From positions 1 to 64,000 of the forward strand of contig JADHXQ010000002.1 of the NCBI GenBank assembly GCA_016782885.1: DNA of 64,000 nt. Direction: 5' to 3'. Below, piece by piece: positions 1 to 64,000 of the stretch. Numbering within the stretch: position 1 is the stretch's first letter; every line of letters begins with the position of its first letter. The translations under genes were made by a program, and so were the position numbers. The DNA comes from Phycisphaerae bacterium. Its GTDB lineage: Bacteria > Planctomycetota > Phycisphaerae > SM23-33. The notes below the pieces were generated by a model. It did not search any database and was not told the DNA's origin. It saw only the letters and a list, made by a program, of their open reading frames with translations.

Positions 1-1298
1 AGTTCCAGAACCGTCGGAAGGATATCGACGAAGTGCCCGGGATTATGTCGCAACTTGCCCGACGCTTTGAGGCCCGCGGGCCAATGCACGATCAGCGGCG
101 ATGCGATACCGCCCTCGTGCACCCACGACTTGTGCATGCGGAACGGCGTGTTGGACGCCGTCGACCAGCCCGGACCGAGGCACAGGTGCGAACGCCACGA
201 ACCGGGCGCCGCGGATGGATCGTGCCCGTCGCTGCGGATCATCTGTTCGGCGCTGGCGCCATTGTCAGACAGGAACATTATCACGGTGTTCTCCAACGCG
301 CCCATTGACTTGAGCTTGTCCAGAACGCGTCCGATCTCGCGGTCCATGCGATCGATCATGGCCGCGTGAATCGCCATCTTGGCGGCCTGGAAACTCTTCT
401 GGACGTCGGTCAGTTCCTTCCAGGGTATTGCCCGGCCGGCCTCGCCGGGACCGATGCGTTTGGCGAGGTCCGCTTCCTTGAGATTCCATCCGGGTTTGAC
501 GTCCGGTTGGAGCGGGGAAAGTGCGCAGTTAACGATCCCCATATCGCTCATCCGCTTGAATCGTTCGGCACGCACGGCGTCCCAGCCTTTATCGTACTTG
601 CCCTTGTAGCGGTCGATGTCTTTCTGCAGCGCGTGCAGCGGGAAGTGCGGCGAGGTGAACGCCAGGTAGTGGAAGAACGGTTTGTCTTTGTGCTTTGCGG
701 CGTGCTGGGTCAGGCACTCCAATGCGTGGTCGGCTATGGCGATCGTCGCGTAGTAGCCCTCGTCCGGTTTGACGCCCGGAAGCTTCTTGTCGTCCTTCCA
801 ATGGAGCGTCGGCGAAAAGAAGCGGTTCTGATCCTTGAGGTAATAGGACTTGTCGAATCCGCCGTCGCGAACGGGCATGGGCGCCCCGCCGATATGCCAC
901 TTGCCCGAATGGTAGCAGCGATACCCCGCCGGTTTGAGGTAATGCGGCGCCAGTCGCGTCCAGGCCGGAAGCTTGCCCCGCGGCGGGTCCATGCGAATCT
1001 GCTGAGCGTAGTACCCGGTGAGCAGGCACGACCGCGAAGGCCAGCACCGCCCCGTCGAGTAAAACTGCGTAAACTTCAAACCGCCGGCCGCCAGCTTGTC
1101 CAGGTTGGGAGTCGCGATCTCCCCGCCGTAGCAGCCCGCGTCGGAAAAGCCCATGTCGTCGGCGAGGATGATCAGAAAATTAGGCTTGCCCGCTTTCTTA
1201 TCCACAACCCCATGAGCAATGCTCAAACTAAATGCCCCAGAGCCAATAGCGATGGACGCAAGAAACCCTCTCCGCGTTAGTTTGCGATTGGTCATCAT
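1..1298 (-). CDS. Sulfatase, Tat-exported, C-terminus cut by window edge
   Basis: Family S1 (arylsulfatase-like) sulfate ester hydrolase, probably periplasmic. Reading right to left from 1298, the frame stays open to the window edge, giving about 432 residues; the last part (usual length 450-520) lies outside. The N-terminus has a twin-arginine signal (LTRRGFLAS) followed by a hydrophobic stretch. The metal-binding start of the fold reads NFLIILADDMG, and the formylglycine motif CWPSR has its cysteine at residue 85. A GKWH motif and FLSDNGA follow. AGGAG lies a few bases before tandem ATGs at 1298 and 1295; I chose the first. It is divergent from the small ORF at 1423. The family is clear; the natural substrate is unknown. 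Confidence 0.92.
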   Translation of the reverse strand, partial: MMTNRKLTRRGFLASIAIGSGAFSLSIAHGVVDKKAGKPNFLIILADDMGFSDAGCYGGEIATPNLDKLAAGGLKFTQFYSTGRCWPSRSCLLTGYYAQQIRMDPPRGKLPAWTRLAPHYLKPAGYRCYHSGKWHIGGAPMPVRDGGFDKSYYLKDQNRFFSPTLHWKDDKKLPGVKPDEGYYATIAIADHALECLTQHAAKHKDKPFFHYLAFTSPHFPLHALQKDIDRYKGKYDKGWDAVRAERFKRMSDMGIVNCALSPLQPDVKPGWNLKEADLAKRIGPGEAGRAIPWKELTDVQKSFQAAKMAIHAAMIDRMDREIGRVLDKLKSMGALENTVIMFLSDNGASAEQMIRSDGHDPSAAPGSWRSHLCLGPGWSTASNTPFRMHKSWVHEGGIASPLIVHWPAGLKASGKLRHNPGHFVDILPTVLE

Positions 1299-1422
1299 TA
1301 AATCTCCTGGCGGTTGCTAAGTATTGCGAGCATCATATCCGTTCTCGCGATCATCTTCGAGTCTCTGTCTCTCCACGACGCGCCCCTTGCCTGATAACGA
1401 GCAATATGCGAGGATGCGACAT

Positions 1423-1677
1423 ATGAAATCATCACTTCTTATTATCGCCGCGCCCGTGCTGACGTTTGGGAAGATGGACCTCCAACCGCGCAGGGCGATC
1501 CAATCGGGCGTACTGAAAACGCTCCGCGGCAGGATCGCAGACGATACGGACTTCGACCGCGATTACCTGGGGCGCAAAAAACTGAGGTTTGACCATTGCG
1601 GCGCGATGGCCCTGCCGTACCGCAAGCCCCAGCCGATCCGGCTGGAGCTGCACAAGAAGATTATCAACTCCGATTAG
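1423..1677 (+). pseudogene. Short ORF, possible internally deleted gene remnant
   Basis: An 84-residue frame begins with a signal-peptide-like start (MKSSLLIIAAPVLTFG) and continues directly into a basic, codon-biased tail (DTDFDRDYLGRKKLRF... to KKIINSD). The third-base G/C preference in the tail looks like genuine coding sequence. The protein seems too short for an exported enzyme, so the simplest reading is an N-terminus joined to the C-terminus of a larger gene by internal deletion. A weak AGGA precedes ATG 1423. Its TAG overlaps the TAA of the convergent ThuA-like gene by two bases. I do not recognise the family, and an intact small secreted protein remains possible. Confidence 0.4.
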
Positions 1678-2681
1678 CCTCTCCGCGGCGCCAGCACGCA
1701 CAGCCCGGCCAGTACGCTTGCCAGAATGATCGCCGTGGTCGATTTCTTCGATGCGGTCTTGAGTTTCCAGGTGACCTTGTCGGCGGGGACGATGCTCACC
1801 TTATCCTTGGTCGGGAATTCCTTGGGAATCGCGATAGTGACCTTGCCCGTTGCGCAGAATTCCGTTCCGCGGGCGAATATCGTCTGGAACCCGACGCACT
1901 GGATCGCATCGAGCGAACCGACGTGTCCGAGCGTGATGTGGCAAACTGTACCCTTGCCGTATTTGATGATCATAACCTGCGGTTCGTCAACCTTCGTCTG
2001 CTTGCAGGGCGCCGAGGCCAGAACGGTGACGTTCTTGCAGGGCCCGCGCATCGAATTGTACATCTCTTCTTTGGCGTGCTTCCAGCCCGAGGGGATGCCC
2101 TTCATGATCGGATGGTCCGGCGCCTCGGTGTTGATCGGATACTCCCACGAGCCGCCGTGCGAGCCGGAGCGGCCTTTGGGGGCCGGATCGGGCGCCCACT
2201 TGCCGTCTTTCTTACGCATCAGACAACCGCTCTTGGGGTTCCGCCCGCCCCAACCGCCGACGGCGATTATCTCGTTATAGGCGGGCCAGTCGTTCGACGA
2301 GTTGTCGGCCGCGTGGACGGGTACAAAACCGCCGCCCTCTTTCATGAACTTTTCAAACTCTTTCCTGCGCTCTTCGGGCCAGCGGCACTTTCCGCCATCG
2401 TTGTAGTTGCTGACCACCACGTCGTACTTGGCGAACTCGGGCTTCCATGCGGCCCAGTCTTCGGCCTTGCCCTTGTTGCCGGGCAGAGTCGAAACTGCCA
2501 CGGTGAACCGCCCGGTCGCCTCCAGGGTCGCCTTCATGGGAGGCGTCATCTTCTTCCAGTTGTGGTTGTTCTGCCCGTCAATGATCAGGACCTTGACCTT
2601 TTCGGCGGCGCCGGCTGAAGAAACGAGGCTTGCGACCAGAGCGGGGAGCACGATGGACAGAATCACAATTCGCTTTGACAT
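1674..2681 (-). CDS. Exported ThuA-like domain protein with C-terminal membrane anchor
   Basis: This 335-residue protein has an N-terminal signal peptide (to about residue 25) and a ThuA/trehalose-utilisation-like (class I glutamine amidotransferase-like) domain starting KVKVLIIDGQNNHNW. It contains GGGFVPVHAADNS and a terminal TLGHVGSLDAIQ segment typical of planctomycete ThuA proteins. The last 22 residues form a hydrophobic helix ending in RRG, like a sorting or anchor tail. Members of this family occur beside sulfatases, sugar dehydrogenases and DUF1080 proteins; their reaction is not established. A purine-rich AAAGGCGAG precedes the ATG. It is divergent from the FG-GAP/DUF1080 gene at 2857. 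Confidence 0.85.
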   Translation of the reverse strand: MSKRIVILSIVLPALVASLVSSAGAAEKVKVLIIDGQNNHNWKKMTPPMKATLEATGRFTVAVSTLPGNKGKAEDWAAWKPEFAKYDVVVSNYNDGGKCRWPEERRKEFEKFMKEGGGFVPVHAADNSSNDWPAYNEIIAVGGWGGRNPKSGCLMRKKDGKWAPDPAPKGRSGSHGGSWEYPINTEAPDHPIMKGIPSGWKHAKEEMYNSMRGPCKNVTVLASAPCKQTKVDEPQVMIIKYGKGTVCHITLGHVGSLDAIQCVGFQTIFARGTEFCATGKVTIAIPKEFPTKDKVSIVPADKVTWKLKTASKKSTTAIILASVLAGLCVLAPRRG

Positions 2682-2856
2682 TTTTATCTCGCCTTTCGTT
2701 GAATGTTTTCGATCTCTATCGGCAAGTCGCCCTCCGGGACGCTCCTGGGCGGTGCGACTATCCTGACAGCATACGTAATGGCTCCCCTGCGAGGCAAGCA
2801 GCTTCTAGGCGCGAAGGCTCCGAGCCTGTAGGCTAATGCGACACAAGGAGAACACC

Positions 2857-4611
2857 ATGAACAGGTACAAACGTCCGGCAAGCTGCAATCTTGCGATAAT
2901 TGTCGCCATAGGACTGCTTTCGGCGGCCGCGAGCGGGGAAGTGAAGTTCAGGAAGATCGTGGTCGACACGTCCTTTCGGTCTGAAGGAGTTGCCACCGGC
3001 GACGTCAATCACGACGGTAAGCTCGACATCTTCGCCGGGGATTTCTGGTACGAGGCGCCGCAATGGAAACCTCACGAACTCCATGCCGTCAGGAAGTACA
3101 ATCCATCCAAGGGATACAGCAAGTGCTTCGCTAATTTCTCCGACGACGTCAACGGCGACGGGTGGATCGATTCTATCGTGATCGAAGGATGGAGCAATTG
3201 TCCGGCGAAGTGGTACGAGAACCCCCAAGGCAAACCCGGCCACTGGAAAGAGCACCTGATAACCAAGTCCGCGGGCAACGAAACGCCCCTGTATGGCGAC
3301 CTGCTGGGTTCGGGCAAACCGGTGGCGATATTTTCCGCGAACAGGAAGGTCTCCTGGTACGCCCCGCCGCGTAACTCGAAGGCAACCGAATGGGCCAGGC
3401 ACGATGTAAACTCCGCCAAAGACGCCCATGTAGCCACCGGACATACTTTCGGCTTCGGCGACGTCAACGGCGACGGGCGCCGCGACATCCTCACCGCCAA
3501 AGGCTGGCTCGAGGCCCCCGAAGATCGCACGCGGCGCGATTGGACCTTACACAAAGTGGACTTCGGCGACCGCAGCGCAAACCTGATCACGCACGATTTC
3601 GACGGCGACGGCGACGCCGACGTGCTGTCGAGTTCCGCGCACGGATACGGGATATGGTGGCACGAGCAGATCAAGTCCGACGGTGAGGCCACCTGGAAAA
3701 GACACGAGATATTCAAGGAATTCTCGCAGACGCACGCGATTATCCTGGCCGACATGAACGGCGACGGGCGGATGGACTTCGTCACGGGCAAGCGGTATTT
3801 CGCACACAACGGCAGGGACCCAGGCGGAAAGGAACCGGTGGTGCTCTACTGGTTCGAGCGGACCGGACCGAAAAAAGGAGCCCCGAAGTTCATCCCGCAC
3901 AAGATCGAAGGCGGCACGGGCGTGGGCACGCAGTTTGAAGTCGTCGACATGAACGGCGACAAGCGCCTCGATATCGTTATCTCCAACAAGAAAGGCGTTC
4001 ACGTGTTCATGCAGACCGCCGGAGCACCCGCGGCGCCCGCGGGAAAAGCGATCGCCCTGTTCGACGGTAAGACTTTCGACGGATGGGAAGGCAATCTGAA
4101 AGCCTTCCGGATCGAGGACGGCGCGATCGTCGGCGGGGGGCTAAAAGAGCGAGTCGCGCGAAACGAGTTCCTCTGCACGAAGAAGCGTTACGCGGACTTC
4201 GAACTTCGCCTCAAGTGCAAGCTCGTGGGCAAGGGCGCCAACGCGGGCATCCAGTTCCGCACCGAGCGGATACCCAACCACCACGAGGTCTCAGGCTACC
4301 AGGCCGACATGGGCGGAAGGAACAATTTCTACTGGGGAGCGCTGTACGACGAGTCGCGCCGCCGAAAGATACTCGCAAAACCCGACAAGGCGACACTGGC
4401 CAAGGCGCTTAAAGAAAACGAGTGGACCGAGTACGTTATCCGCTGTGTCGGGCCGAAGATTCAACTCTTCCTCAACGGCGTGAAGACCGTGGACTACACC
4501 GAAGGCAACGCAAAAATCGCCCGAACCGGTATCATCGGACTGCAGATCCACGGCGGAGGGCCCACCGAAGCGTGGTACAAGGACATCACGATCAAGGTTC
4601 TTGGACAGTAG
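2857..4611 (+). CDS. FG-GAP repeat protein with C-terminal DUF1080 (3-keto-disaccharide hydrolase) domain
   Basis: Exported protein of 584 residues. After a signal peptide there are six FG-GAP/VCBS-type calcium-binding repeats (DVNHDGKLD, DVNGDGWID, DVNGDGRRD, DFDGDGDAD, DMNGDGRMD, DMNGDKRLD), which should form a beta-propeller over about residues 20-385. The last 190 residues, from IALFDGKTFDGWEG, are a DUF1080 concanavalin-like domain; some members hydrolyse 3-keto-glycosides, others probably bind glycans. The start at 2857 has AAGGAG seven bases upstream; an in-frame ATG at 2836 lacks this. It is divergent from the ThuA-like gene and convergent with prfB. The role in exported saccharide processing is inferred. 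Confidence 0.88.
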   Translation: MNRYKRPASCNLAIIVAIGLLSAAASGEVKFRKIVVDTSFRSEGVATGDVNHDGKLDIFAGDFWYEAPQWKPHELHAVRKYNPSKGYSKCFANFSDDVNGDGWIDSIVIEGWSNCPAKWYENPQGKPGHWKEHLITKSAGNETPLYGDLLGSGKPVAIFSANRKVSWYAPPRNSKATEWARHDVNSAKDAHVATGHTFGFGDVNGDGRRDILTAKGWLEAPEDRTRRDWTLHKVDFGDRSANLITHDFDGDGDADVLSSSAHGYGIWWHEQIKSDGEATWKRHEIFKEFSQTHAIILADMNGDGRMDFVTGKRYFAHNGRDPGGKEPVVLYWFERTGPKKGAPKFIPHKIEGGTGVGTQFEVVDMNGDKRLDIVISNKKGVHVFMQTAGAPAAPAGKAIALFDGKTFDGWEGNLKAFRIEDGAIVGGGLKERVARNEFLCTKKRYADFELRLKCKLVGKGANAGIQFRTERIPNHHEVSGYQADMGGRNNFYWGALYDESRRRKILAKPDKATLAKALKENEWTEYVIRCVGPKIQLFLNGVKTVDYTEGNAKIARTGIIGLQIHGGGPTEAWYKDITIKVLGQ

Positions 4612-4642
4612 GCTTGGCGGATTGATCCGTTTACCGTCCGTT

Positions 4643-5783
4643 CTATTTGGCCTTATCGCCCGCCGGTGTGCTGAGGTGTCTACCGGCACGGTGGCGGAGG
4701 TAGGCGTCGATGAACTCCTGGATATCACCGTCGAGAACCTTGTCGGTATGGGGTGATTTGAGTTCGGAGCGTTCGTCGCGCACCAGTTGGTAGGGATACA
4801 GGACGTAGGAGCGTATCTGGTTACCAAAGGCGATTTCCCCCTTGTCACCGTACGATTTCGCCAGTTCGGCGTCCCGTTTGGCCTGTTCGTGCTGGTAGAG
4901 TTTCGCCGCGAGCATCTTCTTTGCCGATGCGCGATTCTTATGCTGAGACCGCTCGTTCTGGCATTGCACGACGATTCCGGTTGGCGTGTGCGTCAAGCGA
5001 ATCGCACTGTCGGTTTTGTTGACGTGCTGCCCGCCTGCTCCGCTGGCGCGGAAGGTGTCTTCGCGTACATCTTTTTCGTAGTCGATATCTATGTCGATAT
5101 CGTCGAGTTCCGGCAGGACGTTAACTGAAGCGAAGCTTGTGTGGCGGCGGTTTTGGGAGTCGTACGGGCTGATCCTGATCAGGCGATGAACTCCCCGTTC
5201 ACAGGACAGATATCCGTACGCATACGGGCCGTGAACCTGCAGGGTGATCGAGCGGATACCGGTCTCTTCACCGTCGGTGCGGTCGATTTCGTGGAATTTG
5301 TACCCGTTTCGCTCGAAGTAGCGAATGTACATCCTCATAAGCATTTCGGCCCAGTCGCAACTTTCGGTGCCCCCGGCGCCGGCATGTATTGAGAAGTAGC
5401 AACCGCCCTTGTCGTGCGGGCCGGACAGAAGCGTACGCAGTTCCAGGCGCTCCATTTCACCGCGGAGGGCCTGTTCCTGACCGGTCGCGTCCTGGAGATC
5501 TTCGTCACTACCGGCTTCGACCGCCAACTCGTACAGGATCTCCAGGTCTTCTATCCCGGTCAGAAGTTCGGTAACCGGGGAGACTACGGCTTTGAGAGTT
5601 TTCAGTTCCGCGATGATCGGCGCGGCGGCCTCCTGGTTGTCCCAGAATCCAGGCTCCGCCATCGTCTTTTCCAGTTCGACCATGCGGTTCTGCTGGCTGG
5701 GGACGTCAAAGAGAGTCCCGAATTGCGATTATCCGGGCGCTGAGGTTGTCGATTCGTTCTTTCAGTCCGTCAAGTTCCGGCAT
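4643..5783 (-). CDS. prfB: Peptide chain release factor 2, expressed by +1 programmed frameshift
   Basis: RF2 terminates translation at UGA and UAA. The gene is in two frames. ORF1 starts at ATG 5783 (AGGAG six bases upstream) and runs 25 codons to CTT TGA C, with the TGA at 5708-5706. ORF2 continues in the +1 frame from GAC at 5707 to 4643, for about 379 residues in total. This is the classical autoregulatory frameshift found in E. coli prfB, and ORF1 has the same length. The peptidyl-tRNA hydrolysis motif GAGGQHVN is intact. The stop-codon-recognition tripeptide reads SPY instead of the usual SPF. The CDS is join(complement(5709..5783),complement(4643..5707)) in sense order, and it is convergent with the DUF1080 gene. 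Confidence 0.95.
5702..5720 (-). promoter_or_regulatory. prfB programmed +1 frameshift site
   Basis: The slippery sequence is CTT TGA C with TGA at 5708-5706. Upstream, CGGGAC replaces the usual AGGGGG Shine-Dalgarno-like stimulator, with the normal three-base gap before CTT, so the stimulator is weakened. Low RF2 favours slippage and restores RF2 synthesis in known cases. Confidence 0.88.
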
Positions 5784-5842
5784 AGATAACTCCTGTGCGA
5801 ATCATACCCGTTTGACCGGTGCGTGACAATGCTCTTGCTTTA

Positions 5843-5873
5843 AGCTGTCAGCTATTAGCTGTCAGCTATCAGC
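5843..5873. repeat. Tandem 14-bp direct repeat
   Basis: AGCTGTCAGCTATT (5843-5856) is followed immediately by AGCTGTCAGCTATC (5857-5870) and AGC. The same AGCTGTCAGC word occurs at 17875, also between genes. It lies just upstream of the aldo/keto reductase. Confidence 0.7.
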
Positions 5874-5945
5874 ATGGCAGACTTGTCGGCGGGCGGAAAA
5901 TCTGTTACCGTGACCGTCGAACATGACGCTAAGGAGAATACTGCA

Positions 5946-6917
5946 ATGAAAACAATCACTTTTGGTCAGACTGGTGTCGATGTAAGCGCGATTTGCCTGG
6001 GTACGATGGAATTCGGAACAGCCATCTCCAAGGACAAATCATACGAAGTGCTGGACATGTATTTTGAAAATGGCGGCAGGTTTCTCGATACCGCCAACAT
6101 TTACGCCCACTGGCTCGAAGGTGGCAAGGGTGGAGATAGCGAGGCCTTCATCGGCCAGTGGATGCGCGACCGCGGTAACCGCGGCGAGATGTTCATCGCG
6201 ACGAAACTCGGTTTCGATATGCCCGGTGAGACTGGAACGCTTCGCCCCGACGCGATAAAATCAGAATGCGAATCGAGCCTCCAGCGCATGGGGATCGACA
6301 CCATCGACCTCTACTACGCCCACCGCGACGACCAGGAAACGCCTCTCGAAGAATCTCTCAAGGCGTTTGACGAACTGGTGGCGGGCGGTAAGGTCCGATT
6401 TCTCGGGGCCTCGAACTTCATGGCGTGGCGCCTGGAGAGGGCTCGCGACCTCTCGCGGGCAAACGGATGGGCCGAGTACTGCTGCCTCCAGCAGCGCCAT
6501 TCGTATCTGCGGCTTCAGGCCGGCACGACGTTTACGCCCCAGTTGACCATCAACGAGGACCTGATGGCTTACAGCCGGGCCGAGGGTTTTCCCATGCTCG
6601 CCTACACGCCGCTTCTGGGCGGATGCTACGTGCGCGAAGACCGACAGTTGCCCGCGCAATATCTGGGCGTCGATTCGGACAATCGCATTCAGGCCGCGCG
6701 AAAACTGGGCGGTCTGCTCGGCGCCACGCCGAACCAGATTGTCCTGGCCTGGATGATGCAGAGCGACCCGCCGATTATCCCCATTATCGCCACGGGCAAT
6801 CCCGAACACCTGCGGGAGAATCTGGCGGTTGAGAATCTGCAGCTTACCGCCGAGCAACTCGCGGAACTTGACGCCGCGGGGATATGCGGCGAACGAAATA
6901 TGGTCCTGATCAGTTAG
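5946..6917 (+). CDS. Aldo/keto reductase
   Basis: Cytosolic NAD(P)H-dependent carbonyl reductase of the AKR superfamily, 323 residues, matching the usual size for the subgroup. The catalytic tetrad is visible as Asp48 and Tyr53 (FLDTANIYAHW), Lys87 (IATKLGF) and His126 (DLYYAHRDD). GKVRFLGASNF is the usual sixth-strand motif. ATG 5946 has AAGGAG nine bases upstream; an in-frame ATG at 5874 overlaps the short repeat and has no ribosome site. The following sulfatase begins about 30 bases downstream, so the two may be co-transcribed. The substrate cannot be told from sequence; sugar or sugar-derived aldehyde is an inference from context. Confidence 0.93.
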   Translation: MKTITFGQTGVDVSAICLGTMEFGTAISKDKSYEVLDMYFENGGRFLDTANIYAHWLEGGKGGDSEAFIGQWMRDRGNRGEMFIATKLGFDMPGETGTLRPDAIKSECESSLQRMGIDTIDLYYAHRDDQETPLEESLKAFDELVAGGKVRFLGASNFMAWRLERARDLSRANGWAEYCCLQQRHSYLRLQAGTTFTPQLTINEDLMAYSRAEGFPMLAYTPLLGGCYVREDRQLPAQYLGVDSDNRIQAARKLGGLLGATPNQIVLAWMMQSDPPIIPIIATGNPEHLRENLAVENLQLTAEQLAELDAAGICGERNMVLIS

Positions 6918-6947
6918 TATTCGATTTCGTTCCTGGAGAATGATGTG

Positions 6948-8399
6948 ATGAACATGGAAGCAAGCGGTCCGGGCAGGCGGGATTTCATAAGGGCCGCCGG
7001 TCTGACCGTCGGCGCCGCGTCAATACATGGACTACTCCATGCCGCCGAGACCCGCGCCAGGAAAACGACAGGTCCCAATGTTGTATTCGTACTGGCAGAC
7101 CAGTGGCGCCGGCAGGCTGCCGGATACAGCGGCGACCCGAACGCCCTGACGCCGAATCTGGACAAACTCGCCGCCCGGAGCGTCAATCTCACGAACGCGG
7201 TTTCCACTTGTCCGGTATGCTCTCCGTATCGCGCGAGCCTGCTTACGGGGCAGTACCCGCTGACTCATGGCGTGTTTCTCAACGACGTGTGCCTCTCGCC
7301 CAAGGGCGCCACGCTGGCGGAGGCCTACGCACACGCCGGGTACGATACGGCATACATTGGCAAGTGGCACCTCGATGGGCACGGGAGGGCTTCGTATATA
7401 CCCAGAGAGCGGCGCCACGGGTTTGACTATTGGAAGGTCCTGGAGTGTACGCATAATTACAACCGGTCGTTCTACTACGCCGCGGACAGTAAGACCAGAC
7501 TCACGTGGTCCGGATACGACGTCCGGGCGCAGACTGACGACGCAAGGGCCTACATTCGCACCCGCGCCTCGGGGTCCAAGCCGTTTATCCTCGTCCTGTC
7601 ATTTGGCCCGCCGCACAACCCGTATCAAACCGCTCCGAAGAAATACCGCGAGTTGTACAATGACAAGAAACTCAAGCTCCGGGAAAATGTTCCGCCCTCC
7701 GCTCGGGGCAGGGCCCGCAAGGACCTTGCCGGTTACTACGCGCACATCTCGGCTTTGGACGCCTGTGTCGGCGACCTTCTGGACACCATCGACAAGGCCG
7801 GTATATCCGACAATACGATATTCGTCTTTACTTCGGATCACGGCGACATGCTGGGCTCCCGGGGCATGAGCAGAAAGCAGAAGCCCTGGGACGAGTCGAT
7901 CATGGTTCCATTCCTGCTGCGATATCCCGCCGCGAAGCCCAGGGCCATCGATATGCCGATCAGCACCCCTGACATCATGCCGACGCTGTTGGGGTTGAGC
8001 GGGATAAAGATTCCCAAGAGCGTTGAGGGTGTCGATTATTCCGGTGTATTGTCGGGCAGGGACCAACCGTCAAACGATGCCGCACTGATCATGTGTCCAT
8101 CGCCGTTTGGCGAGTGGTTCAGAGGGAAGGGTCGCGAGTTCCGGGGCATACGTACGCGGCGGTACACGTACGTTCGCGATCTCAAGGGTCCGTGGTTGCT
8201 CTACGACAATCAGCAGGATCCTTATCAGTTAAACAATCTCGCGGGCAAGGACGATTCCGCCGACCTGCAGAAACGGCTCGATTCACTGCTGGCCGGTAAA
8301 CTCCAGGCCGCCGGCGACGATTTCCTGCCCGGGACGAAGTACATCGACAAGTGGGGCTACAAGGTTAATTCACGCGGAACGGTTCCCTATACCAACTGA
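6948..8399 (+). CDS. Sulfatase, Tat-exported
   Basis: Exported S1-family sulfatase of 483 residues. It has a twin-arginine signal (PGRRDFIRAAG), a metal-site start NVVFVLADQW, and the formylglycine motif CSPYR with cysteine at residue 91 followed by ASLLTGQYP. GKWHLDGHG and FTSDHGDMLGS supply further active-site residues. An in-frame GTG at 6945 immediately precedes ATG 6948; I prefer the ATG, with GGAG about ten bases upstream. The C-terminal region contains YDNQQDPYQLNNLAG, the typical family end. It probably forms a unit with the aldo/keto reductase. Immediately downstream lies the hairpin-rich region at 8417. Confidence 0.93.
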   Translation: MNMEASGPGRRDFIRAAGLTVGAASIHGLLHAAETRARKTTGPNVVFVLADQWRRQAAGYSGDPNALTPNLDKLAARSVNLTNAVSTCPVCSPYRASLLTGQYPLTHGVFLNDVCLSPKGATLAEAYAHAGYDTAYIGKWHLDGHGRASYIPRERRHGFDYWKVLECTHNYNRSFYYAADSKTRLTWSGYDVRAQTDDARAYIRTRASGSKPFILVLSFGPPHNPYQTAPKKYRELYNDKKLKLRENVPPSARGRARKDLAGYYAHISALDACVGDLLDTIDKAGISDNTIFVFTSDHGDMLGSRGMSRKQKPWDESIMVPFLLRYPAAKPRAIDMPISTPDIMPTLLGLSGIKIPKSVEGVDYSGVLSGRDQPSNDAALIMCPSPFGEWFRGKGREFRGIRTRRYTYVRDLKGPWLLYDNQQDPYQLNNLAGKDDSADLQKRLDSLLAGKLQAAGDDFLPGTKYIDKWGYKVNSRGTVPYTN

Positions 8400-8416
8400 A
8401 GTGAGCGCAAAAAAAT

Positions 8417-8570
8417 GGCGACGCCCAGGTGGAGGGAGACCTAGACGTCGCCCAAAGCCGCATCCCTGATATGCAGGTGGAGGGAGACCTACATGCAATG
8501 GGGTGCAGCGGACAACCAATATCATGTCGGTCTATTTGGGCCAAAGCCCAACGACCCGGATAGACTATGA
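8417..8570 (+). ncRNA. Candidate structured RNA with paired GGAGGGAG-loop hairpins
   Basis: Hairpin 1 (8417-8452) has stem GGCGACG/CGTCGCC, then an inner AGGT/ACCT stem and loop GGAGGGAG (8431-8438). Hairpin 2 (8470-8495) has an outer TATG/CATG stem with the same inner stem and loop. Both share an identical 18-nt core (8426-8443 and 8474-8491), including a C.A mismatch just below the inner stem, while their outer stems differ in sequence yet still pair. Hairpin 3 (about 8522-8570) has contiguous GTCTAT and TTGGGC pairing with GCCCAA and ATAGAC. It begins 18 bases after the sulfatase stop, so it could be a 3' UTR or a separate RNA. No Rfam family is recognised; the strand is inferred from the purine-rich loops. 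Confidence 0.45.
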
Positions 8571-8740
8571 CCTAAAATAACCCAAACAGCATTATAACTC
8601 GGTGTTTGCGGCCTGCAAGCGTTAACCGATTTTTCTGATATTTTTTTGATTGTTCTCTTTCGCGACTAATATGCGAATCGGATGCCATTAACAACAATCC
8701 CGCTAGCAACTCGACCGCCGCGGGAGCGATGGCTGGCTGC

Positions 8741-8778
8741 TTGAGGCGCCCACCGGTGGTCGACCGGGGGCGCCTCAA
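8741..8778. terminator. Long GC-rich hairpin downstream of nrdJ
   Basis: TTGAGGCGCCC (8741-8751) pairs perfectly with GGGCGCCTCAA (8768-8778). After a one-base bulge, CCGGT (8753-8757) pairs with ACCGG (8763-8767) around a five-base loop. There is no T tract on either side, so termination is plausible but unproven. The rest of 8571-8871 shows nothing else recognisable. Confidence 0.4.
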
Positions 8779-8871
8779 TCCATGCCATGCAACTGACACC
8801 CCTCCCTGGGCGCCATACCATTACCATCGGAGCGGGAAACCGAAATCAAAACCCGTCTCCGTCCGGGATGT

Positions 8872-11800
8872 TCAACTGCAACCCAGCGACGTTCCGCAGT
8901 TGAAGCACTTATAACAATTACCGTTTCGAACCGTCAGCGATCCGCAGACATCGCACGCCGGAGCATCTTCCTGGAAGTGCTCGAACTGGCGATCGACTCG
9001 CTCGCTGCTTGCCAGGGGACGCTGAGGCGACGAGACCATCGCCAACCGAAGCGATGTCTGACCCCTCGTGCTCGCGGGCGCATCGGTTGGGTCGCCTGCC
9101 GCCCTCCCGACCGGGGCGTATCCGCTATCGATGTTGATAAGTGCGTCGGCGGGCCCGGGGACATCCTTGTCCAGGGCCTTGCCGACGCGGCCGGGTTCCG
9201 AGGGTGCGTCATCCTTGACAGCCTCGGGCGCTATTGCCTTGGCTGTTGAGTCAGTTGTTTCGGTGTCAGCATTGTTTGGCGAGTTGCCGCGTTTGGGGAG
9301 ATGTTTATTGCGGTATTCCTCGCCGAGGAACTGCAGACCAAGCCAGCGGAAGATGTAGTCGACGATGCTCTTGGCCATGGGGATATCGCGGTTGTCAGTC
9401 ATACCGTGGGGATCGAACCGCTGGTGGGAGAATTTCTTTACGAGGCTTTCGAGCGGTACGCCGTACTGCAGACAGAGGCTGAGGGCTGTGGCGAACGTAT
9501 CCATCATTCCACCGACGGTGGAGCCTTCTTTTGACATGCTGATGAACAGTTCGCCCGGCGTCCCATCTTCGTAGAGACCGACGCTGAGGTATCCCTCATG
9601 CCTTGCGACCGAGAACTTGTGTGTGATTGACGGGCGGGTCGCGGGCAGGCGGCGCCGATGGGGCTTGCGCCTTGCGGCGTCAAGTTGCTCGGCGCTGATA
9701 CTGGTCGCCTCGGCCTGGCGGTTGTTGTGATTGCGTTTCGCGGCGTCCTTTGAAACGTTCAGCGGTTGGATGCGTTTCGAACCGTCACGGTATATCGCCA
9801 CTGCTTTGAGTCCAAGCTTCCAGGCGTCGGTGTAAACTTCCCTGACATCCTCAATGGTGGCTTCGTTGGGTATGTTTACGGTCTTCGAGATAGCGCCGGA
9901 TATGAATGACTGGGCCGCTCCCATCATGCGGATATGGCCCATGTAGTGGATGCATCGCTGCCCGTTTGCGGGCTTGAAGGCGCAGTCGAATACCGGCAGA
10001 TGCTCGTCTTTGAGTCCGGGGGCTCCCTCGATTGTGTCGTACTGGTTGATATACGTCAGTATTCCGTCGATTGTTTCGGCTTCGTAGCCGAGTCGCCGCA
10101 AGGCCAGCGAGACGGTCTGGTTGATGATCTTGAATATTCCGCCACCGGCCAGTTGTTTGTACTTGACCAGCGCGATATCCGGTTCGATACCGGTGGTGTC
10201 GCAGTCCATCATGAAACCGATAGTTCCCGTGGGCGCCAACACGGAAACCTGGGCGTTGCGGTAACCGAACTTCTTACCGGCGGTCAGCGCTTGAGCCCAG
10301 GAATCCCGTGCCGACTCTAACAGGGCGAAGGGACAATGATCGCTATCGATTTCTTCAACGGCCAACTGGTGCATCTCCATGACCTTGAGCATGGATTCGC
10401 GGTTCCGATCGAATACGGGAAACGTCCCGAGGCATTCGGCCAGTTCAGCGCTTGCGGTATAGGCCGACGCGGTGAGCACTGCGGTAATCGCCGCCGCCGT
10501 CGCACGGCCCTTGTCGCTGTCATAGGGCAGTCCCAGCGACATCAGCAGTGCGCCTAAGTTCGCGTAACCCAGCCCCAGGGGGCGGTAGTTATGGCTGTTG
10601 GTGCAGATCCTCTCGCCCGGATAACTCGCGCTGTCGACGAGTATTTCCTGGGCTATGATAAACACCCTGGCCGCAGCGGCCAGACGGGCGGTGTCTATCG
10701 AACCGTCTTTGCGGCGGAACTTCATCAGGTTCAGGCTGGCAAGATTGCATGCCGAATCGTTAAGGAACATGTACTCGCTGCACGGATTGGAAGCACATAT
10801 CTCACCATCTTCCGCGCAGGTATGCCACTTGTTAATGGTCGTATGATACTGGATGCCCGGGTCGCCGCAGACGTGCGTGCCCTCGGCGATCAGATCCAGC
10901 AGTTCGGTTGCCCGATAGTTCACTGACTTCTTGCCCGTGGTGACCTCGTGTGTCTGCCACATCCCATCGTCTATTGCGGCGTCCATGAATTCATCGGTGA
11001 CCCTTATCGACAGGTTGGCGTTCTGGTACATCACAGAGGCATATGCTTCACCGTTGAACGAACCGTCGTATCCCTGTTCGATCAGCGCCCATGCCTTGCG
11101 CTCTTCGACCATCTTGCACTCGATGAATTCTTTGATATCCGGATGATCGCATCGCAGAGACTGCATCTTGGCGGCGCGGCGAGTCTTACCGCCCGAGCGG
11201 ACGACGGCGGCGATCTGATCGAATATCCGCATGAAACTCAGCGGGCCCGAAGGCGTGCCTCCGCCCGAGAGGGTCTCGCGGCTCGAACGCAGCGTCGAGA
11301 GGTCCGTGCCCGTGCCCGAACCGTACTTGAACAGCATCGCTTCGTCCTGGGCCAGGCGCATGATGTCTTCCATCGTGTCGTCGACGGACTGGATGAAGCA
11401 TGCCGACGCCTGAGGGTATTCGTAGCTTCTCATCGTACGTTCGGGCCGATCGGTTTCGCCGTCCCAGTGGTAGTTGCCTTCAGAGCCATTAACGCCGTAT
11501 TGATGAAACAGCCCGACGTTGAACCATACCGGCGAGTTGAATGCGCCGTACTGGTTGACGCACAGGTACGTCAGTTCGTTGTAGAATCGCTCGGCGTCTT
11601 CATCGTCGGCGAAGATACCGCCGGACTTACCGAGGTCGGTGATGGTTCGCGTGACGCGATTGACCAAGTCGCGAATCGAGTTTTCGCGCTCGGGCGAACC
11701 GTTTTCGCCATAGAAGTATTTGCTGACGACAACAGTGGTGGCCAGTTGGCTCCAGTTGGATGGTGTTTCGATGTCCGTCTGCTCAAAGATGGTCTCGCCC

Positions 11801-11976
11801 TGGTCGTCAGTGATATGTGCCGAGCGTTTTTCCCAGGTTATCTCGTCAAACGGGTGTGTGCCGGGAGTAGAGAATACCTGGGGAACCTTCAGCCCCTTGC
11901 TCGTGGCTTGTACAGATACCTCTGAGCTTTTCAAGCCGCCCGAAGAGCTTGTTGAGTCCTGGTGCGTCATCGCCAC
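8872..11976 (-). CDS. nrdJ: Vitamin B12-dependent ribonucleoside-diphosphate reductase (class II)
   Basis: Makes deoxyribonucleotides from ribonucleotides using adenosylcobalamin, independent of oxygen. The protein has 1034 residues. The catalytic loop NPCSEYMFLNDSACNLASLN contains the Asn-x-Cys-x-Glu active site, and substrate-site segments such as YGSGTGTDLSTLRSS and APTGTIGFMMDCDT are present. The C-terminus ends in a zinc-ribbon-like tail with CDVCGS...CYKCFNCG, as in other NrdJ proteins. There is a low-complexity linker near residue 900-960. No intein is seen. The gene stands alone, reading away from the EIIA gene. Two NrdR-box-like palindromes lie in the upstream gap; I found no cobalamin riboswitch core there. 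Confidence 0.97.
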   Translation of the reverse strand: MAMTHQDSTSSSGGLKSSEVSVQATSKGLKVPQVFSTPGTHPFDEITWEKRSAHITDDQGETIFEQTDIETPSNWSQLATTVVVSKYFYGENGSPERENSIRDLVNRVTRTITDLGKSGGIFADDEDAERFYNELTYLCVNQYGAFNSPVWFNVGLFHQYGVNGSEGNYHWDGETDRPERTMRSYEYPQASACFIQSVDDTMEDIMRLAQDEAMLFKYGSGTGTDLSTLRSSRETLSGGGTPSGPLSFMRIFDQIAAVVRSGGKTRRAAKMQSLRCDHPDIKEFIECKMVEERKAWALIEQGYDGSFNGEAYASVMYQNANLSIRVTDEFMDAAIDDGMWQTHEVTTGKKSVNYRATELLDLIAEGTHVCGDPGIQYHTTINKWHTCAEDGEICASNPCSEYMFLNDSACNLASLNLMKFRRKDGSIDTARLAAAARVFIIAQEILVDSASYPGERICTNSHNYRPLGLGYANLGALLMSLGLPYDSDKGRATAAAITAVLTASAYTASAELAECLGTFPVFDRNRESMLKVMEMHQLAVEEIDSDHCPFALLESARDSWAQALTAGKKFGYRNAQVSVLAPTGTIGFMMDCDTTGIEPDIALVKYKQLAGGGIFKIINQTVSLALRRLGYEAETIDGILTYINQYDTIEGAPGLKDEHLPVFDCAFKPANGQRCIHYMGHIRMMGAAQSFISGAISKTVNIPNEATIEDVREVYTDAWKLGLKAVAIYRDGSKRIQPLNVSKDAAKRNHNNRQAEATSISAEQLDAARRKPHRRRLPATRPSITHKFSVARHEGYLSVGLYEDGTPGELFISMSKEGSTVGGMMDTFATALSLCLQYGVPLESLVKKFSHQRFDPHGMTDNRDIPMAKSIVDYIFRWLGLQFLGEEYRNKHLPKRGNSPNNADTETTDSTAKAIAPEAVKDDAPSEPGRVGKALDKDVPGPADALINIDSGYAPVGRAAGDPTDAPASTRGQTSLRLAMVSSPQRPLASSERVDRQFEHFQEDAPACDVCGSLTVRNGNCYKCFNCGTSLGCS

Positions 11977-12188
11977 TCTCCCATCAAAACATTTGACCAG
12001 TTTTCAAATTATGACAATATCTATTATAAATCAGCAGATTAACCTGCGCGATCACGTTGGCAATAAGCCCAAAAAAATACGCCTACCCTTCTTGCATCCA
12101 CCTTCCTGCCAAACCGGCGACTTGCCAATATGCTAACTCTTCGCCAGATGCTGTGGTGATCCGATGCGACCAACGGATTGGAAGCTTA

Positions 12189-12204
12189 ATACTATATCTG
12201 GTAT
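12189..12204. promoter_or_regulatory. NrdR-box-like palindrome 1
   Basis: ATACTATATCTGGTAT matches 12 of 16 positions of the NrdR consensus acaCwAtATaTwGtgt. On the minus strand it includes TATAGT, which could be a -10 element of nrdJ with a leader of about 210 nt. Confidence 0.3.
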
Positions 12205-12343
12205 GCGCCAAGATAAAAAAAGACTAAATGTTGTGACTATCTGTAACTCTTTATTCATAGCAATGTTCTGGGACACTTTTTTTTTTACCAACAAGCAATA
12301 ACACCCACACACAATCCTAACATCTCAAGATGCGAAAGTCAAG

Positions 12344-12359
12344 GCACAATATACTGGGG
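12344..12359. promoter_or_regulatory. NrdR-box-like palindrome 2
   Basis: The segment centred on CAATATACTG matches 12 of 16 NrdR consensus positions. It lies 155 bp from the first box; known paired boxes are usually much closer (about 31 bp centre to centre), so this pairing is uncertain. Confidence 0.25.
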
Positions 12360-12755
12360 GCCTGTTGATAGCTGTGTACAACTTGTAGGTAACTTGTGTG
12401 GTCGGTGTGAATGAGATGTTCGTTACTTGTGGTATGCAAGCTCCGTTGTCCTTCTTACCGGGCGATTATCATGGTTTTCAAGGCGTTTCCAGTGGTCAGG
12501 TAATCGCAAAAGTCTCCAGTTGAAGAGGAGTTATGGCACGAATACGCCGATAAGATAATTGTAGCGGTATTTGCGAGGCATCACTCCTGCCGAAACCGCA
12601 CATTACGAGCAATGAATTCAGAGTCGAACAAACCGATTGCGGGACGTATCGCTGAGCATAGCTTCTGGCCGGCAGAAAGGCAGTATACCGTTCAGCGGGA
12701 CACTGTGTGCCCGGGAAATTTCTGGGATCCGAACCTCCGGCGGTATCATACGAAA

Positions 12756-13217
12756 ATGCTCGGCGACATTCTGGCGCCTGAGCGGATCAAGGTTCCGCTG
12801 GTTGGCGCGACCAGAAAAGAGGTTGTCGAGGAGCTGGTTGATCTGCTCGTTGGCACTGGCGATCTGAGCGACAGGGATGAAGTGCTCGCGGCGATCTTCA
12901 GCAGGGAACACGTCAGGAGCACGGGCATAGGTAGCGGGCTGGCGGTGCCTCACGCAAAAACCTCGCAGGTCAGCGATCTGATTATGGCTGTCGGGGTGTG
13001 CGCCGAGCCTGTCGACTTCGACAGCATTGACGGTGTCGGCGTGCGGCTTGTAGTTTTGCTGATTGGTCCGGAGGAGATGACATCGCAGCACATTCGAGTG
13101 CTGACTCGCATCACCAGCATGATGAGTTTTGCGTCGGTTCGCGGCAAGTTGCTGGAGGCGCAGTCGGCCGATGCTCTCTACGAAGTTGTCTGCCGATACG
13201 AAGCGACCGCGGCATAG
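12756..13217 (+). CDS. PTS EIIA domain protein (fructose/nitrogen-regulatory type)
   Basis: Single-domain EIIA of 153 residues. The phosphorylatable histidine is His66 in the conserved context GIGSGLAVPHAKT. Flanking family features include SREHVRSTGIG and VVLLIGPEEMTSQHIRVLTRI. EIIA accepts phosphate from HPr and either passes it to a sugar permease (EIIB/EIIC) or acts as a regulator, as in PtsN. No EIIB or EIIC lies nearby. An upstream in-frame ATG at 12612 would add 48 residues that resemble no known extension; ATG 12756 gives the usual family length, though neither start has a strong ribosome site. A functional link to the HPr-domain protein at 28671 is inferred. Confidence 0.87.
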   Translation: MLGDILAPERIKVPLVGATRKEVVEELVDLLVGTGDLSDRDEVLAAIFSREHVRSTGIGSGLAVPHAKTSQVSDLIMAVGVCAEPVDFDSIDGVGVRLVVLLIGPEEMTSQHIRVLTRITSMMSFASVRGKLLEAQSADALYEVVCRYEATAA

Positions 13218-13291
13218 GCGATTCAGATCCGTCCGGCGGGTTTTGCGCATCTCCACGATTCCAGTTTGCGGTTTCGACGGACAAAAAGCAA

Positions 13292-13318
13292 CGGCCGACC
13301 TGACGGGCAGGCCGGCCG
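13292..13318 (-). terminator. Intrinsic terminator of folC
   Basis: An 11-bp stem with one mismatch (13292-13302 with 13308-13318) and a five-base loop is followed, on the minus strand, by TTGCTTTTTG. It lies 30 bases beyond the folC stop. Confidence 0.7.
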
Positions 13319-13347
13319 AATGGTTTTGGGGACTTCGGGGCGTGTTG

Positions 13348-14751
13348 CTATTTGTTGATTTTCCTCAGCATTTCTTTTGCTTCGCCGACCAGGTAGAACG
13401 ATCCGGTCACGCAGACGAGGTCTTCGCGGCTGACGGCATTGATACCGATTCGCATTGCTTCGGTCAGGCTGTCGGTGATCTGTGCCTGCCTTCCGGAGAC
13501 TTCATCGTATACTGCCGCGAGGTCTTTGGGTTTTGCGGCGCGCGGGGAATTCTTCGCCTGGGTGAAGACGACCTTGTCGGCGCCGGCGGCGAGTTGTTTC
13601 ATCATTCCCGGTATATCCTTGTCCGCGGCGCACCCGAAAATGAGCACCAGGGAGTCGTATGGCACGTGCTGTCCCAGCGCCCGCATCAGTGCGCGGATCG
13701 AGGCGGCATTGTGCGCCCCGTCGACCAGAATTCTCGGATCGGCGTTTATCATTTCCATGCGTCCGGGAATGTAGACATTGGCGAGTCCGCGTTTGGCCGT
13801 CTCGTCGTCGATCTTGATTCCCTGGCCCTTGAGCTGGTCGAGCAGCGCAAGGGCGAGTCCGCAGTTCACTGCCTGGTGTTCGCCGGCCAATGGGACGGGC
13901 AGATGTTCAAACTGGCTCGACGGGGTCGTCAGGCAGATTCGCGTCATGCAGCCGCCGGTCCGCGAAGACTCGACTCGCAGGCTGAAGTCGATATCCTTAC
14001 CGGTGAACATCAGTGGTGTCCCCGTCTGCTTGGCGATCCGTTTCAGCACGCGTTCGGCTTCAGGCGTCTGAGGCACCGAGACCGCCGGGGTGTTTTCCTT
14101 GAAGATGCCCGCCTTCTCGCCGGCGATTTTCGCGATGCTGTCGCCCAACTGGCTGGTGTGGTCCAGCGATATGCTGGTCAGCCCGCAGACGTCAGGCTTG
14201 AGCACATTGGTGCTGTCAAGGCGTCCGCCCAGACCGGTTTCCACCACCGCGATATCCACCTTCTCCGCCACAAAGTATACGAATGCCATGGCGGTGAATA
14301 TCTCGAAGAAAGTGGGCTTGTCGTCCTTCATCTTCTCGATGCTGGTTTCGGCCCGGCAGATCAGGCGGCAGAGGGCGGCCTGGGTGATCTTGTCGCCGTT
14401 GATCATGATACGTTCGCGCACATCGACAATGTGCGGTGAGGTATACAGACCGACCCGGTGTCCACACGCCTTCAGCATTTCGGCGAGCATGGTGGCTGTT
14501 GAGCCCTTGCCTTTCGTGCCGGCTATGTGGACGGTCCGCAGCTTCTTCTGCGGATCGCCGAGACCTCGCAGCAGACGCCGCATTCTATCCAGGCTGAAGG
14601 TATCACTGTTGTAGCGTACTCGAACCATCTGCTCGTAGTCAGTCTGCGAGAACAGATACTTCAAGGCCGAACTATAAGTCCGGGCCGCACGCTTTGACTG
14701 CACACCTCCACCGTTGCGCTTGACGCGCCTTGTCGCGGATGCTATTGCCAT
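13348..14751 (-). CDS. folC: Folylpolyglutamate synthase / dihydrofolate synthase
   Basis: Cytosolic Mur-ligase-family enzyme that adds glutamate to dihydropteroate or to reduced folates using ATP. It has 467 residues, slightly longer than typical (about 430). The ATP loop reads HIAGTKGKGSTATML and is followed by VGLYTSPHIVDVRERI, both diagnostic. The Mg2+-binding GLGGRLDSTNV segment and the C-terminal ILVDGAHNAASIRAL motif are intact. The ATG at 14751 lies 8 bases downstream of a consensus TATAAT, suggesting a leaderless mRNA. A later ATG (14628) would remove the conserved SSALKYLFSQTDYEQM stretch, so the first start is preferred. An intrinsic terminator follows. Confidence 0.95.
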   Translation of the reverse strand: MAIASATRRVKRNGGGVQSKRAARTYSSALKYLFSQTDYEQMVRVRYNSDTFSLDRMRRLLRGLGDPQKKLRTVHIAGTKGKGSTATMLAEMLKACGHRVGLYTSPHIVDVRERIMINGDKITQAALCRLICRAETSIEKMKDDKPTFFEIFTAMAFVYFVAEKVDIAVVETGLGGRLDSTNVLKPDVCGLTSISLDHTSQLGDSIAKIAGEKAGIFKENTPAVSVPQTPEAERVLKRIAKQTGTPLMFTGKDIDFSLRVESSRTGGCMTRICLTTPSSQFEHLPVPLAGEHQAVNCGLALALLDQLKGQGIKIDDETAKRGLANVYIPGRMEMINADPRILVDGAHNAASIRALMRALGQHVPYDSLVLIFGCAADKDIPGMMKQLAAGADKVVFTQAKNSPRAAKPKDLAAVYDEVSGRQAQITDSLTEAMRIGINAVSREDLVCVTGSFYLVGEAKEMLRKINK

Positions 14752-15063
14752 AGTGAGGGATTATAGAAGAAATGACACGCCAAGTCAAGCGCAGGTCCGT
14801 TTTTGGCCGAAAAACAGGGCAAAAACGGTATATTTCGGTAATGTTTCGGCGGGCGTGGTGGTCGCATCTATCGAATACTAATGATGTTGGGGTTTGACCG
14901 GATACTTTTTGCACCGACGGTTCATCGGGAGGCGGTTTGGATACAAATATCGAGGTCCACCCTTGCCTGTTGCCCTCCAATGTGCTCAAATACCAGCTTG
15001 TTCGCGACGTGGTCCAGGGCTAATTTATGGTTTCAAAATCGTTTATACGCAGAGGAAAAGACA
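14752..15063. other. Divergent promoter region between folC and xylB
   Basis: About 310 bases without a credible gene. The left end holds the folC promoter. An upstream extension of the xylB frame starting at 14881 has no ribosome site and encodes nothing conserved. Confidence 0.6.
14760..14788 (-). promoter_or_regulatory. Sigma-70-type promoter of folC
   Basis: On the minus strand TTGACT (14788-14783) and TATAAT (14765-14760) are separated by exactly 17 bases. Only 8 bases lie between the -10 element and the folC ATG, placing the predicted transcription start at or next to the start codon. Confidence 0.7.
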
Positions 15064-16593
15064 ATGGCATATTATCTGGGAATTGACGTTGGGACGTCCG
15101 GAACGAAGACGCTGGTGATGAATTCTCGCTGCAAGGTTCTGGCGACAGCTACTGCCGAACACGCCATATCGGCGCCCAGGCCCGGTTGGAGCGAGCAGAA
15201 TCCCGACGACTGGTGGGCCTCGACCGTTAAAGCTACAAGGGCTGCGATCCGCAAAGCCGGGATCAATGGTAACAAGGTCGCGGGAATCGGGCTGAGCGGA
15301 CAGATGCACGGTCTGGTGATAACCGATGCCGCGGGCAAGCCTCTACGCCCGAGCATAATCTGGAACGACCAGCGCACGGCGCGCCAGGCCGTGGAGATAG
15401 AAGAGACCGTCGGTGGAAAAAAGAAGCTCATTTCCCTCGTGGGCAATGCGGCGATGACGTCTTTTACGCTGACCAAACTGCTGTGGGTCCGCCAGAACGA
15501 GAAACGTATCTACGACCGCATAAAGCATATGCTGCTGCCCAAAGACTATGTCCGCCTGAGACTTACCGGCGAGTATGTCGGGGACGTTTCGGACATGTCC
15601 GGTACGCTCATATTGAACCAGAAGACGCGCAAGTGGTCCAGGAAGATGATCTCCACGTTCCAGCTTGACGCTGATATACTTCCTCCGATCGTCGAGAGTC
15701 ACGAGGTTTCCGGGCGTTTGACCGCCGGCGCGGCGGAGAAGTTGGGTTTGGCTGCCGGTACGGTGGTTGTCGGCGGGGGAGGCGACCAGGCCGTGGGCGC
15801 CGTGGGCAACGGCGTGGTCGCCGACGGGCTTACCAGCGCCACGATGGGCACCAGCGGTGTGGTTTTCGTGCATTCCAAAGATTACAAGACCGATCCGGCA
15901 GGACGCGTCGGGACGTTTTGTGCTTCGGTCGATGGTGAATATTGCATGTTCGGTTGCGTCCTTGCCGCCGGCGGCAGCTTCCAGTGGTATCGCAACGTGC
16001 TCGCCCAGCGCCAGATCGCCCAGGCCAAGCGCAAGAAAATAGATCCCTACGAGCTTCTGACCGCACAGGCCGCCGAAGCGCCCCCGGGATGCGAGGGGCT
16101 TTTCTGGCTGCCTTACCTCACCGGTGAGCGAACCCCCCACGCCGACCCAAACGCCAAGGCATGCTGGATAGGCATTCATTCACGCACGACACGCAATGAA
16201 CTCGTTCGCGCCGTGATGGAAGGCGCCACCTTCGCGATGAACGATGTCGTCGCGTTACTGCGAGACGAGCAGGGCATGAAGATCCGGCAGATCCGTCTTT
16301 CCGGCGGCGGGGCAAGGAGCGCGTTCTGGAGGCAGTTGCAGGCGGATATCTACGCCACGACGTGTGCGACGATTAACACCGAAGAGGGTCCGGCATACGG
16401 GGCGGCGCTGCTCGCGTCGGTTGGTGCAGGCCAGTACGGGCACATTCGCCAGGCAGTCAAGGCCGGTATCTCCATTACCCGGACGATCAAGCCGATCGCG
16501 GCCAACAAGCGGCTTTACGCGAAATACTACGCCCGATATCGCCAGCTCTACCCCGCATTGAAAGACCAGTTTACCGCCATCGCCGATCTGTAG
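15064..16593 (+). CDS. xylB: Xylulokinase (FGGY family)
   Basis: Phosphorylates D-xylulose to D-xylulose 5-phosphate with ATP in the cytosol, feeding the pentose phosphate pathway. The protein has 509 residues, the normal size. The N-terminal nucleotide-binding motif is YLGIDVGTSGTKTLVM, followed by GIGLSGQMHGLV and the substrate-contacting IWNDQRT. The C-terminal FGGY-type segment is IRQIRLSGGGARSAFWRQLQADI. GAGGAAA lies seven bases before ATG 15064. It is followed after 24 bases by rsmA on the same strand. FGGY kinases vary in substrate; the QMHGLV signature favours xylulose, though another pentulose is possible. Confidence 0.92.
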   Translation: MAYYLGIDVGTSGTKTLVMNSRCKVLATATAEHAISAPRPGWSEQNPDDWWASTVKATRAAIRKAGINGNKVAGIGLSGQMHGLVITDAAGKPLRPSIIWNDQRTARQAVEIEETVGGKKKLISLVGNAAMTSFTLTKLLWVRQNEKRIYDRIKHMLLPKDYVRLRLTGEYVGDVSDMSGTLILNQKTRKWSRKMISTFQLDADILPPIVESHEVSGRLTAGAAEKLGLAAGTVVVGGGGDQAVGAVGNGVVADGLTSATMGTSGVVFVHSKDYKTDPAGRVGTFCASVDGEYCMFGCVLAAGGSFQWYRNVLAQRQIAQAKRKKIDPYELLTAQAAEAPPGCEGLFWLPYLTGERTPHADPNAKACWIGIHSRTTRNELVRAVMEGATFAMNDVVALLRDEQGMKIRQIRLSGGGARSAFWRQLQADIYATTCATINTEEGPAYGAALLASVGAGQYGHIRQAVKAGISITRTIKPIAANKRLYAKYYARYRQLYPALKDQFTAIADL

Positions 16594-16617
16594 CGCCTCT
16601 GGCGCCCCGCTGAGCCA

Positions 16618-17505
16618 ATGCAGACATGCACGGAAATCCGGGAGATATTGGCCGGGGCGGGCTTGAGTCCCAACAAGCGCCTGGGCCAGTGTTTCATGAT
16701 CGATAAGAACCTGCTGGGCAAGGTCCTCGCGCTGTCCGAGACAAGCAGCGATCGAACTGTCCTCGAGGTCGGTCCCGGCACGGGAACGATGACCGAAGAG
16801 CTGCTCGACCGCGCGGGGCGCGTGGTGGCAGTCGAGTTGGACGGAGGGCTGGCCGGCGTGGTCAGGAGGCGTTTTGCCCGCCGCGATAACTTCGTGCTGA
16901 TCGAGGGAGACGTCCTTGCCGGAAAGCATGCCCTTAGCCCCGCGGTAAAGTCCGCCCTGGGCCCGTCGGCCGATCTGGTCGCCAACCTGCCCTACAGCAT
17001 AGCTACTCCGCTGGTGGCACAATGCCTGATCGAAAGCTGGAAGGCGCTCTTCGGACCGCGGGAAGGCACCGTCTGTTTTGACCGCATGACTTTCACCGTT
17101 CAACAGGAAGTCGCCAGGCGAATGCTCGCCAATCCGGGCGGGGGCGAATACGGTCCGATCAGCGTTCTGGCCGCCCTGATGGGGACCGGGACTATCGGTC
17201 CGGCGATACCGGCAAGGGCGTTCTGGCCCGTACCGAAAATCGCCAGCCGCGCCCTGAGAATAGACTTCGACCGCTCCGCGGCAGGTGAGGTAAAGGACGT
17301 TACCGTTCTGGCGGGGGTTGTATCGATGGCATTCGGGCAGAGACGAAAGCAGATCGGCTCGATCATGAAACGCGCCAGAGGCTCGTTCGCCCCCGCCGCG
17401 CTGAGAGCGGCGCTGGATACCGCCCGGATTGATCCGTCCAGCCGCGCCGAGCGAATCGCGCCCGAGCAGTTTCGCCTGCTGGCAAACGCACTCCAAGTCG
17501 AGTGA
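16618..17505 (+). CDS. rsmA: 16S rRNA (adenine-N6,N6)-dimethyltransferase
   Basis: Dimethylates two adjacent adenines near the 3' end of 16S rRNA during small-subunit assembly, using S-adenosylmethionine. It has 295 residues, slightly longer than E. coli KsgA (273). The N-terminus NKRLGQCFMIDKNLL is the family signature. The SAM site reads VLEVGPGTGTMTEEL, the acidic second strand is VVAVELDGG, and the catalytic motif IV is ANLPYSIATPLV. The C-terminal helical domain contains MAFGQRRKQIGSIMK. The start follows xylB by 24 bases, suggesting co-transcription, though the two functions are unrelated. Confidence 0.95.
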   Translation: MQTCTEIREILAGAGLSPNKRLGQCFMIDKNLLGKVLALSETSSDRTVLEVGPGTGTMTEELLDRAGRVVAVELDGGLAGVVRRRFARRDNFVLIEGDVLAGKHALSPAVKSALGPSADLVANLPYSIATPLVAQCLIESWKALFGPREGTVCFDRMTFTVQQEVARRMLANPGGGEYGPISVLAALMGTGTIGPAIPARAFWPVPKIASRALRIDFDRSAAGEVKDVTVLAGVVSMAFGQRRKQIGSIMKRARGSFAPAALRAALDTARIDPSSRAERIAPEQFRLLANALQVE

Positions 17506-17554
17506 ATGAGATTATTTTCCGGCTGGGGGAATTTCGCTCACATGTCAGATGTCA

Positions 17555-17569
17555 CAAATGGTTCACACC
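17555..17569 (+). repeat. 15-bp inverted repeat, left copy
   Basis: CAAATGGTTCACACC is perfectly inverted at 19210-19224. The pair encloses about 1.67 kb that includes the PEP-CTERM gene. Confidence 0.6.
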
Positions 17570-17848
17570 TTTCGCAGCCGTCGCCCCCTGGCTGCGGAGC
17601 GGTCAGTCTCGCCGCACAACCAACCTATACGACCGTAGCATAATCGTTTACGATATATCAATTATCGCCGATCCAATGTAATCCAAAGCAGTTTCGCCCT
17701 GCGGTCGTGCCTGAAATGGGAACCTGCCGCCCAACGCGCGAATCGTCCATCTTGACTTCTGTTTTTGGTATAACAGCTTTGCTGCAAGATATTTATCGCA
17801 GCGTGACCTGTCCCGGGGTTTCCTCAAAAAGTCATTTGACGCCGCGTT

Positions 17849-17860
17849 ATATGTCACAGG
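17849..17860 (+). repeat. 12-bp inverted repeat, left copy
   Basis: ATATGTCACAGG is perfectly inverted at 19193-19204, inside the pair formed by the 15-bp repeats. Confidence 0.5.
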
Positions 17861-18042
17861 CAGTTAAGGCTATGAGCTGTCAGCGGTTAGCGGTAAACCG
17901 TCAGCTACGGTCTGGCCACAGAACTCCCATCGCGGCTGTTGGCCGCAACCAAAAGTAGACAAAGGCGGGAGTCCATTCAACAATGGCGTTGAGTTCTAAA
18001 TCGACACCATCTATCAAAGGACACCCGCCATGAAACAGTTTA

Positions 18043-18705
18043 TCACAAAACATCAGGAATGCGTAAGCGGCGTTTCAAGAGGGTCAGACCGCCAAGGACC
18101 AGCAGGCCCAGCGTCGCGGGCTCCGGAACCAGGGTCATTCGTACAGAGCTGTTAGAGGTTATCCAAGCGCCGCCGTCGATGGACAGTTCGGTGAACACGT
18201 CAAAAAAGCTGTCGATGTGATACAGCCCGCCGCCGAGGTCGGTGATGTCCGTCTGGCCTGACGACTGACGCTGCGGATCCTCCCGGAGTGTTATCGACAT
18301 CCCGCCCACGTTGCCCGTGAAGCTCGCCGAGATGATTTCCGCATCGAACCTCCCCGCGGTGCTGAGCAGCCTGTCAGTGGTCATTACTTCTACCGGACCG
18401 GTCAACTGAACCAGCCCTAAGCCCTGACCAATCTCGACCCCGAGGAGCATAGCATCGAAGATTTCACGCTCGTCGGTTCCGATGGACTGTTGGATGGCGC
18501 CCGGATAAGGGCGGCTGAGGACCGGACTCTGCACCGTGACCGCGCCCAGCCCGGGGACCGTGTATTCAAAGTACTGCTGCTGCGAAACGTACTCGCCGTC
18601 CGGCGGCAGGATAGCGGTGTCGGTGTCCAGGCCAGTGGCCCGCGCCGCGGCAGTCATCGCCAGCACGGTAGTGATTGTCATTACAGCAAATAGGTGCGTT
18701 TTCAT
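18043..18705 (-). CDS. PEP-CTERM sorting domain protein
   Basis: Exported protein of 220 residues. The N-terminus is a signal peptide (MKTHLFAVMTITTVLAMTAAARA). The C-terminus carries the PEP-CTERM tripartite signal: VPEPATLGLLVLGGL followed by a basic end LLKRRLR. Such proteins are cleaved and anchored or released by an exosortase. The middle has no recognisable catalytic domain; it looks beta-rich and may be a surface or matrix component. I chose ATG 18705 because the upstream ATG (18726) lies before the signal peptide. The protein continues eight residues past the usual end (RIPDVL), overlapping a possible transposase remnant on the other strand. Confidence 0.85.
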   Translation of the reverse strand: MKTHLFAVMTITTVLAMTAAARATGLDTDTAILPPDGEYVSQQQYFEYTVPGLGAVTVQSPVLSRPYPGAIQQSIGTDEREIFDAMLLGVEIGQGLGLVQLTGPVEVMTTDRLLSTAGRFDAEIISASFTGNVGGMSITLREDPQRQSSGQTDITDLGGGLYHIDSFFDVFTELSIDGGAWITSNSSVRMTLVPEPATLGLLVLGGLTLLKRRLRIPDVL

Positions 18706-19192
18706 GATCTCTTGCCTTTCTCTCAATCCGATTCTTTGCGATCCGGGCCTCTCGCGCGGGAGGTTCCCGATACGTCATTCTCACCGGTTTGAGAAGCTAC
18801 CGATGCACTTGCGGTTCCGGATGCGATGCCAACTGCCACATGCCGCGCCGAGCAAATGTCCGCGCGGAAATGGCGGCATTGTCCGAACCTCAAGGAAAAA
18901 CTCCTTCTAATTACAGACTGGAACGAGCAACTCAGCCGCTGGTTTCCTCGCATTCTGATTCGGCGAACTTTCGTTGAGCACTGAGCACAGGTCGCCACTC
19001 TACACAGAATGAACTAATTTGTAACCTGCGACAGCAATTATACCACAAAATCCCGATAGCACCAAGAGAAATCTCAGATTACCTTGTGCCCGTTCTTCCG
19101 CAACCGTAATTCCAATAGCCATATCCGTGCTATCCCTTCGACGCGCTTCGCTTGCTCCCCGGGCAAACACCTGCTGTGAAAGCTGTTAAGGC

Positions 19193-19204
19193 CCTGTGAC
19201 ATAT
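19193..19204 (-). repeat. 12-bp inverted repeat, right copy
   Basis: CCTGTGACATAT is the exact reverse complement of 17849-17860. Confidence 0.5.
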
Positions 19205-19209
19205 CAGGT

Positions 19210-19224
19210 GGTGTGAACCATTTG
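19210..19224 (-). repeat. 15-bp inverted repeat, right copy
   Basis: GGTGTGAACCATTTG is the exact reverse complement of 17555-17569. Confidence 0.6.
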
Positions 19225-19276
19225 GGCCTGTTGCCCCGTTGCGGGCGGTTTGTCAGGTTAGTGCTTCGTTTGCCTC

Positions 19277-20071
19277 TCACCGGCCTGCCGAGATGATTCT
19301 TTTCCAGTTTACCTGGTCTATTGCGAAGCTTACTTCGGGGCCCAGGACAGCGTCGTGGACTGACGTTTCGAAGTCATCGGGCACCAGGGCGAGGATTTGT
19401 GTCTTGCCCTTCCGGGCTATTTGCGCGGGGTTGGTGAGCATGGCGATTGCGTTGTCGGGGCTTTGGGTGTCGCTCTGGTGCGAGTCGGTTGGGCAGCGGT
19501 TGACGACCACGCCGGCGACTTGCAGGCCGGCCGACCTTGCGGCGTGGATGGTCAGGAGGGTGTGATTGATCGTCCCGAGGTCCGGTCGGGCGACTATGAC
19601 AACCGGCAAGGCCATCATCATCGCAAGATGCACCACCCACAGATCGTCGGAGATCGGACACATCAGTCCGCCGGTCCCCTCGACGACAACCGCGTCGCAC
19701 CGGCCTTCGAGGCGCCTGTACGATTCGAAGACCGCTTCGATGTCGACTTCCTGCCCCGTGCGCTCTGCCGCCACGTTCGGCGCCAGGGCGGCGGCGTATC
19801 GCAGCGGGGCGATTTCGTCGAGCATCCTGGAAGAATCGGCGCAGGCGGCGAGGAATTCGGCGTCTGCGCTGATGAGCGTTCCCCGATCGCGCCTGCATCC
19901 GGAGGCGGCGGGTTTGAAAACTTCGGTTCGCTCGCCGGCGAAATTGAGCGACCGGGCGATGGCGCCGGCGATCACGGTCTTGCCCACGCCGGTATCCGTA
20001 CCGGTCACGAACAGACCGCGCATCGCGGGCAGCGGGCCTCCGAGCCCGTCAGGATGCTTTGAAATACTCAT
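19277..20071 (-). CDS. bioD: ATP-dependent dethiobiotin synthetase
   Basis: Forms the ureido ring of dethiobiotin from 7,8-diaminononanoate, CO2 and ATP, the step before biotin synthase. The protein has 264 residues. The P-loop is FVTGTDTGVGKTVIAGAI, and the conserved EGTGGLMCPI segment follows. It overlaps the end of bioA by 23 bases, consistent with translational coupling. ATG 20071 lies inside bioA; a second in-frame ATG at 20023 would begin MRGLFVTG, the usual family start, so the exact start is uncertain. The substrate-binding half looks complete. Confidence 0.94.
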   Translation of the reverse strand: MSISKHPDGLGGPLPAMRGLFVTGTDTGVGKTVIAGAIARSLNFAGERTEVFKPAASGCRRDRGTLISADAEFLAACADSSRMLDEIAPLRYAAALAPNVAAERTGQEVDIEAVFESYRRLEGRCDAVVVEGTGGLMCPISDDLWVVHLAMMMALPVVIVARPDLGTINHTLLTIHAARSAGLQVAGVVVNRCPTDSHQSDTQSPDNAIAMLTNPAQIARKGKTQILALVPDDFETSVHDAVLGPEVSFAIDQVNWKRIISAGR

Positions 20072-21434
20072 CTATTGTTGCCGTTACTCCCGCAAGCAGT
20101 CGCCCGAGCGTCGCGGTATCCATCGCCGGGGCGGGCATGAGTGTTATCACGTCGCCCAGCGGGCGGATGATGATATCGCGAGTCAGCGCCGCACGACACA
20201 CCGCGGCGCCCACGCGGTCCGCGGCGTCGAAGAATTTCGGGCCATCGCGGTCGGCGACCAGTTCTATCCCGGCCATCATTCCGCACTGGCGGATATCGCC
20301 GACGTTGGGATGGTCGCAAAGGGGCGCCACCGCGGCGCGGATCAGTTCCACTTTTTCGTCCAGCAGTGCCGGCAGGTGGCTTTGGCGCAAGAGTTCGATG
20401 CTCGCGTTGGCCGCGGCGCAGCCCAGGGCGTTGCCCGTAAATGTGTGCCCGTGGTAGAAGGTTTTTGTGCCGGCTTCGTGGGGCCGGGCCAGGAACGCGT
20501 CGAATATTTCCTGTGTGGCCAGGGTCGCCGCCAGCGGCAGGTATCCGCCGGTCAGGCCCTTGCCCAGGCACATCAGGTCCGGCGTGACGGCTTCGGCGTC
20601 GCAGGCAAACAGCCCGCCGGTGCGGCAGAATCCGGTAGCCACCTCGTCGGCTATGAGCAGAAGACCGTGGTCGGTAGTGAGTTTTCGGACGGATCTCAGG
20701 AAGCCCGGCGGGTGGGTGAGCATGCCGCCTGCGCCCTGGATCAGCGGTTCGACGATGACCGCGCAGTATTCGGCGGCGCTGCGCGAGAGGATTTCCTCGA
20801 TCTGAGCGAGCACGCGGGCGCCGCCTTGCGCCCCGGACGGGTGGTGGTAGGGGTTGGGGCTGTCAACGAAGGTGGTTTCGAACAGCAGCGGTCCGAAGAT
20901 ACCGTGGAACGCCGCGATCCCGCCCAGGCTCACCGACCCGATCGTATCTCCGTGGTAACCCGAGCGCAGGGCGATGAACTTCCGCCGCGACGGTTGGGAT
21001 ATATTGCGGAAGTACTGAAACGCCATCTTCAGCGCGATCTCGACGGCCGCCGAACCGCTGTCGCTGTAAAAAACCTTTTCCAGGCCCGGAGGCGTTATTT
21101 GGACCAGGCGCCGGGCCAGTTCGATGCTCGGGCCCGAGGCGTGTCCCAGCAGCGTGGTGTGGGCGACGCGCCCCAACTGTTCGGTGACAGCGCGATCGAT
21201 CTGCTCAACGCGGTGTCCGTGGAGGTTGCACCACAGGCTGGAAAAACCGTCGATAAATCTCCGCCCGCGGGTGTCGATGAGTTCGAAGCCTTCGGCATCG
21301 GCGATAACGCGTCCGGGCCCGTCGCCTTCGGCGATCCACTGCTTCATCGGCGTAAACGGATGCCATACGAACCGAGCATCGAGCTCAGCCAACTGTTCGG
21401 GCGTTATATTTGCGGGAGTGTCCATTGTGTCCAT
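20049..21434 (-). CDS. bioA: Adenosylmethionine-8-amino-7-oxononanoate aminotransferase
   Basis: PLP enzyme that converts 7-keto-8-aminopelargonate to 7,8-diaminopelargonate with S-adenosylmethionine as amino donor. It has 461 residues, near the family size. VWHPFTPMKQW is the characteristic BioA N-terminal motif. YHGDTIGSVSLGG and LIADEVATGFCRTG (cofactor-binding Asp) are present, and the PLP lysine is in CLGKGLTGGYLPL. It sits between the SAM hydrolase (35 bases upstream) and bioD (overlapping). bioB and bioF are not in the window. Confidence 0.95.
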   Translation of the reverse strand: MDTMDTPANITPEQLAELDARFVWHPFTPMKQWIAEGDGPGRVIADAEGFELIDTRGRRFIDGFSSLWCNLHGHRVEQIDRAVTEQLGRVAHTTLLGHASGPSIELARRLVQITPPGLEKVFYSDSGSAAVEIALKMAFQYFRNISQPSRRKFIALRSGYHGDTIGSVSLGGIAAFHGIFGPLLFETTFVDSPNPYHHPSGAQGGARVLAQIEEILSRSAAEYCAVIVEPLIQGAGGMLTHPPGFLRSVRKLTTDHGLLLIADEVATGFCRTGGLFACDAEAVTPDLMCLGKGLTGGYLPLAATLATQEIFDAFLARPHEAGTKTFYHGHTFTGNALGCAAANASIELLRQSHLPALLDEKVELIRAAVAPLCDHPNVGDIRQCGMMAGIELVADRDGPKFFDAADRVGAAVCRAALTRDIIIRPLGDVITLMPAPAMDTATLGRLLAGVTATIDEYFKAS

Positions 21435-21469
21435 TCCGTTGCCGTTGTCGTTCGCCAGTTGCCACGCCG

Positions 21470-22267
21470 CTACCCCATCACCATGATAACGGGTGTGCCG
21501 ACTTCGGCTTCGAAGAGTTTGTCGGCCCGTCCCTGGTTAACGGCTATTTCGATCATGTCCGTCGAGTTGAAAACGACAAGCGGTTTGTCGAGTTCCACGA
21601 GTCCGTACGTATGGACCAGCGGTCCGGCGTCTTGCGCGTTGCAGGTGGTCGTTACTGTTCTGAGGTTCCCGCCGACCTGCCTGGCCAGTTCTCCGGAGAT
21701 GTTTGTTATCAGATTTCCGAATCGATCGATGTACATTACCTGGCCTGTTATGCAGGCGCCTTCGACGGACGGATTGGGCAGTTCGAACAGTTTGTAAGTG
21801 GCCGGTCTGGGACCGAGCGCGGAGATGTTCAGCCCGTTGAGAATATGTCCCGCCAGCGGGGCCATGATGTCACGTCCGTGGAAAGTACTCGAAATAAACC
21901 GCGGGTGATGCGGAAGGTTTCGGCAGAGGCGAATGTCCTGCAGCGGAAGAACGCGTTCGACAAGCGAGATTATACCGTTGTCTGGAAATATCACTGTCTG
22001 CTGCCCGTACCTGCCGGCCAGTATCGCCCGGTTGGTCCCCACGCCGGGGTCCACCACCGCCACGTGAACCGTTCCCGGCGGGAAGTGCGGTATGGACCTG
22101 GCCAGAACCAGCGCACCGGCCAGCAGGTCGTGCGGCGGGATATCGTGGCTGATGTCGATGATTTGCGCGCGCGGGCAGACTTGCAGGATCACGCCTTTCA
22201 TAGCGGCTGCGAAAGGCCCTTCCGTACCGAAGTCCGTCAGTAATGTCACTATATTTGCCCGAGCCAT
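21470..22267 (-). CDS. SAM hydrolase (DUF62, SAM hydroxide adenosyltransferase family)
   Basis: Family related to fluorinase/chlorinase; most members split S-adenosylmethionine with water to adenosine and methionine. It has 265 residues, the normal size. The N-terminus reads NIVTLLTDFGTEGPFAAAMKG with the conserved Asp in TDFG. IIDISHDIPPHD, HVAVVDPGVGT and FPDNGIISLV are family motifs. GGAG lies six bases before the start. It is the first gene of an apparent operon with bioA and bioD. BioA uses SAM as amino donor, so the pairing is notable, but a direct link is inference. Confidence 0.9.
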   Translation of the reverse strand: MARANIVTLLTDFGTEGPFAAAMKGVILQVCPRAQIIDISHDIPPHDLLAGALVLARSIPHFPPGTVHVAVVDPGVGTNRAILAGRYGQQTVIFPDNGIISLVERVLPLQDIRLCRNLPHHPRFISSTFHGRDIMAPLAGHILNGLNISALGPRPATYKLFELPNPSVEGACITGQVMYIDRFGNLITNISGELARQVGGNLRTVTTTCNAQDAGPLVHTYGLVELDKPLVVFNSTDMIEIAVNQGRADKLFEAEVGTPVIMVMG

Positions 22268-22424
22268 CGATTACTCCACTACGCGAGCAGACATTTGACC
22301 AAACAATCGCCTCCGGAGAAAGCCGAAAAACCAAATCTCCGCGATCGCCTACGTTGGAGCCAAGTTCGACAGTTTGGTGGGCGCTAGCGGGTGGGGCGGT
22401 ATAATGCGCGATGAGGACCGCATT

Positions 22425-23939
22425 ATGAACACGGACCGCCGCACGTTTTTACGAAACACACTGGGACTGGCCGCCGCATCGGCCTTTGCGCCGCGGGCCC
22501 TTGCCGCCGACAGCGCCAAGCGGCGCCGATGGAACATCCTGCTGATCACGTCGGAAGACAACGGTCCGCACCTGGGCTGCTATGGCGACCCGTACGCCAA
22601 GACGCCCCATCTGGACGCCCTGGCGGCCGGGGGGGTGCGGTTCTCGAATGCTTACGTCAGCCAGGCCGGATGCAGCCCGTCGCGGTCTACGATCTTCACC
22701 GGGCTCTATACCCACCAGAACGGGCAGATCGGCTTGGCTACCCACGGGCTGCGAATGTACCGCAAGGGCACGCCCAACATATTCCACTCGCTCAAGGCCG
22801 CCGGATACACCACAGGCCTGATCGGCAAGATCCACGTGAATCCCGAGTCGGCGTTCCCGCTCGACCGTCACTGGAAGCGGCCGGGAGGCTTCCCGAACCG
22901 CGACGTGCGCTGGGAAGCGAAGACCGCGGGCAAGTTCATCGCCGGCGCCGACAAACCGTTCGCGTTGATGGTCAACTATAACGACGCCCATCGCCCGTTC
23001 ATTCGACAGCAGCACGGTCTGCCCGCAAAACCGCTCGGGTCCGAGGATATCAAAACCCTGCCGGAGATCGGACTCGACACGCCGACGCTGCGCCGGAACA
23101 CCGCCAACTACTACAACTGCATGAGCCGCCTCGACAGCGGTATCGCGATGCTGCTGAAGGCGCTGGCGAAAACCGGAAAGTCCGACAGCACGCTGGTGAT
23201 CTATCTGGGCGATCATGGCGCCGACATCCTTCGCGGTAAGCGCACCCCATACGAGGGCGGCGTGAAAGTACCGCTGATCGTCTCCTGGCCCGGGCGTATG
23301 AAGGGCGGGCAGGTCCGCGATGAACTCGTCTCGACGGTCGACCTGATGCCGACGATCCTCGCCGCTGCCGCCGCCGCGCCTCTCGCCGGTCTGCCCGGTC
23401 GATCGCTGGCGCCGCTGGTCGAAGGCAAGAGAGTCGACTGGCGAAAGTATCTCTTCACGGAGTTCCACCTGCATTCGGGGCACAATTTCTACCCGCAGCG
23501 AACGGTCCGCAACGCGCGCTACAAGCTGATCGTGAACCTGCTGGCGGGGCAGGTTAACCCCGGGTACGCGTTTACGAACAATCGGTTCTTCAAGCCCGGC
23601 GAGATCGAAGGCGCTATCAAGAAGTCCCCCCGGCACATCCGCGACGCCTACGGGATTCTGCGCGTCGCGCCGGCCTGCGAACTGTACGACCTGAAGACGG
23701 ACCCCCGCGAGTTCCACAACCTCGCCGGGAAGAGCGAACATCGCGCCGTGCTCGACGAACTGAAAGCCGCACTGGCTGATTGGCGCCACCGGACGAAGGA
23801 CCCGCTGCTGGTTCCGGACAATCTGAAACGCCTCAAGGCGGAAGTCGACAGCCGCTGGAAGGGCGGAAAGTACAAGAAAAAGATGGATTGGAAGTACCCG
23901 TCCTATTTTTCGCCTCCGAACGGCGAGGTGACAATTTAG
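22425..23939 (+). CDS. Sulfatase (heparan N-sulfatase-like), Tat-exported
   Basis: Exported S1-family sulfatase of 504 residues. The twin-arginine signal is MNTDRRTFLRN. The formylglycine motif is CSPSR at residue 83, followed by STIFTGLYTHQNGQIGLATHG, a pattern typical of the heparan N-sulfatase (sulfamidase)-like subgroup. The metal site includes LLITSEDNGPHLGCYG and IYLGDHGADI. An in-frame ATG at 22374 lacks a ribosome site, whereas GAGGA lies seven bases before ATG 22425. It is divergent from the SAM hydrolase gene. The substrate is not known. Confidence 0.92.
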   Translation: MNTDRRTFLRNTLGLAAASAFAPRALAADSAKRRRWNILLITSEDNGPHLGCYGDPYAKTPHLDALAAGGVRFSNAYVSQAGCSPSRSTIFTGLYTHQNGQIGLATHGLRMYRKGTPNIFHSLKAAGYTTGLIGKIHVNPESAFPLDRHWKRPGGFPNRDVRWEAKTAGKFIAGADKPFALMVNYNDAHRPFIRQQHGLPAKPLGSEDIKTLPEIGLDTPTLRRNTANYYNCMSRLDSGIAMLLKALAKTGKSDSTLVIYLGDHGADILRGKRTPYEGGVKVPLIVSWPGRMKGGQVRDELVSTVDLMPTILAAAAAAPLAGLPGRSLAPLVEGKRVDWRKYLFTEFHLHSGHNFYPQRTVRNARYKLIVNLLAGQVNPGYAFTNNRFFKPGEIEGAIKKSPRHIRDAYGILRVAPACELYDLKTDPREFHNLAGKSEHRAVLDELKAALADWRHRTKDPLLVPDNLKRLKAEVDSRWKGGKYKKKMDWKYPSYFSPPNGEVTI

Positions 23940-24107
23940 TCGTTTTTTGATATTTCAGCGACTGGATTTGACGGCTGAGGGGCTCAGGATGAGTCGTTGA
24001 AAAGTGCGGCTTGTGCCTCGCCGGTCTCGGCGATCAAGAGGGTTTGAAAAAATTGCAGCAGATGGCGGCTTTGACGCCCGGCGGTGCTTGGAATTGGTGA
24101 CGAACGT

Positions 24108-24248
24108 TCATGGCTGCAGAACGATATCTTCCTGGAGCAGCGCCTTGAGTTTCTTATGCCGGGCGGTCATGCTTCGCACCCGTTCGAGCAGGGCTTTGCG
24201 GATATGCCGCGACACGCTTTTCCGGTTGACCTTCGGGGTTTGACTCAT
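24108..24248 (-). CDS. Small basic protein downstream of the methyltransferase
   Basis: A 46-residue frame (MSQTPKVNRKSVSRHIRK to LLQEDIVLQP) is strongly basic and predicted helical. It is 33 bases downstream of the methyltransferase stop on the same strand. Most third codon positions are G or C, as in neighbouring genes. There is no clear Shine-Dalgarno sequence. I do not recognise it; it could be a nucleic-acid-binding peptide, or a chance frame. It is below the size usually called automatically. Confidence 0.45.
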   Translation of the reverse strand: MSQTPKVNRKSVSRHIRKALLERVRSMTARHKKLKALLQEDIVLQP

Positions 24249-24281
24249 ATGCCGGTTCATACATTTTGTTTTGGTTTGCCA

Positions 24282-25103
24282 TCAGTTTGTCTCTTCAGGT
24301 TCGACTCTTTTGCGGCATCGGAAGATCAGGAAGTAGGGGATTACTCGCGTGTCGGCGATGTTGGGGTGTTTGGCGGCCGCTTGCCGGGATGCGTGTGGTT
24401 CAAATAGTTTCTCGACGCTGAATCCCGCTTCGGTCAGCGTGTTGAAATACTCGCTGAGCGTTCGGAAGAAGCGGGGGATCCGGAACGGTCGGGTGGTCTG
24501 GCGCACGTCGCGCGGCGCGCCGCCGAAGTACCATTCGTCGATATCGCTGCCGGGCCGGGACGGGGCGAGGGCGAAATAATCGCCCACCACCACGCCGGTC
24601 TTGTCGCCGCGATCGTCGTACATCCATCGCCACATTCGCGTCATCGTGCATGGGTGCGTCACCGAAAACTGAAACAGCCCGCCGGGTTTCAGCACGCGGG
24701 CGATCTCGCGAATCGACTCGGCGTAGTCGCCGAGATCCATCAGTGTCATCGTGCTGAGGGCGGCGTCGAAGGAAACGTCCGCCAGCATGCCCATGTCGCT
24801 TGCCGGCGCCTGGTGATATTCGATACCGCGCGGTTCGCCGGTTTCGTGATCGTTGGCGGATGCTATCATCAGGCGGCTGACATCTGTGCCCACCACCTCG
24901 GCGCCGAGGTCGGCGAACTTTCGGGTGTTGTATCCCTCGCCGCAGCCGACGTCGAGGACCCTCATGCCGCTGATGTCGCCAAGGAGTTCGAAGAACGCCG
25001 GATTGTTGACCATCTCGCGATAGACGTCCCATCCGGCGCGGACGGCTTCTATCCAGTCGGGGGCGTTGGCGTCCCAGAACGACGCGATTTCCTGATTGTC
25101 CAT
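24282..25103 (-). CDS. Class I SAM-dependent methyltransferase
   Basis: Cytosolic methyltransferase of 273 residues with a Methyltransf_11-type fold. The SAM-binding motif I reads MRVLDVGCGEGYNTRKF, followed by the acidic residue in AEVVGTDVS. Motif II/III segments are FDAALSTMTLMDLGDYAESIREIARVLKPGG. AAGGA precedes ATG 25103 by seven bases. The acceptor cannot be assigned; small-molecule or quinone methylation are possibilities. A REP-like inverted repeat lies just upstream. A 46-residue ORF follows on the same strand. Confidence 0.9.
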   Translation of the reverse strand: MDNQEIASFWDANAPDWIEAVRAGWDVYREMVNNPAFFELLGDISGMRVLDVGCGEGYNTRKFADLGAEVVGTDVSRLMIASANDHETGEPRGIEYHQAPASDMGMLADVSFDAALSTMTLMDLGDYAESIREIARVLKPGGLFQFSVTHPCTMTRMWRWMYDDRGDKTGVVVGDYFALAPSRPGSDIDEWYFGGAPRDVRQTTRPFRIPRFFRTLSEYFNTLTEAGFSVEKLFEPHASRQAAAKHPNIADTRVIPYFLIFRCRKRVEPEETN

Positions 25104-25120
25104 TTGATTTTCCTTGGATC

Positions 25121-25172
25121 GTAGAAGCGGCGTCTCGCCGCTTTGATCAACGCGGCGAGACGCCGCGTCTAC
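25121..25172. repeat. REP-like inverted repeat
   Basis: GCGGCGTCTCGCCGC (25127-25141) is inverted as GCGGCGAGACGCCGC (25152-25166), with flanking GTAGA/TCTAC and a ten-base centre. Each arm is itself nearly palindromic. It resembles REP elements dispersed in GC-rich planctomycete genomes. Confidence 0.65.
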
Positions 25173-25209
25173 GAACGGCGCCTCATATTCGCCTCCTGAG
25201 GCGTCCGGT

Positions 25210-25467
25210 TCAAAGCAGAATGTAGCAGATGAATGCGATCAGTGCCACTGCGGCTGCGAGCACCCACCACCATGCTGAGCGGTGAACTGCTCCCGCGGTG
25301 GCGAAGATGTACTCTCCGCAGACCGGGCACCGGGGCGAGTCGTCGTATATTTCAGCTCCGCAGTTTGGGCAGGGCGCGGTCGGCGGTTCGTCATCGCCGC
25401 CGAACTCTTCGAGATCGCTTTGGAGCGGTCCTTCGTCGGGCGGATTGTCGTCGTCCCATTCGTTCAC
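25210..25467 (-). CDS. Small zinc-ribbon membrane protein
   Basis: About 85 residues. An acidic N-terminus (NEWDDDNPPDEG) is followed by a zinc ribbon, CPNCGAEIYDDSPRCPVCGEYI, and a single C-terminal transmembrane helix (WWWVLAAAVALIAFICYILL). Proteins with this architecture are common, mostly uncharacterised, and often annotated only as zinc-ribbon domain proteins. The start is uncertain: GTG 25467 gives the most compact protein, while an ATG at 25620 would add 51 residues without a plausible domain. It is divergent from the following sulfatase. Confidence 0.7.
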   Translation of the reverse strand: MNEWDDDNPPDEGPLQSDLEEFGGDDEPPTAPCPNCGAEIYDDSPRCPVCGEYIFATAGAVHRSAWWWVLAAAVALIAFICYILL

Positions 25468-25688
25468 GCAGACTAATATAGTCTCCAATGCTCCGCGGTC
25501 AAACGGTCTGGTGGGTCCGGGACAATCGCCTCTGAGCCTCTGTGTCGAAATCCAAACCGCCCGATACCCGACAATGTTAGATGCAATTGCCCGCGACGGC
25601 GGACGTTTGTGCCTTGGCACGGATGAAGAAGGTCGCTAGAATCGCAAAATCTTTTGTTTCCTGACACCGGGTGGGGAGGATGATTTGT

Positions 25689-27143
25689 ATGGATGCGAAT
25701 CTGAACAGGCGAAAATTTATCAAGCTGGTTTCTCTGGGCGTCTCGGCGGGCGCCTTGTCGAGGTTCGCCGGCGCCGCCGATGCATCGAAGGCGCGCCGCA
25801 AGCCCAACATCCTGTTCATCATGGTCGACGATCTCGGTAAGGAGTGGATCAAGTGCTGCGGGGCCGGCGGGATCGAGACGCCGAACATCGATGCGCTGGC
25901 GGCCGGCGGGATGCGATTCACCAACGCCTATTCCATGCCCCAGTGCACGCCCACGCGCGTGACGCTGCTGACGGGGCAGTACCCCTGGCGCACCGGTTGG
26001 GTCAACCACTGGGACGTTCCCCGCTGGGGGGTGGGCTACTTCGACTGGAAACACCACACGACGTTCGCCCGGGTGCTCAGGGGGGCGGGGTACGCGACGG
26101 CGGCCGCGGGCAAGTGGCAGATCAACGATTTCCGCCTCGTACCCGACGCGATGGACAAACACGGTTTCGACGAGTGGTGCATGTGGACCGGTTACGAGAC
26201 CGGCGTGCCGGCAAGCGGAAGGCGTTACGCCGACGCGTACATAAACACGCGCCAGGGCTCCAGGACATACAAGGGCAAGTTCGGGCCCGACGTCTATACT
26301 GACTTCCTCGTCGAGTTCATGAAGAAACACAAAGACGAGCCGATGATGCTCTACTTCCCGATGGCGCTGACGCACGGTCCGCTGACCAACACGCCGGACG
26401 AGCCGAACGCCGCCCAAAAGCACCAGGCCATGGTCCGCTATACCGACAAACTCGTCGGACGCCTGGTCAAGGCCATTGATGACCTGAAGATTCGCGAGCG
26501 GACGATCGTGATTTTCACCACGGACAACGGATCGGGCGGCGGGCAGAGAGGCACGCTCAACGGGCGGAAGGTTCGCGGCGGGAAGGGCAAGGAATCTGAA
26601 GCCGGATGCTGCGAGCCGTTCATAGTCAACTGTCCCGGTCTCGTGGGCAAGGGGGTCGTCACCGACGCGCTGACGGACTTTACCGACATGCTGCCGACCT
26701 TTGCGGAACTCGGCGGGGCGAAACTGCCCGGTAAGTTTCCGCTGGACGGTAAGTCGATAGCGAAGGTGATTCTCGGTGAAGCCAAAGACTCGCCCCGCCA
26801 GTGGATCATGGCGCTGGGGCACGGTCCGGCGACTATGGACGCGAAGGGCATTCGCGGAAAGGCCGACTTCGCCACCCGCGTTATCCGCGACAAACGGTTC
26901 AAGGTCTGGGTTGGCGGCGATCGGAGGATCATCCGCCTGCACGACCTGAAGGCCGACCCGGCCGAGGAGAAGAATCTGCTCGACAGCACTGAAGCGGTTC
27001 ACGTGGCGGCGAGGAAGAAATTCCAGGCCGTCATAGACGCGTTGCCCGAGAAAGACGCCCGCCCGAAGTACGATCCGCGAAAGGCCAATCCGTGGGATAA
27101 GTCAAGCGGTAGAAGGAAGAAACGAGCAAAGGGCCAAAAATGA
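25689..27143 (+). CDS. Sulfatase, Tat-exported
   Basis: S1-family sulfatase of 484 residues. It has a twin-arginine signal (LNRRKFIKLVSLG), metal-binding start NILFIMVDDLG and formylglycine motif CTPTR at residue 86, followed by VTLLTGQYP. The threonine between Cys and Pro is unusual relative to the common serine but still fits CxPxR. FTTDNGSGGGQRGTLNG marks the metal and substrate region. GGGGAGGA lies eight bases before ATG 25689; an earlier in-frame ATG at 25680 overlaps that site. Its TGA overlaps the ATG of the next sulfatase (ATGA), so the two are translationally coupled. Confidence 0.93.
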   Translation: MDANLNRRKFIKLVSLGVSAGALSRFAGAADASKARRKPNILFIMVDDLGKEWIKCCGAGGIETPNIDALAAGGMRFTNAYSMPQCTPTRVTLLTGQYPWRTGWVNHWDVPRWGVGYFDWKHHTTFARVLRGAGYATAAAGKWQINDFRLVPDAMDKHGFDEWCMWTGYETGVPASGRRYADAYINTRQGSRTYKGKFGPDVYTDFLVEFMKKHKDEPMMLYFPMALTHGPLTNTPDEPNAAQKHQAMVRYTDKLVGRLVKAIDDLKIRERTIVIFTTDNGSGGGQRGTLNGRKVRGGKGKESEAGCCEPFIVNCPGLVGKGVVTDALTDFTDMLPTFAELGGAKLPGKFPLDGKSIAKVILGEAKDSPRQWIMALGHGPATMDAKGIRGKADFATRVIRDKRFKVWVGGDRRIIRLHDLKADPAEEKNLLDSTEAVHVAARKKFQAVIDALPEKDARPKYDPRKANPWDKSSGRRKKRAKGQK

Positions 27144-28570
27144 AACGACGAAATTTTCTGAAATCGATTGGTTTTGGAGCGGTTGCCCTGGCGGCGCCCG
27201 GCGTGATGATCGGCAAGGGCGTCGCGAGCAAGCCCAAGCCGAACATCATCCTCTGCATGACCGATGACCAGGGGTGGGGCGACACGGGCTACAACGGGCG
27301 AAAGGAACTCAAGACGCCCGCCCTGGACGCGATGGCGGGCGAGGGTATCAGGTTCGATCGGTGGTACTCCGGCGCGCCGGTCTGCAGCCCCACGCGGGGC
27401 AGTTGCATGACCGGGCGGCACCCGTATCGATACGGGATATATTTCGCCAACGTCGGGCACATGAAGAGCGAGGAGGTCACGCTGGCCGAGGCGCTCAAGA
27501 CTCAAGGGTACGCCACCGGACACTTCGGGAAATGGCATCTCGGCACGCTGACGCGGGAGACCAAAGACGCCAATCGCGGCGGTCCGCGCGGGGTCAAGCA
27601 TTACTCGCCTCCGTGGAAGAACGGTTTTGACGTATGTTTCGCCACCGAATCCAAAGTGCCCACCTGGGACCCGATGAAGCGGCCCGGGACCGACAAGCCG
27701 TACGGTACGTACTACTGGGACTCTCCCGAGCACCGTGTTACCGAAAATCTCGAAGGCGACGATTCGCGCGTGATTATGGACCGGGCGATACCGTTTATCC
27801 GCGGGGCGGCGAAGGCGGGCAAACCGTTTCTGGCGGTGATATGGTTCCACAGTCCTCACCTGCCCGTTGTGGCCGGCGGGAAGTATCGCGAGATGTACAA
27901 GGGAAAGAAGGGGGTGGACTTTCTCGGGTGCATAACGGCGATGGACGACCAGGTCGGGCGGTTGAGGGCGGAGCTTAAGAAACTCGGGGTGTCCGACAAC
28001 ACGATGCTCTGGTTCTCCAGCGACAACGGTCCCGAGGGCGGGAAGTTCAACGGCGCCAACGGTTCGGCCGGTCCGTTTCGCGGGCGGAAGCGGAGCCTTT
28101 ACGAAGGCGGTATTCGCGTTCCGGGGCTGCTGGTCTGGCCGGCGAAGATCACCAAGCCCCGCGCCGTCAAGATGCCGTGCAGCACGTCGGACTATTTTCC
28201 GACAGTCATGGAGGCGCTCGGTTTCAAGATGAAAGGGCAGCCGGCGCCCATCGACGGCGTGAGCCTCATACCGCTGATCGAAGGCAAGATGACGCGGCGC
28301 CCGCGCCCGATCGGATTCGAGTCGAGCGGGCAGATGGCGCTTATCGACAATCGCTACAAGATCTACGGCAAGCCGGGCGGAGGGAAGAGGAATCGCAAGA
28401 AGACCGCCTCGCCGGGCGGTGATTTTGAACTGTACGATCTGCTCGAAGATCCAGGAGAGAGCAAAAACATCGCCGCCGAGCATCCCGATATCGTCAAGGC
28501 GATGTCCGAGCAGTTGCTCAAATGGCGCGCCTCGTGCAAAGCCAGCAACGCCGGAGGCGATTACAAATAG
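27140..28570 (+). CDS. Sulfatase, Tat-exported
   Basis: S1-family sulfatase of 476 residues. It has a short twin-arginine signal (MKRRNFLKSIG) and metal site NIILCMTDDQGWGDTGYNG. The formylglycine motif CSPTR has its cysteine at residue 82, and GKWHLGTLT follows. FSSDNGPEGG and RKRSLYEGGIRVPGLL are typical of arylsulfatase A/GalNAc-sulfatase-like members. Its start overlaps the previous sulfatase stop by four bases, so the two enzymes are probably made together and may act on successive sulfate positions of the same glycan (inference). No other gene follows closely. Confidence 0.93.
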   Translation: MKRRNFLKSIGFGAVALAAPGVMIGKGVASKPKPNIILCMTDDQGWGDTGYNGRKELKTPALDAMAGEGIRFDRWYSGAPVCSPTRGSCMTGRHPYRYGIYFANVGHMKSEEVTLAEALKTQGYATGHFGKWHLGTLTRETKDANRGGPRGVKHYSPPWKNGFDVCFATESKVPTWDPMKRPGTDKPYGTYYWDSPEHRVTENLEGDDSRVIMDRAIPFIRGAAKAGKPFLAVIWFHSPHLPVVAGGKYREMYKGKKGVDFLGCITAMDDQVGRLRAELKKLGVSDNTMLWFSSDNGPEGGKFNGANGSAGPFRGRKRSLYEGGIRVPGLLVWPAKITKPRAVKMPCSTSDYFPTVMEALGFKMKGQPAPIDGVSLIPLIEGKMTRRPRPIGFESSGQMALIDNRYKIYGKPGGGKRNRKKTASPGGDFELYDLLEDPGESKNIAAEHPDIVKAMSEQLLKWRASCKASNAGGDYK

Positions 28571-28670
28571 CGCGAACTTTATGCGGTATTGCCGGCGGTT
28601 TGCCATCGGAAAATTGTGCTTTAAAGTACCGCATTAATGCCGATAGCTGACTTGGGAGTGTAGTGTCGAA

Positions 28671-30242
28671 ATGAGCGAACGTACTGTAGATGGGATTTTC
28701 GGGGGGGACGAGGTTCATGGTGATGAGTTTGTGCGGTTGGTCGCCCATCGTTCATCCGACCTGCTGGGCGTGATGAAGGCGCTGTCCGCCAGCGACTCAC
28801 CGGTCGACCTGATTAACCGCCAGTTGATCGCCAGGATACTCGGCCAGGCCACGCAACTCGTGGAACTTCTCGACAGGTACGGTGCGCAAAACAACAAGAG
28901 ATGGCATATTTATCGACTGATGGCTGCTACGATAAAGCGTTTTGCAGATGTTAGTTATGAAATACACCATATCCTGAGCGTACTCCCGTCATACCGGCTG
29001 CTTCCGATCGACAAGGACTTTGTGGGCGCCACCAAAGAGGCTTTGGCGTTCAGTAATGGCGTGATTATGCGTTCCGGGATGGAGTTGCTCGCCCAGGCGG
29101 ATGAGTTATTGGAGGTGTTGTCTCCGCCCGCGGTTTTGGATTCTCCCCATTACGTGAACCTTCCTCCGGGCGTCCTGCCTCGCGACCGTCCGGTCCACAC
29201 TGAGGCGAATGTAAGTCAGACCGTCACGTTTCTGGCGACGGCGTTTCTAAACGTTGCTTCGGAGTGTCGGGATGTCCTCGCCGCCAGCCACGCAAAACCC
29301 GAGCAGTACGCTTCGTTCATACCCGATGCCATCAGCGAAGAAAAACTTCGCTACCTCTGCCATCGCCTTCACAATCTCCAATCGCTGTATGATACGTGGG
29401 TCTCCGACACGCAGACCGAGGAGGTCGATGAGAACCTGCCCGTTCTGCGCGGGCATATCAGTGTCGTTTTCCACCTCCTGACGATGGCCACCAGCCTCAC
29501 CCATTACTACGAGAGGCATATTGATGCGGGGGGCAATTCGACGCGACGGGCCAAGGTCTCGATGGTCGATCCGGTTGAACTGCTCAGCACGACGATGAGT
29601 CACTCGATTTTATTCGCGGGTATTTATCTTGAAGCCGCCCGCACTCTCTGCCAGGACATGCTCAAGAGCTACGCCGAGATATGTGAGACCGAACTGCCCA
29701 TACCCCGGTATCGAGGTTTTCACGTCCGCCCGTCGACGCTGGTGGCCAAGATCGTGCTGTATTACGGTAGTGACGTGCAACTGGAATTAGGCGGACGCTC
29801 CTACGACGCCGGCTCGCCGCTGGAGATATTTCGCGCCAACGAGACGATCAATGCACGCAAGCGCCAATGGTTGGCGGCGGAAATTGCCGATCACGAGTCC
29901 ATCAAGGGCGCCACTTGCGAATCGGTCGACGTGATGGAAAGCGTCAGGAAGATTGTGATGGATCTTGCCAGTCAAGGCAAGATGATGATCTATGCCCAGC
30001 CCCTGGTTTTGCGCGATATCCCGATCCGCGAAAGCGGAACTCTTCTGGAGTGCGTTATCGATGAAGTCACTCACCTGCAGGCGACCGGGAAGATCGATAT
30101 GAACCTGGAGCTTACGATCATCTTCAGGGGCGACAAGCGCGTTCTGAACGATCTGAAACTGCTGGCCGAGTGCGGGTACGGGGAGGATAACATGGGCAAC
30201 GACATTGTCCTGCCCGCCGAATTGGCGTATTTGCGCAGGTGA
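28671..30242 (+). CDS. HPr-domain protein with long helical N-terminal region
   Basis: A 523-residue cytosolic-looking protein. Residues 1-340 are mostly predicted helical and match no family I recognise. Residues 345-395 resemble PTS HPr: RGFHVRPSTLVAKIVLYYGSDVQLEL, with His351 in the position of the phosphorylated HPr His15 and Arg353 matching Arg17. The segment after it (SYDAGSPLEIFRAN) corresponds to the HPr regulatory-serine region. The last 120 residues are unassigned. HPr proteins are usually about 88 residues, so this is a fusion. GGGAGTG lies upstream of ATG 28671. A role in a regulatory phosphorelay with the EIIA at 12756 is inferred. The HPr call rests on motif pattern only. Confidence 0.75.
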   Translation: MSERTVDGIFGGDEVHGDEFVRLVAHRSSDLLGVMKALSASDSPVDLINRQLIARILGQATQLVELLDRYGAQNNKRWHIYRLMAATIKRFADVSYEIHHILSVLPSYRLLPIDKDFVGATKEALAFSNGVIMRSGMELLAQADELLEVLSPPAVLDSPHYVNLPPGVLPRDRPVHTEANVSQTVTFLATAFLNVASECRDVLAASHAKPEQYASFIPDAISEEKLRYLCHRLHNLQSLYDTWVSDTQTEEVDENLPVLRGHISVVFHLLTMATSLTHYYERHIDAGGNSTRRAKVSMVDPVELLSTTMSHSILFAGIYLEAARTLCQDMLKSYAEICETELPIPRYRGFHVRPSTLVAKIVLYYGSDVQLELGGRSYDAGSPLEIFRANETINARKRQWLAAEIADHESIKGATCESVDVMESVRKIVMDLASQGKMMIYAQPLVLRDIPIRESGTLLECVIDEVTHLQATGKIDMNLELTIIFRGDKRVLNDLKLLAECGYGEDNMGNDIVLPAELAYLRR

Positions 30243-30258
30243 TCGCCGGATGCAGCGA

Positions 30259-31443
30259 TCATTCCAGTTCGAGACCGGACTTGTCGGCGACTTTGATGGA
30301 CCTTTCACCGGCGAGCATTTCCCTGAGCTTCGCACCGGCGAATTTCTTGCGCCATCCGGTCAGCAACTTCAGTGAGTCCGGTTCGGGTATTCCGTATCGC
30401 ATGGAGCTGACCAGTGCGGCGTAGAGGGCGCGGCTGGCGAAGAGCGAGTGGCAGAGGTCTTGCGAGAGGCATATGGACTGTCCCATTGCCGAGACGAGAT
30501 CCACCAGCATCTTGTCGATGGGGTTTTCGTCTTTCGGTTGGACCGGATCGGGCAGTTCGTTCTCCGGTATACCGCGTCCGGTTTCTATGGCCTGCAGGAC
30601 GTTTTTCCCTTCCTTGCCTGCCAGAGGCTTCGGGAAGCCCTTGACATCCCGCAGTTCCTTGACGCTGGTGGGCATCCGGCGCGACAGGGCGGTCAGAACC
30701 TGGTCGCGCAAAAACGTGCGAGGCGGCATGTCGTAGCGGCGCGCGCCCTGTTCCCGCCAGGCGGCCAACTCGCGGAGTATCGCAAGCCTTCGCCGGTTCA
30801 GTCGCTGCCACCCCTGGACGCGCCGCCATCTGTCTTGCGGTTTGCAATCGAACAGGCCGGCGCTCTCGAGAGGCTGCATCTCCTGGCGCAGCCATGTTTC
30901 CCTGCCGAGCTTCTTCAATCGTTTCTTCAGGATCTTGTGGACCGCATCGAGATGGAGCACGTCTTCAACGGCGTAGTTGAGTTGTCCGGGGCTCAAGGGG
31001 CGCCTGCTCCACTCGCTGTAGCTCTTGTCCTGGAGAGTTTTCTTCGCGAGAAGCCCCCCCGCGAGCTTACCGTATGACAGCGGATATCCCAAACCGGCCA
31101 GCCCGGCTGCAACCTGCACGTCGAAGATGTTTGCCCCGGGACGCTTTATGTGCAGATAGCACATTTCCAGATCCTGAGACCCGGCATGCACGATCTTGCA
31201 GATATCACCGTCGGCGACCAGTTCCCAGAACTCCCCGGCGTCGACCTTGAACGGGTCGATCAGGGCGATGAGACCCGGCGTGGCTGCCTGGATGAGGCAC
31301 AATTGCGGTTGGTAGCTTCGTTCGCGGATGAATTCAGTGTCGAAGCCGAACGTGCCGGCTTCCCTGAGCGCCTTGCAAACCTCGCCGAATCGTTTCGGGT
31401 CGGTTACCAGGAACTCAGACGGATCGGTGTTTTCCAGCGACAC
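30259..31443 (-). CDS. rnd: Ribonuclease D (DEDD exonuclease with HRDC domain)
   Basis: 3'-5' exoribonuclease that trims tRNA and other stable RNA precursors. It has 394 residues. The DEDDy motifs are visible: FDTEFIRE (Exo I), IVHAGSQDLEMCYL (Exo II) and LNYAVEDVLHL (Exo III, with catalytic Tyr). Residues about 210-300 fit an HRDC domain (LAILRELAAWREQGARRYDMPPRTFLRD), as in E. coli RNase D. The gene converges with the HPr-domain gene, and a small hairpin TGATCGC/GCGATCA lies across both 3' ends. Confidence 0.93.
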   Translation of the reverse strand: MSLENTDPSEFLVTDPKRFGEVCKALREAGTFGFDTEFIRERSYQPQLCLIQAATPGLIALIDPFKVDAGEFWELVADGDICKIVHAGSQDLEMCYLHIKRPGANIFDVQVAAGLAGLGYPLSYGKLAGGLLAKKTLQDKSYSEWSRRPLSPGQLNYAVEDVLHLDAVHKILKKRLKKLGRETWLRQEMQPLESAGLFDCKPQDRWRRVQGWQRLNRRRLAILRELAAWREQGARRYDMPPRTFLRDQVLTALSRRMPTSVKELRDVKGFPKPLAGKEGKNVLQAIETGRGIPENELPDPVQPKDENPIDKMLVDLVSAMGQSICLSQDLCHSLFASRALYAALVSSMRYGIPEPDSLKLLTGWRKKFAGAKLREMLAGERSIKVADKSGLELE

Positions 31444-31560
31444 TACGCTACTCCCGAATCAGGGGGCTGCAACCCCGTATGCATTATCATGCCGCACAGG
31501 AATACTATTTCCCGTGGCATTATCTCGAATAAATCCCGTATTGTCGGCGGTCCGGGGTTT

Positions 31561-32439
31561 TCAGGAGCCCAGGGCCATTTTCATCGCGGCAATATGTTCT
31601 GGCGTCGTCCCGCAGCATCCGCCGATTATGTTTGCTCCGGCCTCGACAAGCGCCCGCGTGTGGGCGGCCATTGCTTCAGGGCTCTGCCTGAAGACGGTCC
31701 GGCCGTCGACGAGTTCCGGCAGACCGGCGTTAGCATGTATCAGTATAGGCAGGTCGGTGTACTTTCGCAGCTCGGTGGTGATCTCGATCATCTGCTCGAT
31801 ACCGTTACCGCAATTCGCTCCCAGTACATTCGCGCCGGCGGCGGGCAGTTCGCCGGCGACCTGTTTCGGATCGACGCCCATCATCGTCTTGAATCCCCCG
31901 GGCGTGGCGTCAAAGGTGAACGTGGTTATTATATCGAGTTCCGCGTCGAGTTTCCTGGCTGCACGGACAGCCGCAATTGCTTCCCCGATGTCCGTCATCG
32001 TTTCGATACAGATCGCCTTCAGCCCGGCTTCCAGAAGCGCGCCGATCTGCTCGGAGAAGACGGCTTCCATTTCGTTGGCGGTTGTGGTCCCGAGCGGTTG
32101 GAGAAAATCGCCGGTGGGTCCGACCGATCCCGCCACCAGCGCGCCCGGGGCGCCTTGAAGGGAATTACGCGCGCCGGCTAGGTTAAGTTCGCGGACCCTG
32201 TCTCCGCAGCCCATTTTTGCAAGCTTTGTCGCCGAGCCTCCAAACGTATTGGTCAGGACCAGGTCGCTTCCGGCCCGGGCGTATTGACCAGCCACCGATA
32301 TTACGTCTTCGGCGTGTGATACGTTCCATTCCTCGGGGCACTGCTCGGGCGTAAGACCCCTGGCCTGGAGCATCGTGCCCCAGGCGCCGTCGGAGACAAG
32401 CACATTCTTGCCGGTCAATAAGTTCAGCAGTGCGCCCAC
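31561..32439 (-). CDS. Homocysteine S-methyltransferase domain protein
   Basis: Zinc-dependent methyl transfer domain, as in MetH N-terminus, BHMT and MmuM, 292 residues. The barrel begins LVSDGAWGTMLQARGL. Zinc ligands are the Cys in NVLGANCGNG and the paired Cys in IIGGCCGTTPEH. It lacks the folate- and cobalamin-binding modules of full MetH, so it either uses another methyl donor or works with a separate corrinoid protein. An open frame runs up to 32505 only with a TTG start; GTG 32439 has AAAGGAAA upstream and matches the family N-terminus, so I chose it. The methyl donor is unknown. Confidence 0.85.
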   Translation of the reverse strand: MGALLNLLTGKNVLVSDGAWGTMLQARGLTPEQCPEEWNVSHAEDVISVAGQYARAGSDLVLTNTFGGSATKLAKMGCGDRVRELNLAGARNSLQGAPGALVAGSVGPTGDFLQPLGTTTANEMEAVFSEQIGALLEAGLKAICIETMTDIGEAIAAVRAARKLDAELDIITTFTFDATPGGFKTMMGVDPKQVAGELPAAGANVLGANCGNGIEQMIEITTELRKYTDLPILIHANAGLPELVDGRTVFRQSPEAMAAHTRALVEAGANIIGGCCGTTPEHIAAMKMALGS

Positions 32440-32620
32440 GTTTGTGAGTTTCCTTTCATTGCAGGACAATTCCTCACAGGCCAATGATAGCAAGTGACGG
32501 GGCAATTACCAAAGCACAAATACGCAAACTGAGTGCGCGACCTGATGTTCTGGCGAAAATCAGGCCGCTCACAGAAGCAGGAGAGCTGCAGAGACCTGAT
32601 GAACATCAGCTTGAACGACT

Positions 32621-32706
32621 ACGGCAACGACAACGACAACGGCTCTAGCCACGGATGGCACGGATTACACGGATAATTACGACCACGGCAACGACAACGA
32701 CAACGG
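32621..32706 (+). repeat. 22-bp direct repeat pair
   Basis: The 22-bp sequence ACGGCAACGACAACGA... occurs at 32621-32642 and identically at 32685-32706, separated by 42 bases. Confidence 0.75.
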
Positions 32707-32788
32707 TTGCGGCGGTGGTTGTGATTGTGGGTTTATCGGATTATTCTTTCGATTGTTACTTTGGGGTGTGATCCGTGCTATCCGTGGC
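32648..32788. repeat. MITE-like 21-bp inverted repeat
   Basis: 32648-32668 (GCCACGGATGGCACGGATTA...) is inverted at 32768-32788 with 19 of 21 matches. The enclosed 99 bases contain one copy of the 22-bp direct repeat. The word ATCCGTG repeats within each arm. Confidence 0.6.
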
Positions 32789-32855
32789 CAATGCCGTAGC
32801 CGTTATCGCCGCCACCTTAAAAAAAGTCGCTCACCAAACCGATCCGCGGCAGGCT

Positions 32856-33260
32856 TCAGGCGTCGGGAGATTTCCCGCCCAGCATCTCATCGACCTTGGC
32901 CAGAAGCGTCGCGAAGTCCACGGGCTTCTCGAGGAAGCTCTTGACGGGCATCCACGTTTCGTCGATGTCGTCAGCACTGAAGCCCAGCGGGATTTCGGCA
33001 TTGATTGCCGTCAGCATGACGATCGGAACTGCCGAGAGCCTCTCATCGCTGTGCATCTCTCGGGCAAGACCGAAACCCGCGGCGCTGTCTTCGGGGAACA
33101 TGACGTCGAGAATCACCAGGTCGGGGGTATCTTCCAGCATCGCCTTTTTCCCGCTGTCGATATCCAGTTCGACTCGGACGTTGTGCCCGTGGCCTTCCAG
33201 CGCGAGCCTGGTCGCGGCGGTCAGGTCCACATCATCGTCAACTATCAGTATGTCAGCCAT
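32856..33260 (-). CDS. Response regulator, receiver domain only
   Basis: Stand-alone CheY-like receiver of 134 residues. Acidic-pocket residues are in ILIVDDDVD, the phosphoacceptor is Asp52 (LVILDVMFPED), and the conserved lysine is Lys112 (FLEKPVDF). No output domain is present. AAGGAG lies seven bases before ATG 33260, which overlaps the 3' end of the histidine kinase gene by 8 bases. A phosphorelay with that kinase is very likely; the downstream target is not visible. Confidence 0.93.
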   Translation of the reverse strand: MADILIVDDDVDLTAATRLALEGHGHNVRVELDIDSGKKAMLEDTPDLVILDVMFPEDSAAGFGLAREMHSDERLSAVPIVMLTAINAEIPLGFSADDIDETWMPVKSFLEKPVDFATLLAKVDEMLGGKSPDA

Positions 33261-34731
33261 CGTATGTCTCCTTGGTCGCGGCTCGGGTGTTAATGGCGCC
33301 GGTTGGCGGCAGGATGGCCTGGAAGACAGTTCCCTTGCCGCTCTGGCTTTCAACTGTCAGGCCGATGCGGTGCTCTTGGGCTATTTCCTGGACGATCGCC
33401 AGTCCGAGCCCCGAGGAACCGCGGTTGTGTTGAGCCGCGTCAGCGGTTCGATAGTATTCCTCGAAGATGTGAGGAAGTTTTTCCGGTGGTATGCCTATCC
33501 CCTCGTCGCGGACAGTGACGTGCGGACGATTGTCAGGCCCGAGCTTGCAGGTGACGTGAACCGTTCCGCCCTCGTGGGAGTAGTTCACCGCGTTGGATAC
33601 CAGGTTCTGGAAGAACATCTTGAGATGTTCTTCGACGCACGTGGTCAATGCGGGCTGGATGTCGGTTTCGATGGTGATCCGCCTCTGCCCGGCGGCGGGC
33701 AAGATCTGCTCGATGCACCATTTCAGCGGTTTCGCGGCGTCGAGAGTTTCGGGGATCACCGGGGAGCCTCCCTCCGACCTCAGATTTGCCAGGCGGAGCA
33801 TATCCTGTATCTGCGAGGCCAGGCCCAGGCACCTGTGCGAGACCCTGCGCAATACGCCCAGCGCTTCTTCAGGCAGGTCGCCGCAGTAACCGTCGATCAG
33901 GACGCGCGCGTTGGCGTAAATTGCCGCACACGGAGTCTTGAGTTCGTGTGCCGTATGCATCATGTGCCGCGTACGCTCCTTCTGCGCCGCAATCAGGCGG
34001 ATATTGGTTTCCGCCAGGTCGTGTTCGTGTTTGCGCAGCACGCTTGAAAACTGGGACGTCAGATACCATACGGCTATCAGAATCCCCCAGACCGAGGCGA
34101 GTGCTATGAGTATCCCGCTGGCGGACTTTTCGATACCGTCTCGGACCGCGGTGTCGAGATGGAGTTGCGAGGGCGGAAGGATACCCGCCAACTCGGAAAG
34201 AACGCACAGCAGAAATAACACGCATGCCAGAAGCGTTACTATGGAACTCTGGCGCGGAGTGAAGAAGATGCACGACAGAACGATGTGAAAGAGATACGCA
34301 TCAGCCATCTGCGTCTCGAGGCTGCCGGCAAAATGCACGACTCCCGTAAGCACCAGGAGGTCCAGGACTATCTGCGTCCATAGGTTGGCGTGGAGGACGC
34401 GGGGTTCCGGTGAATCGCCGATACGCCGGAGGTGAATCAAATACACGGTATTGCACGCGGCGAGTATACCCGCGCAGACGAACGCCCAGATCGCGCCAGC
34501 TCTCAGGCCCAGGCCGGTCGGCAGGTTTCCGAGCAGAGAGAACACGCCGAACGCCGCCAACATGGCGATAATGCCCCACCGCAGCCGGCAGAACCATACT
34601 GCGTTCGTGGCAAGGGTATACTCCGAGGCGGGCGTCCCTCTGGTGCTGTGACGCGGCGGATCGGCCTGCCCTGTGATCGGCGCTTGCGGAAGTTCGTAAC
34701 GGGTCGATTTGTTTTGGATATCGTCAGGCAT
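33253..34731 (-). CDS. Membrane sensor histidine kinase
   Basis: 492-residue kinase. Five or six transmembrane helices occupy about residues 45-225, with short loops and no large sensor domain. The dimerisation/phosphoacceptor segment is RHMMHTAHELKTPCAAIY. The catalytic domain shows the N box (FFQNLVSNAVNYS), G1 (VRDEGIGIPPEKLP) and G2 (GSSGLGLAIVQEIA). The start is ATG 34731, preceded directly by an in-frame GTG. It overlaps the response regulator, so the pair is translationally linked. It lies 113 bases after nqrF on the same strand; sensing membrane energy or quinone state is only a suggestion. Confidence 0.92.
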   Translation of the reverse strand: MPDDIQNKSTRYELPQAPITGQADPPRHSTRGTPASEYTLATNAVWFCRLRWGIIAMLAAFGVFSLLGNLPTGLGLRAGAIWAFVCAGILAACNTVYLIHLRRIGDSPEPRVLHANLWTQIVLDLLVLTGVVHFAGSLETQMADAYLFHIVLSCIFFTPRQSSIVTLLACVLFLLCVLSELAGILPPSQLHLDTAVRDGIEKSASGILIALASVWGILIAVWYLTSQFSSVLRKHEHDLAETNIRLIAAQKERTRHMMHTAHELKTPCAAIYANARVLIDGYCGDLPEEALGVLRRVSHRCLGLASQIQDMLRLANLRSEGGSPVIPETLDAAKPLKWCIEQILPAAGQRRITIETDIQPALTTCVEEHLKMFFQNLVSNAVNYSHEGGTVHVTCKLGPDNRPHVTVRDEGIGIPPEKLPHIFEEYYRTADAAQHNRGSSGLGLAIVQEIAQEHRIGLTVESQSGKGTVFQAILPPTGAINTRAATKETYDG

Positions 34732-34847
34732 CACAAGTACTTTTCGGTCCAGGCTCTCCTGACTGAGTTTTCCAGACTGTCCACAACTCAGATGCTCTTA
34801 TACCCCGAATCCCGGTCTTATACGAGTGATTCTCGAAATACGCCGAT

Positions 34848-35939
34848 CTAAAATTCGTCGTAGAAGATCCGTTCGTCCGCCAGACCCTTGGCCTGAAGAA
34901 CGCGCGTTACAGCGTCGATCATCGGGGGCGGACCGCACAGGAAAGCCTGTCGCTTTCCGCCATCGGCCTCGATCATCTTGTCGAGAGATAAATGGATGAA
35001 ACCGGTTTCACCATCCCAGTCATCGTCGTCTTTGGGCTCTGACAGCCCGTAGATCACGTGGAAGTTCGGATACCGCCCGGCGAGTTCTTCGTACATGTCA
35101 AGATAGAAGACGTCCTCTTTGGCCCGGCACCCGAAGAACAGCCAGCATGTCCGATCCGGCTGCTCTTTGTACATTGAAATTATGATATTCTTCATCGGCG
35201 CCATACCGGCGCCGCCGCCAACGCAGATCAGTTCGGTCTCGGGGTCCTCGTCGAAGATGAAGTCGCCGTACGGTCCGGTGAATTCGACCGGATCGCCGAC
35301 CTCGAGATTGTGGAGATACGTCGAACCTATGCCCCCGGGAATCAGGCGGACGACCAGTTCAACTTCATTGGTTTCGTATGTCGCCGAACTGATTGAATAC
35401 GCGCGGAAAACCGGCCCGTCAGGCGAGGGGGCCATGATCTGAACGTACTGGCCCGGGCGGGAGAATATCTCGGCCGGTTCGATAAGGCTGAAGCGTATCT
35501 CCTTGATATCGCCCGTCATTGCGGCGGTGCTCTTGACGGTGGCGCTGAAGAGTTTTACGTTCAGCAGGTCCTCGGGGATCCTGACGTTGATATCCTGGCG
35601 GATCTTGACCTGGCAGGCGAGGCGCACGCCGTCGCGCCTTTCTCCTCTCGATATGTAAGGCGTTTCGGTGGGCAGGATCGGACCGCCGCCGTCGAGCACC
35701 TTGATCTTGCAGAATCCGCACGTGCCCTGCCCGCCGCATGCTGACGGAATGAATATCTTCGACTCGATCAGCCCCGAAAGCAGCGACTGGCCTCCCTCGA
35801 CCTCGAGCGATTTTTCGCCGGCGTTGACGTCGATCGTGCAGATTCCGTAATTGACCAGCACGCTCTCGGCGATGGTGAGAAGCACCGCGAGCCCGACGAC
35901 CAGCAGAACCAGAACCAGTATTGACCAGAGAAATACCAT
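34848..35939 (-). CDS. nqrF: Na+-translocating NADH:quinone reductase subunit F
   Basis: NADH-oxidising subunit of Na+-NQR. It has 363 residues, somewhat shorter than the Vibrio protein (about 407). One N-terminal transmembrane helix is followed by a plant-type [2Fe-2S] ferredoxin domain with cysteines in PSACGGQGTCGFCKIKV and LACQVKI. The FAD-binding motif is FRAYSISSATYE, and the NADH domain contains CVGGGAGMAPMKN and AFLCGPPPMIDAV. Electrons pass NADH to FAD to [2Fe-2S] to NqrB/C flavins. It is last in the six-gene operon, 12 bases after nqrE. Confidence 0.95.
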   Translation of the reverse strand: MVFLWSILVLVLLVVGLAVLLTIAESVLVNYGICTIDVNAGEKSLEVEGGQSLLSGLIESKIFIPSACGGQGTCGFCKIKVLDGGGPILPTETPYISRGERRDGVRLACQVKIRQDINVRIPEDLLNVKLFSATVKSTAAMTGDIKEIRFSLIEPAEIFSRPGQYVQIMAPSPDGPVFRAYSISSATYETNEVELVVRLIPGGIGSTYLHNLEVGDPVEFTGPYGDFIFDEDPETELICVGGGAGMAPMKNIIISMYKEQPDRTCWLFFGCRAKEDVFYLDMYEELAGRYPNFHVIYGLSEPKDDDDWDGETGFIHLSLDKMIEADGGKRQAFLCGPPPMIDAVTRVLQAKGLADERIFYDEF

Positions 35940-35951
35940 GAATGCTATCCG

Positions 35952-36539
35952 TCAGATCTTGACCATTCCCGCGAAGCCCATGAAAATCATTGCCATGATC
36001 CCGGTTATTATCATAACGACCGCCACGCCCTTGAACGGTCTGGGAACGTCGCTGTAGGTCATCTTCTGCCTGAGCCCCGCCATCAACACAATCGCCAGCA
36101 TCCAGCCCACGCCGCCGCCGAACCCGAACGCCACCGACTGAAGGAACCCGTAGTGCCTCGTGATCATCAGCAGCGAAGCGCCCAGGATCGCGCAGTTGAC
36201 GGTGATCAGCGGGAGGAAGATACCAAGCGCGTGGTACAGCGTCGGGCTGAACCGCTCGACGAACATCTCGACGAACTGCACAAACGCCGCGATCACCGCG
36301 ATAGCGATAATGAACCAGAGATGCTCTATCCCCAGGGGGATCAGGACGTAAGTGTAGATGCACCAGTTAAGCGCCGCGGTGCAGATCATCACGAACACAA
36401 CGGCCGTTCCCAGCCCCAAAGCCGTGCCCACCTGGCGGGAACATGCCAAAAACGAGCACATGCCCAGGAAGTTCGTCAGCAGGATGTTGCTGGTGAAGAT
36501 CGAGGCGATCAGGATTACCCAGGGTGATACCTCACTCAT
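35952..36539 (-). CDS. nqrE: Na+-translocating NADH:quinone reductase subunit E
   Basis: Integral membrane subunit of 195 residues with six predicted helices. NqrE and NqrD form an inverted pair that shares an iron centre through conserved cysteines; here they appear in LGMCSFLACS and ITVNCAILGASLL. Length and motifs are standard. The ATG overlaps the nqrD stop by four bases. Confidence 0.96.
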   Translation of the reverse strand: MSEVSPWVILIASIFTSNILLTNFLGMCSFLACSRQVGTALGLGTAVVFVMICTAALNWCIYTYVLIPLGIEHLWFIIAIAVIAAFVQFVEMFVERFSPTLYHALGIFLPLITVNCAILGASLLMITRHYGFLQSVAFGFGGGVGWMLAIVLMAGLRQKMTYSDVPRPFKGVAVVMIITGIMAMIFMGFAGMVKI

Positions 36540-37216
36540 GGCGAAGTCTCCTTGTCTGGATCGTTAGCGCCGCTCATGTAGTTGTAAAGTGCGATCAGGA
36601 ATCCCAGTGTGATAAAGGCGCCCGGCGCCAGTATCATCACCACATTCTGCGGATACCAGCCTTTGTTGGCGACGGTCTCCATAATCGTGTATCCGAACAA
36701 CTGGCCCGCGCCCAGCAGCTCGCGGAAGAAGCCCACCGAGCAGAGGACTATCGTGTAGCCGATCCCGTTGGCGAAACCGTCGAGCATCGATACTACCGGC
36801 GGGTTTTGCAGGGCGAAGGCTTCGGCGCGCCCCATGACGATGCAGTTCGTGATGATCAGCCCCACGTACGGGCCCAACTGCTCGGACATCTCGAAGTAGA
36901 ATGCCTTCAGCAGCAGGTCGAATATGATTACGAACGTCGCGATGATTGCGACTTCCGCGATCATCCTGACCCGGCGGGGCGTTACGTCGCGCAGCAGCGA
37001 AACAAAGAGGTTCGACCCGACACACACGAACGTCAGGGCGATACTCATCACCAGGGAGTTCATCAGCGTGGTGGTCACCGCCAGCGCCGAGCAGATACCC
37101 AGAATCTGGATGGCGATGGGGTTGGTCACCCACACGCCGGCCTTGAAGGTCTCTTTACCCTTACCGCAGCATATACCGCTTCCGCAACCGCCGATTGGCG
37201 CCGGGCTATTGGCCAT
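36536..37216 (-). CDS. nqrD: Na+-translocating NADH:quinone reductase subunit D
   Basis: Six-helix membrane subunit of 226 residues, partner of NqrE. Conserved iron-ligand cysteines are in ILGICSALAVT and IITNCIVMGRAEAFA. The N-terminus has an extra segment with CGSGICCGKGKET, which is not typical of the Vibrio protein and adds three cysteines. The start overlaps nqrC by 11 bases. It lies in the conserved operon order A-B-C-D-E-F. Confidence 0.95.
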   Translation of the reverse strand: MANSPAPIGGCGSGICCGKGKETFKAGVWVTNPIAIQILGICSALAVTTTLMNSLVMSIALTFVCVGSNLFVSLLRDVTPRRVRMIAEVAIIATFVIIFDLLLKAFYFEMSEQLGPYVGLIITNCIVMGRAEAFALQNPPVVSMLDGFANGIGYTIVLCSVGFFRELLGAGQLFGYTIMETVANKGWYPQNVVMILAPGAFITLGFLIALYNYMSGANDPDKETSP

Positions 37217-37862
37217 CTGGCACCCCCGGCAGTTTTCCTGCGGTTTTGGCTTTGGCGATCTTGTTGATAAGCTTGTTAAGCATATCCTTAACCTTGCCGC
37301 TTGTTATTGAGGCGCCGGTTATCGCGTCTATTTCGTTGCTCTGATGATTTGTGCCCGCCCGCTTGATGAGTATTCCAGGCTTTCCGGAACTGTCGTATAT
37401 GCTCTTTCCTCGGAATCCGTTCTGGAAGGGGGCTTTGGCTATTTTGGCGCCCAGACCGGGTGTCTCTTCCTGCTTGTAGAACGTGACGCGGTATATTGTC
37501 TTCAGGTCCGCCTTGAGGCAGAGCAGGCCTTCGATGGGTTTCCACATGCCATCGCCTTCAAACGTTATCGCCCAAAGCCGTCCGTGTTCGGGGTGGTCGC
37601 TGAAGTAAACGTGTCTGGCACCGTAGAGCGCGGCGCGGTCAGTGTCTTCCTTAACCTTCTGCTCGCGAATCTTGACGATCTCTTTGGCCGATGCGTTCGC
37701 ATCGAAAGAAATACCAAGAACCGTCATGATATTCCTGTCCTTTTTGGCCGCCAGGTTATCATCGTAGGCTTCTTTCGTCAGTGCATTTACCGCCGTCAGC
37801 GCCGTTGCGCAGACCAGAGCAAGCAATGCGGCGTACACGATCGTGTAGAGGTTACTTTTCAT
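37206..37862 (-). CDS. nqrC: Na+-translocating NADH:quinone reductase subunit C
   Basis: Periplasmic flavoprotein subunit of 218 residues with one N-terminal helix (LYTIVYAALLALVCATALTAV). FMN is attached to a threonine in the motif seen here as DAITGASITSGKV; the attachment needs the flavin transferase ApbE, which is not in the window. Upstream ETPGLGAKIAK is also conserved. It overlaps nqrB and nqrD by 11 bases each. Confidence 0.95.
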   Translation of the reverse strand: MKSNLYTIVYAALLALVCATALTAVNALTKEAYDDNLAAKKDRNIMTVLGISFDANASAKEIVKIREQKVKEDTDRAALYGARHVYFSDHPEHGRLWAITFEGDGMWKPIEGLLCLKADLKTIYRVTFYKQEETPGLGAKIAKAPFQNGFRGKSIYDSSGKPGILIKRAGTNHQSNEIDAITGASITSGKVKDMLNKLINKIAKAKTAGKLPGVPDGQ

Positions 37863-38934
37863 TACGCAACCCCCTTACGTGCATGGCGATGAACACCTCG
37901 TCGATTATCGGGGCAAACATATTGCCCGTCAGAATCGCGAACATCATTCCTTCGAACAGCGGTGTTTTCAATCGTATCAGGGCGGTTGCTATCCCGATCA
38001 ACGCGCCGTAGACAAACTTCCCGCCGTTGGTCATCGGGCTCGATACCGGATCGGTGGCCATGAAAAACGCTCCGAGCAGGAGTCCGCCCGCCAGGTAATG
38101 CCACACCACCAACTGCATATCTCCACCGACCAGCACTACCGTCATAACGCCGAATCCGACCAGTAACGGAATTACCGTCCGCCAACTCGCCACACCGAAA
38201 ATCAACAGAAGTACGCCGCCCAGAATGAGCGCCAATGCCGATGTCTCGCCCGCGCAGCCAAGGACGTTTCCATAAAAAAGGTCGCTGAGGGGCGCGAATT
38301 TGGGTATTTCAGCCGCCGCGTCGTACAATGGAGTGGCTTGTGAGACAGCGTCGACGGATGTTTCGGCGTACTGTCCTAATCGCCCGAACCAACCGCCGCC
38401 CGGTTCGATCCAGGCTCCGCCCATTTCCCCGCCGTAACTCAACAGCAGGAAACACCTTCCGACGAGCGCCGGATTGAACAGGTTTCGTCCGGTCCCGCCG
38501 AAGATCTCCTTGCCCACCAGAACACCGAACATCACACCGACCGCGACCATCCACAATGGAAGGCCCGGCGGTAGTATAAGCGGGAACAGCAGCCCGGTAA
38601 CGAGGAAGCCCTCGTTGATCTCTTCTTTGCGAATCACCGCAAACGCCACTTCCACCGCTCCGCCCGCCATGTAAGAAACCATGATCATCGGCAGCATTCG
38701 CCATCCGAAGAAGTAGAACGACGCCATCGTGCATGGGATCAATGCGATGATAACCATCGACATATAACGCTTCACGTCCAGCGGATCGCGGGCGTGTGGG
38801 GCGAGCTTGCTCTGGGTCAGGGGGTTGAACATGAACGCGTCGATCGCGTCGAACAGCGGTTTGAGTGCGCTCAGCGATCCGCCCTTCTGAAATGTCGGGC
38901 GGGCTTTGTCCAGGAGGTTGGCCAGGAACTTCAT
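37852..38934 (-). CDS. nqrB: Na+-translocating NADH:quinone reductase subunit B
   Basis: Main membrane subunit of 360 residues with about ten helices, part of the Na+ path and the quinone site. The covalent-FMN motif resembles GCAGETSALALILGG. GKEIFGGTGRNLFNPALVGR and FMATDPVSSPMTNGGKFVYG are highly conserved NqrB/RnfD segments. It overlaps nqrA by four bases. Confidence 0.96.
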   Translation of the reverse strand: MKFLANLLDKARPTFQKGGSLSALKPLFDAIDAFMFNPLTQSKLAPHARDPLDVKRYMSMVIIALIPCTMASFYFFGWRMLPMIMVSYMAGGAVEVAFAVIRKEEINEGFLVTGLLFPLILPPGLPLWMVAVGVMFGVLVGKEIFGGTGRNLFNPALVGRCFLLLSYGGEMGGAWIEPGGGWFGRLGQYAETSVDAVSQATPLYDAAAEIPKFAPLSDLFYGNVLGCAGETSALALILGGVLLLIFGVASWRTVIPLLVGFGVMTVVLVGGDMQLVVWHYLAGGLLLGAFFMATDPVSSPMTNGGKFVYGALIGIATALIRLKTPLFEGMMFAILTGNMFAPIIDEVFIAMHVRGLRNEK

Positions 38935-40358
38935 GCCACATCCTCCTCTTGGTTCTCTTGGGCCGCTTGTTCTTCCGGTTCCTCAGCAGGGGGGCCCAGT
39001 TCCTCGGCGATTCTCACCTTGGCGCGGACTAATTCGTCGTACAGATCGATTTTCGACGGGCAGATATACGAGCACAGCCCGCATTCGGCGCAGAGGTCGG
39101 TTCTGAGCCTCTGGGCCTGTTCGAGTTCGTCGCTGAATAGGTATTTGTGTATGGCGTTGGGCATTATGCCCGCCGGGCAGACGGTGACGCACTGTCCGCA
39201 TGCCACACAGGGGCGCCTCTCGCCGCGAAGCGACGTGCTGAGATTCTCTCCAAACGCCTTTTTCAGGGTGCTGGTGAAGCACTTGCTGAACGATCGCCTG
39301 TCGCACCCGAGACGAAGCCATCCAAACATCTCACGCACGGTGGGCGTTTCCAGGACGGTCAGGCCGGAACATTCGGTATCGATTCCCGCCTGGTCTTCAG
39401 TGATTTGGGTACCTGTAAGGATTCCGCCGTTGACCACGCGCACGTTGTCGTCTTGCGTCAGGCGTCCGGCGATGATTTTGTCGATCGGGTAGCCCACCGG
39501 GACTTCCAGATGCAGGGGATCTTTTACCACCGGACCGGCCAGGGAGATTATCCGGCTCGTGCAGGGGCGGTTTAGAGTCAGGGCGCGGTCGAAGGCGATA
39601 ACACCGGCTGCCGGAATGAACCAGACGGTCTCGTCGCCCTCGGTAAACAGGCCCAGATGCCTGGCGAGCAGCGTTTGATTATCGAAGGGATACCGCATCT
39701 GCAGGGGCACTTCGGAGAGTTTCAACCAGGCGTGCCCGCGGATGGTCTTCTGGATATCCTGGGCCAGCTCGAGTTTCACATTGGGCAGGACAAGGTGAAT
39801 CGCCTGATACTCAAGCAGCGACTGGAGATGTTCGAGACCGCGGACGAGTTCATTGATGCTGCCGGTGCATATGGCGCTGCCCCTGGCGACGAAAGGCTCA
39901 AGATGCACCGTCGAGACGATTACCGCGCTGGGCGTGCCATCGGGATCCGCCACCTGGTGCGTGCGGGCGTTGCTGACAAACTGCCACGCTCCCAGTTCCA
40001 GGAGCTTGCGGCGCTTTTCGGCGGCCTGACCGGAATCGTACGGTACGTGGGTCGGAAGTTCAGGATCGGGCGCCGGGTCGGGAGGGCAGTTGAGGTTCTC
40101 TATGACGATGTGTCCGTCAAGCCGCGAAAGCCCCGCCGTCCCGCCGCAGGGCGCCAGCAGCGGGACCGAGAAAGCCTCGGGATCAACAGCCAGCGTCTGA
40201 CCGCTGCTTACGCTGTCGCCATCGGCGACACGAAGCTCGCTGAATTTCAAGTGTCTGCTGTGCAAGGGTATACACAGCTTCTCGGGCGGGGAGAGTTTCT
40301 CGACGACCCCGGAAGGACCGCCGATGAGATTCACGTTGTATCCGCCTCTTGGCTTCAT
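38931..40358 (-). CDS. nqrA: Na+-NQR subunit A with two C-terminal [4Fe-4S]-type motifs
   Basis: Soluble/peripheral subunit of 475 residues at the head of the nqr operon. The N-terminal RnfC-like barrel begins KPRGGYNVNLIGGP. Unusually, the C-terminus contains two complete ferredoxin-type motifs: CVACGQCVTVCPAG (Cys384, 387, 390, 394) and CAECGLCSYICPSK (Cys423, 426, 429, 433). Vibrio-type NqrA retains only a degenerate trace of the second, whereas RnfC has both. The neighbours include a true NqrF, so this is an NQR operon. The two clusters are predicted from cysteine spacing only. An acidic tail follows. Confidence 0.92.
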   Translation of the reverse strand: MKPRGGYNVNLIGGPSGVVEKLSPPEKLCIPLHSRHLKFSELRVADGDSVSSGQTLAVDPEAFSVPLLAPCGGTAGLSRLDGHIVIENLNCPPDPAPDPELPTHVPYDSGQAAEKRRKLLELGAWQFVSNARTHQVADPDGTPSAVIVSTVHLEPFVARGSAICTGSINELVRGLEHLQSLLEYQAIHLVLPNVKLELAQDIQKTIRGHAWLKLSEVPLQMRYPFDNQTLLARHLGLFTEGDETVWFIPAAGVIAFDRALTLNRPCTSRIISLAGPVVKDPLHLEVPVGYPIDKIIAGRLTQDDNVRVVNGGILTGTQITEDQAGIDTECSGLTVLETPTVREMFGWLRLGCDRRSFSKCFTSTLKKAFGENLSTSLRGERRPCVACGQCVTVCPAGIMPNAIHKYLFSDELEQAQRLRTDLCAECGLCSYICPSKIDLYDELVRAKVRIAEELGPPAEEPEEQAAQENQEEDVA

Positions 40359-40406
40359 GTGAGTCGTTTTTTCCTGATCGAGTTAAGAGCGTCCTGTCAA
40401 CCGGTT

Positions 40407-41288
40407 TCACGTCAGTGAATCTTCCCAAACGATCAAATCCTGGTTAAGAAGTTGCTGGAAAAGCGGTTGTATATCTTCGACGAGGTAGCGGCTGATGGCG
40501 TCTTCGGCCTGGGCCCATCCGGCGAGTTGATGTACCGCGGATTCGCACAGGCGGTGTACTTTGCTATGGAGCACGTCCCGCTCCTCGCGGGCGAGGGTGA
40601 ACTTGCCCCTGCGCTGGTCCGTTCCGAGTGTCTTGCCCGCGATATTTTCGTCACCGATACGGTCCAGCAGATCGTCAGCCAACTGGTAGGCTGTTCCGAT
40701 CAGGTATCCCGCCTCTTCGAGGGCCATTTCCAGGTCTCGGTCCTCCCGGCCGCAGACGCCGGCGACGAAGGCGAAGAGCGGGCCTGTCTTTCCGCGGGCG
40801 AGTTCCAGGCAGGTCGATTCGTCGAGAATCGTGCCCCTGAGCATCAGTTCGCCTTTGGCTTCGGCGGTGATGACCTCCTTGAGCTTGGCAAGGAATTTCG
40901 TGAGGTATCTTCCGCCATCGGTTCCCATGACCAGTTCGATGGCTTCGCACAGAAGTATGTCCCCGATCAACACCGCTCCCGAGGCACCTGTTACGCGCCA
41001 CAGAGACGGCAGACCGCGTCTGACCTCAGCGTTGTCGATAACGTCGTCGTGACAGAGGCTGGCGGTATGCGCAAGTTCGATTGCCGCCGAAAGCTGCGCC
41101 GCATCAGACCAGTCATCGGCGCCCGGAATGCCCTCGATAAGCCTGCCGGCAAGGCGGGAGCGCAGCATTTTACCGGGCATCATCCGGCTTACGTCGAGAT
41201 CGATGAGGCTGGAGGCCAGCTTGCCCACGCGCGTAACGATAATTTCATGCACGCAGGCGAGAAACTCATCGGCGGTTGGTGAAATCAT
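40407..41288 (-). CDS. Polyprenyl diphosphate synthase
   Basis: Chain-elongating trans-prenyltransferase of 293 residues. The first aspartate-rich motif is LCHDDVIDNAEVRRG and the second is QLADDLLDRIGDE, both needed for Mg2+-diphosphate binding. GKMLRSRL supplies the conserved N-terminal basic region. It lies 48 bases upstream of nqrA on the same strand, so it may make the isoprenoid tail of the quinone used by Na+-NQR (inference). ATG 41288 is preferred over an in-frame TTG at 41297. Product chain length cannot be read with confidence. Confidence 0.9.
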   Translation of the reverse strand: MISPTADEFLACVHEIIVTRVGKLASSLIDLDVSRMMPGKMLRSRLAGRLIEGIPGADDWSDAAQLSAAIELAHTASLCHDDVIDNAEVRRGLPSLWRVTGASGAVLIGDILLCEAIELVMGTDGGRYLTKFLAKLKEVITAEAKGELMLRGTILDESTCLELARGKTGPLFAFVAGVCGREDRDLEMALEEAGYLIGTAYQLADDLLDRIGDENIAGKTLGTDQRRGKFTLAREERDVLHSKVHRLCESAVHQLAGWAQAEDAISRYLVEDIQPLFQQLLNQDLIVWEDSLT

Positions 41289-41426
41289 TGCCTTCAATCC
41301 ACTCTTCTCTGTTCAGCACCACATTGTCCGGCAATGACCCGTATATCGAGCAAGCCGATCAAGTTTCCCGTGATTCTCCGGGGGCGGGCATTCTACGCAT
41401 ATCGCCGTCGGCATGTCAAGCGTCAA

Positions 41427-44360
41427 TTATGGTCCGGCGAATCCGGTATACAGGCCCCCGAAGTCTGTCGGGTAGTCCACGGGCCTGGCGCCGGGCATGT
41501 CAACTCGCGGATTGTCGTCGAGGGCTTTCTTCCCGGCCTGGAGTGCCTTGAGAATCGCCACGTACCTCGGGTCTGATTTGCTCTTGAAAGGGGCTTTAGC
41601 GTCGTCAGCAGCCATGCCTCCGGCGGATTTCGCCAGCGACGCGGTCAGCAGGCGGCTGGATTCGGGGCGGGTCAGGTTGACATCGGTGACGCCCATGCGG
41701 ACTTTGACGCGCGCGGACTTGATTGCCGATCTGAGGCTTTTCATCCATGGACCGCTCCAGAGGTCTCGCGAGCCCGGCGTTCCCGGGCGGGTATTGTCGT
41801 ACGTGGCGTAATAGGGGCAGTTGGCGTCGATCCAGGCGTAGATTATCCGGCGGTCGTTGTCCGCCATCTTTGTCATCTTCACCTTCTCGCCATGATCGCT
41901 TTCGATGAGCCTGGTGAGTTTGCTGACGTGCGAACCGGTTTCCATCGGCTTGAAGTTATCGGTCAGGCCCTGGTTGATGTAGATATAATGCACCTGCCTT
42001 GAGGCCAGCAGGTTGTCGTATGCCATGTTGAAATACTGTGTCTTGTCGCCCGAGAGGTCCATCTTGCCCGTGGGCGCCGCGCCGCTGTGACACTTTCCGC
42101 AGTACTTGTCGAGTACGGGCTGGACGTGTCTGGCGAAGCTGATCGGCTCGGGCTTGCCCCATGGCGGGGGTTTGATCTCCGAGGGGGCGCGCCTGAAGGC
42201 GATCCGCCTGGTGACCGGGGCGGTTACGTTTCTCGGTTCGTGGCATCCGATGCAGCTCTGGCGCTCGCCGGGCATGATCTGCGTGGTCGAGCCCATGCGA
42301 ATGATCTCCTTACCGTCCGCATCGACGGCCTGGAAGTACAGTTCGCATCCGCTGGGGGCCTTGAAATGCGCCGACCCGTCGGCTTCGATTGGCACCGTAC
42401 CGAAGCAGGTCTTGACGTAGTACGATGTGCGGGCGATTACCGGGTCGTGGTCGTACACCCGCCGCCCGCGCATGTTGCACCGCTTGGGGACCTGGGTCAT
42501 GATGCGGATTTCCTTGACCGTTCCGCGCTTGATTCCCTTGTCGACCAGTCCGATGTTAACGTCCGAGACGAAGAAGGTACCGTAATTTTCCTTCGAGGGC
42601 GGTATCGGGAGGATTATCTTCGGGACCTTGCGCGGCGCCAGCGGTACGGGATTGAAACACGAAATTTTTGGGTCCTCGCAGACCATCGTCCTGTTGCCTT
42701 TGGCGTCCAGCGCGTAGATTCGATACCGCCCCGGTCCGCCTCTTGCCGGTCCGCCGTACGCCGTCACGAACAGGTCGCTCGTGACGGGCCAGGGGTCGCG
42801 GAACGCCCAATACCACTGCCTGTCGCCCGGTCCGCCGCCGGAGTGGACCTTCTTGCTCGGCCCGTAGAAGTATTCCGGCGTGATGTTCGTAATGGCAGCC
42901 GGGTTCTCCGTGCCCAGCGACCGGTCGATTATCCCGATCGCGCCAACGGGGTTTCCGTGATGCGGTCCGAGAGTAGCGAGTACCTTCTGCGTACCGGGGA
43001 TCTGCTTGGCCTGCCAGATCGTGTTGGGGTTGGTGATCGTATTTCCGTAGAACAGTTGCACTCGCGTCCCGTCGGGGTTGACCGTCCAGAGGCTCTGGAG
43101 GGTGAACAGGCTCTTGTCGAGATACTCCCACCGCATGAACAGTATCGACCCGTCGTCCATCACGTAGGGCGACATGCCGGCCAGCGTGCTGAATTCGATC
43201 CGCCTGATATCGCTGCCGTCGGCGTTCATCGTGAACAAGGCTGAGGCGAGCCCCGGTTGGCACATCGAGTAGCTCTTGCCCCGCGTCGAGGTGAACGTTA
43301 TCCGCCCGTCGGGCAGGTATACCGGGTGGACGTCGTGGAACCGCCCGGTGGTTATCTGCCTCAGACCGCTCCCGTCGACATTGATCTCGAATATGTGGAA
43401 CGAATCGGGATTGCCCCGATACCCGAGTTTCTTGCCCTTGTCGGCGTCGGTCCTGTTGACCCGCATCCACGAGAACAGCAGCTTCTTCGCGTCGTAGGAC
43501 GGGCTCATGTCGTAGACCACCCCGTCGTCGCGGCGGAAGATCTCCTTTTGCCCTTTGTCGGGGCTGGACGCATCGTATGTGTATATCCCGCCGCCGGCCC
43601 GGTAGACCCGCCAGCAGTAGATCGTTCCCACGCCGAACGGTTTGCCGAAGTGGTGGCGCTTGACGAATGCGAATGGCCCGCACCCTTTAACCGCCGCAGC
43701 CGCGTCGAAGTCGGAGGAGTTCTTCTCCGTTCCGTCGAGGCGTGCCGGCTTGGGAGCCGGAGCTCGCTTGACTGCGACAGGCTTGGGCTTGCTTTTGGGT
43801 TGGTCCGGGAGTTTCACCAGCGACACGTCGTCGTACCACGCCTGGCCGGTGGATTGGCCCCACCCGCCGAAGAGGCAGTTGATCTGGACCTTGGTCTCGT
43901 TGTTCGTTCTGAACACCCTCGATACTCGCGTCCAATCCTTCGTGCCCGTCACCGCCGGCGTTTCGGAGCCTTTCAGGGCCTGGATGTTGAACATGGCGCC
44001 CTTGGCGCCGCGGATGTCGCGGGTCTTGATCCATCCGGACAGTTCATAGCGCGTATTGGGCTCGAGCTTCACTATCGCGATCCACGCCGCGTCGGCGCCC
44101 TTGTCCGATCGGATCGAGACGCATCGTTTGCCTGTCCTGGCGGACTCTTCGACCCTCCACTGCACGCGGTCTTTCCCGCCCCAGGCCTGTGTTTTCCAAC
44201 CGTGCGCGCCGTTGGCGGATTTGTCCTCGAAGGAGGCGTTCAGAAGGAGGTTTGCGGGCTTTTCGGCGCCCTTGGCGCGTGCCGCCTGAGATGAGACGAG
44301 TATCGCAAAAGTGATAACCGCCAGGGTCAGGGCTTTACGTGTGCAGGTGTGTATAGTCAT
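41427..44360 (-). CDS. Large exported di-heme c / beta-propeller protein, hydrazine synthase alpha-like
   Basis: Exported protein of 977 residues. It has a signal peptide (to about residue 30), then a galactose-binding-like carbohydrate-binding domain (about 35-190, NLLLNASFED... WYDDVSLV), a proline-rich linker, and a TolB/PD40-type propeller (about 240-560, repeats such as GSGLRQITTGRFHDVHPVY and ADGSDIRRIEFSTL). A segment like the hydrazine synthase alpha middle domain follows. Two heme c motifs, CIGCH (703-707) and CGKCH (754-758), sit in a planctomycete-type cytochrome region. Such proteins are common in Planctomycetota that do not make hydrazine, so that activity is not implied. Its role is unknown. 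It is divergent from the sulfatase at 44579. Confidence 0.8.
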   Translation of the reverse strand: MTIHTCTRKALTLAVITFAILVSSQAARAKGAEKPANLLLNASFEDKSANGAHGWKTQAWGGKDRVQWRVEESARTGKRCVSIRSDKGADAAWIAIVKLEPNTRYELSGWIKTRDIRGAKGAMFNIQALKGSETPAVTGTKDWTRVSRVFRTNNETKVQINCLFGGWGQSTGQAWYDDVSLVKLPDQPKSKPKPVAVKRAPAPKPARLDGTEKNSSDFDAAAAVKGCGPFAFVKRHHFGKPFGVGTIYCWRVYRAGGGIYTYDASSPDKGQKEIFRRDDGVVYDMSPSYDAKKLLFSWMRVNRTDADKGKKLGYRGNPDSFHIFEINVDGSGLRQITTGRFHDVHPVYLPDGRITFTSTRGKSYSMCQPGLASALFTMNADGSDIRRIEFSTLAGMSPYVMDDGSILFMRWEYLDKSLFTLQSLWTVNPDGTRVQLFYGNTITNPNTIWQAKQIPGTQKVLATLGPHHGNPVGAIGIIDRSLGTENPAAITNITPEYFYGPSKKVHSGGGPGDRQWYWAFRDPWPVTSDLFVTAYGGPARGGPGRYRIYALDAKGNRTMVCEDPKISCFNPVPLAPRKVPKIILPIPPSKENYGTFFVSDVNIGLVDKGIKRGTVKEIRIMTQVPKRCNMRGRRVYDHDPVIARTSYYVKTCFGTVPIEADGSAHFKAPSGCELYFQAVDADGKEIIRMGSTTQIMPGERQSCIGCHEPRNVTAPVTRRIAFRRAPSEIKPPPWGKPEPISFARHVQPVLDKYCGKCHSGAAPTGKMDLSGDKTQYFNMAYDNLLASRQVHYIYINQGLTDNFKPMETGSHVSKLTRLIESDHGEKVKMTKMADNDRRIIYAWIDANCPYYATYDNTRPGTPGSRDLWSGPWMKSLRSAIKSARVKVRMGVTDVNLTRPESSRLLTASLAKSAGGMAADDAKAPFKSKSDPRYVAILKALQAGKKALDDNPRVDMPGARPVDYPTDFGGLYTGFAGP

Positions 44361-44578
44361 TCAGAAATACTCCGCTTTATGCTGCCGCCAATTCTACTGC
44401 CTAACGGTTAGCGGCGGGCGGTATTACGAGGATTCACCCAGCCGGGACACCCCATAATACCATATTACCGCCGCCGCAGAAACCGGATTTGAAACAGGCT
44501 TGACTCCGCCGGGCCCCAGACGGGATACTCCCTCGAAGAGTCGCTTTTGAGTACCTGATGAAAGAAGGGAGCAGTTAT

Positions 44579-46048
44579 ATGAATACAAGTCGTCGAGAGT
44601 TTCTGAAAGTTATCGGGACCGGGGCGTGTCTCGCAATCGCGTCTCGAGCCTCGCGTGCCGCCGCCGTCGCGAAGAATCCCAATATTGTTCTGTGCATGGC
44701 CGACGATCAGGGATGGGGCGATATGGGATACTACAATCATCCCTTTGTCAAGACGCCTAACTTCGACGCGATGTCCAGGGTTTCCCTGCGACTGGACCGC
44801 TTCTACGCTGCGGCTCCGATCTGTTCGCCCACCCGGGCGAGCGTCCTGACCGGGCGACATCCGCACCGCTCGAACGTGCTGAGCCACGGGCTTTCCATGC
44901 GCCCCCAGGAGATCACCATTGCCGCCGCCCTCAAGACCGCGGGATACACGACGGGACATTTCGGCAAGTTCCACGTGGGCTCGATGCAGAAATCCAGCCC
45001 CGTTAATCCCGGGAAGTTCGGTTTTGACCGGTGGTTTTCCGCGCCCAACTTCTTCGACCAGGATTCGGTGATGAGCAGCAACGGCGTGGCCGTTGAATGT
45101 AAGGGCGAAAGCTCGCAGATCACCGTCGACGAGGCGATCAAGTTCATCACCCAACAGGCCAAGGCCGACAAGCCGTTCCTGGCGGTGGTCTGGTTCGCAG
45201 CCCCGCACGATCCGCACGAGGCCAGCGCCGAGGATATGGCTCTGTACAAGGGCAAGCCCAAGGCCGGTTACTATGCGGAGATCACGGCCATGGATCGGGC
45301 GTTCGGCAGGCTGCGCGGCGCGGTGCGGTCTCTGGGTATCGCCGACAATACCATTCTCTGGTACAACAGCGACAACGGCGGCCTGGTCGACGCCAGCAGC
45401 GGGGGGCGCGGCAGGAAGGGTTCGATTTTCGAAGGTGGTCTGCGCGTGCCGGCGATGATCGAATGGCCCGACCGCATCAGCAAACCGCGCACGAGCAAAG
45501 TTCCCTGCTTCACGTCCGATATTTTTCCGACTCTGCTGGAGCTTACCGGAACGAAGATTCCCCACAATCGCCCGCTGGACGGGATGAGCATTGCGGGTCT
45601 GATCGACGGCAAGATGACCTCGCGCAGCAAACCGATGGGCTTCTGGAGCCCTCTGGGCCGCGGTCGATCGACCTGGAGCCACAAGATTCTCGGCGCCTTG
45701 CTGAAAGCACAGAAGGAGGGCAAGGAAATCGGCGACGCCAGCCGCCTGGACATGGACGCAGGCGAGATAAAGAAGATATTTCCCGAAGACAAGTTCCCCG
45801 GCCAAGCCGCCTGGCTGGACTGGCCCTGGAAACTGCATCGCATGCAGGGTGGCGGAAGGAGCAGGAAGAAAGCCAAAGCACCCGCCCCCAGCGGCGTGAA
45901 GCTCGAACTGTACAATCTCGCCGAAGACCCCATGGAAGCGAAAAACCTGGCCGACCAAAACGCGGATCGGGTCAAGTCCATGCGCACCGCACTCGAAAAA
46001 TGGCTGGCGTCGGTAGTTCGCAGCCTCAACGGAAAGGACTACAAGTAA
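44579..46048 (+). CDS. Sulfatase, Tat-exported
   Basis: S1-family sulfatase of 489 residues. It has a twin-arginine signal (MNTSRREFLKVIG), metal site NIVLCMADDQGWGDMGYYN, and formylglycine motif CSPTR at residue 82 followed by ASVLTGRHPHR. YNSDNGGLVDASS and RKGSIFEGGLRVPAMIEWP resemble the sulfatase at 27140, its closest relative in the window. AAGAAGGGAG precedes ATG 44579; an in-frame ATG at 44558 lies before that site. It is followed 44 bases later by the GH32 gene, so a sulfated-fructan or mixed substrate is possible (inference). Confidence 0.93.
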   Translation: MNTSRREFLKVIGTGACLAIASRASRAAAVAKNPNIVLCMADDQGWGDMGYYNHPFVKTPNFDAMSRVSLRLDRFYAAAPICSPTRASVLTGRHPHRSNVLSHGLSMRPQEITIAAALKTAGYTTGHFGKFHVGSMQKSSPVNPGKFGFDRWFSAPNFFDQDSVMSSNGVAVECKGESSQITVDEAIKFITQQAKADKPFLAVVWFAAPHDPHEASAEDMALYKGKPKAGYYAEITAMDRAFGRLRGAVRSLGIADNTILWYNSDNGGLVDASSGGRGRKGSIFEGGLRVPAMIEWPDRISKPRTSKVPCFTSDIFPTLLELTGTKIPHNRPLDGMSIAGLIDGKMTSRSKPMGFWSPLGRGRSTWSHKILGALLKAQKEGKEIGDASRLDMDAGEIKKIFPEDKFPGQAAWLDWPWKLHRMQGGGRSRKKAKAPAPSGVKLELYNLAEDPMEAKNLADQNADRVKSMRTALEKWLASVVRSLNGKDYK

Positions 46049-46092
46049 ATCTCGGATTAACGCATTAGATGATACGAAGGACAGGTGTGCAA

Positions 46093-47787
46093 ATGAGACT
46101 GATTCAGCGTTTATTGATCGTGGTTATCGTCGCGGGCGTCTTTACCGGTTGCGGGACTGTTTCGGCGGTCGACAAAGCCCCGCCCAAACCGAAGAAGCCC
46201 GCCCCCGCCGCCAAATCCGCATCCACCGGCGCGCCTAGCAGGGCAATGATCGCCGACGCCAGGGCGCTTCGCAATAAGCTGCTGGCCGATCCGCACCGCC
46301 CGGGCTACCACTTCGTCACCCCCGAAGGCTTCTGCGGACCGTTCGACCCCAACGCCGCGATATTCTGGAAAGGGCGATACCACCTGATGTACATCATCCA
46401 GACCACCAGGGGACCGACAAGGGGACACACCTGGGGGCATGCCTCCAGCAGCGACCTGGTCCATTGGCGGCAGCACAAACCATCGCTCGTGCCTGACGAG
46501 GGCGACAAGGGCATATTCAGCGGAGGGATATTCCTCGACAAGAAAGGTGTGCCCACCATCACTTACTGGGGCCTGGGCCACCGCAAGACGCGAGGCGTTC
46601 GAGGCATCTGCCTGGCCAGCAGTACCGACAAGAACCTCGACAACTGGACCAAGAACCCAAAGAACCCGGTTATTGCCTCCACGGGATTCGGCTATGCGGC
46701 GCACAACGTCGGCAAACCCGGCGAGTCGATCTACGGGAGCGCCGACCCCTCGGCGATCTGGATCAAAGACGGGAAATACTACATCCTGACGGGCAATCTC
46801 CTGGTCCTTAACGAATTCGGCAGGAAAGGCAAGCAAGCCAAACACCTCGGCGACACGCTGTATCTCCTGAGTTCCGACGACATGATCAACTGGAAGTACA
46901 TGCATCCGTTCTACAAGTCCGACCGCAAGTGGACCAGGGCCGATGAAGACAACATGTGCCCCGAGTTCTTCCCCCTGCCCGCCAAGGCGGAGGGCGGCGC
47001 CGACAGCGGGCGTCACATGATACTCTGCATCAGCCACAACCTCGGCTGCAGGTACTACATAGGCAAGTACGCCAACGACCGCTTCACCCCTGAACTCCAC
47101 GAGCGGATGACCTGGGCCGACCAGATGTTCTTCGCCCCGGAAACCTTCGCCGACGCCAACGGCCGGCGGATCATGTGGGCATGGATATTCGACGGACGCA
47201 GCCACAAGACCGCAAGGGCAAACGGCTGGTCGGGCACTATGAGCCTTCCTCGCGTGCTGTGGCTCGGAAAAGACAATACGCTGAGGATGAGGCCGGCGAA
47301 AGAACTGGCGACTTTGCGATACAACGCAAAGAAACTCGCCGGCGCGAGCGTCAAAGCCGATTCCGAGCAGGCCCTCAAGGGCGTCTCGGGAGACAGCATC
47401 GAAATATCGCTGGATATCACCGGCGGGAGCGCCAAGCAGTTTGGCGTGAAGGTATGCTGCTCGCCCGACGGTAAGGAACAGACGCTTGTCTACTACGACG
47501 CGGTAGACAAGAAGCTCAAGGTGGACACGCGGAAGTCATCACTGGGCGAAGGCCCCAAGAAAATCGAAGCGGCCCCCTTCGAGCTGAAAGCCAACGAGCC
47601 GCTCAAGCTGCGCATCTTCGTGGACAAGTCGGTAGTGGAAGTATTCGCCAACGACCGCCAGGCAATCGCCCGAAGAATCTACCCGACCGACAAGAAAAGC
47701 ACAGCAGTAAAACTCTTCGCAAAAGGCGGAGCTATCAAAACCTCAAGCATACAAGCCTGGGACATGATGCCCTCAAACCAGCATTGA
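46093..47787 (+). CDS. GH32-family glycoside hydrolase, lipoprotein
   Basis: Fructan/sucrose-type beta-fructosidase family member of 564 residues. A lipoprotein signal ends at VFTGC (Cys20). In the five-blade propeller the nucleophile motif is PFDPNAAIFWKGRYHL (Asp85), the transition-state Asp is Asp218 in GSADPSAIW, and the acid/base is Glu291 in MCPEFFPL. The C-terminal beta-sandwich includes LRIFVDKSVVEVFANDRQA, diagnostic for GH32. The NDPNG box reads FDPNA, a divergence that makes substrate assignment uncertain. ATG 46093 is preferred over ATG 46069, which precedes the signal. It follows a sulfatase. Confidence 0.9.
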   Translation: MRLIQRLLIVVIVAGVFTGCGTVSAVDKAPPKPKKPAPAAKSASTGAPSRAMIADARALRNKLLADPHRPGYHFVTPEGFCGPFDPNAAIFWKGRYHLMYIIQTTRGPTRGHTWGHASSSDLVHWRQHKPSLVPDEGDKGIFSGGIFLDKKGVPTITYWGLGHRKTRGVRGICLASSTDKNLDNWTKNPKNPVIASTGFGYAAHNVGKPGESIYGSADPSAIWIKDGKYYILTGNLLVLNEFGRKGKQAKHLGDTLYLLSSDDMINWKYMHPFYKSDRKWTRADEDNMCPEFFPLPAKAEGGADSGRHMILCISHNLGCRYYIGKYANDRFTPELHERMTWADQMFFAPETFADANGRRIMWAWIFDGRSHKTARANGWSGTMSLPRVLWLGKDNTLRMRPAKELATLRYNAKKLAGASVKADSEQALKGVSGDSIEISLDITGGSAKQFGVKVCCSPDGKEQTLVYYDAVDKKLKVDTRKSSLGEGPKKIEAAPFELKANEPLKLRIFVDKSVVEVFANDRQAIARRIYPTDKKSTAVKLFAKGGAIKTSSIQAWDMMPSNQH

Positions 47788-47791
47788 GCGA

Positions 47792-48850
47792 TTATTTCTT
47801 CCTTGCGGCGATCTTTCTGTCCAGCAGGAATTTCCAGCCCCACTGTCCGTCCCATGTATGGGTCACGGTCCGGTCGGCGTTACGGACTTTCTTGACGTTC
47901 ACTTTGTAGCGGTACGCCGCCCGGAGACGGTTGCCTTCGATCTGGATGATAAAGAACCCGGACGTCGTATGCCCGTCGTTGATGCACGTCCACTTCTTCG
48001 TCTCGCCCTCGGGCGCCCAATACCGCAGCCCCGTGCCCGTGTGCCCGTAAAGGTACAGGACGATATTGTACTTTTTGGCGGTGTTGTATGCGGCCTTCCA
48101 GTCGTTTTTATGCCACCAGTTCGTGTCAAAGCCGCAGTGGGCCATGAGCACCACCGGTCGGCCGCTGTCGCCGACGCACCTGGCCAGGTCCCGCTTGAGG
48201 AAGCCCAACGCCCCCTGTGGATCGTGCCACACTCGGTTGTAGCGCACCTTTGCGTTCTGCTTGTCGGCGGGGTAGATGCCCAGGCTGACAAAATGCACGT
48301 CGTCCCAGTCCCAGGAGTAGTGCAGACCGTTGTCCGAGAGGTTCGCCAGCCAGCCTTTGCGTTTGCGGATGGCGTTGCGCTTCTTCAACTCGGCCTGGAA
48401 GTTGAGGGGGCTTTTCTTGCTCTTGCCGATCGGCGGACCATCGTGGTTGCCCCAGGTTTCGTACACGCGGAACTTCAGCATGCCGTCCGCAGCGTCCAGG
48501 CCGAAATGGGCGATGAACGCCTTGAACTGCTCGGCGGTGTAGTCCTTGTCGCCGACGACCTTGTCACCGTCGTCGATGCAGTCGCCCAGAAGGACCACGC
48601 CGCGCGGGGCGTTGATCTTGTCGCCGCCGAGTTTCTCGGGCCATCGCTTGCCTGCGATACGGTTGATCTCTTCGATCGTCTCGCTGTTGTACTTGTTCCA
48701 ACCTTTGGATTCGAACGCCTTGAAGTGGCTGTCGGAGGTGGAAATAAACGTAACGTCGCGCCCCTTGGGGATTGCTGGCGTCATGTCCGGAGCCTGAACG
48801 CAAGAGCACGACAGGCACGCCGCCAGCGCTAGTGTCAGCAGTTTCTTCAT
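47792..48850 (-). CDS. Exported calcineurin-like metallophosphoesterase
   Basis: Metallophosphoesterase of 352 residues with a lipoprotein-like signal (LALAACLSC; Cys12 fits LAAC). The dimetal motifs are ISTSDSHFK, LLGDCIDDGD, WGNHDGPP, VLMAHCGFD and YLYGHTGTG, all intact. It converges with the GH32 gene, the stops being four bases apart. Phosphatase or phosphodiesterase activity on a cell-surface or environmental substrate is expected; the specific substrate is unknown. The next minus-strand gene upstream, across a 28-base gap, reads toward it. Confidence 0.88.
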   Translation of the reverse strand: MKKLLTLALAACLSCSCVQAPDMTPAIPKGRDVTFISTSDSHFKAFESKGWNKYNSETIEEINRIAGKRWPEKLGGDKINAPRGVVLLGDCIDDGDKVVGDKDYTAEQFKAFIAHFGLDAADGMLKFRVYETWGNHDGPPIGKSKKSPLNFQAELKKRNAIRKRKGWLANLSDNGLHYSWDWDDVHFVSLGIYPADKQNAKVRYNRVWHDPQGALGFLKRDLARCVGDSGRPVVLMAHCGFDTNWWHKNDWKAAYNTAKKYNIVLYLYGHTGTGLRYWAPEGETKKWTCINDGHTTSGFFIIQIEGNRLRAAYRYKVNVKKVRNADRTVTHTWDGQWGWKFLLDRKIAARKK

Positions 48851-48878
48851 AAGGAATGTTGCGAAGGTCCGCGGCGTT

Positions 48879-49790
48879 CTATGCCAGCGCCTTCTTGCAG
48901 AATTCGAGACATTTCGCTACTTCTTTGACGGCGTCCGAACCCTTGGGGACCGGGTATTCCAGTTCGATGTCGGCGGGGAAGGGGGCCTTGATCTTCTTCA
49001 TGTATTGCAGTATTTCCGCGATGGCGCTGTCGCCCTTGCCGAAGGGCATGTTGGCTGCACCGTTGGTCTTGAACTTGCGGTCTTTCACGTGCAGGCTGAT
49101 AATCTTACCGGGATACTTTTTCATTATCGACAGCGCTGATTCGTTATTGCGCGCCGCGTAATGGCCGATGTCGAGATTCATGGCGACGTACTTGTTCTTC
49201 TTGAACCAGTCGACGTCATAGGTTGTTGGCGTCAACTGCGTGTGATTGTGCATTCCGATCAAGACCTGGTGTTTCTTGGCCAGCGCCGCGGTATGTTCGG
49301 CCGCGCCGCCCGATATTTCGCGAGTGATGCCTTTGGCGCCGAGTGCTTTGGCGGCTTTGAAGTAGTATTCCATTTCCGCCTCCGGCATCTTCCCATTGCC
49401 GATACTGCCGAACTTGACGATGTGGATATTCACGCCCGCGTCGTTGTACTGCTTGCGGATGGCTTCAAACTTGTCCATCGAAACCGACAGGCGCCACTTT
49501 CCGATCTCCCCTCGCTTGCGGGGCGCCCCGGCGAGCGCCTCGGGGATGTTGCCCATCAGTTCGATCGAGCTGATTCCGCTTTGCGTAATGTGTTTCAGCA
49601 TGTCAGTGGCCGGGCCTCGCATGCTGCGATAACTGTAGGTTATCACACCGATCTGAACGCCGCCGAATACCGAGTTTGGTTTGACGGGCGCCTTGGCGGA
49701 GGCGACTTTCGGCATCATCGACACCGCAGCCGCAGCCGCCGCGCCGCCAAGAAGTGTTCTTCGCGACAGGTTAACGTTCAGGTTGTTCAT
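48879..49790 (-). CDS. Tat-exported sugar phosphate isomerase/epimerase-like protein
   Basis: TIM-barrel protein of the xylose isomerase-like/AP endonuclease 2 superfamily, 303 residues. It starts with a Tat signal (LSRRTLLGGAAAAAAV). Metal-site segments fit the fold: ISSIELMGN, GMHNHTQ, MNLDIGHYAARN and IISLHVKDRKF. Planctomycetes have many exported members, usually of unknown sugar substrate. ATG 49790 was chosen because longer frames (to 49901) add a non-signal extension. The terminator of the FIST genes lies within the upstream gap. Confidence 0.88.
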   Translation of the reverse strand: MNNLNVNLSRRTLLGGAAAAAAVSMMPKVASAKAPVKPNSVFGGVQIGVITYSYRSMRGPATDMLKHITQSGISSIELMGNIPEALAGAPRKRGEIGKWRLSVSMDKFEAIRKQYNDAGVNIHIVKFGSIGNGKMPEAEMEYYFKAAKALGAKGITREISGGAAEHTAALAKKHQVLIGMHNHTQLTPTTYDVDWFKKNKYVAMNLDIGHYAARNNESALSIMKKYPGKIISLHVKDRKFKTNGAANMPFGKGDSAIAEILQYMKKIKAPFPADIELEYPVPKGSDAVKEVAKCLEFCKKALA

Positions 49791-49885
49791 GGTTTCTCTC
49801 ACAGTCGGTAATTCTATGGTAGTTTTCGCCCTGCGACCGTCGCGGGGCTTTGCAGTGATCGTACCATGTTGGCTCGCGCAAAAAC

Positions 49886-49911
49886 AGCCCGCGGATCGCA
49901 ATCCGCGGGCT
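49886..49911 (-). terminator. Intrinsic terminator after the FIST genes
   Basis: A perfect 11-bp stem AGCCCGCGGAT/ATCCGCGGGCT (49886-49896 with 49901-49911), loop CGCA, is followed on the minus strand by GTTTTTGC. It lies 40 bases beyond the FIST stop. Confidence 0.85.
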
Positions 49912-49951
49912 GAGGTGTTCGAACGTCGTTTAAGCGGTTGTTCTTCGACCG

Positions 49952-50974
49952 CTATTTGTTAATCAGTGCGCAGGCGGAGATGTGGTATCCCACGCCCGCC
50001 GAGGGCTGTCCGCATGCCTTGGGGCCCATCTCGCCGCTTCCGTAGAAACCGATGAGCGGCATCTTCGTGCCGACTACGGCCTGCATTACTTTCAGTTCTT
50101 CGGGGCGGTCCTTGCCCATCTTGCCGCGCCTTCCGCCACAGTCGAACGCGAAGACCAGCGCGGTGTGCTTGAGGTTCTCGCCGACTGCGTCCTTGAACGC
50201 CTGACCGGCCGCCGCGACGATCGGGTTGGCGTGGACGTCGGCGGGGCCTTTGTTCAGTGTCGAGCAGCCGACCAGGAAGTCGCCGGTGATCAGGATCCCG
50301 ATGTTCTTGCCCTTGCCCGCGATCTTGCCCTTGCAGTAGGTTGTTCCGCCCATCGCCGCTCCGCCTACTACAGGAATCTTCTCGCCGATAACGCCGGAGA
50401 TGCCTTTGACGACCTTGTTGTTTGACGGTACGTGGCAGTCGCCGATCAGCACGACCACTTTGCCGCTGGCCTTGACTTCCGAGGCCTTCTTGAGGCCTTC
50501 GCCGATCATCTTTCCGCACTCGGACAGGTCCTTCTTACCGCACATGACGGGCGTTACGGCGATATCTCCACCGATGGCCAGAACCGAAACTGTTCCGGCG
50601 TTGCCTTCTTCGGTGATAGTGTTGTATCCGGCGCACCCGTATACGAGGCTCGCGTCAAATACGGACGTTACGCCTTCGAGCGCCTTGGCCTGGTCGAACT
50701 TTTTGGCCATTCCAAAGACCAGCACGAGCTTGGGCTTGCACTTTCCGATGTTCTTTTTGGCTTTGGTCGCCGCTTCGACGCCGGCTTTCTGGGCGTCTTC
50801 AAGCGCCGAATATCCGGTGCCCGCGGTTATTGCGTGTGCGTGCTTGGCGCCGGCTTTGCCTGCTGCGCCGCACGAGCCGCAGTTGGATTCCGCCGGCTGG
50901 ACCGCCGTCATCACTACTGCCACTGCCAGCAGGCATGCCACGCATCCGGTAAATACAATTTTGCTCAACTTCAT
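49952..50974 (-). CDS. Exported FIST-domain protein 1
   Basis: FIST N and C domains in 340 residues, behind a clear signal peptide (IVFTGCVACLLAVAVVMTAV). FIST domains are usually found in cytosolic sensor proteins and are thought to bind small ligands such as amino acids; an exported form is uncommon. The mature start has NCGSCGAAGK. Conserved FIST_C features include VFAFDCGGRRG and MPLIGFYGSGEMGP. AAGGA lies eight bases before the ATG. It is 37 bases downstream of the second FIST gene, so both are one operon. Confidence 0.87.
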   Translation of the reverse strand: MKLSKIVFTGCVACLLAVAVVMTAVQPAESNCGSCGAAGKAGAKHAHAITAGTGYSALEDAQKAGVEAATKAKKNIGKCKPKLVLVFGMAKKFDQAKALEGVTSVFDASLVYGCAGYNTITEEGNAGTVSVLAIGGDIAVTPVMCGKKDLSECGKMIGEGLKKASEVKASGKVVVLIGDCHVPSNNKVVKGISGVIGEKIPVVGGAAMGGTTYCKGKIAGKGKNIGILITGDFLVGCSTLNKGPADVHANPIVAAAGQAFKDAVGENLKHTALVFAFDCGGRRGKMGKDRPEELKVMQAVVGTKMPLIGFYGSGEMGPKACGQPSAGVGYHISACALINK

Positions 50975-51011
50975 GATACTGTCCTTTCAAAAACGATTGT
51001 TAGAGCCGGCG

Positions 51012-52460
51012 TCATTTCGTGATGCCGACCATGTTCGATACGAATGTATGCTGCTGGTACTGATGATCCATGCCCTGGTAGTCGCCCTTGATGCGTCCCA
51101 GTTCGCCCCATGCGTAGAAGCCGAAGATCGGAATGCCCTTGCCCAATGCGGGCAGGATCGCTTCTTTGACTTCGTCGTCATTGCCCTTGCGGAAGGTCCT
51201 GAGGCGCATACCGCGCGCGCAGCAATTGCTCATCAGGAGCAGGGACGGTTCGGCGGAGGCGGCCTTGGCGGCCGCAACCGATTCGGCGACGGTGTTCTTG
51301 GCCGATTCAATGATCGGTCCGGGCTTCATCTGGCAGGCCAGGCAGAATATCTTCGTGCCCTTGACTACCGGCGCCACGAAGGCGAGCGAACCGTCGGGCA
51401 CGTCGACTTTCTTGTCGTCCTTGTCCTTTCCGTCCTTGACCCAGTTCAGGACCATTCGCGTGTAGTTCTTTCCGCCGCCGAGATCGACTCCGATGGGGTG
51501 CAGCCAGTCGCTGGTGAGCTTGTCTTCGGCTTTCATACCGGACAACCCGCGGTAGACACCTTCTGCCGGCTTGCCGTCAAGTTCGATCACCCACTTGCCG
51601 CTGACCTTCGTCACCTCGGCGGTTTTCGCCGACGGCGTGAACTCGTTGGCGTGGTTTCCGAAGTTGGCGATCGGACCGCCGACGCCCAGGGTCACGACGT
51701 GGCCTTTAAGGGCCTCGCCGTTGAAGAACTGCTTGCCCCACAGATCGCCCGTGGTCATGTCGTCAGGCATGGAGTTTCCGCCGAAGAGCGTCGTGCCCTT
51801 GGGCGAATCTCCCAGCGCGCCCTTGATGAAATCTTCGACGCTGACGCCTTCCTTGGCCTCGAAGCTCAGGCGCATCTCCGCCAGCGCCAGTATGAGCTTG
51901 AGATCCTTGACGTCCTTGACGGCGGCGGCGACACCCTTGCCGGTGGCAAGGCGATCGTCCTGGATAGCGACCTTGCCCGCGGCTGCTGAGGCCTTGGCGC
52001 CCCCGACAGCCAGAACCGCGACGGCGTTTTTCAATATCGTCCCGCCGTTGGTCAGGCATCGTGCGCGGCATCCGATGTTGGGCACGCCGGCGCATACCTT
52101 GTTGACGGCGGCCGCAACGAGGTCTTCGGCCTTCAGATCGGGTTTGCAGGCGGTGGCCTGCGACGATTCGTCAGGTTTGAAGTCTTTATCCTGGTAGTAG
52201 GTGTAGAAGACGACGGCCTGTGCTTTTCCGCCGACGGCGCCGAGGGCGGCTTTTGTGGCTTTTTCCGCCGCTGATTCCGCGCCGCCGGGGCACGACGACC
52301 AGGCCACCGCGAACTGGATGGTGTCGGGCGAACCGGACGTTACAACATCAGTCATTTTTGCTCCTTTGGAATCACATTCCTTTTTAGTCAGGCCCTGTTG
52401 GGATACGTCGCAGCCCACGATAAGCATTCCCACGATTACGAGCAATACCAGTTTCTTCAT
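51012..52460 (-). CDS. Exported FIST-domain lipoprotein 2
   Basis: 482-residue FIST N/C protein with lipoprotein signal MLIVGCD. Aspartate at +2 would favour inner-membrane retention under the E. coli Lol rule. The N-domain has a paired repeat of the fold; the C-domain ends LLLMSNCCARGMRLR and IPIFGFYAWGELGRI, as in family FIST_C. It differs from its neighbour enough to be an old paralogue. AAGGAG lies six bases before the ATG. Upstream, 59 bases away on the same strand, is the aldehyde dehydrogenase gene. A periplasmic ligand-sensing or ligand-binding pair is the best guess. Confidence 0.86.
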   Translation of the reverse strand: MKKLVLLVIVGMLIVGCDVSQQGLTKKECDSKGAKMTDVVTSGSPDTIQFAVAWSSCPGGAESAAEKATKAALGAVGGKAQAVVFYTYYQDKDFKPDESSQATACKPDLKAEDLVAAAVNKVCAGVPNIGCRARCLTNGGTILKNAVAVLAVGGAKASAAAGKVAIQDDRLATGKGVAAAVKDVKDLKLILALAEMRLSFEAKEGVSVEDFIKGALGDSPKGTTLFGGNSMPDDMTTGDLWGKQFFNGEALKGHVVTLGVGGPIANFGNHANEFTPSAKTAEVTKVSGKWVIELDGKPAEGVYRGLSGMKAEDKLTSDWLHPIGVDLGGGKNYTRMVLNWVKDGKDKDDKKVDVPDGSLAFVAPVVKGTKIFCLACQMKPGPIIESAKNTVAESVAAAKAASAEPSLLLMSNCCARGMRLRTFRKGNDDEVKEAILPALGKGIPIFGFYAWGELGRIKGDYQGMDHQYQQHTFVSNMVGITK

Positions 52461-52519
52461 GCTGTTCTCCTTTGCATATTATTCGACGGGTGATTATGAA
52501 GCGCCCATTGCTATTCGTC

Positions 52520-53971
52520 CTATTCGTCCAGCACCAGCGAAACGTATTTGGCCTCGAGATATTCCAGAATTCCTTCCCGTCCGCCCTCGCGCCCGATACC
52601 GCTCTGCTTCAGTCCGCCAAACGGGCTGAGCACCGTCGCCGGCGAGAAGTCGCCAACCGAGATGATGCCCGCGTCCATTTCTTCCGACGCCCGGAGCGCC
52701 GTCGTAATGTTACGCGTGGCGATATAGCCCGCCAGGGCGTATTCCGAATCGTTGGCCAGAGCCATCGCCTCGTCGTACGTCTTGAACGGGATGATCGGCA
52801 TGATCGGACAGAAAGGTTCTTCCTGCATCAGTTCCATGTCGTTGGTGATGTTGGTCATGACCGTCGGCTGGACGAAGTAGCCCTTGTCGAAGCCCTCGGG
52901 CCTCCCGCCGCCGCTGAGAATCTCGGCGCCCTTACCGCGGGCGTCTTCGATCAGGCGGAGTGTCTTTTCGAGGTGGTTGGGCTCGGCGACCGGACCCATG
53001 GTCACACCGTCGTCCATCCCGTTGCCGATGACGATCGCCTCGGCTTCGGCGACCGCCTGGGCGCAGAATTCATCGTAGATTTCTTCCTGCACGTAGAAGC
53101 GGCTGGCGGAAATGCACGATTGACCGCAGTTGCGGAACTTGCTGAGCGCCGCCAGTTTCGCCGCGGCTTGGGCGCCGTAATCCGCGAACGCCAGGAACGG
53201 CGCGTGCCCGCCCAGTTCGATGCCGATCTTCTTCACGTGCTCCGCCGACCGTCGCATGATCTCCTTGCCGATCTCCGTCGAGCCGGAGAAGCTGATCTGA
53301 CGGACGCGAACATCGGAGTAGAATGCTTCCATGCACTCGCCGGCCGGTCCGATAACCAGGTTGGCGACGCCGGCGGGGATGCCCGCGTCTTCGATGATTT
53401 CGAACAGTTTTATCAGGCTCAGGGGTGTTTGGGTCGACGGGCGGCAGATGCAGGTGCATCCAGCCGCCAGCGCCGGTGCGATCTTGCGACCCTGGAGGAA
53501 CAGCGGGAAGTTCCACGGCGAGATCATCGCGCAGACGCCGATGGGCTGGTGGAAGTGGAACAGGCGCTTGTTGCTGAAATGCGACGGCACGATCTCGCCG
53601 TAAACGCGCGTGCCTTCCTCGGCGTACCACTCGAAGAACGTCGCGTTGGCCAGCACCTCGAGGCGCGCTTCCGCCAACGGTTTGCCCTGTTCCAGCGTCA
53701 GTGCGGTCGCGACCTCGTCGACCCGCTGGCGGATCAACCGGCCGACTTTTCGCAGGGGAATTTCACGTTCGTACGGCGTCAGCGCCCGCCAGGCGGCAGC
53801 GGCGCCGGCGGCTGCGTCTATCGCCCGCTGGGTGTCGGAGCGGTCGCAGTAGTCGACCTGGCAGATGGCTTCTTCCGTCGCGGGATTGATGACGTCTATC
53901 GTCCTGCCGGAACCGGTCGGGGACCACTTACCGTCAATGAAGAGTGAACCGCGAAGTTGAGGGGGCGCCAT
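52520..53971 (-). CDS. NAD(P)-dependent aldehyde dehydrogenase (succinate-semialdehyde type)
   Basis: Cytosolic dehydrogenase of 483 residues. The catalytic cysteine is Cys286 in FRNCGQSCISASRF and the general base is Glu252 in IELGGHAPFL. The cofactor site includes ISPWNFPLFLQGRKIAPALAAG and FSGSTEIGKEI. The pattern is closest to GabD-like succinate-semialdehyde dehydrogenases, but the substrate is not certain. AGGAG lies ten bases before ATG 53971; an in-frame ATG at 54067 adds a non-homologous tail. It lies directly upstream of the FIST pair and probably shares a transcript. Confidence 0.9.
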   Translation of the reverse strand: MAPPQLRGSLFIDGKWSPTGSGRTIDVINPATEEAICQVDYCDRSDTQRAIDAAAGAAAAWRALTPYEREIPLRKVGRLIRQRVDEVATALTLEQGKPLAEARLEVLANATFFEWYAEEGTRVYGEIVPSHFSNKRLFHFHQPIGVCAMISPWNFPLFLQGRKIAPALAAGCTCICRPSTQTPLSLIKLFEIIEDAGIPAGVANLVIGPAGECMEAFYSDVRVRQISFSGSTEIGKEIMRRSAEHVKKIGIELGGHAPFLAFADYGAQAAAKLAALSKFRNCGQSCISASRFYVQEEIYDEFCAQAVAEAEAIVIGNGMDDGVTMGPVAEPNHLEKTLRLIEDARGKGAEILSGGGRPEGFDKGYFVQPTVMTNITNDMELMQEEPFCPIMPIIPFKTYDEAMALANDSEYALAGYIATRNITTALRASEEMDAGIISVGDFSPATVLSPFGGLKQSGIGREGGREGILEYLEAKYVSLVLDE

Positions 53972-54132
53972 TAAATAGCTCTCCTGTCGTAAACGGTTGA
54001 ACGAACCCGCCCGCCGCACTAGCAGATCGGGCCGCGCATTATACGCCCCGCCCGCCGACAGCATCAAGGCCCCTTTGCAGAAATATACGGACCTCGCCGG
54101 CGGTCGGCGGTATAGAATAGATCGGTGCGGAA

Positions 54133-54831
54133 ATGAGCGATCGGGCTGTTGAGATAATGGACATCGCCGAACTGCGGGAGCGGACGTGTGTTTTTGATGA
54201 CCGGGCGCACGCGGGTGCGATAATGGCCGACATGCTTGCCGGGCGGTTTGGCGGCGATGCGCTTGTTCTGGGCATCGCGGCGGGGGGGGTGGCTGTCGGC
54301 GCCCCGATCGCGCGAAGCTTGGGCGTCGGTCTGAGCGCCGCGGTGGTCAACAAGATCACGCCGGCGTGGAACGGCGAGTGGGGGTTCGGTGCCGTCGCAT
54401 ACGACGGATCGGTCGTAGTCGACGAATCGTCGCTGGCGAGTGCGTCAATCGATCGGGCCGAATTGGGACGATGCACCGAGAAGGCCCGCGACAAGGTCAA
54501 TCGACGCCTGGAACTCTTCGGGCGTTACGCGCCTCCGGCGGACCTGTCCGCCCGCGCGGTCGTGGTGGTCGATGACGGCCTGGCGACCGGGATCACAATG
54601 CGAGGCGCGATCCAGGCCGTCCGGCGCGGCGGCGCCGGCGAGATCGTAATGGCGGTCCCGACCGCCCATCGCGCGTCGATCGACTGGTTCGCCAGGCGCG
54701 GGGACGCGGGATCAGTCTACTGCGCTAACATTCGCGGCGGTCACAGCTTCGCGGTAGCACAGGCCTACAGGCACTGGACGAACATGACGGACGACGAAAT
54801 CGAGGCGATCCTGGCGTCATTTACCGTATGA
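54133..54831 (+). CDS. Phosphoribosyltransferase domain protein
   Basis: Type I PRTase fold, 232 residues. The PRPP-binding loop is VVVVDDGLATGITMRGA, preceded by the hydrophobic strand typical of the family. The N-terminal VLGIAAGGVAVGAPIARSL fits PRTase members annotated as predicted phosphoribosyltransferases with unknown base. No base-recognition hood identifies a purine or pyrimidine substrate. Its 3' end overlaps the convergent GH-A hydrolase gene by 15 bases. Confidence 0.88.
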   Translation: MSDRAVEIMDIAELRERTCVFDDRAHAGAIMADMLAGRFGGDALVLGIAAGGVAVGAPIARSLGVGLSAAVVNKITPAWNGEWGFGAVAYDGSVVVDESSLASASIDRAELGRCTEKARDKVNRRLELFGRYAPPADLSARAVVVVDDGLATGITMRGAIQAVRRGGAGEIVMAVPTAHRASIDWFARRGDAGSVYCANIRGGHSFAVAQAYRHWTNMTDDEIEAILASFTV

Positions 54832-57669
54832 GACCAGGTAGTAGCATGTCTTGTCGCGGGCGCCGTCGATCTTGAATGTACCGTTGGCGACGGGCAGTGT
54901 CCGTCCGGTTTTTCTCCCGGCGTGGTCCAGCACGTGGACTACCGGGGCGCTTTTCCCGCGGATCTCGATTCGTGCGGCGATCGGCTCCATCACTACCGGC
55001 GCCTCGCCGCGGTTGAGGATGCGGGTATCGAGGTAGACTCTCATGCCCGTGTTGCGTGCCCGTGCGACGGCGACCACCAGCACGTCGCCCGCCGACGCGA
55101 TTGTTTTTCCGGCGTCTCGCGCCGTTACGTATATCGCGGCGAAGCGGCTTTTGGAAGCGGGGGCGATCGTCACTTCGCCCAGTTTGCAGCTCCGCCCAGC
55201 CGCGAAGCCGACAAGCGCTTTGGTTGCGGGGCTGTCGATCGTGAAATACCCGTCCAGCTTCCGCTTGCCCGGCGTCCAGCTAAGCTGCCCTGTCGACGAG
55301 GTGTATACTCCGTCGCGGACGTACTTGCTGATATCGAACGCCGGCGTGGTCTGGTGGCGGTCGGTGAATTTCACCACGCACCGCGCCACCGCCAGGGCGG
55401 ACGCGGGGACCTTGTCGCTGTCGAACGTCTTGATGTCGTGCTGCTGGGTGGCCTTGTCGACGAAGCCCAGTTTGCCCTCGCCCAGCGAGTCGACGTGTAC
55501 GTTCCGCCCGGCCTGCACGTCCGATTCGCTCACATCTCCACGAAGCACCTGGCGCGCCACCGCCGGGAACACGCCCATCACGTTCGGGGCGGCCACATCC
55601 CAACGCTCCTTGCCGATCAGCGTGCTGAACTCGCCGGCGTCGCGGTTCTGGAACATGTACGAGACGTCCCATCCGTTGAGCCCCATCCCGTACGCGGCGA
55701 TTATCGCCGGTCCCTCGACGCCCCATTCGTTCGGCGTGACGTGTATCCATTCGGACATCATGAACGGGCGGTCGTCGGCCTGCTGCATGCCCGCGGACAG
55801 CAGGCCCGACCCGGGCAGGCGCAGCATCGAAACGTTATTGATCTTCGCCCCGCTCCCCCCGCCGAAGTAGTTGTGGCGGTCGATCAGTCCGATTCGCCAG
55901 TCCGAGTGCAGGTTGTAGTAATGGCTGTATGCGCGCCCGGCCTGCCAGTTCGACGAGAGTATCTCGCCTTCGTACCCCGCGTCGCGGATCGCCTTGACGT
56001 AGCGGTCGTAGAACTCGTTCTGGAGGTCGTACAGGAAGCGCATCGTGTCCAGCGACCGCCGGCGCTTGAGCTTCTGCGAACCGGCGAGTTGCGCAGGGTC
56101 CCAGAACCACGGATTGCCCGCCGGGACGATAGTCTTTTTCTCCCAGCTCTCGTTGCGGAACCCCTCAGCCGCGTAGCAGTTCAGCCCGCCTTTGCCCCAC
56201 GCTTTCAGGCAGGCGTCCTTGTTGCCGTATTTTGCTTTCAACCAGTCGCAGAACCGCTCGGCCGCCATCTTCCGCAGTGTGGGGATCTTCTGCAACCGTC
56301 CCAGCGTGCCGTAGAACAGGGCGCTGTCCTCGTTGAACAGTTCGACTACCGCGACGGCCGGGTCTTTCGCGTACGTAAGACCGGTGTAACGATTCTTGTG
56401 TTTGAGGATGTTGACGATCTGACGGATCTGGAGTTCCTGGAGTTCCGGCGACAGGAAGATGCTTCCGTGCCCGGTCGCCACCCGGGCGTTCCTGCCCCCC
56501 TTGAGCTTTCCGAACTCGTCCATGTAGGGCACGGTTTTCCGGTCGGCCGGTCCGAGCTTCACCCCGAACGTCGATGACAACTTGACGTAAATGCCTTTGG
56601 CCTTCAGTTGCGCGATGAAGTAGTCCAGGCGGTCGAGCGCGGCCGGGTCGAACTCCGCGAAACTCCCCGCCGACTGAATCCCCGCCCACCCCGGTCCGTC
56701 GGCATATTTGTGCAGCCGTACCGAGTTGACGCCATACTTCGCGTAGAACCCCGCCCGCTTGTCGGCCAGTTCCTTCTCCGGAGAGCAACTCGAATAGCAG
56801 ACGTTCAGCCCCCACAGCTTGATCGCCTTGCCATTGTAGACAAGAGCGTCGCCTTTCCGCGCGATTCGCCCGTGCCTGCCCGCCGGTTTCTCAAGCCAGC
56901 CGGCCAGCGATATCTCATCCGGCTTGACGTAATCGTCGCCGCCCTTGAACGTGTACCAACCGGCCGAGTCGTCGGCGGTTATCTTCTCGCCGCTGGTGTG
57001 ATAAGTAAGATCGACCGGAACGTCCACTGTGATCCGCGCCTTGACGGGTTTACCCGCCTCCAGGCGCCGCGCCAGGATTATGCGGATATCCTTGTCGCAT
57101 CCCACCGGCAACGCGGGATCAAGTGTGACAGCAGTTTTCCGCCCCGAATCGTCGACCATCGCCAACTGCTTAACGCTCTCGCCCAGCACATTCCTGCCGA
57201 CTGGCATGGAAACGGTCTTCGTCTTCCCGTCCACCAGCGTCGCAGTGAGCTTTCCCTTGCCGAACCGCCCCGCATCAGCCGTTACGCCCGCGATAATGCC
57301 CGTAAGGTCGGTGTCTTTTGAAGTGCTCAGGTGGACATCGAGAGTAAGCTGTCGCGGCCCGGACTTTGCGACCGTCGCGACCAGCGTCACCTTCGCCCCG
57401 GAACTTTTCACGGTAGTGGTGTTAGTCGCCACAGTCTTACCGCCGACTTCGGCAACGTTTCCGCGCAGCCCCAGCCACGACCACTTGGGCCCCCATCCGC
57501 CAAAGTTCAACTCCATATAAGTTTGCCCACCCTCGATGAACGTAAATGTCTTATGACTCTCGGGGAAAGCAGTAATCCCGCCGCCGGCCCCAAAACAAGC
57601 CCCGCCCCAAACGAGCAAAATTACCGCAAGAACAAAAAACCGCACCGCAGTATTCCGCGCAGTAGTCAT
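54817..57669 (-). CDS. Large exported clan GH-A glycoside hydrolase
   Basis: Exported protein of 950 residues with a signal peptide (FFVLAVILLVWGGACFGA). An N-terminal beta-rich region (about 30-250) precedes a (beta/alpha)8 barrel (about 260-690). Candidate acid/base is Glu447 in VVELFNEDSA (the NE motif) and candidate nucleophile Glu640 in FMMSEWIHVTPNEWG, the expected spacing for clan GH-A (GH5-like). The C-terminus is beta-sandwich-like. The specific GH family and substrate are not clear; cellulose, mannan or agar-type polysaccharides are candidates. AAGGA precedes the ATG by ten bases. Confidence 0.82.
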   Translation of the reverse strand: MTTARNTAVRFFVLAVILLVWGGACFGAGGGITAFPESHKTFTFIEGGQTYMELNFGGWGPKWSWLGLRGNVAEVGGKTVATNTTTVKSSGAKVTLVATVAKSGPRQLTLDVHLSTSKDTDLTGIIAGVTADAGRFGKGKLTATLVDGKTKTVSMPVGRNVLGESVKQLAMVDDSGRKTAVTLDPALPVGCDKDIRIILARRLEAGKPVKARITVDVPVDLTYHTSGEKITADDSAGWYTFKGGDDYVKPDEISLAGWLEKPAGRHGRIARKGDALVYNGKAIKLWGLNVCYSSCSPEKELADKRAGFYAKYGVNSVRLHKYADGPGWAGIQSAGSFAEFDPAALDRLDYFIAQLKAKGIYVKLSSTFGVKLGPADRKTVPYMDEFGKLKGGRNARVATGHGSIFLSPELQELQIRQIVNILKHKNRYTGLTYAKDPAVAVVELFNEDSALFYGTLGRLQKIPTLRKMAAERFCDWLKAKYGNKDACLKAWGKGGLNCYAAEGFRNESWEKKTIVPAGNPWFWDPAQLAGSQKLKRRRSLDTMRFLYDLQNEFYDRYVKAIRDAGYEGEILSSNWQAGRAYSHYYNLHSDWRIGLIDRHNYFGGGSGAKINNVSMLRLPGSGLLSAGMQQADDRPFMMSEWIHVTPNEWGVEGPAIIAAYGMGLNGWDVSYMFQNRDAGEFSTLIGKERWDVAAPNVMGVFPAVARQVLRGDVSESDVQAGRNVHVDSLGEGKLGFVDKATQQHDIKTFDSDKVPASALAVARCVVKFTDRHQTTPAFDISKYVRDGVYTSSTGQLSWTPGKRKLDGYFTIDSPATKALVGFAAGRSCKLGEVTIAPASKSRFAAIYVTARDAGKTIASAGDVLVVAVARARNTGMRVYLDTRILNRGEAPVVMEPIAARIEIRGKSAPVVHVLDHAGRKTGRTLPVANGTFKIDGARDKTCYYLVSYGK

Positions 57670-58003
57670 ATCACTGGTATCCTTATATAGAGCGAATCAC
57701 CCGAGGGGGAAGTATAGACGCCAAGTGTGTCGAACACCAGAACACCGTTACCATCAGCGCTGCGCTTTCTTTCAGCGGCCGCCGCCTTGTCTCGCGGGGA
57801 TTACTTGGGTGGTCCGCACCCCATTGACATCAAGTGTCCCGCGAGTTACAAGAAGGCCATGCGGAGTGTAAGAGGTAACTTCCGGTTATTTCTTTGCTGA
57901 AGCCCACGTAGAACGGCTGGGAGGCGGCGGACCGCCGCCGGCGACTTGGGTGATTGCGGCCGTTGCAGTCCGGCTGACAGCTTATTAGGAAAGGAAACAC
58001 ATC
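57670..58003. other. Intergenic region upstream of corA
   Basis: About 334 bases with no gene. It contains a GC hairpin GGCGGCG/CGCCGCC (57923-57939), and a possible 13-codon leader frame (57859-57900, MRSVRGNFRLFLC). Neither has further support. Confidence 0.5.
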
Positions 58004-59116
58004 ATGCCAACCATGCCCATCCGACCGCGGCGGTGGCGGCGAGGCGGTAAGGTCGGGGCTCCGCCGGGGACGATTCATGTCGATCCCGACGCACCGGCGC
58101 CGGTGATTCGCGTCTTCGCCTACGGTCCCGAAGAGTACGTCGAGCAGGAGATCCGGGATCCAGATGCGCTGGGTGAGTTTCTCGGCCGCTGGCCGGTCGT
58201 CTGGGTCAACGTCGACGGACTGGGTGATGCGGAAGTCTTGTCGAAACTCGCGGAGACTTTCGATCTCCACCGGCTCGTCATCGAGGATGTCGTCAACGTC
58301 CACCAGCGTCCCAAAGTCGAGCAGTACGGCGACGACCTGTTCATCGTTTCGCGCATGGCGGCCATCCTTGACCGCCTGGAGGTCGAGCAGATCAGCGTGT
58401 TCCTCGGACAACGGGGGGTGCTGACCTTTCAGGAGCATCCGGGAGACTGTCTCGACCCGGTCCGCGACCGCATTCGCAAGGCGACGGGGCGCATCCGCAC
58501 CCAGGGCCCGGACTACCTGGTATACGCCATTCTGGATTCCGTTATCGACAACTACTTCCCCATTCTGGAAGAGTTCGGCGAGCGTCTGGAGGCGTTGGAG
58601 GAGGATGTTCTCCGCAATCCCGGTCCGGAGGTGGTTTCGCGGATATATGCGGCCAAACGCGACCTGCTGACGATGCGCCGGGCGGTCTGGCCTCAACGGG
58701 AGTCGGTCAACTGGCTGTCGCGGGAGCCGTGCGCGCTGATCCAGGAGAACACTCGACTGTACTTCAGGGATTCCTGCGACCACATCGCCCAGATCATGGA
58801 CATGGTCGAGACGTTCCGTGAACTGGCGTTGGGACTGGTGGAAGGCTATCAGTCATCCATGAGCAATCGGATGAACGAGGTCATGAAGGTGCTGACGATC
58901 ATTGCGACGATCTTCATCCCCTTGAGCTTCGTCGCGGGCCTGTATGGGATGAACTTCAACCCGGAAAAGTCTCCACTGAACATGCCCGAACTCGCGTGGT
59001 ACTGGGGGTATCCGTTCGCTCTGGGGCTGATGGCGGCGATAGCTGGCGGGATGGTCGTTTATTTCTGGCGCAAAGGATGGTTGAGGTCCTCTCCGACGAC
59101 GCTCAAGGAAGACTGA
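58004..59116 (+). CDS. corA: Magnesium/cobalt transporter
   Basis: CorA-family divalent cation channel of 370 residues. The pore signature YGMNFNPEKSPL (the GMN motif) lies between two C-terminal membrane helices (VLTIIATIFIPLSFVAGL and FALGLMAAIAGGMVVYF). The long cytosolic part forms the Mg2+-sensing domain. AGGAAAGGAAA precedes the ATG. The first 20 residues are basic and poorly conserved, so the start could be later. It is the first of two + strand membrane-protein genes. Confidence 0.93.
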   Translation: MPTMPIRPRRWRRGGKVGAPPGTIHVDPDAPAPVIRVFAYGPEEYVEQEIRDPDALGEFLGRWPVVWVNVDGLGDAEVLSKLAETFDLHRLVIEDVVNVHQRPKVEQYGDDLFIVSRMAAILDRLEVEQISVFLGQRGVLTFQEHPGDCLDPVRDRIRKATGRIRTQGPDYLVYAILDSVIDNYFPILEEFGERLEALEEDVLRNPGPEVVSRIYAAKRDLLTMRRAVWPQRESVNWLSREPCALIQENTRLYFRDSCDHIAQIMDMVETFRELALGLVEGYQSSMSNRMNEVMKVLTIIATIFIPLSFVAGLYGMNFNPEKSPLNMPELAWYWGYPFALGLMAAIAGGMVVYFWRKGWLRSSPTTLKED

Positions 59117-59213
59117 CGAGCGTAGTAACCGCCCGCGTGCTATACTTATTTAAGGCCAGGCTTAAATGTAGGAATGGCGCAGGCCATCGATATCACGGAA
59201 TAAAGGCGGCGAG

Positions 59214-62200
59214 ATGATCAGGACATGCATTCGGGGGCGTCGGATTGGACTTGGGCTTCGCTGGAGCCTGGCTGCGGCGGTTCTGTGCGCCGTCGTTTCG
59301 GCGGCTTTGGCGCAAGGCCAGACGACTCGGCCCGCAGGGCCCGGACCCGGAACGGCCACCACCAAGCCTCGACCGGTCATCGAAGCGGGCGTCACCGACG
59401 AGTTCCTCCGCGCCAAGATCAAGGATGTTGCCAGCGCCAAGGGCTTGACCGACGCGGACCGCAAGGTGCTGGGCGATCTCTATACCCAGGCGCTGGACGC
59501 GCTGGGCAGGCAGGCGGACTTTACCGCAAAGGCGGCGTCATACGAGGATACCGCCAAGGCCGCGCCCGAGCAGATCCGCAGGTTGAAGGCGGCGACTTCT
59601 CAACCGGCGTCTCAGCCGGCGCCCGTCGTGGCCGATGGCATGTCGCTGGCGCAGATGGAGGCCCGACTGAAGCAATTCCAGCTCGAACTGACGGACATCG
59701 AGAAGGAGTCCGAAGCGTTCGCCGTCGAGGCGAAGAACCGCACGGCGCGCCAGGGCGAACTGCCCAAGACCATTTCCGCGGTGCAGGACAAACTCAAGGA
59801 AACCCAGGATCAGCTAACGAAGATCGCCGCCGCGGACGAACCCCAAAACATCAAAGACGCCCGGCGAACGCTCCTGGAGACCCGGACGAAGGCCCTGCAG
59901 GCCGAACTGACCGCTCACCAGAAGCAGTTGGTGACGTTCGACATTCGGGGATCGCTTCTGCGGGCCCGGCAGGACGCGACGGCTCATGATATCGTCCTGG
60001 CGAGGGGACGGGTCAAGGCATGGGAGGACCTGGTGGTTCCGCGGCGCCTGGAAGAGGCCAATCGGCAGGTGGATGCCGCTCGACGGGCGGAAAGGGAGGC
60101 TTTGGAGAAGCACGAGCTGATCCTGTCGCTGAGAAAGAAGAACACCGATCTGGCCAGACTCCGGATTGGGCCCGAAGGGCTTAACGAGAAGCAGGAGGCC
60201 CTTACAAAAGATCTCAAGCGGGTCAAGAACGAACTGCCCGAACTCGAACGGTCGTTCGAGAAGATCCGCAGCATGGTCAAGGAAGTGGGTTCGACCGAAG
60301 CGATCGGGCTCCTGCTGCGGCAACTGCGAGGTAATCTGCCCGATCCCCGCCAACAGCAACAACGCAGCGGCGGTCGCCGCGCCGAGATGTCGAAGATCCG
60401 CTTGCGGATGTTCGAACTCAACGAGAGGACCTTAGAGCTTGCGGACATTGAATCGTTCAGCCGAAAGCTGACCGCCGAAGCGGTTCCCCCGATTTCACGG
60501 GCGCAGCAGGAGGATGTGCTCTCCTCGGTTCGCAAGGCGCTTCAGGACCGCAAGGAAATGCTGCCCCCCCTGGTCGACGGGTGCGAGGCGTACTTCCGGT
60601 CGCTGGTGGAGCTGGATACGGCGGAGAAACGCCTTATATCCCAGGCGGCCCGGTTCCGGGAGTACATTGACGAGCAGATATTCTGGATGCGCAGCACCAG
60701 CACGATCGGCCTGGCCGATCTCCAACGTTCCCGGGACGCCCTGGCGCGGTTGGTTGACGCCGAAAGTTGGAGGACGCTGGTCCGGTCCGCCTGGGGAGGA
60801 ATCCTGGCGGTCGGAGGGATGCTTGGGCTGGCATGCCTGGGGGCGTTGGTTGTCCTTCGGAGACGGATGGTCGCAGCGCTGGCGTCGGCCGGTCAGGACG
60901 TTTCGGCCAGCGCCCCGGCCAGTCTCGGGAGAACCCTCTGGGCGGTGTTGCTGACAGTTCTGGTCGCCTCGACCGGACCGTTGATTCTCGGGTTCATCGG
61001 CTGGCTGTTGGCCTCTGTTGGTGCGGAATCGGCGTTCACTATGGCCTGGGGTCAGGGCATGATGAACGCCGCAGGCGCGTGGCTCACTCTGGCGGTGGTT
61101 CGGCAAGCCTGCCTGAAGGGCGGTCTGGGACCGGTTTTCTTCGGCTGGTCGTCGGCCGCATCGCGATACATGGCCAGATCTCTGCGCATTCTTGTCGCGG
61201 TCGTCATTCCCCTGGTGTTGCTGGTGAGCACGATCGAGCATCAGGGACTCAAGGTCCACAGGGACTCGCTGGGGCGCATCGGATTGATTGCGCTGCTGGT
61301 TGCCCTGGCGGTCTATCTGGCGATCGTGTTCCGACCGGGCGGCGCCTTCCTGACCGGGGCGTTGGCCCATAGCAAGAAGGGATGGATCTACAAGTATCGC
61401 CGGTTGTGGAGCCGAGTGGCGGTTCTTGCGCCCATCGTACTGGTCTGCACTTCGGCGACCGGTTATCACTACACGGCGACCCAACTGTCTTCAAGGCTGC
61501 TTTGGCAGATATGGATCCTGGTGCTGTTGTTCGTACTGCACGCGATGCTGGCCAACTGGATTCTGCGGGCCCGCAGAGAGGTCGCCCGAAAAGCCCAGCA
61601 AAGGCGGGTCCAGTTAAGGCGGGCCAGGCAGGCCGCCCACGCGGCGTCGATCGGCTCGACGCCTGATGACGCCGCGGCGCAAGAGGAGCAGGAGGTCGAT
61701 CTGGCGGCGGTCGATATCCAGACGGGCCGGTTGGTCCAAAGCCTGACCGCGGTGCTTTTGCTCGGGAGTATCTGGGTTATCTGGGCCGATGTGCTCACGG
61801 CACTGGGGATCCTCAGGCAGGTCACGTTGTGGACCGTGTCCTCTGACGGAGGCGTCTCGGCGGTTACCCTCGTGGACCTGGCGATGGTGGTGGTGGTCCT
61901 CATCCTGACCGGCGTGGCTTACCGCAACGTATCGGGCCTGCTCGAAATAACATTGTTCGACCGATTCCATGTCAAGAAAGCCGGGCGATATGCGATCAGT
62001 CAGCTTTCCAAGTACGTTGTGTTCGTGGTCGGTGTGGTCTGGGCAGTAGGCGCCCTCGGCGTGAAATGGGGACATATCCAGTGGCTGGTGGCGGCCATGA
62101 CGGTCGGTCTGGGGTTCGGCCTGCAGGAGATCTTCGCCAACTTCATCTCGGGCCTGATCATCCTGTTCGAGAGGCCCATCCGCGTTGGCGACACGGTCAC

Positions 62201-62687
62201 CGTAGGCGAGATCAGCGGAACGGTCACGCGTATCAGAATTCGGGCGACCACCATCACCGACTGGGACTGCAAGGAACTGCTCGTTCCGAACAAGGAGTTC
62301 GTCACGGGGCGACTGGTCAACTGGACCCTGTCGGACAAGATCCTCCGCATCACGCTGAAGGTCGGCATCGCCTATGGTTCCGACACGGGCCTGGCCGAAA
62401 AACAGCTCCAGAAAATCGCCGCCGAACACCCGTTGGTGCTCAAGGACCCCGAACCCGTCGTTCTATTCCACGACTTCGGCGAGAGTTCTCTGAACTTCGA
62501 ACTTCGGGTTTACATTGAGGGCATCAGTCATTATGTCCAGATCCGGCATGACCTGAACGGGGCGATCGACCGCGCATTCCGAGAGGCGGGGATCGAGATC
62601 GCTTTCCCGCAGCGCGACATCCACGTGCGGTCCGTCGCATCGGAAAGGGCTGTGTTGGGGCAACATGATGTGGTGGATGATGCGTGA
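59214..62687 (+). CDS. Large MscS-family mechanosensitive channel (MscK/MscM-like)
   Basis: Membrane channel of 1157 residues opened by tension to release solutes on osmotic downshock. It has a signal peptide (SLAAAVLCAVVSAALAQG), a large periplasmic coiled-coil-rich region (about 40-510), and then about eleven helices ending in the MscS pore and cytosolic domain. The core reads VGLGFGLQEIFANFISGLIILFERPIRVGDTV followed by GTVTRIRIRATTITDWDCKELLVPNKEF, the hallmark of MscS. Size and layout match E. coli MscK (KefA) and YbdG-like giants. AGGCGGCGAG lies just before ATG 59214. Confidence 0.93.
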   Translation: MIRTCIRGRRIGLGLRWSLAAAVLCAVVSAALAQGQTTRPAGPGPGTATTKPRPVIEAGVTDEFLRAKIKDVASAKGLTDADRKVLGDLYTQALDALGRQADFTAKAASYEDTAKAAPEQIRRLKAATSQPASQPAPVVADGMSLAQMEARLKQFQLELTDIEKESEAFAVEAKNRTARQGELPKTISAVQDKLKETQDQLTKIAAADEPQNIKDARRTLLETRTKALQAELTAHQKQLVTFDIRGSLLRARQDATAHDIVLARGRVKAWEDLVVPRRLEEANRQVDAARRAEREALEKHELILSLRKKNTDLARLRIGPEGLNEKQEALTKDLKRVKNELPELERSFEKIRSMVKEVGSTEAIGLLLRQLRGNLPDPRQQQQRSGGRRAEMSKIRLRMFELNERTLELADIESFSRKLTAEAVPPISRAQQEDVLSSVRKALQDRKEMLPPLVDGCEAYFRSLVELDTAEKRLISQAARFREYIDEQIFWMRSTSTIGLADLQRSRDALARLVDAESWRTLVRSAWGGILAVGGMLGLACLGALVVLRRRMVAALASAGQDVSASAPASLGRTLWAVLLTVLVASTGPLILGFIGWLLASVGAESAFTMAWGQGMMNAAGAWLTLAVVRQACLKGGLGPVFFGWSSAASRYMARSLRILVAVVIPLVLLVSTIEHQGLKVHRDSLGRIGLIALLVALAVYLAIVFRPGGAFLTGALAHSKKGWIYKYRRLWSRVAVLAPIVLVCTSATGYHYTATQLSSRLLWQIWILVLLFVLHAMLANWILRARREVARKAQQRRVQLRRARQAAHAASIGSTPDDAAAQEEQEVDLAAVDIQTGRLVQSLTAVLLLGSIWVIWADVLTALGILRQVTLWTVSSDGGVSAVTLVDLAMVVVVLILTGVAYRNVSGLLEITLFDRFHVKKAGRYAISQLSKYVVFVVGVVWAVGALGVKWGHIQWLVAAMTVGLGFGLQEIFANFISGLIILFERPIRVGDTVTVGEISGTVTRIRIRATTITDWDCKELLVPNKEFVTGRLVNWTLSDKILRITLKVGIAYGSDTGLAEKQLQKIAAEHPLVLKDPEPVVLFHDFGESSLNFELRVYIEGISHYVQIRHDLNGAIDRAFREAGIEIAFPQRDIHVRSVASERAVLGQHDVVDDA

Positions 62688-62710
62688 TGCTCCGCGGTTG
62701 CGGCGAACGT

Positions 62711-63754
62711 TCACCGCTTTTGGCGGATCGGATTGCGGGCGCGGATTTCTTTTCTCAGCAGCGACCCGGAGCGGCTTAGGTTTTTCTCTGTCCATCCGCC
62801 TTTACCGCTCGCCCGCGGTTGCAGGGCGGCGGATGTTTCGCGCTTGTCTGCCACCGACCAGTTGCACCAGGTGAGTTTGTGGCGGTCCATGAACTCCAGC
62901 CACTTCCGCGTTTCGGCGTAGTCCAGTTTACCGCTTCCGCTGGCCTCGCTCGTGCCCCACTCGGTTACCATCAGCGCGACGCCTGCTTTCAGTGCCGCCG
63001 CCGCCTTGTCACGCAGCGACTGCTTGTGGGTGGCCGCGTAAAAATGCAGCGTGTACGCCACATTGCGGAACTTCAGCGGGTCGCGTGCGGCCTTGTCTAC
63101 GTCCTGCGACCAGGTCTGTGTTCCGCAGAGGATGAGGCTGTCGGGGGCATGCTCTCGGATGGCGGGGATTACGGCCTGATGGTATGGCTTGATGACCTTG
63201 GACCAGTCGTGCTTGTTGAGCGGTTCGTTCCAGGTCTCGTAGAGCACGTTCGGGCATTTCCCGTATGCTTTGGCCAGTTCGCTGAAAAACGCCCTGGCCT
63301 GGCGGGTGTGTTTGTGAGCGTTATGGTCGTGCCAGTCGACGATGACGTAGATTCCCAGGTCGATGGCGGCCTGGATCACCGCGACGACTTTCTCTTTCTC
63401 GCGTTTCGGGTTTTTCAGATACCCGCCGTGCTCGATCGCCATCGCAGCCCGCACGACGGTGCAGCCCCAGTCATCCCGCAGCCATTTGACCGCGTCGGCG
63501 TTGTAATACTGCCCCATCCACTGGCTCCAGAACAGCGACATGCCGTGCATCGCCACGGGCTTACCGTTCTTGTCGACGATACGATTTCCCTCGACGCGAA
63601 GCCGCCCGTGTTTTTCGACAACGCTCCCTTTCGGCGCCTTTTCCCACTTTGCTTCCCCCGGACTCTTCGCAGATGCGCCTCGGGCCAAAGCCATGACCAC
63701 AAATACCGCCATCGCGGCGATTGGCAAGAATGAAGTTCTCCCGGATGCAGCCAT
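62711..63754 (-). CDS. GH5-family endoglucanase-like hydrolase
   Basis: Exported glycoside hydrolase of 347 residues. The signal peptide spans about residues 8-28. In the barrel, Glu177 in YETWNEPLNKHDW is the acid/base and Glu265 in LMVTEWGTSE the nucleophile, as in GH5 subfamily 2 cellulases. GKPVAMHGMSLFWSQW and VIVDWHDHNAHKH are conserved. Start ATG 63754 was preferred over the longer frame to 63931, which overlaps the upstream gene. It lies 26 bases after the SUMF1-domain gene stop and probably shares its transcript. Cellulose or a related beta-glucan is likely. Confidence 0.9.
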   Translation of the reverse strand: MAASGRTSFLPIAAMAVFVVMALARGASAKSPGEAKWEKAPKGSVVEKHGRLRVEGNRIVDKNGKPVAMHGMSLFWSQWMGQYYNADAVKWLRDDWGCTVVRAAMAIEHGGYLKNPKREKEKVVAVIQAAIDLGIYVIVDWHDHNAHKHTRQARAFFSELAKAYGKCPNVLYETWNEPLNKHDWSKVIKPYHQAVIPAIREHAPDSLILCGTQTWSQDVDKAARDPLKFRNVAYTLHFYAATHKQSLRDKAAAALKAGVALMVTEWGTSEASGSGKLDYAETRKWLEFMDRHKLTWCNWSVADKRETSAALQPRASGKGGWTEKNLSRSGSLLRKEIRARNPIRQKR

Positions 63755-63780
63755 TGGCAACTCTTGTTCGACGTTCCCTG

Positions 63781-64000
63781 TTATTTTTCCGGAACCCCGC
63801 CTCGCCTTGTCGTTGGCGATCCGCCGGTGTCGATGGCGACCATAACGCGGAAACCGTAGCTGCATTTGCGGGCGGCAGGGGTGTTGCCCGAGCGGTATGC
63901 CGAGCGGCAGGAGTCGGGGTATTGGCCCCATGCACCGCCGCGGAGAACGCGGTGCGTGCCCGCTGTAGTGTTCTCGGGATCGATGCTTTTCGCACCTGCG
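63781..64000 (-). CDS. SUMF1/FGE-sulfatase domain protein, C-terminal end only
   Basis: The last 73 residues of a gene running off the right edge. They read GTHRVLRGGAWGQYPDSCRSAYRSG... ARKCSYGFRV, the C-terminal signature of the formylglycine-generating enzyme (FGE/SUMF1) fold. True FGE has a cysteine pair in the RGGSWxCxxxxC pattern. Here the first position is Gln (WGQ), and only the second Cys (DSC) is present, so this copy probably does not activate sulfatases. Many planctomycete SUMF1-domain proteins are of this non-FGE type. It precedes the GH5 gene. Confidence 0.85.
   Translation of the reverse strand, partial: AGAKSIDPENTTAGTHRVLRGGAWGQYPDSCRSAYRSGNTPAARKCSYGFRVMVAIDTGGSPTTRRGGVPEK

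Follow-up and report, generated by a model that had tools for sequence, protein, structure and literature searches.

A predicted small RNA with two identical C-rich loops near nrdJ across one uncultured order of Planctomycetota

Genomic setting

The window analysed here is a stretch of 64,000 nucleotides from a Phycisphaerae bacterium (contig JADHXQ010000002.1), which we take to belong to the order named SM23-33 in GTDB. A sulfatase gene has its stop codon at 8399 and next to it lies a conserved core RNA of about 108 nt, in which a stem, P1, is formed around a first hairpin (A) and is followed by a linker, a terminator hairpin (B) and a U-tract (Table 1). The first-pass annotation of this DNA had placed a structured block just after the sulfatase stop and in front of a convergent nrdJ gene; both the stop and the placement of nrdJ hold good, nrdJ being upstream of the RNA and co-directional with it once the RNA is read on its true, minus strand. 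It had also reported two neighbouring hairpins with an identical 18-nt core, and this core, CAGGTGGAGGGAGACCTA, is indeed present twice exactly (8426-8443 and 8474-8491), with both copies able to fold; allowing up to 3 mismatches, 0.04 matches would be expected and none of 100 shuffles gave two.

Table 1. Features of the RNA locus and its surroundings, in window coordinates
Feature	Position	Strand	Evidence or remark
U7 tract of terminator	8409..8415	-	sequence
Predicted sRNA core	8409..8516	-	R1 match of 108 bits, E 4.4e-26 in own genome
Hairpin B, 14 bp, loop CUCCCUCC at 8431-8438	8417..8452	-	93.3% of cells paired
P1 3' arm GGGAUGCGGC, one bulged base	8457..8466	-	covariation analysis
Hairpin A, 8 bp, loop CUCCCUCC at 8479-8486	8471..8494	-	97.6% of cells paired
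P1 5' arm GCUGCACCC	8501..8509	-	pairs with 8457-8466; 94.2% of cells paired
5' extension (interval from TATAAT to core)	8517..8590	-	window's genus only (three genomes); conserved pairing weakly supported
Candidate -10 box TATAAT	8591..8596	-	score p=0.08 for the window copy
Upstream motif TAACG-N17-CCGA	8599..8624	-	fixed spacing
Candidate -35 box TTGCAG	8613..8618	-	16 nt from -10 box
nrdJ, class II ribonucleotide reductase	8872..11976 (11976 -> 8872)	-	ORF; named by the first-pass annotation and by resemblance

Structure and covariation

The claim of a structured RNA with covariation is well borne out, the signal being strong both within and between genomes. Covarying homologues are present: 20 of the 31 pairs have changed on both sides, which happened in none of 500 shuffles, and all five measures of covariation exceeded those of all 500 shuffles and of all slid controls. 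P1, in which GCUGCACCC pairs with GGGnUGCGGC, encloses hairpin A and shows changes on both sides at six of its nine pairs. Hairpin B and the U7 tract are together predicted to be an intrinsic terminator; no other terminator-like site occurs in 8380-8900, and the 10 nt that follow hairpin B have a mean of 6.8 T among 46 copies. Among the 48 best-scoring copies, in which the stems vary, CUCCCUCC is the sequence of loop A in 44 copies and of loop B in 45. These counts come from matches unfiltered for CUCCCUCC, but the model behind the matches derives from copies chosen for that loop; lower-scoring matches have the related C-rich loops UUCCCUCC, CCCCCUCC and CUCCCCCC. Two traits of the class of redundant anti-SD-loop sRNAs are present here, namely identical C-rich loops complementary to the Shine-Dalgarno (SD) sequence on variable stems and an intrinsic terminator on the same strand.

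The start of the RNA in the window's genus is ambiguous, lying near 8584 or near 8520. The 5' extension may form a hairpin, and there may be an alternate start near a GATATT box. A third, composite hairpin described by the first-pass annotation maps to about 8525-8575, inside this genus-only extension of three genomes, where there is little evidence of conserved pairing, and is outside the conserved core.

Strand assignment

Pairing counts, the terminator, folding and the promoter-like sites all point to the minus strand as the one from which the RNA is predicted to be read. Over 31 pairs and 46 copies, standard pairs occupy 94.7% of cells on the minus strand as against 83.3% on the plus strand, and the 178 G.U cells set against 16 A.C cells favour the minus strand likewise. 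The block folds at -51.2 kcal/mol (z -5.9) on the minus strand, where the MFE fold is the same as the comparative structure, and at -42.2 kcal/mol (z -3.6) on the plus strand. Several earlier claims fall with this assignment. The 'C.A mismatch' that the twin hairpins were said to share is an effect of reading the wrong strand; the minus strand has a G.U wobble at that place. The exposed GGAGG loop is the plus-strand view of loops that read CUCCCUCC, the SD complement, and the suggested pairing with anti-Shine-Dalgarno-like sequences is likewise unsupported. Nor do the minus-strand loops contain the GGA motif by which a CsrA-binding sponge RNA of the RsmZ/CsrB type would be recognised, and the proposed binding of CsrA-like proteins is not supported. 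An RNA of the plus strand offering GGAGG loops to such proteins or to anti-SD-like sequences is very improbable: CsrA is encoded in 33 of the 38 genomes of the order and the plus strand, too, folds better than shuffles, but its mismatches are A.C rather than G.U throughout, and terminator, U-tract and promoter-like sites are all on the minus strand. The plus-strand reading was rejected on the G.U and A.C counts and the terminator.

Distribution across genomes

A DNA search with 8395-8600 matched 36 of 60 relatives. Of the 35 genomes in the family to which the window belongs, its own among them, 33 were matched; in another family of the order all three genomes were matched, and no match came from the 22 genomes that belong to other families of the class. 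The matches mostly span the two hairpins and the GGGTGCAGC arm, and the sequences aligned well. The covariance model R1 matches all 38 genomes of the order and finds the full form in 36, the matches in G005 and G028 being weak; it gave no match at E<=1e-4 under stricter filters in the 359 further genomes sampled from the class, and a single weak one (G552, E 1.9e-5) elsewhere in the phylum sample of 392 genomes. A stricter pattern of loop, 3' arm and T-tract occurs in 33 of the 38 genomes of the order, in two of the 359 others and, among the matches listed, in none of the controls. When a two-loop pattern was sought in 84,980 species genomes, the matches apart from two loci (L098 and L104) were confined to MAGs labelled Planctomycetota, Phycisphaerae, Phycisphaerales or Planctomycetales (e.g. 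Phycisphaerae bacterium SM23_33). Neither of those two loci was accepted as a homologue: L098 is by its look an unrelated repeat and L104 is an Oscillospiraceae contig in which the GTCTCCCTCCACCCGGAGGGAGTGGATTGAAAT repeats of 343-1770 look like a CRISPR array. The L104 repeat contains the loop motif by chance.

The number of R1 matches per genome, from one to six, is what a REP-like or other mobile repeat might also give, but against such an origin stand the fixed synteny with nrdJ across the order, the divergence of paralogues to 72-80% identity, the virtual restriction to one order and the absence of any match in viral contigs, and it is hardly credible. A mobile element was rejected on the conserved synteny with nrdJ.

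Promoter-like sites and linkage to nrdJ

The evidence for promoters is uneven, many copies being without a good sigma-70 site. Scores for a TATAAT-type promoter reach p<=0.05 against shuffles in 14 of 46 copies, and the p-values deviate from uniform (KS 8e-8) in a set of copies that are related to each other. The motif TAA[AC]G-N17-CCGA is found at 13 loci, the window and upstream of 12 other copies, as compared with 0.0015 expected per sequence by base shuffling, these loci again being related; it could be an alternative-sigma promoter (it is faintly sigma-28-like) or a regulator site. In some copies it overlaps TATAAT and in others it occurs without TATAAT.

In 32 of 36 genomes nrdJ is followed on its own strand by the RNA, at a distance of 132-716 nt. 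Among the exceptions, G022, G031 and G025 have just 33, 1 and 532 nt of sequence upstream of the main copy, and G008 appears to be a true exception, because its nrdJ is on another contig. There is no detectable nrdJ and no full RNA in G005 and G028, the latter being only about 75% complete. The CUCCCUCC loop was not found downstream of nrdJ in other orders where downstream sequence existed, which was not everywhere.

Such a linkage might also be expected of a cis-acting element of the nrdJ 3' UTR, one that terminates and stabilises the nrdJ transcript and whose C-rich loops serve that transcript alone, for instance as a site for a protein or for the nrdJ leader, there being no trans-acting targets. 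The want of a clear promoter in many copies and of recurrent trans targets (see below) is in keeping with this, as is the origin of the CcsR RNAs in Rhodobacter, which are released from a 3' UTR by cutting (PMC8625941). We nevertheless consider it unlikely, on the grounds that full copies away from nrdJ (L049, L051, L055 and others) keep both loops and the terminator, that promoter-like sites lie directly upstream of some copies and that a plain terminator requires neither P1 nor invariant loops. The second full copies at L049, L051 and L055 (about position 4050) come from three genomes of the genus and have as a neighbour, at about 55-85 nt, a gene named by eye as glutamyl-tRNA synthetase-like; they are regarded as a separate conserved locus because they share an upstream block of their own (ACAGGACACTTGG...TATAAT) and the synthetase-like neighbour.

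Proposed mode of action and candidate targets

The reading preferred here, with a probability of roughly 65%, is that of a trans-acting, Hfq-independent sRNA whose redundant anti-Shine-Dalgarno loops would repress translation. Positions 8409-8516 of the minus strand, possibly from near 8584, would encode a small non-coding RNA ending at the intrinsic terminator. It would be transcribed from its own promoter and/or cut out of the nrdJ transcript, and could therefore couple deoxynucleotide supply to the translation of a set of genes, perhaps including nrdJ itself. The same 8-nt loop is found on both hairpins and each molecule would therefore have two equivalent seeds, which may pair with purine-rich SD sequences (GGAGGGAG, GGGAGA, GGAGG); CUCCCUCC complements GGAGGGAG, contains the complements of GGGAG and GGAGG and, with the preceding U, complements GGGAGA. 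Loops that are identical and hardly change, on stems that vary freely, are the signature of a seed. Hfq was not detected in the 38 genomes of the order, controls being positive, and it is because of the seed-like loops, the precedents of NfeR1 and LhrC and the lack of a detected Hfq that pairing of the loops with mRNA ribosome-binding sites without Hfq is proposed, by which translation initiation would be blocked. Transcription, SD pairing and repression we infer from sequence.

Sites of the form GGAGGGAG-N3-9-ATG are about twice as frequent as in the reversed control, and the 85 such sites examined, 41 of them with an ORF of at least 60 aa, included just one homologous pair; the genes bearing full 8-nt target sites were not the same from one genome to the next. 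The leaders of nrdJ often carry GGGAG, and loop pairing with them averages -9.2 kcal/mol vs -8.0 kcal/mol for other SD leaders, a small gap to which no significance test was applied, so that the data are suggestive of nrdJ as a candidate target only. An enrichment of GGAG was all that could be learnt from a survey of SD k-mers, which was dominated by repeated orthologues, and a 16S gene, from which the anti-SD tail might be read, was not found in the window's assembly.

A protein dimer would be well served, too, by two identical loops that hardly vary and are closed by constant GG/CC pairs, and it might be supposed that the C-rich loops are sites for an RNA-binding protein, the RNA being a sponge or scaffold that pairs with no mRNA. 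This is decidedly unlikely, since no candidate protein was identified and known RNAs with equivalent C-rich loops work by SD pairing.

Comparison with known RNAs

That the RNA belongs to no Rfam family, as the first-pass annotation had it, is upheld: there was no match at the gathering threshold anywhere in the window, and at E<=10 there were just sub-threshold CcsR1, ftsZ-DE and chance families, CcsR1 being the only match among alpha-r14-type families. CcsR1 (RF02791, conserved CCUCCUCCC motif stress-induced RNA 1) is the closest model, full-length and on the same strand at 8413-8516, but the RNA is not a member because it scores 16.9 bits (E 0.14) against a gathering score of 65.3; its loops read CUCCCUCC, and the CCUCCUCCC motif is absent. 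CcsR1-4 of Rhodobacter are, like the window RNA, C-rich sRNAs downstream of a protein gene, but they carry the CCUCCUCCC motif and are processed from the 3' UTR of ccaF1, a gene for a small RNA-binding protein, and not of nrdJ (PMC8625941).

The alpha-r14/NfeR1 RNAs of the Rhizobiales (SmelA075), as portrayed in the parts of the sources drawn on here, are similar in that the same ultraconserved anti-SD loop recurs on several hairpins with highly variable stems (PMC10746234, PMC3927594), and their identical CCUCCUCCC loops act redundantly, silencing mRNAs at ribosome-binding sites (PMC10746234). They differ in being alphaproteobacterial and in carrying CCUCCUCCC in the loops of three hairpins, where the window RNA has two conserved hairpins with CUCCCUCC loops, and those parts of the sources describe no enclosing P1. 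LhrC1-5 of Listeria and the UCCC-motif sRNAs (RsaE, RNAIII, FsrA) are comparable in being multicopy, about 111-114 nt long and equipped with redundant CU-rich seeds. In the portion of the source used here, the seeds of LhrC lie in loop A and the terminator loop, as in the window RNA; its CU-rich sites, terminator loop included, block translation, and Hfq is dispensable for the action on lapB (PMC4132741). LhrC differs in coming from another phylum and in having an extra single-stranded seed, an enclosing P1 is not described in that portion, and its family gave no Rfam match here. If the inference is right, the window RNA would work like alpha-r14/NfeR1, CcsR and LhrC; common descent with them is not indicated.

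No description of the RNA was found in the literature searched, and this predicted small RNA, which follows nrdJ closely in nearly all genomes of a single uncultured order of planctomycetes, is one not previously listed. Beyond the well-studied phyla catalogues of sRNAs are sparse: eight are given for the whole PVC group in a survey of Rfam sRNAs from 2022 (PMC9029176). An RNA that is kept across an entire uncultured order of Planctomycetota in which Hfq went undetected, and that is tied to a gene of deoxynucleotide synthesis, is a defined candidate for Hfq-independent riboregulation, and the recurrence of its design in Rhizobiales, Rhodobacter and Listeria makes a case for multi-seed anti-Shine-Dalgarno RNAs having evolved convergently. 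A new Rfam family could be proposed on the basis of model R1 and alignment A2. A fuller account, which is possible but doubtful, would have a new order-wide sRNA family of Planctomycetota, independent of the alphaproteobacterial and Firmicutes anti-SD-loop sRNAs in origin and free of Hfq, in which the terminator loop serves as one of the two redundant seeds and nrdJ expression is linked by feedback to the translation of a regulon that includes nrdJ, with other copies diversified into C-rich-loop terminator sRNAs.

Related short RNAs

Beyond this RNA, R1 detects other short RNAs whose terminator hairpins carry C-rich loops, and several of these RNAs have near-consensus promoters (e.g. TTGACA and TATAAT in L080). 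Three similar terminator RNAs with C-rich loops are clustered at L064:5946-6426 in the relative G011. A second group of short RNAs, at about position 2050 in L079, L080, L081 and L082, starts with GGCTCCTCGG and has two C-rich loops, with TTGAC/TATAAT promoter-like sites in L080 and L081. This GGCTCCTCGG group is the sole type of R1 match in both genomes without a detectable nrdJ.
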